Shown one piece after another: positions 1-36,742 of a DNA stretch of 36,742 nt. The number at the start of each line of letters is the position of its first letter. The stretch's first letter is position 1. The notes beneath the pieces were generated by a model. The model was not told the origin of the DNA. It was given only the letters and a program-made list of their open reading frames with translations, and ran no database searches. The position numbers and the translations under genes are program-made. This DNA comes from Halodesulfovibrio sp. (GTDB lineage: Bacteria > Desulfobacterota > Desulfovibrionia > Desulfovibrionales > Desulfovibrionaceae): positions 1 through 36,742 of the forward strand of contig NZ_JADMLB010000063.1 in NCBI RefSeq assembly GCF_015482765.1, read 5' to 3'.

Positions 1-273
1 GGAATTTCAATGTCAGGGCGCTGTCTTTCGAAAGAAAGAGAATATTTTTGGAAAAGTTTTTTCATATGATCTTGTTGTTAATAGTAATCAATAATGAAAA
101 CAAAGTACCCTGAGGTGAAACATGTGTCCAGTTAAATAACAAAAGGAATGAAAGCGTTTCCGTAAGTAAATTGAGACGATGTGTGCGGTAAAGCATTGCG
201 CTTAATGGTGTCGACGGGTATTGTCAGGGAGTTGTCCAGTTTTTTACGATTATCGTTTTGGAAGGATAGTGCC
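1..273 (+). other. Upstream leader of the helicase gene, with two mini-ORFs
   Basis: No full gene lies here. Two five-codon reading frames sit in tandem: one at 122-139 (MCPVK) preceded by GAGGTG at 112-117, and one at 148-165 (MKAFP) preceded by AAAGGA. Helicase genes of the cold-shock type often have long leaders, so translated leader peptides are possible, but such short frames also arise by chance. No clear promoter is recognised. The 5' boundary of this transcript may lie outside the window. Confidence 0.25.
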
Positions 274-1713
274 GTGAGTTTTGCCCATTTTTCTATGCAT
301 CCTATGTTGTTGGATGCAATTTCCGCTCAGGGTTTTACAGAACCTACTCCTATTCAGGAAAAAGCTGTTCCTCCCGCGCTAGCTGGTGAGGATTTGCTTG
401 GACTTGCCCGAACAGGGACAGGTAAAACACTGGCCTATGTGCTGCCGATGCTGCATAAGCTTCTTACCAGCTCCGGTCATGGAGTACGGGCGTTGGTTGT
501 TGCTCCGACTCGTGAACTGGCAATGCAGATTTCATCCGATATCCAGCAGATGATCCGTAAAACCGATTTAAGCTGCGTGACTATTTTTGGAGGAGTCGGA
601 CTGCATTCCCAGCGCCTTCAGCTGAAGGGAGATGTGGATATAGTTGTAGCATGTCCCGGTCGTCTTCTTGATCATGTGCGAAGAAGGTCGATTGATCTCT
701 CTACAGTAAAATTACTGGTGCTGGATGAGGCTGACATGATGCTTGATATGGGATTCATTGAGGACATTCAGCAAATTTTGGATGAAACAGCACAACGGGA
801 ACAAACTCTTCTTTTTTCTGCGACCATGCCTGAAGAGCTGGAGCGTATGGCGGATACAGCCATGAATAGTCCGCAACATATTCAGGTGGATTCAATTGCT
901 CCGGTTGAAAGTGTCTCGCATGAGATTTATCCCGTAGCTCCGCATTTAAAAACACCACTTCTTAAAACCATATTACGATCAATGGACTTTCAGTCTTTGA
1001 TCGTGTTTGTCCGTACCCGCTACGGTGCCAAACGATTATGGCGTCAGCTTGGTAACGCCGGCTTTAATGTCACCTGTTTGCAAGGAAAATTGACACAGCG
1101 TAGACGTCAAGAGGCTATGTGCGGGTTTCGGCGCGGAAAATATGAAATATTGGTGGCAACAGATATTGCGGCCAGAGGGTTGGATATTTCTTGCGTTTCT
1201 CATGTTATTAACTACGATTTCCCGCCGACTGTGGACACATACATTCATCGTATCGGCAGAACTGGCAGGGCAAGTGCCACAGGAAGTGCCTTTACGTTCG
1301 TGTCCCCGGAAGACGCTCCAATGATGAAAACATTGGAACGTGCCTTGGGAGATGATATTACTTGTTGCTACGTAGACGATTTTGATTACAGTGCGCAGCA
1401 ACGGAGCACGGCAGCTAAACCTGCTAAACTGAAGAAACAGCCGAGACCGCAACGTGTCCGTCAAAAAGGTTCGGTCCTTGGTGCGGAACAGGCAACACCT
1501 CGGAATCGCCCTGCACGGCAGACTATGCCGGGCAGTCCTCAGTCGAAAGCGAAGATTATTTCAAAGCCGCCGGAGAAAAAAGCAAAGCTGGAAGTGCTCG
1601 ATTTACGTCCGGCTTCGCGTACAGCACTTAAGCAGCCGCATTCACCGCGTAAGCTTCAGAAGCTGAAAATTGAAGAAAAGAAATTTCAAGATGTTGACGA
1701 CAGTCAGCCATAG
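274..1713 (+). CDS. DEAD-box ATP-dependent RNA helicase, RhlE-like
   Basis: This is an RNA helicase that unwinds short RNA duplexes with ATP in the cytoplasm, typically in ribosome assembly or RNA decay. I chose the GTG at 274 because GGAAGG lies 8 bases upstream; an in-frame GTG at 181 would add 31 residues not typical of the family. From 274 the protein has 479 residues. Visible motifs are the Q motif GFTEPTPIQ (20-28), Walker A ARTGTGKT (45-52), PTRELA, DEAD (151-154), SAT (182-184), ARGLD and HRIGRTGR (325-332). After about residue 370 the protein becomes a basic tail rich in Lys, Arg, Pro and Gln, common in RhlE-type helicases and probably used for RNA binding. It is followed 11 bases later by yajQ. 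The family is certain; the subfamily is an inference. Confidence 0.93.
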
Positions 1714-1724
1714 GGAGACTTAAT

Positions 1725-2216
1725 ATGCCATCCTTTGACGTAGTAAACAAAGTTGATTTGCAGGAAGTAGATAACGCTGTAAACAACGTTAAAAAAGAAG
1801 TTGAAACCCGTTATGACTTCCGTGGTACCACCACAGAAATTAGCCTTGATAAAGGTAACAAGCGTCTTAGCATTCTTGCAGCTGATGAACTTAAAATGAA
1901 AGCTGTGGCAGAAATGCTGAAAACTCACTTCCTGCGCCGTAAGGTTGACCCGCAGGTTTTGGAATTTAAAGATCCTGAGCCGACTTCAAAGGGCGCACTG
2001 AAGCGTGAAGTTATTTTTAAAGAAGGTATTGAAAAAGACCTCGCCAAAAAGATGGTGAAGGATATTAAAGCATCAAAGTTGAAAGTTCAGGCACAGATTC
2101 AGGACGATCAGCTGCGTGTTACTGGTAAAAAACTTGATGATCTCCAATCCGTTATTGCGATGCTTCGTGATGGTAATTACGGTATTCCGCTTCAGTTTGT
2201 TAACATGAAGAGCTAA
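1725..2216 (+). CDS. yajQ: YajQ family nucleotide/RNA-binding protein
   Basis: The 163-residue product matches the YajQ (UPF0234) family in length and in its typical opening [20 protein letters not shown]. Members have two ferredoxin-like folds; some bind cyclic di-GMP and act as transcription co-regulators, others have been linked to RNA or nucleotide binding. The C-terminal half shows the family stretch around [19 protein letters not shown]. The start is supported by GGGAG that overlaps the stop of the helicase gene, so the two genes are probably co-transcribed. A strong terminator follows 45 bases after the stop. Which ligand this copy binds cannot be told from sequence. Confidence 0.93.
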
Positions 2217-2260
2217 TATCTTCAGTTGTACGATTTTTCCGTACAAAGTTACGAAAAGCG

Positions 2261-2297
2261 AAAGGCTGTCTTTTGATAAAAAAGACAGCCTTTTTTT
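2261..2297 (+). terminator. Intrinsic terminator after yajQ
   Basis: A 14-bp stem (AAAGGCTGTCTTTT at 2261-2274 with its complement at 2280-2293), a 5-base loop and a run of T. It ends the helicase-yajQ unit and lies between convergent genes. Confidence 0.9.
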
Positions 2298-2368
2298 ATG
2301 AAAATTTTAGATAGACAATAGTATGGTGTGTCATGCTGTTTGCAATGTTTTCATGGCGTTGAATCGTG

Positions 2369-2743
2369 CTAGTTTTTCGCTTTGAGATCGTTGATAAACA
2401 CTTCTAAATCGTTTGGTTGACCTTGTTGATGATCCTGCGGGTAAAGAAGAGCAGACATATAAAATGGAGAACCAATGCGCAGTGATGCTGCGGCGCTTTG
2501 AGAAAACTTACTGAGCATTTGCTGAAGTGGCGTTGCTTCTTCGGGTGGCATTTTTTTGGTGATTGGTACGGTTAATTGAGCAAGTCCCGCCAGCAGCTTT
2601 GCTTTTTCTTCCAAAACAGATCGGTAACGCTGAATTTGATCAGGGTCTTGAATAAGATTGGATGCGCGATCTTCAAGTTGTTTAATTTGTTCAGCCTGTT
2701 CTGAAAGTACAGATATAAGCTCTTCAATTGGTTGGACTCGCAT
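2369..2743 (-). CDS. Conserved hypothetical protein, coiled-coil N-terminus
   Basis: I do not recognise a named family. The product has 124 residues and no signal peptide or membrane segment. Residues 1-55 are rich in Glu, Gln and Leu in a heptad-like pattern (EELISVLSEQAEQIKQLEDR) and probably form a coiled coil; the second half is mixed and contains a hydrophobic patch around FYMSALLYP. The start is well supported: on the minus strand GGAGGGAG lies at 2749-2756, just before the ATG. It stands alone, convergent with yajQ and divergent from the ABC-F gene. A cytoplasmic, perhaps self-associating protein is all that can be inferred. Confidence 0.75.
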   Translation of the reverse strand: MRVQPIEELISVLSEQAEQIKQLEDRASNLIQDPDQIQRYRSVLEEKAKLLAGLAQLTVPITKKMPPEEATPLQQMLSKFSQSAAASLRIGSPFYMSALLYPQDHQQGQPNDLEVFINDLKAKN

Positions 2744-2913
2744 TATGTCTCCCTCCGTTTAGAGAGAATGGTAGCACTGAAATGAGGTTATTCCAAGGAG
2801 CAACCGTTGTAGTTTGTGTTATGGGAAGGGGCACATTGCTTTCTTGCGAATTATCGTTACCACATATACAACACAGACCTGAAATTTATGCACGTTCGGT
2901 TTGGAGATAATAT

Positions 2914-4860
2914 ATGGCACTTTTAAGTATTCAAAATGTTTCACTTACCCTGAGTGGGCCGGAATTGTTATCCGGTGTAAGCTTGCAGATTGAAGAGGGG
3001 CAGCGAGTTTGCCTTCTTGGTCGCAATGGTGCGGGTAAATCCAGTTTTATGAAGCTCATGTTCGGCGATATTAAGCCGGATAATGGCGTGGTAGCTCGCC
3101 AGCAGGGACTGAAGATAGCTATGCTCTCTCAGGAAGTGCCGGAAGATATAACCGGTAATGTTTACAGTGTAGTCGCATCCGGCCTTGGAGTGTTGGGAGA
3201 AGCTCTTGCAGCGTACCATGATGCATCCGTGTTACTGGATACAGGAGATGACGCTGATACTGCTTTAGCCGCTATGTCCAGTGCACAGCAGGTTCTGGAT
3301 GAAAAAGGGGGCTGGGAACTGCATCAGAAGATCCAAACAGTTATCAACCACCTCAAGCTAAACGCTGATGCAGAGTTTTCTTCTTTATCCGGCGGTGTGA
3401 AACGCCGTACGATGCTTGCTCGTGCTTTGGCTTCTGAGCCTGATTTGTTGCTTCTTGATGAGCCTACAAACCATTTGGATGTTGAATCCATTACATGGCT
3501 TGAGGAGTTTTTGCTCCGCTATGTAAAGTCTCTGGTATTGATTACACACGATAGGATGTTCTTGCGAAAAGTTGCCAACCGCATTGTTGAGCTTGATCGC
3601 GGCCACTTGGCTGACTGGTCATGCGATTATGATACATTTCTTGTTCGTAAAGAAGAAGTGCTTCACGCCGAGGATGAAGAATGGCGTCGCATGGATCAGA
3701 AGCTTAAAGAGGAAGAGATTTGGATCAGAAAAGGCATCAAAGCGCGTCGAACCCGTAACATGGGACGTGTACGAGCTTTGCAGGATTTGCGTAAAGAGCG
3801 TGCTAAGCGTCGTGAACGTTCAGGTAATGTGGGCATGTCCGTACAGGTTGCAGATCGTTCCGGCAAAGTTGTCGTAAAGGCAGATCACGTTACTTATACA
3901 TATCCGGATGCTTTTGAGCCTGTAATTAAAGATTTTTCAACGATTATCTCTCGTGGTGATAAGGTTGCTTTTATTGGGCCTAACGGTGTGGGCAAGACAA
4001 CCCTTCTTCGTTTGCTGTTAGGAGAACTTACGCCGCAGGTGGGAACAATCAGTGAAGGTACTAAGCTGGAAGTTGCCTATTTTGACCAGTTACGAAATAT
4101 ACTGGATGAAGAAAAATCTGTGCGTGATAACGTTGCTGACGGCAACGACACGGTTGAAATTAACGGTGTCCGAAAGCATGTAGTAGGGTATTTAAAAGAT
4201 TTTCTTTTTGATCCTGAACGCATGAACATGACTGTAAACACGCTTTCTGGCGGTGAACGCAACAGACTGCTGTTGGCAAAATTGTTTACGCAGCCTTGTA
4301 ACGTGCTGGTGCTTGACGAACCGACAAACGATCTTGACGTGGAAACACTGGAGTTGCTTGAAGCGCAGCTTGTTGATTTCGGCGGAACTGTTTTGATTGT
4401 CAGCCATGACCGTGCATTTGTTAACAACGTGGTGACTTCAACCCTTGCTTTCGAAGGTGAAGGCGTGATTAACGAGTATGTTGGGGGCTATGACGATTGG
4501 GTTCGTCAGCGTCCTGACATGGAAGCTGAGAAAGCAGCAAACAAAAAAGCCGCACAGGAAAAGGCAGAGCCTAAAAAAGAATCTGCAAAGCCCAAAAAAC
4601 TTTCGTACAACGAACAGCGAGAGCTGGACATGCTTCGTAAAGAGCTGGAAGAGATTCCTGCCAAACTTGAGAGCATGGAAGAAGAGCAGGGGGCGTTAGA
4701 AGCTAAGCTTGCGGACCCGCAGCTTTATGCTACCAGCCCCGAAGAGTTTGAAAAAACAACTGCCCGACTGGAATCACTCGCTGAAGAACAGGAAGAAGTG
4801 ATGATGCGGTGGGAAGAAGTTGAAGTACGGGTGGAAGAACTTTCAGACGGTGAAAAGTAG
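2914..4860 (+). CDS. ABC-F family ATPase, Uup-like
   Basis: This 648-residue protein has two ABC ATPase domains in one chain and no membrane segments, the mark of ABC-F proteins, which act on the ribosome or on nucleic acid. Domain 1 has Walker A GRNGAGKS (36-43), signature LSGGVKRR and Walker B DEPTNHLD. Domain 2 has Walker A GPNGVGKT (355-362), signature LSGGERNR and DEPTNDLD. A basic linker (ARRTRNMGRVRAL) joins them. The C-terminal 120 residues are a Lys/Glu-rich coiled coil, as in Uup. The first signature reads LSGGVKRR rather than LSGGQ, as is common in Uup. The ATG at 2914 follows GGAGA at 2903-2907. Uup has been linked to branched DNA intermediates and ribosome assembly; which role applies here is unknown. 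Confidence 0.93.
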   Translation: MALLSIQNVSLTLSGPELLSGVSLQIEEGQRVCLLGRNGAGKSSFMKLMFGDIKPDNGVVARQQGLKIAMLSQEVPEDITGNVYSVVASGLGVLGEALAAYHDASVLLDTGDDADTALAAMSSAQQVLDEKGGWELHQKIQTVINHLKLNADAEFSSLSGGVKRRTMLARALASEPDLLLLDEPTNHLDVESITWLEEFLLRYVKSLVLITHDRMFLRKVANRIVELDRGHLADWSCDYDTFLVRKEEVLHAEDEEWRRMDQKLKEEEIWIRKGIKARRTRNMGRVRALQDLRKERAKRRERSGNVGMSVQVADRSGKVVVKADHVTYTYPDAFEPVIKDFSTIISRGDKVAFIGPNGVGKTTLLRLLLGELTPQVGTISEGTKLEVAYFDQLRNILDEEKSVRDNVADGNDTVEINGVRKHVVGYLKDFLFDPERMNMTVNTLSGGERNRLLLAKLFTQPCNVLVLDEPTNDLDVETLELLEAQLVDFGGTVLIVSHDRAFVNNVVTSTLAFEGEGVINEYVGGYDDWVRQRPDMEAEKAANKKAAQEKAEPKKESAKPKKLSYNEQRELDMLRKELEEIPAKLESMEEEQGALEAKLADPQLYATSPEEFEKTTARLESLAEEQEEVMMRWEEVEVRVEELSDGEK

Positions 4861-5232
4861 CTTTGCCCTAGCTTGTATCATCAACACGGAATCGATGAAT
4901 TTCCGGAGCTGTGTTGTGTTTATTTTAGGCCGGTTACTTCTTAATTTCGGTGATTGGGAGTAGAGGCGCAAGTGCTGTCTTTTACATGTCTGTTTTCCTG
5001 CTGCCATTGTTGGCAGATAACAACATTGTACGATTAATGCTTGTGGCTTTGTTATGCTTGAGCTATAGCCCTGCTCCTGTTCAAAGAAATTGAGGTTTCT
5101 CGTAAAAGAATATTTATAGAGAAAACAACGAGACTGGACAGAGATAGCAGGATTGTCAAAGTAGAGAGTCATAAAAAAGATTGAAAAAATAAAAGGCATA
5201 ACAATTTGTTTTTTCAATAAAAATTGAAAAGT

Positions 5233-5260
5233 GGTGAAAAAAAATTACTTCGCCCCCTTT
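5233..5260 (+). promoter_or_regulatory. Possible heat-shock (sigma-32-like) promoter
   Basis: GGTGAAA at 5233-5239 is separated by 13 bases from CCCCCTTT at 5253-5260, which resembles the sigma-32 pattern CTTGAAA-N13-17-CCCCAT. Its place before groESL fits. The match is imperfect and would imply a leader of about 210 bases. Confidence 0.35.
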
Positions 5261-5311
5261 TCAATCACAAAAACAGATTTATACTCCCTGACAGTTTTGA
5301 ATAAGTATGCA

Positions 5312-5336
5312 ACTCGAAGGCATTATTGCTTCGAGT
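5312..5336. promoter_or_regulatory. Inverted repeat with CIRCE geometry before groES
   Basis: ACTCGAAG (5312-5319), a 9-base spacer, then CTTCGAGT (5329-5336), a perfect 8-bp inverted repeat. CIRCE, the HrcA operator, has 9-bp arms with the same 9-base spacer but the sequence TTAGCACTC/GAGTGCTAA. The repeat could be an operator or, as RNA, a hairpin with loop TTAT and one bulged G. It lies 145 bases before the groES start. Confidence 0.5.
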
Positions 5337-5481
5337 CTGATTTAAATAGTAATAGGTGGCTTTGTCTTCTGCACATAATGCGGTTGTTATTACTCGTATT
5401 GCAGGGCAAAGCACGAGACTGGCATCATTTCCATGTCAGTTGAGAATTTAGATAGTAACATTATGTTGGAGGTTTATACTT

Positions 5482-5766
5482 ATGAATCTGAAGCCACTGA
5501 GCGATCGAGTTCTGGTAAAACGCCTTGAAGCTGAAGAGAAGACTGCTGGCGGTCTCTACATCCCTGACACTGCCAAAGAAAAACCTTCTCGTGGTGAGAT
5601 CGTTGCTGCAGGTCCTGGTCGTGTTGAAAATGGTAACACCATCGCTATGACTGTTAACGTTGGCGACGTTGTTCTTTTCAACAAATATGCAGGTAACGAA
5701 ATCAATATCGATGGCGAAGAATTCCTTGTAATGCGCGAAGAAGACGTTCTCGCAATTATCGCTTAA
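5482..5766 (+). CDS. groES: Co-chaperonin GroES
   Basis: GroES is the heptameric 10-kDa lid of the GroEL folding chamber in the cytoplasm. The 94-residue product has the family opening [21 protein letters not shown], the mobile loop region with [16 protein letters not shown], and the closing [26 protein letters not shown]. Length and sequence are standard. The start follows a strong GGAGG at 5465-5475. groEL begins 41 bases after the stop, so the two form the usual operon. Codon choice here and in groEL is strongly biased, as expected for highly expressed genes. Confidence 0.98.
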
Positions 5767-5786
5767 TATTTTTTTCCTCTCTTTAG

Positions 5787-7457
<1,671 letters not shown>

Positions 7458-7488
7458 TAAGTACATCCAATCAGGCTACTTTGCTTGT

Positions 7489-7520
7489 AAAGACCGGAGC
7501 TTTTGCTCCGGTCTTTTTTT
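7489..7520 (+). terminator. Intrinsic terminator after groEL
   Basis: A 12-bp stem (AAAGACCGGAGC at 7489-7500 with its complement at 7505-7516), a TTTT loop and a T run. It ends the groESL operon. Confidence 0.93.
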
Positions 7521-7619
7521 ATGTCTGGATACTTTTTTAAAGATACTGCGCTGCCTTCCGAAAAGTAGTTAGAAAACGTCTTCGGGGACGATTGGTACTA
7601 TTAACGTGAAGAGGCGCAC

Positions 7620-8297
7620 ATGCATAATGTAAGAAGAGTGTGGACAATTGCTTTAGTGGTTGTTCTTGTGTTTGCAACCGTGGGTTGCTTAAAGGTAAGG
7701 CGTAAGGCAACATTTGCGCGTACAGCGTCGCCCGTAGTGTACGAAGATTTTGTTGCAGTAGATGATTGGAGCGAATGGGCAGCCGAAATTGCTAATACAG
7801 TTTCCAAATCTATTAAAGACAGACCGGATCTTGAGGGAAAGCCGATTTACATGCGCCCGTTGAATGATCGAGCTTTTGATACCGGTTTTTACAGCCTGCT
7901 GCATACAGAGCTTATTAGCCGCGGTTTGCAGGTAGCTGTTCAACGTGAGAAAGACATGATTACGTTGAGCTATGCTACGCTTCCTCTTTCTTCAGATAGA
8001 CGTGAGTTGATGCAGGCAAGCAGTGACTCTAAGTTGATTGGAACGTCCGGTGAGGATACTCTTGAAGGTGGTTCCGGCAAGGTTGCGAGTGCCAACTTGT
8101 ATGACAAGACTGGTAGTGATGAAGACAAGGCAGTAATTTTATCTGTGGGAATGAGCTACAATAACCGCTATGTAATGCATGCATCATCTATTCTGCGTGT
8201 GGCTCAGGATCAGCAGGGTAATTTTGTCTCTCCGTATGAGCGTGGATATCAAGTGGAAGAATTTCCATCCAGAACTATTAAAGTTTCAGGAGAGTAG
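7620..8297 (+). CDS. Putative lipoprotein paired with a FlgO-family protein
   Basis: The 225-residue product starts with a basic stretch and a hydrophobic segment ending in ATVGC, which makes C23 the likely lipidated cysteine, although Thr at -3 is not the commonest lipobox residue. The rest is soluble and predicted to lie in the periplasm or on the outer membrane. I do not recognise a catalytic motif. The stretch PIYMRPLNDRAFDTGFYSLLHTELISRGLQVAVQ suggests the alpha/beta fold shared with FlgO-like and related lipoproteins. The next gene starts 2 bases after the stop, so the two are translated together. GAGG precedes the ATG. A part in the cell envelope or flagellar base is an inference from the partner gene only. 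Confidence 0.75.
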   Translation: MHNVRRVWTIALVVVLVFATVGCLKVRRKATFARTASPVVYEDFVAVDDWSEWAAEIANTVSKSIKDRPDLEGKPIYMRPLNDRAFDTGFYSLLHTELISRGLQVAVQREKDMITLSYATLPLSSDRRELMQASSDSKLIGTSGEDTLEGGSGKVASANLYDKTGSDEDKAVILSVGMSYNNRYVMHASSILRVAQDQQGNFVSPYERGYQVEEFPSRTIKVSGE

Positions 8298-8299
8298 TC

Positions 8300-9070
8300 A
8301 TGCATAGATTTCTGTTTCTTATGATAGCAGCTGTATGTTTGGTGCCTTCTGCGGGGAATGCACAAGAGGTGAGTGTATTACCTCCTGCTCCGCAACAGAT
8401 CGTATCATTACCGGAATTACGTTTTGAAGCATCATCGCTTTCAGCAGAAAACTTCATGGCTGCAGATGTTATTGCTGAACAGATGAGTGGCAAAGTTAGC
8501 CGTAACAGTCCTGTATTGATTGCCAGTATGGTACAGTTAAATGACCTTCGTCATTCCTCCATGCTTGGCCGACTGGTTATGCAGCAGATTTCTTCACGTA
8601 TAAGTCAATTTGGATACAAGGTGATAGAGTCACGTCTTAAAAAGGAGTATTCAATTATTCCTAAAGAAGGTGAGTTTATTTTAAGCCGTGATGTATCCGA
8701 ACTGATGAAAAAAGAGTACAATGCTCAAGTGGTACTGGTAGGCAGTTATGTGCCGACGCCGTACAGAGTGTATGTTTCCATTAGACTTTTGCGTGTTGCA
8801 GATGGTGCCGTGATGGCAGCTCATGAGTATACTTTGAAAAATCGTCGCGAGTTTGCTGTGCTTCTTCGTGAAGACAAGGGCGAGCAAAGAGATTTATGGG
8901 CAATGTTCAATAAGCGTCCAAATGCATACTCTTCTGATGAAGAAAATGCGAACAAAGGCGTGAGGTTGTCTGCTCCTGACATGATCAGACCAGAAATGGA
9001 TGACGATGTCGATATGACAAACTTTCCTGTTTTGAACTCTCCGGCAAGTGCGACTGATATAGAAAGGTAA
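8300..9070 (+). CDS. FlgO-family outer-membrane/periplasmic protein
   Basis: The 256-residue product has a signal peptide (residues 1-21, cleavage after GNA). Residues about 65-175 resemble the FlgO domain: SPVLIASMVQLNDLRHSS, a conserved FILSRD segment, and AQVVLVGSYVPTPYRVYVS. FlgO of Vibrio is an outer-membrane protein needed for a stable flagellum. The last 60 residues are acidic and probably disordered. Its ribosome binding site (AGGAG) lies in the end of the preceding lipoprotein gene. The FlgP and FlgT partners are not in the window, and no flagellar genes adjoin, so a flagellar role is not shown here. FlgO-like domains also occur in other envelope proteins. Confidence 0.72.
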   Translation: MHRFLFLMIAAVCLVPSAGNAQEVSVLPPAPQQIVSLPELRFEASSLSAENFMAADVIAEQMSGKVSRNSPVLIASMVQLNDLRHSSMLGRLVMQQISSRISQFGYKVIESRLKKEYSIIPKEGEFILSRDVSELMKKEYNAQVVLVGSYVPTPYRVYVSIRLLRVADGAVMAAHEYTLKNRREFAVLLREDKGEQRDLWAMFNKRPNAYSSDEENANKGVRLSAPDMIRPEMDDDVDMTNFPVLNSPASATDIER

Positions 9071-9088
9071 CGGAAAAAAGCTATAAGT

Positions 9089-9123
9089 GAGGGTTTATGC
9101 TTGATGGTACAAGCAAAACCCTC
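9089..9123. terminator. Hairpin between the FlgO-like gene and rpmH
   Basis: GAGGGTTT plus TGCTTG pair with CAAGCA plus AAACCCTC, giving a 14-bp stem with a single bulged A and loop ATGGTA. It lacks a T run, so it may be a weak terminator or an RNA-stabilising structure rather than a full intrinsic terminator. Confidence 0.5.
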
Positions 9124-9215
9124 TATGTATACACAGCTGTTCGGTACTATATTTTGTTAATTATGGTCAGCTGCCAATAAAACGGGAGCTGGCGTTTTGT
9201 ATTTTTATGATAAAC

Positions 9216-9244
9216 TTGACGTGAACGCATTACATCTGTAGAAG
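9216..9244 (+). promoter_or_regulatory. Candidate promoter of the rpmH cluster
   Basis: TTGACG at 9216-9221 and TAGAAG at 9239-9244 are 17 bases apart, a sigma-70-like arrangement about 30 bases before the rpmH start. No DnaA boxes (TTATCCACA) were seen nearby, so this is not an obvious replication origin although rpmH often lies near one. Confidence 0.45.
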
Positions 9245-9275
9245 AGGTCGTTCATTTTTTTAAAGGAGTCATCTC

Positions 9276-9410
9276 ATGAAGAGAACTTACCAGCCAAGCA
9301 AAATTAAGCGCAAAAGAACTCACGGTTTTCGTGCTCGTCTCAAAACCGCAAGTGGTCGTGCGATTCTTCGTCGCCGTCGCGCTAAAGGTCGTGCGAAATT
9401 ATCTGCCTAA
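9276..9410 (+). CDS. rpmH: 50S ribosomal protein L34
   Basis: This 44-residue, strongly basic protein opens with [21 protein letters not shown], the L34 signature, and continues with a [18 protein letters not shown] end. L34 is a structural part of the large ribosomal subunit. The start follows AAAGGAG at 9262-9268. It heads the rpmH-rnpA-yidD-yidC-jag cluster that is conserved across bacteria. Its 3' end overlaps the likely start of rnpA. Confidence 0.97.
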
Positions 9411-9784
9411 CGTTCCCAAGAACACATCGGCTGACCCGGCGGCCTGAATTCGTTAAATGCTACGATGATGGTCGCCGATATTTTTCTAAAAATTTCGTCC
9501 TGTTTGTTTTAGAAAAAGAAGACACCCTTGCCCCGTGGCGGGTTGGGTTGGCTGTAACGAAGAAGACAGGATCGGCAGTACAACGTAACCGCGTTAAACG
9601 CGTGTTGCGCGAGTTTTTTCGACTGAATCAGCGGGAAATACCGAACGGCATTGATTTTGTTGTAGTGCCAAAACGCCGATTGGATCCTGAACGTGTTGAC
9701 CTACACTTTGTCACACAGGAAATTTTACCGATCATTCACAAATTACGTGAAAGGTCCGTTCAGGATGGGGAAGACGAAGCGTAA
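9398..9784 (+). CDS. rnpA: Ribonuclease P protein component (non-canonical start)
   Basis: RnpA binds the RNase P RNA and helps remove the 5' leader of tRNA precursors. The reading frame contains the family motifs [30 protein letters not shown] and the basic [15 protein letters not shown]. These motifs extend well upstream of the first standard start (TTG at 9548), which would remove about 50 conserved residues. The frame is open back to 9386 and has no ATG, GTG or TTG before 9548. A start at ATT 9398 (or ATC 9401), with AAAGG at 9384-9388, gives about 128 residues, close to the usual 115-130, and overlaps the end of rpmH by 13 bases. The stop overlaps the yidD ATG. The gene is certain; the exact start is inferred. 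Confidence 0.85.
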
Positions 9785-10032
9785 TGAAGAAAATCTTCCG
9801 CACGCTGCTGGTAGCGCCTATACGATTTTACCAGCTCTGTATTTCGCCTCTTTTTCCGCCTGCCTGCCGCTTTGCTCCTTCGTGTTCAGAGTATGCAGCG
9901 CAGGCCGTGATGCGCCACGGCTTATTGAAGGGATCAGCTCTCGCCGTATGGCGCATTTTGCGTTGTAACCCCTGGTCAGCAGGGGGGTACGATCCCGTCC
10001 CGCCTTCCAAAGACAAAAATCCCTATGCATAG
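9784..10032 (+). CDS. yidD: Membrane protein insertion efficiency factor YidD
   Basis: The 82-residue product matches YidD: an amphipathic N-terminus, then [27 protein letters not shown], and the closing [14 protein letters not shown]. YidD is a small protein on the inner face of the membrane that aids insertion by YidC. Its ATG shares a base with the rnpA stop (TAATG), showing translational coupling. yidC follows 16 bases after the stop. Confidence 0.96.
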
Positions 10033-10048
10033 GAGCTATTGAGGGCCC

Positions 10049-11665
10049 ATGGATAAAAATCGAGTCATAATTACCGTTGTGCTCTGTCTGGTAGTCACCG
10101 TAGGGTGGAATTACCTTGCTGAGTACATGGGGTGGCTGCCGCAGCCTGTTGAACAGACCGCGGTACAAGAGACTGCAAATGCAGGCTCTGCTACCTCCGC
10201 AAAGGTTCAGCCAGCACAAAACACACCAGCACCAGAACTGCCGGTTTTCAAAGCTGAAAACGGACGCACTGTTACTGTTGACACTCCCCTTTACACTGCT
10301 GTCTTTCATTCTAACGGCGGTGTGTTGCAGAGCTTTGTTCTTAAGAACTACAAAGCTGAAAACACCCCTGATTCTCCAAAAGTTGATCTTATCGGCAAAC
10401 CAGCTTCTGCTTTTGCTCCTCTCGGCCTTCTTATCGATGGCGACCGTACCTGGGAAAAAGCAGCTTGGAGCTTAAAAGGTTCTGACCTTACCCTTGAAAA
10501 TGGTAAGGGTGGAATGCTTGTGTTTGTTGGTGAAGTAGATGGTTTGCGTGTTGAGCGAGAATTCTCATTTACAGCAGACACCTACACTATTACTGAAAAG
10601 ACTAATATCATTAACGCTGGAACCAACCCGCGTAATGTTCGATTGGACTACACACTTGATGCTGACAGTATGGCCGACGCTGGCAACCCGTATAACAAAA
10701 CACGTGTTGCATGGTTTACTGACTCCGAAGGTCTTGATACAGAAGACGATGTTGAAGATCTTGGAAACGGCATCAGTAGCACTCTGCCTATGATGTGGGC
10801 AGGTGTGGAAAGCAACTACTTTATTGCTGCCATTGCACCTAAAAGTGCTGATCTTGCTCTGAAAGCTAAGTACCAGAGCGGCGTGTACAGAATTGCTCTT
10901 GAAAAAGACGGTATTGGTATCGCACCGGGTAACATGTCCTCTACGACAGCTACCTACTACCTCGGCCCTAAGATTTCCAAGTTCCTTGCTGCTGCTCCTA
11001 ATACTTTGAGTGCAGCTGAAAACTACGGGTTCTTTACTGTTCTCGCAGTGCCGATGCTCAAAATGATTAACTTCTTTGAGCAGTATGTTGGTAACTACGG
11101 TGTCGCAATTATCCTGCTTACCATTCTTATTAAGATTGCATTCTGGCCATTGTCTCGTAAGAGCTACAAGTCTATGGAGTCAATGAAAAAGCTCCAGCCA
11201 ATGATGCAGAAGATTCGTGAAAAATATGCAGATGATCGCGAAAAACAGAATCAGGAAGTTATGGCATTGTACAAAACCTACAAGGTAAACCCTGTAGGCG
11301 GCTGTCTGCCAATGATTATCCAGATTCCGGTATTCTTCGGTCTGTATCAGGCATTGCTTAACGCAATTCAGTTGCGTCACGCTTCTTTTATTGATTACTT
11401 GCCGTTTACAAACATGCCTTGGCTTTCTGACCTGTCAGCACCAGACCCATACTACATCACTCCTATTGTGATGGGTGCAACAATGCTGCTTCAGCAGCTG
11501 CTCAGCCCGAGCACCGGTGACCCGACTCAGCGTAAGATGATGCTCATCATGCCAGTAGTCTTTACGTTTATGTTCTTAAACTTCCCATCCGGTCTCGTGG
11601 TGTATTGGCTTGTAAACAACGTGCTCTCCATCTTCCAGCAGTGGCTCATGCTACGTAAGGCGTAA
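10049..11665 (+). CDS. yidC: Membrane protein insertase YidC
   Basis: YidC inserts and folds inner-membrane proteins, alone or with SecYEG. The 538-residue product has the Gram-negative layout: an N-terminal membrane segment (about 5-25, VIITVVLCLVVTVGWNYL), a large periplasmic beta domain (about 60-320), then a conserved insertase core with membrane segments beginning near FFTVLAVPMLKMINFFEQYVG. The core holds the family stretches NPVGGCLPMIIQIPVFFGLY and NFPSGLVVYWLVNNVLSI. AGGAG and GAGGG both lie just before the ATG. It lies between yidD and jag in the classic cluster. Confidence 0.98.
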   Translation: MDKNRVIITVVLCLVVTVGWNYLAEYMGWLPQPVEQTAVQETANAGSATSAKVQPAQNTPAPELPVFKAENGRTVTVDTPLYTAVFHSNGGVLQSFVLKNYKAENTPDSPKVDLIGKPASAFAPLGLLIDGDRTWEKAAWSLKGSDLTLENGKGGMLVFVGEVDGLRVEREFSFTADTYTITEKTNIINAGTNPRNVRLDYTLDADSMADAGNPYNKTRVAWFTDSEGLDTEDDVEDLGNGISSTLPMMWAGVESNYFIAAIAPKSADLALKAKYQSGVYRIALEKDGIGIAPGNMSSTTATYYLGPKISKFLAAAPNTLSAAENYGFFTVLAVPMLKMINFFEQYVGNYGVAIILLTILIKIAFWPLSRKSYKSMESMKKLQPMMQKIREKYADDREKQNQEVMALYKTYKVNPVGGCLPMIIQIPVFFGLYQALLNAIQLRHASFIDYLPFTNMPWLSDLSAPDPYYITPIVMGATMLLQQLLSPSTGDPTQRKMMLIMPVVFTFMFLNFPSGLVVYWLVNNVLSIFQQWLMLRKA

Positions 11666-11707
11666 CGCCTCTGTTTTTGAAACGCGATTACCTTCTGAGG
11701 TGTATGC

Positions 11708-12883
11708 ATGGATGGATACAAAGAGTTCAAGGGTAAAACCCTTGACAGCGCTATTGAAGAAGCCTGTAGCTACTTTAATAGCCCTCGGGAAAAACTGGAA
11801 ATTGACCTCATTAATGATGCGAAGACCGGTATTTTTGGTCTGGTAGGGGCTAAGAAAGCAAAGATTCGAGCCCGCAGAATGCAGGTTCAATTTGATTCGC
11901 AGGCATTGTCTGCCCCGATTGAGACTTCCCGACGCTCTAAGAAAAGTGCCGCTCCGGTTACGGCGGAATCTGAAACCGAGCGCAAGACTGAGAAGCCGAA
12001 ACAACGGCAGGAACGACCAACTAAGCGTTCTGATAAGCCTCAGTCCGGTAAACAACAAAAAGCAAAAGAAAAGTCTGATGTTTCTTCTGAAGATGCTCAG
12101 ACTGCAAAACCAAAACAGGAACGTGGACGCTCCCAGCGCTCTAAGCAGGAAGGCAACCGTGGTCAGAAAAAACAGACCCAGAAACCTTCTGAAAAGCCTC
12201 AAGGTGTAAAACCTGCTCGTAAAAAACAAGAGGCTGCTGATGAGAAGCAGGAGGGACAAAAGCGTGGTCGTAATAACCAGCGCCGTCGTCCGCAAAAACA
12301 GCATGCTCCTAAACAGGAAAGTGCTCCGGCTCCTAAAAAACAGCGTCCGGCTCCAAAACCGGAACCTGTTATTGAACCGGTAAAAGCGGATCCGATCCCT
12401 GAAGCAAACCTTGATGAGCTTGATCAGACTGAGCTTTTGAAGGTTGTAACAGAAGTAGTAAACCGCCTTATTACTCCTGTAATCGGTGAGACTCCGGTTG
12501 AAGGCCGCATTGAAGATGGACGCGTTAAAGTCTCTATCTCAAGTGGTGACAACTCTGGTCTCCTGATTGGCCGTGAAGGCCAGACACTTGCTTCATTCCA
12601 GTACCTTGCAAACCGAATTGTTGCTAAAATGTTCGGTGTTGCAGTGCGGGTACAGCTGGATACTGGCGATTACCGCGAGCGACAGGATGAAAAGTTACGT
12701 GACATTGCTCTGCATTTAGCTGAAAAAGCTAAAAATATGGGTAAGCCACAGTCAACTCGTCCTCTCAGCTCTTACCATCGTCGTGTTGTTCATCTTGCTT
12801 TGCAAGAGGACGATGAAATCCAGACTCGCAGTAAAGGTGATGGCCCGCTTAAGCGTGTTATCATCGGTCGTAAACGCAAATAG
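11708..12883 (+). CDS. jag: RNA-binding protein Jag/KhpB (Jag-N, KH and R3H domains)
   Basis: The 391-residue product has three parts. Residues 1-60 are the Jag_N domain (KEFKGKTLDSAIEEACSYF and EIDLINDAKTGIFGLVGAKKAKI). Residues about 75-235 are a long, low-complexity linker rich in Lys, Gln, Arg and Pro. The C-terminal part carries a KH domain with GLLIGREGQTLASFQYLANR and an R3H motif in YHRRVVHLAL. Jag/KhpB binds RNA and in other bacteria affects cell division and envelope growth. The linker is longer than in many homologues and probably adds non-specific RNA contact. It is 42 bases after yidC and is followed by a terminator. Confidence 0.95.
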   Translation: MDGYKEFKGKTLDSAIEEACSYFNSPREKLEIDLINDAKTGIFGLVGAKKAKIRARRMQVQFDSQALSAPIETSRRSKKSAAPVTAESETERKTEKPKQRQERPTKRSDKPQSGKQQKAKEKSDVSSEDAQTAKPKQERGRSQRSKQEGNRGQKKQTQKPSEKPQGVKPARKKQEAADEKQEGQKRGRNNQRRRPQKQHAPKQESAPAPKKQRPAPKPEPVIEPVKADPIPEANLDELDQTELLKVVTEVVNRLITPVIGETPVEGRIEDGRVKVSISSGDNSGLLIGREGQTLASFQYLANRIVAKMFGVAVRVQLDTGDYRERQDEKLRDIALHLAEKAKNMGKPQSTRPLSSYHRRVVHLALQEDDEIQTRSKGDGPLKRVIIGRKRK

Positions 12884-12904
12884 CGTTTTACACGATTCAG
12901 TAGT

Positions 12905-12935
12905 AAAAAAGAGGAGCCCTCGGCTCCTCTTTTTT
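12905..12935 (+). terminator. Intrinsic terminator after jag
   Basis: GAGGAGCC (12911-12918), a 3-base loop, GGCTCCTC (12922-12929), with A and T runs on either side, so it is nearly symmetrical. It separates jag from mnmE. Confidence 0.92.
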
Positions 12936-12971
12936 GTGTTACTCTCTATGAAAAATTTTTAGGACACTGTC

Positions 12972-14348
12972 ATGACACAGAACGATACAATTGCAGCTAT
13001 TGCCACCGCAATGGGGCAGGGTGGTATTGGTATTATCCGTATAAGCGGCGATAATTCCGGTACTATTCTTCGCAAACTGTTCCGCTCTTCCAGTAAAAGT
13101 TTTACAGATTTTCGTCCGTGGGTTCTTCATCACGGGCATATTTTAGATGTGAATGGTGAAGATCTGGATGACGTACTGGTTGTGCATATGCCGGGTACAA
13201 AAACATTTACCGGCGAAGAATGCGCAGAGATTCATTGTCATGGCGGACCGGCTATTTTAACGAGTGTGCTTGAGGCTATTTTCGCCTTGGGTGCTCGTCC
13301 GGCAGATTGTGGTGAATTTTCTAAACGTGCATTTTTAAACGGACGTATGGATTTAACGCAGGTTGAAGCCATTGCGGAAATGATAGCAGCTCCAGCCCGT
13401 GAAGGTGTTCGTCTGGCTCAGGCCAAACTTGATGGTCTGCTCGGCAAACGTATCGGTGAATTGCGTACCCGCCTTGAGCTTGTGCGTATGAAGTTATGCG
13501 TTGCTGTTGACTTCCCTGAAGAGGATCTTGAATGTCTTGATCCTCAGGAATTCACAGATGATATTTCATCCGTTATGAAGGCTATTAAAACGTTACTTGG
13601 TAACTTTGATAGTGCTCGCTGTTGGAGAGACGGTGCGCTTGTGGTTCTTGCCGGTCAGGTTAATGCCGGTAAATCGAGTTTGATGAACGGCTTACTTGGA
13701 CGTAAACGCGCCATCGTTACAGATGTTCCGGGTACGACCCGTGACTTCCTTGAAGAGCATTTGACCTTTGATGGCTTACCTATTCGCCTTGTAGATACTG
13801 CCGGATTGCGTGAAACCGGAGATATTGTTGAGCAGGAAGGTGTACGTTTGAGCCGTGACCTTTCTTCTCAAGCAGACCTCGTATTGCTCGTCGTCGACGG
13901 AACCCGTGGGCTGGGGCAGCATGAACGCGAGTTAATCACCTCTGTCGGCGCAGAAAAGATTCTTCTGGTATGGAATAAGGTAGATTTAGCAGGTGATGCC
14001 AAGGATCTTGATACCGCTGGATGTGATGTCATTCAGATTTCAGCAAAACATGGTGATGGTCTTGATGTTTTAGCAAATGCTATTCGCACGAATATCCTGA
14101 CACGTCATGGTGATGCAAAAGAACCTGAGGCTGGTGATCTTGTTCCGAACTTAAGACAGAGCCATGCGCTTGAACAGGCTGTAACTGAACTGGAGGGGCT
14201 GCTTGAAGATCTCGAAATGCATGTTCCGTATGACTTGCTTGGTGTACGCCTTGAGACAGCTTGCTCTATACTTTCAGAAATTACAGGCGAAACAACACCA
14301 AATGAAATTCTAAATAAAATTTTCGAAAGTTTCTGTATCGGTAAATAA
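12972..14348 (+). CDS. mnmE: tRNA modification GTPase MnmE
   Basis: MnmE with MnmG adds the carboxymethylaminomethyl (or aminomethyl) group to U34 of certain tRNAs. The 458-residue product shows the N-terminal tetrahydrofolate-binding domain ([22 protein letters not shown]), the GTPase domain inserted in a helical domain, with G1 GQVNAGKSS (228-236), the switch [11 protein letters not shown]3 [10 protein letters not shown] and G4 NKVD, and the C-terminal FCIGK with its functional cysteine. The length is standard. mnmG, often the next gene in other bacteria, is not in this window. A terminator between jag and mnmE suggests its own promoter. Confidence 0.98.
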
Positions 14349-14415
14349 GAGGAAGTGCTTGAGAGTCCCTCCTTATCAGGATACTTTCTTAATTGGCACT
14401 TGAAAATACCTAGTT

Positions 14416-14466
14416 ACGGCACAAGTGTGTGATGTATGTCACAGCAATCTTGTGCCGTTTTTTTAT
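14416..14466 (+). terminator. Terminator after mnmE enclosing a CRP-type site
   Basis: ACGGCACAAG (14416-14425) pairs perfectly with CTTGTGCCGT (14449-14458), followed by eight T. The 23-base loop contains a CRP/FNR-type palindrome, which may itself form an inner hairpin. It should end mnmE transcription. Confidence 0.85.
14428..14443. promoter_or_regulatory. CRP/FNR-family operator (HcpR-like)
   Basis: TGTGA-TGTATG-TCACA is a perfect TGTGA-N6-TCACA palindrome. TATTAT at 14464-14469 could be a -10 box with transcription starting near 14476, which puts the site centre at about -40.5, the class II activator position for CRP/FNR proteins. In Desulfovibrio the CRP/FNR-family regulator HcpR is known to use a CRP-like sequence near nitrosative-stress and sulfite-reduction genes. 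The target here would be the siroheme/ferredoxin operon. Confidence 0.65.
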
Positions 14467-14607
14467 TATTACGGTAACTGCTTCAACTAGATACATTAGT
14501 TTTCGGCTTTTGCCTTTTGGCAGAAGAGGGAACCTATTCGATATAACAATGTGCTGCTGTATGGTGGGTTGTATCATGTTGAGGCAGTTTTTACGTGTGG
14601 AGGTTAC

Positions 14608-15273
14608 ATGTCCAAACCAGCTGTTGATTCTGTCGAAATTACTGCCTGTCGTGGCATTTCCGGTGGTAACTGTCGTTTTGCAATGAACTCTGACAGTTCT
14701 TTTCCTGAGGCTATTAAGAAGGTTGTTGAGCAAACAGGTTGGGATGGCTTTTTGCGTACGCAGATTCGCGGTCCTTTGTTGCACCATCATACATTCAAAA
14801 TTTCTGTTGCTGCATGCCCTAACGGATGCTCACGGCCGCATATTGCAGATATTGGAATCATTCGTGCCAGGCAGCCAGAATTGATTTCAGATACCTGTTC
14901 TCACTGTGGTTTGTGTGGGCGTATTTGTCCTGATAAAGCTATTACATATGATAAGGGCGAACCTGTTTTTGATCTTGATCAGTGTATGAAATGCGGCATG
15001 TGCATGGAGAAATGTCCTGAGCGGGCAATTCGTGCAGCTAAGGATGGTTACAGAGTGGTGCTTGGAGGAAAGCTTGGCCGTCACCCTCGTCTTGCATCAG
15101 AACTGAAAGGCATTTTTTGTGAAGAGCAGGTTCTCGCTATCGTAGCTGAGTGTCTTTTTTACTACATGGAGCAATACCGCCCAAAACTGCGTTTCGGTAC
15201 ACTTGTGGAAGAACGGTACGAAACGCTGTTGGAACGGCTCGAATTCGCTAAAACTGTTTCCTGCAAAGGATAA
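14608..15273 (+). CDS. Small siroheme-type sulfite/nitrite reductase-like protein with 2x[4Fe-4S] ferredoxin domain
   Basis: From the ATG at 14608, preceded by GGAGG at 14599-14603, the product has 221 residues; a start further upstream lacks support. It carries the siroheme/[4Fe-4S] cysteines of sulfite and nitrite reductases: C14 and C22 (spaced CX7C), and C70 and C74 in ACPNGCSRP (CX3C). A dicluster ferredoxin insert follows, CX2CX2CX3CP at 97-108 and 126-137. The chain ends with GGKLGRHPRLASEL, a known part of siroheme reductases. The CX7C spacing differs from the usual CX5C. It resembles the small DSR-like proteins of anaerobes. A cytoplasmic redox enzyme acting on sulfite, nitrite or a related compound is likely; the substrate is unknown. 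The next gene begins 3 bases later. Confidence 0.85.
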   Translation: MSKPAVDSVEITACRGISGGNCRFAMNSDSSFPEAIKKVVEQTGWDGFLRTQIRGPLLHHHTFKISVAACPNGCSRPHIADIGIIRARQPELISDTCSHCGLCGRICPDKAITYDKGEPVFDLDQCMKCGMCMEKCPERAIRAAKDGYRVVLGGKLGRHPRLASELKGIFCEEQVLAIVAECLFYYMEQYRPKLRFGTLVEERYETLLERLEFAKTVSCKG

Positions 15274-15276
15274 GAT

Positions 15277-16656
15277 ATGACTGAGTTGCAAAAAATGGAT
15301 GAGCGTGTAGCTGAGGTTTCCTCTGTTTCACCTGTACCTCCACTGAAGGGATGGTGGCTTATCGTGCCAGTACTGGGATTATGTATTCTGGCGGCGCATT
15401 TTTTGCGATTCGGTGATACGGGGCTTTCTGTTGCATTGGTTGCCATGGCGCTGTTGTGCTTTACCCGTCAGGGCTGGGCGCGGATCGTTTGTGCTCTGAC
15501 GCTGTTTTTAGGGGCGTTCCTATGGGTAAAGACAGGAATTGAATTTGTACAAATTCGCATGGCTGTGGGGCAGCCATGGGTGCGTCTGGCTGTTATTATG
15601 AGCGGTGTTTCGGCATTCAGTTTGCTTGGTGCATGGATTCTCAGTTTAGAACGATCTGCTTCTCGTTTTTATAAGCGAAGTGAGACTGCGTTGAGTCAAG
15701 CGGTTGTATTTTGTTTGACCTGTGCTGGGCTGTGGCTATGCCGTGTTATGCCCAAAGGGATGACGCTCCTTTTGGCTGATCGTTTTTTCTCTGGCAGTGG
15801 CTCTGTCGAAATCTTTGCAATCGCTGTCTATGCGGCTTGGTTGTGCGGCTTGTTGTTGAATAGAAAAACGCAACGAAAAGCCCGTTCCTATGCTTGGGCT
15901 TTTTTCTCTTTTGTGTTTTTCGGGCAATTGGCTCTCGGGCTGCTTGGTTTTACTTCCTTTCTCATGACAGGCTCGTTGCATTTGCCCGTGCCCGCGCTTA
16001 TCGTTGCCGGTCCTCTTTTTCGCGGAAGCGGCTTTTTTATGCTCATCCTTTTTTCTGTTTCTGTCTTGCTTGTAGGTTCAGCCTGGTGCAGCCACCTGTG
16101 TTACATTGGAGCATGGGATGACAGGCTGAGTAGATTGAACAAAGGAAAAACCGGAAGATTACCGTCTTGGGCGCCTAAGGTTCGCATTGCAATAGCGGCT
16201 GTCGTTTTTGTTGCTGCTGTTGGATTACGGGAAGTGGGGGTTGCAACCGAAATAGCTGTTCTTCTCGCTGCTTTGTTTGGGCTGGCAGGTGTTGCCGTTA
16301 TGGTTTTATTGAGCCGTAAGATGAAAATGATGGTGCATTGCAGTGCCTTTTGCCCGCTTGGTGTTATGTCAAATCTGGTCGGAAAACTAAGTCCTTGGCG
16401 GTTGAAGTTTTCTAAAGCGTGCACAAAGTGTAATGCCTGTGTTGCTGTATGCCGCTACAATGCAATTACTGAAGAAAGACTTGAAGCCGGTTCTCCTGCT
16501 TTTTCCTGCTCACTTTGTCGTGATTGTACTGCGGTGTGTAAACATGGAGCAGCCGAAGTTCGCTTTTTAGGATTTTCATCACCAAGGATTACTCATAGTT
16601 TTGTCGTGCTTGTAACGTCATTGCATGCAATTTTTCTGGGAGTTGCACGAATGTAG
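15277..16656 (+). CDS. Multi-spanning membrane iron-sulfur protein, NapH/NosR-like
   Basis: The 459-residue product has a string of hydrophobic segments, perhaps ten, then a ferredoxin part near the C-terminus and one last membrane segment. It has the two CX3C motifs typical of NapH/NosR/RdxA-type proteins, WCSHLCYIGAW and HCSAFCPLGVM, the first lacking the usual Pro after the second Cys. Two [4Fe-4S] motifs follow: CTKCNACVAVC and CSLCRDCTAVC. Such proteins carry electrons from the quinone pool or periplasm to soluble redox enzymes. AAAGGA lies within the stop region of the upstream gene, and the two form an operon, so this protein is the likely electron donor or acceptor of the siroheme protein. 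Confidence 0.85.
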   Translation: MTELQKMDERVAEVSSVSPVPPLKGWWLIVPVLGLCILAAHFLRFGDTGLSVALVAMALLCFTRQGWARIVCALTLFLGAFLWVKTGIEFVQIRMAVGQPWVRLAVIMSGVSAFSLLGAWILSLERSASRFYKRSETALSQAVVFCLTCAGLWLCRVMPKGMTLLLADRFFSGSGSVEIFAIAVYAAWLCGLLLNRKTQRKARSYAWAFFSFVFFGQLALGLLGFTSFLMTGSLHLPVPALIVAGPLFRGSGFFMLILFSVSVLLVGSAWCSHLCYIGAWDDRLSRLNKGKTGRLPSWAPKVRIAIAAVVFVAAVGLREVGVATEIAVLLAALFGLAGVAVMVLLSRKMKMMVHCSAFCPLGVMSNLVGKLSPWRLKFSKACTKCNACVAVCRYNAITEERLEAGSPAFSCSLCRDCTAVCKHGAAEVRFLGFSSPRITHSFVVLVTSLHAIFLGVARM

Positions 16657-16697
16657 CTGCTGTATACTCCTGCAGCAAAGGACTTTACGGAAGTACG

Positions 16698-17348
16698 GTG
16701 GTTATGTATTCTTATAGACCACGAATTATGACTATGATGTATGATCCAGAACAATATAAGCGCAAAATTACCAAGGAAGAGATAAACGCATTACCATTGC
16801 GACGATATGATGGCGATATTTGTCTCATTCGCACAGAAGGCGAATTAGAATACGCTGTAGATCGTATGCGAAAAGAGGACTTGCTCGGTTTTGATACTGA
16901 AACAAGACCTACGTTTAGAAAAGGTAAGATCAATCTTCCTTCTTTGGTTCAATTAGCGTGCTCGGATGTTGTCTTTCTCATCCAGCTGAACTGGGTACCG
17001 TTTTGTGAACCTCTAATTTCGTTGCTTGCCGACGAGTCTATTCTTAAAACAGGAGTAGCAGTCCGAGACGATATTAAAGACTTACAAAAACTGTCGCCAT
17101 TCAGAGATAAGGGTGTGGTAGACTTAGGAGAAATCGCCCGTCATATTGGACTTGAAACCCATGGATTACGCAATTTAGCTGCCAATCTTTTGGATTTCAG
17201 GATTTCCAAGGGAGCGCAATGCTCAAACTGGGCGAACAAGGAACTGACACACCAGCAGATAGTCTACGCGGCTACAGATGCGTGGGTCAGCCGTCTTATT
17301 CACATTAGAATGGAAGAAACCGGTCTTATGGCCGAAATCTCCCTTTGA
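16698..17348 (+). CDS. DEDDy 3'-5' exonuclease domain protein
   Basis: The 216-residue product is a single RNase D/WRN-type exonuclease domain. Motif Exo I is LLGFDTETRP (Asp and Glu), Exo II is GVAVRDDIKDL, and Exo III is YAATDAWVSRL, where the usual Tyr four residues before the Asp is in place. No HRDC or helicase domain is present, so it resembles the stand-alone WRN-exonuclease-like proteins. It should degrade RNA or single-stranded DNA from the 3' end. The start is uncertain: GTG at 16698 follows GGAAG, while an ATG at 16704 lies 6 bases on. It ends with a strong terminator. Confidence 0.88.
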   Translation: MVMYSYRPRIMTMMYDPEQYKRKITKEEINALPLRRYDGDICLIRTEGELEYAVDRMRKEDLLGFDTETRPTFRKGKINLPSLVQLACSDVVFLIQLNWVPFCEPLISLLADESILKTGVAVRDDIKDLQKLSPFRDKGVVDLGEIARHIGLETHGLRNLAANLLDFRISKGAQCSNWANKELTHQQIVYAATDAWVSRLIHIRMEETGLMAEISL

Positions 17349-17373
17349 TTCCTGCACTGCTTTTCAGCAATGC

Positions 17374-17428
17374 AAAAAAGGTCGAAATCGTTTGATTTCG
17401 ACCTTTTTTGTTTTTTTGAAACAAAAAA
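17374..17428 (+). terminator. Terminator after the exonuclease gene, with an alternative fold
   Basis: A 16-bp stem (17374-17389 with 17394-17409) and a T-rich tail form a strong intrinsic terminator. The 3' arm can also pair with a later stretch: CCTTTTTTG at 17402-17410 matches CAAAAAAGG at 17420-17428, giving a second, mutually exclusive hairpin. Confidence 0.85.
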
Positions 17429-17466
17429 GGTATGATCGCGCACCATTGTTCATAAATAATACCTTT

Positions 17467-17520
17467 TGTCATATTGATGTAACCATGTCTCCATTAGGTT
17501 GTAATGAAAAACTGATGTAA
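17467..17520 (+). promoter_or_regulatory. Possible Pho-box region before phoB
   Basis: TGTCA at 17467, TGTAA at 17478 and TGTAA at 17500 lie at steps of 11 and 22 bases, the spacing of direct repeats in PhoB sites (consensus built on TGTCA). The decamer TGATGTAACC occurs twice (17475-17484 and 17513-17522). This fits autoregulation of phoB but the match to the enterobacterial consensus is partial. Confidence 0.4.
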
Positions 17521-17545
17521 CCGTCATGCGAGTCGGAGGAAACAG

Positions 17546-18232
17546 ATGGCTAATACGATTTTACTTGTAGAAGATGATGAAGACATCAGGCAGCTGTTGA
17601 CATTTACGTTTGAGGCTGCAGGGTTTGATGTAATTACCCGTTCTGATGGGCAGGAAGGGCTGGATGCAGCTATAGCAGAAGTTCCGGATGTTGTGATTCT
17701 GGATATCATGCTGCCATCCATGAGTGGGCTGGATATCTGTAAAATGCTTAAGCGCAATGCAGAGACCGAGTCTATTCCGGTGATTATGCTCACTGCCCGT
17801 GGTGAAGAAGTAGACCGCGTTGTCGGGCTAGAGCTCGGTGCTGACGACTATGTTGTGAAACCATTCAGTCCTCGTGAACTTGTTTTACGAGTGCGTGCGG
17901 TTCTTAAGCGGAATACTCCGGTTGAGCCTGTTTCAAAAGGAACCAGTCTTAAAATGGACGGACTTGTCGTTGATATGGATGCCTACAAGGTGCTTATCGA
18001 CGATGAAGAGGTTTTACTCACAGCAACAGAATTTAAACTGCTCGCAGAATTATTGAAAAATAAAGGTCGTGTTCGTACTCGTGACCAGCTCCTGAACACC
18101 GTATGGGGGTACGAGTTTGAAGGGTACGCGCGGACAGTAGACACACATGTGCGTAGATTACGCCAGAAGATTGGTGATTACGCAAAATATATCGAAACCA
18201 TGCGTGGTGTCGGATATAGATTTAAAGAATAA
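17546..18232 (+). CDS. phoB: Phosphate regulon response regulator PhoB
   Basis: This 228-residue OmpR-family regulator has a receiver domain with acidic residues E9, D10 and D11, phosphoacceptor D53 (VVILDIMLPS), T83 and K105, and a C-terminal winged-helix domain with TATEFKLLAELLKNKGRVRTRDQLL and VDTHVRRLRQKIG. It is assigned as PhoB rather than another OmpR regulator because pstB and phoU follow directly. GGAGGA precedes the ATG. No histidine kinase (phoR) adjoins, so the kinase must be elsewhere. Confidence 0.9.
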   Translation: MANTILLVEDDEDIRQLLTFTFEAAGFDVITRSDGQEGLDAAIAEVPDVVILDIMLPSMSGLDICKMLKRNAETESIPVIMLTARGEEVDRVVGLELGADDYVVKPFSPRELVLRVRAVLKRNTPVEPVSKGTSLKMDGLVVDMDAYKVLIDDEEVLLTATEFKLLAELLKNKGRVRTRDQLLNTVWGYEFEGYARTVDTHVRRLRQKIGDYAKYIETMRGVGYRFKE

Positions 18233-18287
18233 CACCTGTCTCTTGAAGTTTGGCAGGGTGGTTGTAGCAATGGTGGAGTAGATCAAT

Positions 18288-19037
18288 ATGAAAATGTATG
18301 CCAAGGGACTGAATTTCTTTTATGGAGATTTTCAGGCATTGGAAGATATTAACCTTGAGTTTGCACAAAATCAGGTAACTGCCCTCATCGGACCTTCCGG
18401 ATGTGGTAAATCAACCTTTTTGCGTTGTTTAAACCGAATGAACGATCTCATCCCTGTGGCGCGGGTGGATGGAGAAATTGTTCTGGACGGTACAGATATA
18501 TATACCCCGAAACTTGATGTTGTTGAACTTCGCCGTCGTGTCGGGATGGTTTTTCAAAAACCGAATCCTTTTCCTAAAACTATCTTTGAAAATGTTGCAT
18601 ACGGCTTACGCGTTAACGGCGTGAAGGATGCCTCATACATTGCTGCAAAAGTGGAAGAAAGTCTTAAAAATGCTGCGCTGTGGGATGAAGTTAAGGATCG
18701 CCTTGAAACGTCAGCATTAGGTCTATCTGGCGGGCAGCAGCAGCGTCTTTGTATTGCCCGTGCTTTAGCTGTGGAACCGGAAGTCTTGCTTATGGATGAA
18801 CCGGCATCGGCTCTCGATCCCATTGCTACACAGAAGATAGAAGAGCTTATTTTTGAGCTTAAAAAGCAATACACTATCATTATAGTTACACACAGTATGC
18901 AGCAAGCAGCACGTGTTTCCGACAACACAGCCTTTTTTTACATGGGCAAGCTTATTGAGCATGGTGAAACAGAGGTACTGTTTACACGCCCTTCACAGAA
19001 GCAGACGGAAGACTACATTACCGGACGCTTCGGTTAA
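18288..19037 (+). CDS. pstB: Phosphate ABC transporter ATP-binding protein PstB
   Basis: PstB powers high-affinity phosphate uptake through PstCA. The 249-residue product has Walker [10 protein letters not shown] (35-43), the PstB-typical [14 protein letters not shown]-loop FQKPNPFP, signature LSGGQQQRL and Walker [13 protein letters not shown]. It is full length. pstS, pstC and pstA do not adjoin, so the membrane part must be encoded elsewhere. It lies 55 bases after phoB and 44 before phoU. Confidence 0.96.
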
Positions 19038-19081
19038 TTAATACGTCAAGCATTAGCAACATACGTTTTTGGAGAAGAGAT

Positions 19082-19756
19082 ATGGAGACGCAGTTTCACG
19101 TAAAGCTTGATGCTTTGCGCGCAAAATTACTTGAAATGGCAGCTCGTGCTCAGAATGCAGTAGAGTATGCCACCGTAGCGTTGTTACAGCGCGATGTGGA
19201 GTTGGCAGAGCGTGTAATCAGGGAAGATAGACTGATTGATGAGATCGAATGTGAAGTTGATGATATGTCATTGCGCCTTCTTGCCTTGGATGCACCGGTT
19301 GCGGTTGATCTACGCTCTATTGTGGGAATGATGCGTGTGGCAGTTAATCTTGAGCGCATAGGTGATCAGGCTGTAAATATAGCTCGTCAGGCAAAATATT
19401 TGGCGTCTCGTCCGGCATTACCTTTTGAAGAAAATATGCATGAGCTTTGCTCTGTTGCTTTGGATATGCTGAAGACTTCGATTGTTGCTTTACGCCAAGG
19501 CGATTCATTACTTGCCCGCGAAGTTTGCCGGATGGATGAAGAGTGTGATGACCTTGATGTAGAAGTTATTAAAGAGCTTGTTAATTACATGGGGTATGAG
19601 TCCCCTGCCGTAAAACGTGCTGTTGCAGCAATCTTGACCTCCCGTAGCCTTGAGCGAGTAGGGGATTTGGCGACAAATATTGGTGAAGCTGTCGTTTTCA
19701 TTATTGAAGGTGAGAGCATTAAACACAAAATTTGCAGTCAGAAAAATTTATTGTAA
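19082..19756 (+). CDS. phoU: Phosphate signalling protein PhoU
   Basis: PhoU is an all-helical cytoplasmic protein that links the Pst transporter to the PhoR/PhoB system and keeps the Pho regulon off when phosphate is plentiful. The 224-residue product shows the two PhoU repeats, each with the metal-binding pattern: VNLERIGDQAVNIA in the first and RSLERVGDLATNIGEAVVF in the second. GGAGA precedes the ATG. It completes the phoB-pstB-phoU unit. Confidence 0.96.
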   Translation: METQFHVKLDALRAKLLEMAARAQNAVEYATVALLQRDVELAERVIREDRLIDEIECEVDDMSLRLLALDAPVAVDLRSIVGMMRVAVNLERIGDQAVNIARQAKYLASRPALPFEENMHELCSVALDMLKTSIVALRQGDSLLAREVCRMDEECDDLDVEVIKELVNYMGYESPAVKRAVAAILTSRSLERVGDLATNIGEAVVFIIEGESIKHKICSQKNLL

Positions 19757-19884
19757 GAAAACGCGTAAACAACGTGTTGCTTATTGCAGAAAAATAGTAA
19801 TTTTCTACAAAAAATGTACAATTAAGTCGTTATATGTAAAAAACGGCTGATTTGACATTAATGGTAAAAAAAGATGGTTTTTTG

Positions 19885-19925
19885 AAAAAGCCTTTGCGTA
19901 ACAAAAATACGCAGAGGCTTTTTTT
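19885..19925 (+). terminator. Intrinsic terminator downstream of phoU
   Basis: AAAAAGCCTTTGCGTA (19885-19900) pairs with TACGCAGAGGCTTTTT (19908-19923), including one G-T pair, followed by T. It lies about 130 bases after the phoU stop. Confidence 0.88.
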
Positions 19926-20426
19926 GTAATAATCTAATAATAATGTATTTTTTTGCGATAACGATGATTGAAAAATATTACACAAATGTTAAAAAATAAA
20001 ATTTACTATGAAATTCAAACTAAAAATGAAGATGGATAAAGTGTGGTAATTTCATGTAAAAAGAGTATGTTAGCTTTGTTTGACGAAAAAGCAAAGGTAC
20101 GATATTCACCCTAAGCTTTTAGCGTTAGCACTATAATTTTTTGTCTACTTCAAGTTACAAACGGCAGTCATAGGTCTGCCTTTTTTGTTGCTTGGATAGC
20201 AGTATATATGGAGATTTTTGAAAACGTTTAATGATGTTTTCAAAAAGCACCCCGTAACGTGCGAAAGCATGAAGGTGTGTCAAAGCCGGTCTGCAACGTG
20301 CGGATTGTATTATCGAGAGGAGGATACAATCTGTGTTGCCAGTTGTTGTTGTAAATCCGGCACTGCTGCTGTTTTTTTCTAATTTTTGCTAGATGTTCTG
20401 CATCGGCAAGCAAAGGAGAGCTGTTA
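19926..20426 (+). promoter_or_regulatory. AT-rich promoter region and structured leader of the DAACS gene
   Basis: No gene is convincing here. The stretch holds a possible promoter (TTGACG at 20080-20085, TATTCA at 20103-20108), a short hairpin GGCAG/CTGCC with six T at 20163-20186 that could be an early terminator, a perfect 11-bp hairpin at 20215-20246, and a 9-bp hairpin (20303-20331). A 37-codon frame at 20269-20382 is rich in Cys, with three Cys codons in a row, but lacks a good ribosome binding site. Together these suggest a regulated 5' leader. No known riboswitch class was recognised. Confidence 0.4.
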
Positions 20427-21629
20427 ATGAAGTTGTGGACTAAAATCCTCATCGGTATGATCGTGGGTGTGGTCATTGGCGGATTTGCCCCGTTCGTGGT
20501 GCCATATATTGCCCCTGTGGGGACTCTGTTTATTAATGCAATTAAAATGCTGATCGTTCCATTGGTTTTTGCATCCCTCGTAACTGGTATGACCAGCATG
20601 GATGATGTGAAGAAACTTGGTCGCATCAGTTTTAAAACCATCAGCATTTACCTCACCACAACATTGATTGCGATTTCTATCGGCCTGATCATTGGTGAAT
20701 TGCTTCAGCCTGGTGCAGGTATGAACCTCGCAGCTGCAGGTGAACAGGTAACGAAAGAAGCTCCTTCCCTTGCTAATACCATCACCGGTCTTATCCCTAA
20801 AAACCCGATTGATGCGATGGTTAAAGGCAATATTCTTCAGATTATTGTTTTTGCAATTTTCATTGGTCTTTCCATCAACTATGCTGGTGAAAAAGGCGCT
20901 CCTGTAAAAACTTTCTTCGAGTCTCTTGCTGAGGTTATGTACACCATGACATCCATTGTTATGGCATGTGCACCATACGGTATTGCTGCTCTTATTGCTA
21001 AAGTTGTTGCTCAGTACGGTCTTGAAGCGTTGCTTCCGCTCGCAAAAATTATTTGTGCGATGTACGTTGGTGCGCTTGTACACATTCTTCTTACATACGG
21101 TGGTTATGTGACTGTTATCGGTCGTTTGAGCCCTGTGAAGTTTTTCCGCGGTATGGTTGATGCGCAGATGGTTGCGTTCTCTACCAGCTCCAGTGCGGGT
21201 ACTCTTCCAGCAACAATTCGTTGTACTGAGAAAAACCTTGGTGTTTCTCCTTCTATTTCCAGCTTTGTTCTTCCACTTGGTGCTACCATCAATATGGATG
21301 GCACTGCGATTTATCAGGGTGTATGTGCGCTCTTTATTGCACAGGCATACAACATCGACCTTACCATGGGTAACATCGTAACCATTATGCTCACAGGTAC
21401 ACTTGCTTCTATCGGTACTGCCGGTGTTCCAGGTGCTGGTCTTGTTATGCTTTCCCTTATTCTTTCTTCTGTTGGTCTTCCAATGGAAGGTATTGCGCTC
21501 ATCGCCGGTATTGACCGTATCCTCGATATGGCTCGTACCACTGTAAACATCTCCGGTGACGCAATGACTGCTGTTCTCGTTTCTCGTACAGAAAACGAGC
21601 TTGATGAAGAAGTGTACAACGCTTCTTAA
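20427..21629 (+). CDS. Dicarboxylate/amino acid:cation (Na+ or H+) symporter, DAACS family
   Basis: The 400-residue membrane protein belongs to the glutamate transporter fold. It shows the HP1 motif SSSAGTLPATIR, the cation-site motif NMDGTAIYQG, the HP2 region GTAGVPGAG, and the TM8 motif DRILDMARTTVNISGD. The Asp and Arg of DMAR match the pair that binds the substrate amino and side-chain carboxylate groups in glutamate/aspartate transporters, so an acidic amino acid is the likeliest substrate. AAGGAG precedes the ATG. It stands alone between a long leader and a strong terminator. Confidence 0.92.
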   Translation: MKLWTKILIGMIVGVVIGGFAPFVVPYIAPVGTLFINAIKMLIVPLVFASLVTGMTSMDDVKKLGRISFKTISIYLTTTLIAISIGLIIGELLQPGAGMNLAAAGEQVTKEAPSLANTITGLIPKNPIDAMVKGNILQIIVFAIFIGLSINYAGEKGAPVKTFFESLAEVMYTMTSIVMACAPYGIAALIAKVVAQYGLEALLPLAKIICAMYVGALVHILLTYGGYVTVIGRLSPVKFFRGMVDAQMVAFSTSSSAGTLPATIRCTEKNLGVSPSISSFVLPLGATINMDGTAIYQGVCALFIAQAYNIDLTMGNIVTIMLTGTLASIGTAGVPGAGLVMLSLILSSVGLPMEGIALIAGIDRILDMARTTVNISGDAMTAVLVSRTENELDEEVYNAS

Positions 21630-21651
21630 GCCAGTCTATACTCAGCATCCC

Positions 21652-21685
21652 AAAAGGCTCGCAACGGTGGTTGCGAGCCTTTTTT
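21652..21685 (+). terminator. Intrinsic terminator after the DAACS gene
   Basis: AAAAGGCTCGCAAC (21652-21665), loop GGTG, then the perfect complement at 21670-21683 and a T run. Confidence 0.93.
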
Positions 21686-21802
21686 ATTGCGCCTCGTGAT
21701 AACACGCACGAAATAATTGCACGTAAGCATAGAACATAACAGTGTGTAGTATCAAAGAAGAACTCATAGTAGTTATGCGTAATAATTGAGTATGGAGAGT
21801 GT

Positions 21803-22270
21803 ATGAAAAGTCTAATCGGTATCCTCATGATGTGTATGTTTCTACCCGCAGGTGCCTATGCAGAGCAGGCTACGCTTCCTCTTGAAAAGATCACAGATCC
21901 GGATATGGCTCATGCGTTGTTTATGAAAGCTATTACTGAGAAGAATATTGACCAGCTTTGCGCAATGTACACGGATGACGCCGTCATGGTCTTGCGTGAT
22001 GGAAAATTGGAAGTGAGTGGCCAAAGTAGTTTGCGCCGTGTGTTTTCCATAATGGTTGATATGGTTGAAACGTTGCATATTGAGACCGTGTATCAAGTTG
22101 AAGGTGAGAATACGGTGCTTTTCAGGTCGAAATACCGCTCTGTTTACGTCACGCCGGATGGAGATCGGCAAGAGGTAGTAAGCAGCGGTATCGAAGTGCT
22201 TGAGAGGCAGGAAGACGGCAGCTGGCTGTTCTCTATTGATCATCAGAATGGCGGAGCGAATGTATTGTAG
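21803..22270 (+). CDS. Secreted NTF2/SnoaL-like protein of unknown function
   Basis: The 155-residue product has a signal peptide (1-20, cleavage after AYA), so it is exported. The mature part looks like an NTF2/SnoaL (DUF4440-like) domain: ALFMKAITEKNIDQLCAMYTDDAVMVLRDGKLEVSGQSSLRRVF, with a central beta sheet ending in DGSWLFSIDHQN. Such domains form a cone-shaped pocket and may be enzymes or binding proteins; no catalytic set is evident. GGAG precedes the ATG. It is a single-gene unit with a terminator after it. Confidence 0.8.
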   Translation: MKSLIGILMMCMFLPAGAYAEQATLPLEKITDPDMAHALFMKAITEKNIDQLCAMYTDDAVMVLRDGKLEVSGQSSLRRVFSIMVDMVETLHIETVYQVEGENTVLFRSKYRSVYVTPDGDRQEVVSSGIEVLERQEDGSWLFSIDHQNGGANVL

Positions 22271-22299
22271 GTTAGCCGACTGGCACAGCACATATGAAG

Positions 22300-22330
22300 A
22301 AAGGGCTTGAAATATCTCAAGCCCTTTTTT
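22300..22330 (+). terminator. Intrinsic terminator after the NTF2-like gene
   Basis: AAGGGCTTGA (22301-22310), loop AATATC, TCAAGCCCTT (22317-22326), then T. Confidence 0.9.
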
Positions 22331-22340
22331 CATGATAAAG

Positions 22341-22371
22341 AAAAAGCCCTGTGCAGAGTATGCACAGGGCT
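22341..22371 (-). terminator. Intrinsic terminator of alaS
   Basis: On the minus strand a perfect 11-bp stem (22361-22371 with 22345-22355), loop of 5, followed by a T run (22345-22341). It ends alaS transcription, back to back with the plus-strand terminator at 22300-22330. Confidence 0.92.
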
Positions 22372-22392
22372 GAGTTTTTGGAAGAGTAAGGA

Positions 22393-25038
22393 TTAACCTT
22401 TAACGAGAGCTTTAAGCTTGTCGAAAGCAGCGTTGATGCCGTCAGCGTTGTTACCGCCAGCCTGAGCCATATCAGGACGACCACCGCCTTTACCGCCTAC
22501 TTCTGCAGCAATCTGGCTAATAAGTTGGCCTGCTTTGAAGTTGTCGTTAAGATCTTTTGTTACCGCTACAAGCAAGGTTACTTTGCCTTCGCTGTCTGCA
22601 CTTGCAAGGCAAGCGATACCGGAACCAAGTTTGGAGCGAATATCATCCATGATGTCACGGAGTGCTTTTACGTTAGGAACGTCAACTCGTGCAGCAAGCA
22701 CTTTCACACCATTCACATCTGTTACGTTAGACATGAGGTCACCGCCCTGACTGGACGCTGCTTTTGCTGCAAGTTTTTCCATGTCTTTACGCAGAGCACG
22801 GTTTTCCTGCTGCAAACCTTTTACACGGTTTGCAACATCACCGGATTTCCCTTTAACCATACCTGCAATTTCTTGCAGTTCTTCACGGTTGCCAAGGGAA
22901 AGGTTAAGTGCGTTGAAGCCGGTAGCAGCTTCAATACGGCGGATACCGGCAGCTACACCGCTATCAGAAAGGATGAAGAAAGAGCCGGCTTGACCGGTTG
23001 CAGAAAGGTGTGTTCCGCCACAGAGTTCAACTGAGTTGTCACCGATGGCAACAACACGTACTTCATCTTCATATTTCTCACCGAAGAGAGCCATAGCGCC
23101 TTTTTCAACAGCTTTTTCGTACTGCATTTCAGCAACATCAAGCGGAATGTTTGCCATGATGGCTGTGTTTACATCCAGTTCAATCGCTTTGATTTCTTCA
23201 GGAGTAAGTGCAGAGATGTGTGTAAAGTCGAAACGCAGACGGTCTGGTGTAACCAGAGAACCGGATTGCTTTACATGATCACCGAGAACGCGGCGGAGTG
23301 CTGCGTGCAGCAGGTGGGTACATGTGTGGTTACGGGCAGAAGCAAGACGAAGCTCTTCGCTTACCTGCATGGTTACTGCCTGTTCGTTGCGAATAGTGCC
23401 TTCTGCTACCTCAATGTAATGAACTGTAAGTTCTGCATTTGGCTTCAGGGTATCGATAACGGCAGCGTTACCGGAGTCTGCGGTAATCGTACCGTGGTCA
23501 CCGGACTGACCGCCGGACTCACCGTAAAATGGTGTTTTGCTGCTTACGAGATAGCCTTTTTCGCCTTTAGAAAGGGATTCAACAGTTTCTGCATCTTCGT
23601 TCATAAGAACTGCGACGCGGCTTTCTGTACCAAGGTTGCTGTACCCTACGAATTCGCTGCGAAGACCTTCTTCAAGAAGAGACTGGAAGCGGGCTGCAAG
23701 TGTGTCACCTGCTGCGCCTTTCCATGCAGCTTTAGCACGCTGCTTCTGCTGTGCCATAAATGCATTAAAGCCTTCTTCGTCAACAGCAATGCCACGTTTT
23801 TCAGCAATGTCGTTGATAATGTCGATAGGGAAGCCGTATGTGTCGTACAATTTAAATACGGTTTCGCCTTTGAGTTCTTTTTTCGGTGTGTTTTCAACAG
23901 CGAGCAGTTCGTCTTCGAGAAGAGCAAGACCTTTATCAAGAGTCTTGTTGAAGCCTTCTTCTTCCATGATAACTACACGATCCATGAAGTCTGCGTTTTC
24001 GCAAAGTTCAGGGTACTGAGCGCCCATTACTTCAACGACTTTAGCAACAGATTTGTGGATGTAGCAGCCGGAAAGCCCCATCAGGCGGCCAAAGCGGTAT
24101 GCACGACGGATGAGGCGACGTAAAACGTAGCCGCGTCCTTCGTTGGAAGGAAGGATGCCGTCGCTGATCATAAACGCGATAGCTCGGCTGTGGTCGGCAA
24201 TAACGCGAAGAGCAGTATCAACGTCGTCGCCGTCTTTTTTGTAAGTAACGTTCGCAAGGTCTGCAATAAAGTTGATGAACTCGAGGAACAGGTCTGTGTC
24301 GTAGTTGGAGTATACGCCCTGACAAACAGCTGCGATACGCTCAAGACCCATGCCTGTATCAATGTTCGGCTTTGGAAGAGGAGTACGGATACCCTGCTCA
24401 TCCTGATTGAACTGCATGAATACGAGGTTCCAGATTTCGAGGAAACGGTCACAGTCACATTTGCCGATTCCGCAATCAGGACCACAGGTCATGTGTTCAC
24501 CCTGATCAATATGGATTTCTGTACACGGACCGCAAGGGCCGGTGTCACCCATGGACCAGAAGTTATCTTTTTCGCCAAGGCGGAAGATTCTGTCCTCAGG
24601 TACGCCTGCTTCTTTCATCCAGATTTCTTTTGCTTCGTCATCATCACTGTAAATAGTGATGTAGAGTTTCTCTTTAGGAAGCTTCAATTCTTCTGTGATA
24701 AATTCCCATGCGTAGCGGATGGCGTCTTTTTTAAAGTAGTCGCCAAAGCTGAAGTTGCCGAGCATTTCAAAAAAAGTGTGGTGGCGTGCGGTGCGACCAA
24801 CGTTTTCAAGGTCGTTGTGTTTGCCGCCTACGCGCAGACACTTCTGAGAAGTAGTGGCGCGAACGTACGCTCGTTTTTCCTGACCGAGGAAGGTTTTTTT
24901 AAACTGTACCATGCCTGCGTTGGTGAAGAGCAGAGTAGGGTCGTCGGCAGGAATGAGAGCTGAGGAAGACACCACTTCGTGTCCTTTATCCTCGAAGAAT
25001 TTGAGAAACTTCTCTCGAATTTCGTTTGCGGTAATCAC
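22393..25038 (-). CDS. alaS: Alanine--tRNA ligase
   Basis: AlaRS charges tRNA-Ala with alanine and edits mischarged serine or glycine. The 881-residue protein is full length. The N-terminal catalytic domain opens with [25 protein letters not shown] and has [22 protein letters not shown]. The editing domain holds the zinc motif HTCTHLLH and [10 protein letters not shown]. The C-terminal domain ends with [15 protein letters not shown]. It begins with GTG at 25036-25038; GGGAG lies 7-12 bases before it on the minus strand. recA lies upstream on the same strand but is separated by a strong terminator. Confidence 0.98.
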
Positions 25039-25085
25039 AGCGTTGTCTCCCTTGGAAAAACATTAACGGCTTATTGTTAAAAGAA

Positions 25086-25113
25086 ACGCCGCCCTGAAAT
25101 GTCAGGGCGGCGT
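25086..25113 (-). terminator. Intrinsic terminator after recA
   Basis: A perfect 12-bp GC-rich stem (25102-25113 with 25086-25097) and 4-base loop; on the minus strand it is followed by TTCTTTT. Confidence 0.9.
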
Positions 25114-25139
25114 ACTTTATTCTCATATGAGAAGCGGTG

Positions 25140-26219
25140 CTATTTTTTGGAAGTTTTTTTCGGTTCAGCAGCCTCTTCCGGCTTTGCTTCTTCCGCGCCT
25201 TCCTCAATTACGCCCAGATGTGTGAGTAATTTCTTTTCAATCTGATCTCTGATCGCGTCATTTTCGTTCAAGAACGCTCGAACGTTTTCTTTACCCTGAC
25301 CTAATCGTTCAGAGCCGTACGCGTACCAGGCACCACTTTTATCTACTATGCCGTGTTCTACACCAAGATCAAGCAATTCGCCAGTGCGGGATATGCCTGT
25401 TCCGTACAAAATATCGAATAAAGCTTCACGGAATGGCGGTGCAACTTTGTTTTTTACGATTTTTGCACGGGTGCGGTTACCGAACACTTCATCTTTATCT
25501 TTAAGAGACTGGATACGACGCACATCAATACGGATAGAAGAGTAGAATTTAAGTGCGTTACCACCAGTAGTGGTTTCAGGATTACCGTAGCCCATGGTGC
25601 CGATCTTCATACGGATCTGGTTAATAAAGATAACACTTACATTAGATTTATGGATTGTGCCTGTCAGCTTCCGCAGGGCGTGAGACATGAGGCGAGCCTG
25701 ACTGCCGACCTGTGTTTCACCCATGTTACCTTCGAGTTCTGACTGCGGGATAAGGGCAGCTACGGAGTCGATAACGATAATATCAACAGCACCGGAGCGT
25801 ACAAGCATGTCCGCAATATCGAGAGCCTGTTCACCGTAATCCGGCTGAGAAATGAGTAAGGCTTCAGTATCTACACCGAGGCGTCGTGCATATGTGGGGT
25901 CAAGAGCGTGTTCTGCATCGATAAATGCAGCTGTACCGCCTTGTTTCTGGCACTGAGCGATAGCATGCAGTGCAAGTGTGGTTTTACCGGAAGATTCCGG
26001 ACCGTAAATTTCTGTAACACGACCTTTAGGAATACCGCCGATGCCTAAAGCAAGGTCAAGCGTAATGGAGCCTGTAGGAATTACAGGGATAGCAACGTGT
26101 GCGTCGTCATTCAGCTTCATAACGGAACCCTGTCCGTATTTACGCTGAATGGTACTCATTGCTGTTTTAAGAGCCTCACGACGCATGTCATCCGGACTCA
26201 TTGCGGATTTAGTAGCCAT
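25140..26219 (-). CDS. recA: Recombinase RecA
   Basis: RecA forms filaments on single-stranded DNA, drives strand exchange and triggers LexA cleavage. The start at 26217-26219 gives a 359-residue protein beginning [21 protein letters not shown] lies about 9 bases upstream on the minus strand. The frame stays open for 71 more codons upstream, but that stretch is hydrophobic and unlike RecA. Walker [10 protein letters not shown], the stretch [18 protein letters not shown], loop 2 [22 protein letters not shown] and the C-terminal acidic/basic tail ([17 protein letters not shown]) are all present. I saw no clear SOS box of the E. coli or Gram-positive type in the 200-base divergent region. Confidence 0.97.
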
Positions 26220-26424
26220 TTTTTTAATCTCCGTGCGGAAAGTGTTGTTTTGGGAGCGCTCATCGTGAATAGCAAATCGTTCGGTCAGGGGCAATCTCCA
26301 AAAAAGTACAACGCAGAATATGTACATTGTGCAAATCAAGAGTATCAAAAAAAAATCTATCAGAAAATCTTTATTCATGAAATCAGGAGAATAGGGCAAG
26401 GGCGGTAAAACTAGTCTTGCTTTT

Positions 26425-27531
26425 ATGTGCAATGAGCCTTATTTGACGCGCATGGAAAAGGTAACGAAGCAATATGATGCCGTGGCTCTTTTGTCCGGCG
26501 GACTGGATTCCCTGCTCGCTGTTAAAGTAATACAGGATCAGGGGCTTAAGGTTAAAGGGTTGCATTTTGTAACCCCGTTTTTTGGTAAACCGCACATGGT
26601 GCGCCGCTGGGAAAAATTGTACGGCATGGAAATCGACGCAGTTGATGTGTCTGAAGAATATGTACGTATGATGGTGGAGCGCCCTGTACACGGGTTTGGA
26701 AAAACTTTGAATCCGTGTGTGGACTGTAAGATTCTGATGCTGAGAAAAGCTCATGAGCTTATGGAGCAATACGGTGCCAAGTTTATTATCTCTGGCGAGG
26801 TGATCGGCCAGCGTCCTATGTCGCAGCGCAGAGATACACTTAATGTTATTAAGCGTGATGCAGACGTGCAGTCCGTACTGCTTCGCCCTTTATGTGCACT
26901 GTGCCTCGACCCGACTCCGATGGAAGAGTCCGGTCTTGTTCAGCGTGATAAATTGTTAGGGCTCTTTGGTCGTGGACGTAAAGAGCAGTTGCGATTGGCT
27001 GAACACTATGGCTTTACAGAAATCCCTTCACCTGGAGGGGGCTGTAAGCTGACTGAACGTGAAAACGGTCGTCGTTACTGGCCTGTGTTTAAATATTCTC
27101 CAAAGCCTTCTGTTGCAGACTTCAAGTTGGCTAACGTCGGCCGTCAGTACTGGTCCGGCAAACACTGGATGGCAGTAGGTCGCAACCAGATGGATAACGA
27201 GTCACTCCTTAAAATTAAAAAAGACTCTGATCTTGTTTTTAAGGTTGTAGATTTCCCTGGTCCGATTTCCATCGGCCGTCAGTTTGAAGGTGCTCCTTGG
27301 TCTGAAGAAGTTATAGCTGATGCGGCAGCATGGGCAGCTTCTTACTCTCCAAAAGCAAAAAAAGCTGGCGTTCCAGTTCAAGTGAGTGTAGTAACTATAA
27401 GTAAGGACAACGAAGAAGAACGTATCCTTACTGTTACTCCAATGCGAGAAACACCAATGGGCTGGGCTGAATGGCTTTGGCCTGATGCAAAACAAGAAAT
27501 TCGCGAAGAGGCACGTTCCCGCGCGAAATAA
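26425..27531 (+). CDS. PP-loop ATPase with C-terminal NFACT-R-like domain, probable tRNA thiolation enzyme
   Basis: The 368-residue product opens with a PP-loop (ATP pyrophosphatase) domain, motif [15 protein letters not shown], related to ThiI and MnmA. It carries cysteines suited to sulfur transfer or metal binding: [16 protein letters not shown] and GGGCKL. From about residue 235 the chain resembles the NFACT-R RNA-binding domain ([38 protein letters not shown]). This pairing is known in proteins proposed to thiolate tRNA. The start is uncertain, since neither ATG at 26425 nor ATG at 26452 ([13 protein letters not shown]) has a clear ribosome binding site; 26452 fits the PP-loop spacing as well. 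It is divergent from recA and stands alone. Confidence 0.82.
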
Positions 27532-28104
27532 TAGAATTTCCTGGATGATTCGTGAGCCTTTGATACGTAGGCAGAATCAATACTATCACATGCAGGCACC
27601 TTGCCGTTGTCACCAAAGGGGATTGAGTTGCTCCTGACGGCGGCTGCCATATCCTTTTAAAAAAAGGATTTTGCAAGGTCTCATTGGTAACGGTCAATCC
27701 GGGGTATTGTTAGAGAGCTCTTTCACAGCTGTGAAAGAGCTCTCCTTTTTTATGCCGATTTTCAAAATATATAAAACTGCACTATTCGTTACTTACATTT
27801 GTCATTTTTGTTCAAAGAAGAAAAATAAAGGGAAAAATTTCTGTTTTCAGCGACTATTTTGTATATACAAGAGTTGTGTTACATATTTTTTGTAGAGTAA
27901 GTGCTTTTTATACTGTAAAATTACAACAAATTTTGATGGTGATTTGTTGAAAATACAGAGCCTATTTCTCGATTTACTGACTAATACGGTAGGGTATGAC
28001 AAATTGGAATGGCTAATGTGACCAAAAAGACTTGAATGCATCGCCGTTGCGAACTACAACGGGGGCGACAAATAACAAAACTGTAAAACTCGTTGAGGTG
28101 GAAA
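27532..28104 (+). other. Intergenic region with a perfect 32-bp palindrome terminator and an AT-rich promoter zone
   Basis: This 573-base region has no convincing gene. From 27540 to 27700 the base composition is more even and one minus-strand frame runs through it, but it lacks a ribosome binding site; it may be a dispersed repeat. A terminator lies at 27713-27751. From 27750 to 28000 the DNA is AT rich and should hold the promoter of the downstream transporter; TGTAA-AA-TTACA at 27914-27925 is a small palindrome. A GC-rich hairpin-forming stretch sits at about 28041-28070 in the leader. Confidence 0.5.
27713..27751 (+). terminator. Intrinsic terminator, 32-bp perfect palindrome
   Basis: GAGAGCTCTTTCACAG (27713-27728) is followed directly by its reverse complement (27729-27744), then C and a run of T. 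It forms a 14-bp stem with loop AGCT. It probably ends transcription of the PP-loop gene, although it lies 180 bases after the stop. Confidence 0.88.
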
Positions 28105-29466
28105 ATGACGTCTCCTGTGAACAATCGCGATGGGTTCGCCACTGCTCTTGGTGTACTTACTGCGACGTTGGGCTCGGCAGTTGGCCTTGGTAACATTTGG
28201 AAATTCCCGTACATGACAGGTGAAGGCGGCGGTGCTGCTTTCCTGATCGTATATTTGCTGGCCACTCTTGTAGTTGGTCTTCCTGTAATGATTGGCGAAA
28301 TTATGCTTGGTCGTAAGGCTCGCCAGAACGCAATCGGAACATGGCATAAAATTGCTCCGGGTTCCCCGTGGTTCCTTGTAGGTTGTGGTGGTGTTCTTGC
28401 TGCTTTCTGCATTATGGCGTTCTACACAGACGTTGCAGGCTGGGTTTTTGCCTTTGTTGTAAAAGCTGCATCCGGTCAGTTGAACGGTCTGGATAAATCT
28501 GTTGGCGAAGCTGCATTCGGTTCAATGGTGTCCGACCCTATGGGCTCTCTTGCATGGCAGTGGTTTGTGCTTGCGCTTGTAGCACTTATCCTGATTGCAG
28601 GTGTTTCTAAAGGTATTGAAAAAACAACAAAAATTTTGATGCCTGTTTTGTTCCTTATGCTGTGCGCAATTTGTGTTCGCTCCCTTATGCTTCCTAAAGC
28701 TGGTGAGGGTCTTGCGTTCCTGTTTGCTCCTGACTTTTCTAAGGTAACAGTAGCTGTTGTACTTAATGCTATGGGACTTGCTTTCTTTAAGCTTTCACTT
28801 GGTATGGGTACAATGATGACCTATGGTAGTTACTTCCTTGATGAAGCAGACATCCCTAAAACTACCATGCGTGTTATGCTTGCTGACCTTACTGTATCTA
28901 TGCTTGCAGGTATTGCTATTTTCCCTGCTGTATTTAACTACGGCCTTGAGCCGACAGCTGGACCGGGCTTGCTCTTTATGACTATGCCGGCTGTATTTAG
29001 TGCGCTTCCAGCGGGTCAGATTTTTATGACTCTGTTCTTCGTACTCACATCAGTAGCAACCATTGGTGCTATGTGTTCTTTGTTCGAAGTACCGGTAGCA
29101 TTTCTTATTGAAACTATCCCGTCCTGTTCCCGTAAAGTCGCAACCATTATTGTTGCTCTGGGTATCGGGCTGTGCGGTGTGCCGGCAACGTTGTCTTTCA
29201 GTGTACTTTCTGATGTGACAATTTTCGGTAAAAACTTCTTTGATATGTACGACTTCTTGAGTTCAAACATCCTGCTCCCTTCCGGCGGTGCCTTTATATG
29301 TCTGTTCGTAGGCTGGGTATGGGGATGGGAACGTTCTAAAGAATGCCTCACCAATGGCGGTGTGCTGAAAAACGAAAGTATCTTGAAAGTCTGGTTCTTC
29401 CTTGTGAAGTACATTACTCCGATTCTTGTGTTTATCGTACTGCTTAAAGGTCTTGGCGCATTTTAG
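28105..29466 (+). CDS. Sodium-dependent transporter, neurotransmitter:sodium symporter (NSS/SNF) family
   Basis: The 453-residue protein (start at ATG 28105, with GAGGTG at 28095-28100) has the LeuT-fold signature GSAVGLGNIWKFPYMTGEGGGAAFLIVYLL, with TM1 broken at the sodium and substrate site, and the later stretch AFFKLSLGMGTMMTYGSYF in TM6. Eleven or so membrane segments are visible. Bacterial members take up amino acids such as tryptophan, tyrosine or leucine with Na+; the substrate here is unknown. It is a single gene with a terminator after it, consistent with a marine, sodium-based economy. Confidence 0.92.
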   Translation: MTSPVNNRDGFATALGVLTATLGSAVGLGNIWKFPYMTGEGGGAAFLIVYLLATLVVGLPVMIGEIMLGRKARQNAIGTWHKIAPGSPWFLVGCGGVLAAFCIMAFYTDVAGWVFAFVVKAASGQLNGLDKSVGEAAFGSMVSDPMGSLAWQWFVLALVALILIAGVSKGIEKTTKILMPVLFLMLCAICVRSLMLPKAGEGLAFLFAPDFSKVTVAVVLNAMGLAFFKLSLGMGTMMTYGSYFLDEADIPKTTMRVMLADLTVSMLAGIAIFPAVFNYGLEPTAGPGLLFMTMPAVFSALPAGQIFMTLFFVLTSVATIGAMCSLFEVPVAFLIETIPSCSRKVATIIVALGIGLCGVPATLSFSVLSDVTIFGKNFFDMYDFLSSNILLPSGGAFICLFVGWVWGWERSKECLTNGGVLKNESILKVWFFLVKYITPILVFIVLLKGLGAF

Positions 29467-29524
29467 ATAAAGCGTACCTAGTGTGCGGTGTGTATGCATC
29501 GTACCTCAGCCCTTATGACGATAG

Positions 29525-29556
29525 AAGGCTGCCCTGATTCAGGGCAGCCTTTTTTG
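29525..29556 (+). terminator. Intrinsic terminator after the NSS transporter
   Basis: AAGGCTGCCCTG (29525-29536), loop ATT, the perfect complement at 29540-29551, then T. Confidence 0.93.
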
Positions 29557-29648
29557 TGGGCTGGGAGTTTTTCTATAACTGCATTTCATCCTGCGTGAGT
29601 CCTTGGTAAGGTGGACAGATTCTCGACCATTAAACAGCGGGACGTAGT

Positions 29649-32600
29649 ATGTCGAAAAAGCCAGCAGATGATGCCAATAACCCTACATGGTATAAGGATG
29701 CAATCATATATGAATTGCATATTAAGTCGTTTAACGATTCCACAGGAAGCGGGAAAGGGGACATCGTAGGCGTTATTGAAAAGCTTGATTACTTACAGGA
29801 TCTCGGGATTACCGCAATCTGGCTTTTACCTTTCTTCCCATCGCCTTTAAGAGATGACGGCTACGATATACAGGATTACATGAATGTGAATCCTGATTAC
29901 GGAACCATTCAGGATATACGTAGGCTTATTCGTGAAGCGCACAAGCGTGGTTTACGTGTGATTATTGAACTTGTTCTGAATCACACTTCAGATCAGCATG
30001 AATGGTTCAAGCGTGCTCGTCAGGCTCCGGCTGGCTCATCACATCGGAATTTTTATGTATGGAGTGACACTCCGGAAAAATATCAGGATGCGCGGATAAT
30101 TTTTAAAGATTTCGAGCCATCAAACTGGAGTTGGGACCCTGTTGCCAATGCCTATTACTGGCATAGGTTTTATCATCATCAACCGGACTTGAACTATGAA
30201 AATCCTCAGGTACATAAAGCTGTATTCAAGGTCTTTGATTTTTGGTTTAAAATGGGGGTTGATGGCGTTCGGTTAGATGCTGTTCCGTACTTGTACGAAG
30301 AAGAAGGTACAAACTGCGAAAATCTTCCAAAGACATTTTCTTTTCTAAAAAAGCTTCGGGCGCGTCTTGACCTGAAATATGAGGGACGGATGCTGCTTGC
30401 AGAGGCAAATCAGTGGCCTGAGGATGCTGCTGAATATTTCGGCGATGGCGATGCCTGCCATATGTCATTTCATTTCCCGTTGATGCCGCGAATGTTTATG
30501 GCTCTTGAAATGGAAGATCGATTTCCCATTGTGGATATTTTGGAGCAGACACCGGATATCCCTGAGAGCGCGCAGTGGGCTATTTTTTTACGAAATCATG
30601 ACGAGCTGACTCTAGAGATGGTGACGGATGAAGAGCGGGATTACATGTACAGGATGTATGCCCGTGATCCGAAGAGTCGAATTAATTTGGGTATCCGGCG
30701 CAGACTGGCTCCGTTGCTGGGTAACGATCGGCGCAAGATAGAGTTGATGAATGTATTGCTTTTTTCCATGCCCGGGACTCCCGTTCTTTATTACGGTGAT
30801 GAAATTTGCATGGGCGACAACTATTATCTTGGTGATCGGGATGGTGTTCGCACTCCTATGCAGTGGAGTGCGGATAGAAATGCAGGATTTTCACGCTCAA
30901 ATCCTCAAAGCCTATATCTTCCGGTTATTATAGATCCTGAATATCATTATGAAGCTGTGAATGTTGAAACAGCGCAAAGTAATAAATCATCACTTTTCTG
31001 GTGGATGAAAGGGATGATTGCAATGCGTAAAAAGCATCCAGCTTTTGCCCGCGGTGATGTAACCTTTCTCATGCCGGACAACCACAGAGTTCTTGCCTTT
31101 ATCCGCTCCTATCAGGATGAAAATGTTTTGATTGTCTGTAATCTATCTCGCTTTCCGCAAGCAGCTTCATTGGATTTGGCTGGCTTTGAAGGATGTGAAC
31201 CTATTGAACTTATGTCGCATACCAAGTTTCCCATGATTCGTACTGCGATGTATGACCTTACTTTGAACCCACATGGGTATTTTATGTTCAGACTGCATCG
31301 TAACGTTGCAGAAGAGGTTGCACGCTCGGAAGGTGTCCCTGTTGTGACGGCATCAACCACGGTTAACATGTTTGATGCAGAGTTCAGGCTCGGTCTTGAA
31401 AGTATTTTGCCGGCATATTTTATTCGCAGGAATAAGTTGTTGTCACCCACAGCCATATTGCGAGAAATTTCCATTCGTGAAGCACTTCCTTTTGGTAATG
31501 AAACCCAGCAGTGCTGGCTTCTTATTGTAGAAGTACGCTTTATGCAGCAGCCCCCAGAGTTATATACGTTGTTTGTGAGCAGGGTAGAAGGAAAGGATGC
31601 TACAGATGTGGTAACAGCACGGACACCGGAGTTGATATGTACCATTGAAGGCGGAGGTGAACCCGCAGCGCTTGTAGAAGGTTTTATAGAAGGGTGGAGC
31701 TGTGCTTCTTTCATCAATTTGTACAAGCAGGTAAAAACTGTTTCAGGTAGAAACGGTATTTTCTCTGTTCTGCAAGACAGGCGCAGGCTTCCTGTTTTTA
31801 AAGAATGTTTTGGCTGGTGGAAAGAGTATCCGGAATCAAGTGCTGTGGTTTGCGGTGATGATTTGTTTTTTAGAATGTATCGGAGGCTGAGTGACGGAAT
31901 AAATCCTGATGCTGAAATGTTGGAGCATCTATCAGTCCGATGCGGCTTTCCAAACGTTCCCCGTTTTTTTGGTGCTGTGAAGTATAAAGGAAGTCAGGGA
32001 AATGAGCACTATATAGGAGCATATAGTCAGTATACGCATGGTGAATCTGATGTGCAGCAGATGGTGGTCGATAGTGTAACGAGGTTTTATGAAGGCCGCC
32101 TTGCTATCGATACAAGGATTGAAAAAGCTCCTGAAGAATTGGATGGTGATGTTTTTGAAATTGCCTTTGAGCGGCCTGCCATAAATAATGCGGAAGTGCT
32201 GACAGAGCCTGATGTTACGGTATTTACGCTTCTTGGAAAGCGACTGGGAGAAATGCATCTTGCTTTGGGAAGAAGCGGTACCAGCAAAGATTTTGCACCG
32301 GAGGCGTACTCAAAGCTATATGCCCGTTCTGTGTATCAAAGTGTGCAAAGTGTTGTGAAACGAACAATAGACAGGCTGCATAGAAAGCGTGGTGAGTTGG
32401 ACAGCAGCGTAATTCCTTATGTTGATGATGTCGTAGCCAGCAAGCAAAAACTGTTGGGAGATGCAAAAGAGTTCCTTGACCATAAATACAGTTGTCAAAA
32501 AATACGGTTGCATGGAAATTTATACCTTCGAAGGATTTTTTACACAGGTAAGGATTTCTTGTTTGTTAATTTTGAAGGGCAGAAGCATAAATCGTTTACT

Positions 32601-32981
32601 GCTCGCAGGTTGAAGGACAGTAGTTTGCGTGATGTGGTGGATGTACTTGATTCATTACAGTACACCGCATTGCATGTCCTTGAGCGTGCTTCGTTTATTC
32701 GTCCTGAAGATAAGGATAATTTAGAACTTTGGGCAGAAGTCTGGCGGCGAAACGCAGGTGGAGTCTTGCTGCGTAGCTATGCAGAAACAGTACAGGGAAG
32801 CAAACTGTTACCCAAAGATGCTGATGCGTTTCGATGCATGCTGGATGTTTTTTGTGTGCAGCGCAAGTTTGTTGATCTTCGGCAGTTTGAAAACATGGAA
32901 CCTGAAGAGCTTACGATAATTTTAAAAAGTATTCTGAATATTCATTGTCCTCAATCCGCAAAAGCTTGCAAAAGAACCTGA
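29649..32981 (+). CDS. treS: Trehalose synthase (TreS) fused to a degenerate maltokinase-like domain
   Basis: The 1110-residue protein has two parts. Residues 1-550 are a GH13 trehalose synthase that interconverts maltose and trehalose: YKDAIIYELHIKSFNDS, the nucleophile D210 (GVRLDAVPYL), the acid/base E252 (LLAEANQWP) and D318 (LRNHDELT) are all intact. From about 560 to 1105 the chain follows the maltokinase fold found in TreS-Mak fusions. The kinase core, normally HGDLHLGQ and DFEG, reads HGNLYLRR (H955 to R962) and NFEG (N974). The catalytic Asp, the metal ligands and neighbouring residues are thus replaced, so the kinase is probably inactive. The protein likely acts in compatible-solute metabolism. 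It is a single gene with its own terminator; no glgE or glgB adjoins. Confidence 0.92.
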   Translation: MSKKPADDANNPTWYKDAIIYELHIKSFNDSTGSGKGDIVGVIEKLDYLQDLGITAIWLLPFFPSPLRDDGYDIQDYMNVNPDYGTIQDIRRLIREAHKRGLRVIIELVLNHTSDQHEWFKRARQAPAGSSHRNFYVWSDTPEKYQDARIIFKDFEPSNWSWDPVANAYYWHRFYHHQPDLNYENPQVHKAVFKVFDFWFKMGVDGVRLDAVPYLYEEEGTNCENLPKTFSFLKKLRARLDLKYEGRMLLAEANQWPEDAAEYFGDGDACHMSFHFPLMPRMFMALEMEDRFPIVDILEQTPDIPESAQWAIFLRNHDELTLEMVTDEERDYMYRMYARDPKSRINLGIRRRLAPLLGNDRRKIELMNVLLFSMPGTPVLYYGDEICMGDNYYLGDRDGVRTPMQWSADRNAGFSRSNPQSLYLPVIIDPEYHYEAVNVETAQSNKSSLFWWMKGMIAMRKKHPAFARGDVTFLMPDNHRVLAFIRSYQDENVLIVCNLSRFPQAASLDLAGFEGCEPIELMSHTKFPMIRTAMYDLTLNPHGYFMFRLHRNVAEEVARSEGVPVVTASTTVNMFDAEFRLGLESILPAYFIRRNKLLSPTAILREISIREALPFGNETQQCWLLIVEVRFMQQPPELYTLFVSRVEGKDATDVVTARTPELICTIEGGGEPAALVEGFIEGWSCASFINLYKQVKTVSGRNGIFSVLQDRRRLPVFKECFGWWKEYPESSAVVCGDDLFFRMYRRLSDGINPDAEMLEHLSVRCGFPNVPRFFGAVKYKGSQGNEHYIGAYSQYTHGESDVQQMVVDSVTRFYEGRLAIDTRIEKAPEELDGDVFEIAFERPAINNAEVLTEPDVTVFTLLGKRLGEMHLALGRSGTSKDFAPEAYSKLYARSVYQSVQSVVKRTIDRLHRKRGELDSSVIPYVDDVVASKQKLLGDAKEFLDHKYSCQKIRLHGNLYLRRIFYTGKDFLFVNFEGQKHKSFTARRLKDSSLRDVVDVLDSLQYTALHVLERASFIRPEDKDNLELWAEVWRRNAGGVLLRSYAETVQGSKLLPKDADAFRCMLDVFCVQRKFVDLRQFENMEPEELTIILKSILNIHCPQSAKACKRT

Positions 32982-32996
32982 TGTTACCCACATAAT

Positions 32997-33035
32997 AAAA
33001 AAGAGCCTGCATATGTATTATGCAGGCTCTTTTTT
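32997..33035. terminator. Bidirectional terminator between treS and moaE
   Basis: AAGAGCCTGCATA (33001-33013), loop TGTAT, and the complement at 33019-33031, flanked by A and T runs on both sides, so it can serve the convergent treS and moaE-like genes. Confidence 0.92.
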
Positions 33036-33150
33036 ATTGGAATAAATTTTGCAAATTTTCCTATAGTAAGGTGTATCCGGAAAAAAGTGTCATTTTCTTG
33101 AATGATCTTTGCCGGAACCTAGTGGAAAGCGGAAAATTGCCGATTGTTAC

Positions 33151-33513
33151 TTAGGCAAAAATTTCTTCTTTTGTTACTGCTTCAGATTTAATTCTGTCGA
33201 GCAGCTCCGCAAGAGTGGCTTTTACGTTTTCTCGGATATCGCCTGCAACAATGAGGTACATTACATCGTCACCGGGAGTGAAGTCGCCTTCATATGCCTC
33301 GGTAATGATGCGGTAAATACCTTCATTTTGTTCAAGTTCTTTACGGATACTTTCAATTTTATCGTAGTCATGACGGACACGGATTGCTTTAACTTCTCGT
33401 CGGTCTTTGCGAGACCAGCCGCGTACTGTTCCGTTATGAATAAGTGTCATGCCGACATTTTCGGCAAAACCCGGGTCTTTTTTCAGTTCAGCCAGAGTTC
33501 TGGTAATGTCCAT
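33151..33513 (-). CDS. MoaE-like molybdopterin synthase catalytic subunit (divergent)
   Basis: The 120-residue product (start at 33511-33513, with GGGAGGA just upstream on the minus strand) has the MoaE layout: VGMTLIHNGTVRGWSRKD in the N-terminal part with the conserved Arg pair, GDDVMYLIVAGDIRENVKATLAELLDRIK in the core, and a C-terminus with two lysines K109 and K115. In E. coli MoaE the active lysines are 7 apart (119 and 126); here they are 6 apart and the Trp before the second is Thr. MoaE puts the two sulfurs on the molybdopterin precursor. No other molybdenum cofactor genes adjoin. The assignment is likely, with some chance that this is a related non-catalytic protein. Confidence 0.75.
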   Translation of the reverse strand: MDITRTLAELKKDPGFAENVGMTLIHNGTVRGWSRKDRREVKAIRVRHDYDKIESIRKELEQNEGIYRIITEAYEGDFTPGDDVMYLIVAGDIRENVKATLAELLDRIKSEAVTKEEIFA

Positions 33514-33546
33514 AAGTCCTCCCAAAAGTAATGGTGAAAGGTAGAT

Positions 33547-36159
33547 ATGCCTCATTTATCAAACTTGCTCAACAAACTTCCTATGTTTCAGGAATCGCGC
33601 ATGGTGGCTACCGGCTACGGCATGTGGGTTAGTTGGAACGGTGAACTTAATCCGGCAGTAGTGCAGACCTTGCAGGACTACGGTGGGTTACAGGTAGGTG
33701 TTGATAGAGATCAAGCCCTGTGGTTTTTCTTTAGCTCAGACGCGTTTCTGGCTGCTGCCAGATTGAGCGTGTGGGCAAAGTTTAATTCTCTTCAGTTATA
33801 TGCACAATTGCTTCCTGCAAAATTGCTTTTCAGTCCGAAACGGGAAATTTCATTTTCTGTAGAACCTGCACTTATGGCGCAATCCGTTATTGTTCCGGAC
33901 AGCTGCCAAATCCTTGTCCATCCAAAGTGTCGGAATGAAGGAAGGGGGCTTCCGGGGCTTACGTTTAAGCCGGAAGGCTCTCGTTCTGGTTTAGCTCCTG
34001 TTGAATGGACATCTCTTATGGTTGACCCGCGGCTTCCGTATCAGTCTTCGTTAGGCTGGTATGGCGTAATTAAGCCATTGGGTAATTCCATGGAGAAAAA
34101 TTTTCTCGAAAGTTGGCGTAGCTATGCTTCAGAGGTTAAAACCTTATTTGAAAAGCTTAAGATTAAATTTCTTGTTCAGGATAGTTACTTAGTTTTTCAA
34201 CTCGAAAACCTGCAGATGCTCAGGCAGTGGACGCGCGAACATCTTTTGCTGGTAGATAAGCTGAAAAGCACGAAGCGGGAAGTTTACTGGCCTGCGGTTG
34301 TTGCTGTGACCAACAAACGCGGTTTAAACTTTACGCCGGATCTTCCTAAAAAGATGGCGTTGGATTGGAACCAGCTTGTTCCGGATTTCCCTCATATGAG
34401 TTTTCGATCCGGTTACTTACTTGGCCGTTCATTTGAAGTGCATGATGTTAACTTTTCGTTAGATGCCAGCAGCGTGGATGACTGGTGTAAAGTCACGTTG
34501 ACTGTTGATCACTCAGAAGAAAGCGGTATTTTGCCTGTTCAAGTTTCAAAGCACCTTGTCGCAGGCAACCATGATCATTGCTTTTATTGTGGGATGCGTT
34601 CACATGCTTCGCATGAATGCCCAACTCGATCACTTTCTAAGTTAGCCCCAAAAGTTTGGCATGAGCTTTCTAAGTTAAATTTTGAAGAATTTAATAACGG
34701 GTTCGAAGAGATTGAGTCCAAACTTGGTAAAGATGATGTAGAAGCGTTGAAGCTGATTCAAACGTCCAAAGGGCATGATGGTGTTTTGCTTAACGCTGTA
34801 TACGGAGTAAACCAAATTTCTCAACTCCGAATGATGCAACATTTGTGGGTTTGCCGCGGGAAAGATTTTGCAAAAGGTTTAGATGAAGTTGTTCCTCGCG
34901 ATGACAACCCTGTATGGAGCGCGCTGTCGTACGTTCTTTCAGGTGATTTGCAGGTGGCAGACAGAGAGTTGGCAAACTTGGCAATTCGGGCACCGCGTGA
35001 TGCCCGCCCGCGAATGCTGGCAGGTTTTGTAGCTATGGAGCGTGGTGATTATCACAAAGCCATGATGATGTGGAAAGAAGCGGAAATTCTTTCCGGCCCT
35101 ATGATGAAGCAAGCGTACTGCGTGTTTTTACAGGCACGTTTGCTGGAGTACACTGCACAGTATCAACAGGCTTCTGATTTATATAGCCGTGTGTTGCGCA
35201 TGTGCCCGACGCTGCAGGACGCTCAATATCGCAAGTCTGTTTGTCAGGTCAAAATTGGTTTTGCTGAACAGGCAATGTCATCGTTGATTGCTCTTGTTGA
35301 AAAAACTCCGCATTACTTTAACCGTGTATTAATCGATCCAGAAATGGAGCGAGGACATATTCAGGTTCTTTCTGCACTATATGCACCATGGATAGAGGCT
35401 GAAAGTCAGGTTGAAAAAGCTGTCGAGGCTCTCGAAGGACTCAAAAAAGAAGTTCATGAGTGGTTCGATGAAAGTGATCCATTTTTTGTCAAAAGCATGA
35501 AGCGAATAGAGCAGATGACCGCCGCCACAGATATAAAGAACTATGTTTCGTTTATGTTGATTTTGCATGGCTGCAAAAATCTGACAAAAGATCTGGATAG
35601 ATATATCACGAAAGAGGCTTCGGAGCTGAAGAAGAAATTTCAGGACCAACGTGAACGCTTGCATTATATCCGTGAGGAAGCAGCTTGGTTCCCATTCCCG
35701 CGTGCTCTTGTTGAGTTTAATAAAAACTACAATGTATGTGCGGCAAATATTAAATGGGCATTAAAAACACATTTTCAGGTTGCTGACATCTTTAAAAAAG
35801 CACAGGCCGTAGCTGAAACTGAAGCAAAACGTCTTGAGAAGCTTGAAAAGCGATTGAAATTTTTAAAAGTTGTTCGTGATTCTACATTGTTTATGTTGAT
35901 AATGGCACGCACATTCTTTTGGGTTGAAGTCGCCTTTATGTGTATTGTTGTTGTAGCCTTACCGCTTTCGATGTTCTATGGAGAGCAATCGGGAATGGAG
36001 TGGGCTACCGGACTTTTGTTTAAGGAAAAGTGGGACATCCAAAAGCAGTTGATTCTAGGATTTTCAATTTTTGCGATTATCGTCTCGTGTTTCCGAACTG
36101 TCATTGTCTTCGATAAAGTTCGTGAAAAGTACTTTAATAAGGCTCGAGGGCTAGCTTGA
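33547..36159 (+). CDS. Large protein with CCHC zinc knuckle, TPR repeats and C-terminal membrane segments, function unknown
   Basis: I do not recognise a named family. The 870-residue product starts at ATG 33547 after GAAAGG, 33 bases from the divergent moaE-like gene. Residues 1-340 are a globular part with no motif I know. C345, C348, H353 and C358 form a CX2CX4HX4C zinc knuckle, rare in bacteria. Residues about 440-600 look like TPR helices (ARPRMLAGFVAMERGDYHKA, LEYTAQYQQASDLYSRVLRM). Residues about 620-780 are helical and charged, probably coiled coil. The C-terminus has two membrane segments (about 785-815 and 835-860). No signal peptide is seen, so most of the protein should face the cytoplasm. 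A scaffold or nucleic-acid-binding role is possible but unproven. Confidence 0.85.
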   Translation: MPHLSNLLNKLPMFQESRMVATGYGMWVSWNGELNPAVVQTLQDYGGLQVGVDRDQALWFFFSSDAFLAAARLSVWAKFNSLQLYAQLLPAKLLFSPKREISFSVEPALMAQSVIVPDSCQILVHPKCRNEGRGLPGLTFKPEGSRSGLAPVEWTSLMVDPRLPYQSSLGWYGVIKPLGNSMEKNFLESWRSYASEVKTLFEKLKIKFLVQDSYLVFQLENLQMLRQWTREHLLLVDKLKSTKREVYWPAVVAVTNKRGLNFTPDLPKKMALDWNQLVPDFPHMSFRSGYLLGRSFEVHDVNFSLDASSVDDWCKVTLTVDHSEESGILPVQVSKHLVAGNHDHCFYCGMRSHASHECPTRSLSKLAPKVWHELSKLNFEEFNNGFEEIESKLGKDDVEALKLIQTSKGHDGVLLNAVYGVNQISQLRMMQHLWVCRGKDFAKGLDEVVPRDDNPVWSALSYVLSGDLQVADRELANLAIRAPRDARPRMLAGFVAMERGDYHKAMMMWKEAEILSGPMMKQAYCVFLQARLLEYTAQYQQASDLYSRVLRMCPTLQDAQYRKSVCQVKIGFAEQAMSSLIALVEKTPHYFNRVLIDPEMERGHIQVLSALYAPWIEAESQVEKAVEALEGLKKEVHEWFDESDPFFVKSMKRIEQMTAATDIKNYVSFMLILHGCKNLTKDLDRYITKEASELKKKFQDQRERLHYIREEAAWFPFPRALVEFNKNYNVCAANIKWALKTHFQVADIFKKAQAVAETEAKRLEKLEKRLKFLKVVRDSTLFMLIMARTFFWVEVAFMCIVVVALPLSMFYGEQSGMEWATGLLFKEKWDIQKQLILGFSIFAIIVSCFRTVIVFDKVREKYFNKARGLA

Positions 36160-36185
36160 TTCCAAGCAGTTTTTTTAGGGCATAT

Positions 36186-36217
36186 ATCCCCCGTACAATG
36201 TGCGGGGGATTTTTTTA
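36186..36217 (+). terminator. Intrinsic terminator after the zinc-knuckle/TPR gene
   Basis: ATCCCCCG (36186-36193) pairs with CGGGGGAT (36103+83 to 36110+100, that is 36203-36210), followed by a run of T. Confidence 0.88.
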
Positions 36218-36382
36218 TCATTATATATAGGTGACGGAGGAATGACTGAGGACGATGAAGTCTCGTTATCTAAAGGTAGAAGGAGAGTGAGCTTGATGAG
36301 TTACTAACTTGCGATGTGTCCGTGTAGTGGCTGGAAAGAACAGTTCTTGAATAGAGAGAAGAGAGAAAAAGTGAGTAGACGC

Positions 36383-36411
36383 AAAAAAAGCCAGTTCAAT
36401 GAACTGGCTTT
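36383..36411 (-). terminator. Terminator of the tRNA operon
   Basis: On the minus strand, AAAGCCAGTTC (36411-36401), loop ATT, GAACTGGCTTT (36397-36387) and further T. It lies just downstream of the last tRNA-Gly. Confidence 0.9.
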
Positions 36412-36420
36412 AAAAGCATT

Positions 36421-36495
36421 TGGAGCGGGAAACGAGATTTGAACTCGCGACTCCAACCTTGGCAAGGTTGTACTCTACCACTGAGTTATTCCCGC
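36421..36495 (-). tRNA. tRNA-Gly (anticodon GCC)
   Basis: Read on the minus strand this 75-base gene folds as a full cloverleaf: acceptor GCGGGAA with TTCCCGC, anticodon loop with GCC, T loop GTTCAAATC, and encoded CCA end. It is the last gene of the tRNA array. Confidence 0.97.
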
Positions 36496-36502
36496 TTTTG
36501 AA

Positions 36503-36577
36503 TGGAGGCGACATCCGGATTTGAACCGGAGAATGGAGATTTTGCAGACCTCTGCCTTACCGCTTGGCCATGTCGCC
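36503..36577 (-). tRNA. tRNA-Cys (anticodon GCA)
   Basis: Minus strand, 75 bases: acceptor GGCGACA with TGTCGCC, anticodon loop CTGCAAA with GCA, T arm TCCGGTTCAAATCCGGA, and encoded CCA. It is 7 bases upstream of the first listed tRNA-Gly. Confidence 0.97.
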
Positions 36578-36604
36578 TCAAAAGGAAAATTCTAAATTTT
36601 TTAG

Positions 36605-36679
36605 TGGAGCGGGAAACGAGATTTGAACTCGCGACTCCAACCTTGGCAAGGTTGTACTCTACCACTGAGTTATTCCCGC
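36605..36679 (-). tRNA. tRNA-Gly (anticodon GCC), second copy
   Basis: Minus strand, identical to the gene at 36421-36495 through the 75 bases, at a distance of 184 bases, so it results from a tandem duplication. Confidence 0.97.
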
Positions 36680-36686
36680 TCTTGAG

Positions 36687-36742
36687 TGGAGGCGACATCC
36701 GGATTTGAACCGGAGAATGGAGATTTTGCAGACCTCTGCCTT
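36687..36742 (-). tRNA. tRNA-Cys (GCA), second copy, cut by the window edge
   Basis: Minus strand. The 3' 56 bases match the tRNA-Cys at 36503-36577; the 5' part lies beyond the window. Confidence 0.93.

Follow-up and report, generated by a model that had tools for sequence, protein, structure and literature searches.

TreS interconverts trehalose and maltose reversibly, and GlgE consumes maltose 1-phosphate (M1P). Some pseudokinases serve as scaffolds or allosteric partners. The bifunctional TreS-Mak (TreS-Pep2) fusions of Estrella lausannensis and Pseudomonas aeruginosa produce M1P and act together with GlgE, according to the portions of the two reports available (PMC7935935, PMC11046441). 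In the mycobacterial TreS:Pep2 complex, as described in the accessible text of PMC6509496, the nucleotide site lies next to the interface with TreS, the maltose pocket has no direct TreS contact, and helices of the C-lobe give most of the contact in the crystal.

The gene considered here lies in a window (the whole stretch of DNA analysed) of 36,742 nucleotides from Halodesulfovibrio sp. The host is a marine sulfate-reducing bacterium. The features referred to below are as follows.

29649..32981, + strand: whole gene, TreS plus a degenerate maltokinase half, 1110 aa
29649..31298, + strand: TreS (GH13) half, residues 1-550, predicted active (TIGR02456, 883 bits; 5x7u, 838 bits; three catalytic acids kept)
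30276..30278, + strand: GH13 acid D210
30402..30404, + strand: GH13 acid E252
30600..30602, + strand: third GH13 acid D318
31371..32948, + strand: pseudo-maltokinase half, residues 575-1100 (TIGR02457 match below cut-off; matches to Mak structures in the PDB)
31833..31835, + strand: E729, at the P-loop Ser position (Ser136 of M. vanbaalenii Mak); E in 6/6 Halodesulfovibrio
31872..31874, + strand: R742, at the phosphate-binding Lys position (Lys149); R in 6/6, with five different codons
32517..32519, + strand: N957, at the catalytic base position (Asp305); N in 5/6, S in 1/6
32532..32534, + strand: R962, at a Mg-ligand position (Gln310); R in 6/6
32568..32570, + strand: N974, at a Mg-ligand position (Asp322); N in 6/6
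32862..32885, + strand: R1072, V1075 and Q1079, at the former maltose-binding Lys413/Tyr416/Tyr420 positions, placed by spacing and alignment to intact fusions

The initial annotation described this gene as a TreS fused to a maltokinase domain that has lost its catalytic residues, and its reading frame, its coordinates and the motifs HGNLYLRR (955-962) and VNFEG (N974) all proved exact. In profile searches residues 14-549 match TIGR02456 (TreS) at 883.3 bits, above the curated cut-off of 678.35, and the stand-alone TreS 5x7u scores 838 bits against this half. All three catalytic acids that the annotation had credited to the GH13 half are present, with D210 presumably the nucleophile and E252 presumably the general acid. 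Residues 575-1097 match TIGR02457 (putative maltokinase) at 232 bits, under the curated cut-off of 375.05. Homology to Mak is clear by sequence; a model of the kinase half, built from two sequences, has a mean pLDDT of 35.6, too low for the model to be used.

When the kinase half is aligned to the solved Mak sequences 5jy7 and 4u94, HGNLYLRR falls on HGDLHLGQ and NFEG on DFEG, which bears out the claimed substitutions at the catalytic and metal positions (N957, R962, N974). The losses named at the outset are thus real, but the damage had been under-reported, as it also includes R742, E729 (equated with Ser136 by counting back from the aligned block of the alignment of Mak structures) and a broken Lys/Tyr/Tyr maltose triad, whose position in this protein is inferred. 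In the available part of PMC4306142, a change of the N974 type (D339N) abolishes M. tuberculosis Mak, a Ser136 mutant of Mak loses 97% of its activity, and mutants at Lys413, Tyr416 and Tyr420 are practically inactive. The kinase half should therefore be without the residues to hold Mg-ATP, to deprotonate maltose and to bind maltose, and no M1P is expected from it. A profile search of the genome with TIGR02457 found no second maltokinase.

It is hardly credible that the kinase is still active, with other residues catalysing or another substrate in use. The base, both metal ligands and the phosphate-binding Lys are all replaced. The nearby acid D969 (TGKDF) is shared with intact kinases and hence is no special replacement; no substitute Asp peculiar to this protein was seen nearby. 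An argument for a new substrate can be made from relatives: 17 of the 47 GlgE-less genomes of the class Desulfovibrionia have lost the maltose site alone and keep the catalytic triad of Asp, Gln/Asn and Asp, but this argument does not apply to the protein in the window.

We considered the possibility of a sequencing error or a pseudogene, which is ruled out by an intact reading frame common to six Halodesulfovibrio species. The other five orthologues are 83-85% identical to this protein and all carry HG(N/S)L(Y/H)LRR and VNFEG; the five catalytic positions are altered in all six TreS-bearing species, with Ser in place of Asn957 in one, so the substitutions are indeed conserved in relatives. 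Of the maltose triad, Lys is kept in 3/6 species, Tyr416 in 0/6 and Tyr420 in 1/6. Within the genus the kinase half has pN of 0.08-0.16 against pS of 0.71-0.84; raw values are given because synonymous sites are near saturation among the six species and dN/dS is mostly not computable. This purifying selection, with the intact frame, agrees with the original description of a full-length, in-frame pseudokinase.

The kinase half could instead be a decaying leftover, functionless in itself and held only by its in-frame fusion to a useful TreS that its misfolding would harm. The TreS gene of one relative (G324, 640 aa) ends just past the TreS part, the kinase half having been dropped, so TreS is kept there without it. 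Further in keeping with decay, the maltose segment drifts in Halodesulfovibrio, which retains only 57% of the columns that do not vary among intact kinases. Nevertheless, we think this reading unlikely. Amino-acid constraint on the kinase half (identity 0.74-0.86 where TreS has 0.89-0.95) is within the range of the intact g30 relatives; R742, R962 and N974 are identical in 6/6 species despite varying codons, and E729 is identical too, with a single codon throughout; and no part of the kinase half is better conserved than 726-750 and 951-975 (84% of columns).

Conservation was also compared by segment, as the fraction of identical columns, between Halodesulfovibrio and six intact g30 sequences. 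The TreS halves are similar (0.83 and 0.86, respectively), as against 0.84 and 0.73 for the P-loop region, 0.80 and 0.94 for the catalytic-loop region and 0.41 and 0.94 for the maltose helix. In Halodesulfovibrio, then, the maltose-pocket segment has been freed while the segments of the former ATP site are conserved. The P-loop region of the g49/g41 pseudokinase group has no special conservation (0.54). Maltose sensing, one of the purposes first proposed for the pseudokinase, is unlikely to occur through the canonical site, given its weakly conserved segment (41% identical columns versus 94% in intact g30); by comparison with the known complex, docking or allosteric control through the former ATP site is the better fit.

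One such role would be that of a sensor: with no Mg present, the remodelled site would take up an anion, such as a nucleotide, and adjust TreS by allostery. An Arg at the Mg-ligand Gln position and another at the phosphate-binding Lys position, in a conserved site, would suit this, and the TreS activity of the intact E. lausannensis fusion falls at high ATP: in the portion of PMC7935935 available, it is unchanged at 1 mM, lower at 3-10 mM (0.43 to 0.29 units) and 2.8-fold lower at 20 mM. That effect could, however, be due to metal chelation or salt, and the Glu that replaces the P-loop Ser would either push phosphate away or form pairs with the newly acquired Arg residues; we consider a sensor of this kind quite improbable. 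A broader proposal, which we regard as possible but tentative, is that the Mg-ATP cleft has been rebuilt as a metal-free charged site (E729, R742, R962, N974) that is under selection for itself and governs TreS. The site might be a lock of internal salt bridges at the interface with TreS, or it might sense an anion or a nucleotide; the fusion would then have split its work, with TreS and the pseudokinase remaining once GlgE was lost.

No GlgE was found in the window's genome (99.97% complete), either as a match to PF11896 in a profile search or with a full-length GlgE query, which matched nothing but the TreS gene, at 20 bits. The initial annotation had supposed that loss of the kinase would uncouple TreS from the GlgE pathway; because GlgE was not found, there appears to be no GlgE pathway in this cell to uncouple from. 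The genome does contain glgA, glgB, OtsB, an OtsA-like gene, MalQ and GlgP. The OtsA family is present in 6/6 TreS-bearing Halodesulfovibrio and in 0/4 of the others. One genome (G036) suggested that MalQ replaces GlgE at the locus, but malQ also lies near the intact fusions of G038, G043 and G047, which have glgE elsewhere, so having malQ nearby does not mark out pseudokinases. The malQ of the window's genome is on a different contig from the TreS fusion.

We scored the six kinase residues in 99 genomes whose fusion core could be read. The counts exclude two genes whose contigs end before the core (G093, G659), a weak match with no fusion found (G147), five partial or weak cases (G454, G504, G516, G532, G688) and G324, without a kinase half. 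All six residues are intact in 45/45 genomes with GlgE and in 6/54 without; these six (G496, G521, G592, G632, G695, G705) lie outside the class Desulfovibrionia, and within the class all six are intact in 0/47 GlgE-less genomes. A test for correlated change between kinase residues and GlgE gave p 3e-7 on 92 of the 99 genomes, with G438 entered as GlgE-less (it was later found to bear GlgE) and some fitted rates at their bounds. An independent-pairs sign test, on a tree built from 68 of the 98 rows that have a TreS half, went in the expected direction (3.1 vs 0) and was not significant (median p 0.25), there being too few informative contrasts. A single ancestral loss for all of the pseudokinases was rejected on the TreS half; kinase loss arose several times, and kinase decay tracks GlgE absence across the 99 genomes. 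The protein in the window belongs to a pattern that recurs and is not an isolated odd gene. The mirror case is seen in three GlgE-bearing genomes with two copies, where the copy beside glgE has its kinase residues intact and a TreS without the general acid, and in the second copy the TreS acids are intact while the kinase half lacks the maltose site.

On these sequence comparisons, the protein is probably an active TreS permanently fused to a docked, catalytically dead maltokinase domain, and makes no M1P. M1P may be harmful in a cell with no GlgE to consume it, in which case loss of GlgE would favour silencing of the fused kinase, repeatedly. The kinase half would be retained through its docking on TreS, with the segments of the former nucleotide site conserved in altered form, and the maltose pocket, presumably without direct TreS contact, would be released from constraint. 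OtsA/OtsB would then make trehalose, TreS would convert it to maltose and back, and MalQ and GlgP would connect maltose with glycogen in both directions, with no Mak to pull the flux by spending ATP.

From a TreS-Mak fusion it is tempting to conclude that trehalose is converted to M1P, which is doubtful in the GlgE-less genomes of the class Desulfovibrionia, since at least one of the six key residues is missing in 47/47 of those with a readable kinase core. The pattern, with the consumer lost and the producer disarmed, offers a natural test of M1P as a dangerous intermediate. Fusions with the TreS residues alone intact, and others with the Mak residues alone intact, are natural separation-of-function variants, with which one can test directly what Mak contributes by docking on TreS.

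Among the literature matches listed, there was no pseudokinase fused to a trehalose enzyme. The closest comparison, made by description, is with the Estrella and Pseudomonas fusions, which have the domain order seen here, and both halves of this protein align with intact TreS-Mak fusions of the same phylum; the differences are the replaced kinase residues and the missing GlgE. Scaffold and allosteric pseudokinases resemble it in having the catalytic Asp and metal Asp replaced and the former ATP site conserved. Stand-alone TreS (such as 5x7u) has the reaction predicted for this protein, the reversible exchange of trehalose and maltose, but lacks the kinase-derived domain, and G324 displays that stand-alone state within the same class. 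The partners of the mycobacterial TreS:Pep2 hetero-complex are homologous to the two halves of this protein, but are separate chains in weak association with an active kinase, whereas here the link is covalent and the kinase is predicted to be dead.

The ORF spanning 29649-32981 (+) specifies a protein of 1110 residues. Its residues 14-549 match trehalose synthase (TreS; TIGR02456, 883 bits), and residues 575-1097 reach 232 bits against the putative maltokinase profile TIGR02457, below its cut-off of 375. In the PDB, the first half finds TreS entries (best 5x7u, 838 bits), and the only better-than-chance sequence matches to the second are solved maltokinases (5jy7, 4u94 and 4o7o). All three GH13 catalytic acids that the initial annotation had assigned to the TreS half are present (D210, E252 and D318), and its report of altered maltokinase core motifs is borne out by alignment to solved maltokinase (Mak), which pairs HGDLHLGQ with HGNLYLRR and DFEG with NFEG. 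According to PMC4306142, the M. vanbaalenii enzyme has Asp305 as its putative base and Gln310 and Asp322 as Mg ligands; the P-loop residue Ser136 contacts the gamma phosphate, and maltose is served by Lys413, Tyr416 and Tyr420. A phosphate is held by Lys149 (PMC4306142, PMC11046441). Mak positions 303-343 and Lys149 were aligned directly to our protein.

Functional residues of M. vanbaalenii Mak and their counterparts in the fusion protein
Asp305, putative base: N957 (direct alignment)
Gln310, Mg ligand: R962 (direct alignment)
Asp322, Mg ligand: N974 (direct alignment)
Lys149, holds phosphate: R742 (direct alignment)
Ser136, P-loop: E729 (counted back from the aligned block)
Lys413, Tyr416 and Tyr420, maltose: R1072, V1075 and Q1079 (inferred from spacing and alignment to intact fusions)

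With catalytic, Mg, phosphate, P-loop and maltose residues replaced in a half that is under constraint, the earlier suggestion of a pseudokinase holds, and the kinase half is almost certainly one.

The fusion gene is found in five of the nine other Halodesulfovibrio genomes (83-85% identity) and is absent from four; the Halodesulfovibrio spirochaetisodalis homologue is 84% identical. When the relatives were checked for the substitutions, the dead motif was present in all six Halodesulfovibrio copies, one of which has Ser for Asn957 and His for Tyr959. The maltose Lys is kept in three of the six, Tyr420 in one and Tyr416 in none. The order recA, ThiI-like gene, SNF-type transporter, treS, small ORF and TPR protein is the same in all five relatives. 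The small ORF, 33109-33531 (+), keeps its position between treS and the TPR gene in these relatives at 61-71% identity, against 83-97% for treS, the transporter and the TPR gene; a Pfam search gave it no match. The TPR gene, 33547-36159 (+), encodes an 870-aa protein with weak TPR matches and adjoins treS in all five (84-90%).

Halodesulfovibrio species that share 89-95% identity in the TreS half share 74-86% in the kinase half, with pN of 0.08-0.16 and pS of 0.71-0.84; for seven species of genus g30, whose kinase halves are intact, the kinase figure is 73-96% and the TreS figure 90-99%. Across six species Arg742 is encoded by AGA, CGG, CGT, CGC, AGG and CGG, Asn974 by AAT or AAC, Arg962 by AGG or AGA, and Glu729 by a single codon in all six; the former Tyr416 site holds V, N, I, M, S and I. 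Conservation within the half peaks at residues 726-750 and 951-975, where 84% of columns are identical across the six species. Compared at a TreS conservation of 0.83 for Halodesulfovibrio and 0.86 for six intact g30 sequences, conservation is 0.84 vs 0.73 in the P-loop region, 0.80 vs 0.94 in the catalytic loop, 0.41 vs 0.94 in the maltose helix and 0.55 vs 0.60 in the rest of the half. In a second pseudokinase group (genera g49 and g41, Asp305 replaced by Glu), six sequences set against an intact set of similar divergence gave 0.32 vs 0.62 for the maltose helix, 0.80 vs 0.72 for the catalytic loop and 0.54 vs 0.62 for the P-loop region, which is thus not specially retained there. Judged by these sequence patterns, the Halodesulfovibrio kinase half appears to be maintained and not freely decaying.

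Of 348 genomes in the class Desulfovibrionia, 63 match TIGR02457, as do 44 further genomes of a phylum sample of 395; GlgE, which consumes maltose 1-phosphate (M1P), was found (PF11896 over cut-off) in 14 genomes of the first set and 31 of the second. Kinase cores were readable in 61 genomes of the class and 38 from outside it (99 in all, with 106 sequences), and the best copy per genome was scored for Asp305, Gln310, Asp322, Lys413, Tyr416 and Tyr420. By PF11896 alone, the 44 GlgE-bearing genomes all have the six intact, as do 7 of the 55 GlgE-less ones. A full-length GlgE query was run against 59 genomes: 48 class members taken to lack GlgE (including G324), eight genomes from outside the class and three GlgE-bearing controls. 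It found a piece of GlgE at a contig end in G438, and with that genome counted as GlgE-bearing the figures become 45/45 and 6/54. In the class genomes the query gave weak matches only, each falling on a TreS gene (G000, G007 and G033). Within the class alone the figures are 14/14 and 0/47. Of these 47 genomes, 17 retain the catalytic triad (Asp, Gln or Asn, Asp), so that for these the maltose site alone argues for loss of maltokinase function.

Six genomes outside the class (G496, G521, G592, G632, G695 and G705) have all six residues intact, and neither PF11896 nor the GlgE protein query found GlgE in them; another user of M1P or an assembly gap may be responsible. In eight genomes (G033, G325, G122, G219, G223, G326, G220 and G218) the motifs read HGDxxxxN and DFDG or DYDG, and the maltose triad is replaced. 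The catalytic residues of this group are present and resemble the aminoglycoside-kinase pattern, and the proteins could possibly be kinases for a different substrate. In G324 (L178:1390-3312, -) a 640-aa TreS gene has lost its kinase half entirely; other readable members of its genus, g25, have degenerate kinase halves.

In trees of the TreS half, by FastTree and by IQ-TREE (68 of 98 rows), loss of the maltose triad is scattered. On the IQ-TREE it takes eight changes, five forced by well supported branches, and Asp305 loss takes seven, in counts that do not distinguish loss from gain. A single clade of losses was ruled out (AU p 2e-60). Under a correlated-change model with 92 tips, the LR is 35.8 (p 3e-7) when GlgE is paired with the six residues and 32.4 (p 2e-6) when it is paired with the maltose triad; the model used a gene tree with one copy per genome and G438 coded GlgE-less, and some rates lay at their bounds. 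A test on independent pairs points the same way, non-significantly (median p 0.25).

GlgE occurs together with a pair of fusion copies in three genomes (G019, G278 and G025). The copies beside glgE (L055, L093 and L048, respectively) have intact kinase residues and a replaced TreS general-acid Glu, AEANQ having become TAANQ (Ala) in two and AQANQ (Gln) in one; in the second copies the TreS acids are intact and the kinase half lacks the maltose triad, and in G025 Gln310 as well. From their residues, the glgE-side copies would be mirror-image pseudoenzymes. G119 also has two copies, and since the one near glgE keeps its TreS acids and is split over two frames, it is no mirror image. In G036, of a different family, both Asp positions hold Asn, at a locus (L050:2399-12829) of malQ, treS, glgB and treZ; its GlgE-bearing relative G045 has glgE, treS, glgB and treZ (L057:5607-15085). 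The malQ of G036 overlaps the treS start and occupies the place of glgE in G045. The second copy of G019 adjoins malQ, and the G033 fusion adjoins otsA/otsB. A special link between pseudokinase and malQ is counted against by malQ near intact fusions in G038, G043 and G047.

In the window's genome glgA adjoins glgB, and a GlgP family member, MalQ and OtsB (TIGR00685, 101 bits, cut-off 68) are present. Next to OtsB is an OtsA-like gene (TIGR02400, 523 bits, below the cut-off of 565; glucosylglycerol-phosphate synthase, 342); the OtsA family (PF00982) occurs in all six TreS-bearing Halodesulfovibrio genomes and none of the other four. PMC11046441 places the TreS equilibrium towards trehalose, with flux towards maltose in the presence of a maltose kinase; in PMC6491731 a treS of another sulfate reducer is listed as encoding an enzyme that converts maltose to trehalose. 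Inhibition of GlgE kills through M1P (PMC4663749), and expression of TreS-Mak in one E. coli strain gave zero colonies, M1P toxicity being presumed (PMC7935935). Such toxicity may have driven kinase loss.

Among the open-access papers searched, none joined maltokinase with pseudokinase or with Desulfovibrio, and no TreS-pseudokinase fusion was described among the matches listed (titles, abstract starts and passages). In the TreS:Pep2 crystal, as presented in PMC6509496, which also cites an early TreS-Pep2 survey, the nucleotide site and the interface have elements in common, the maltose site lacks direct TreS contact, and C-lobe helices give most of the contact. Docking in our protein is thus inferred. 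Taken as a whole account, the best reading is that the kinase half has probably been retained as a docked partner of TreS; the wider pattern of GlgE and kinase residues is the more interesting result. As to the kinase itself, changing the equivalent of Asp322 to Asn in M. tuberculosis Mak left no activity, according to PMC4306142, and N974 is that same Asp-to-Asn change.
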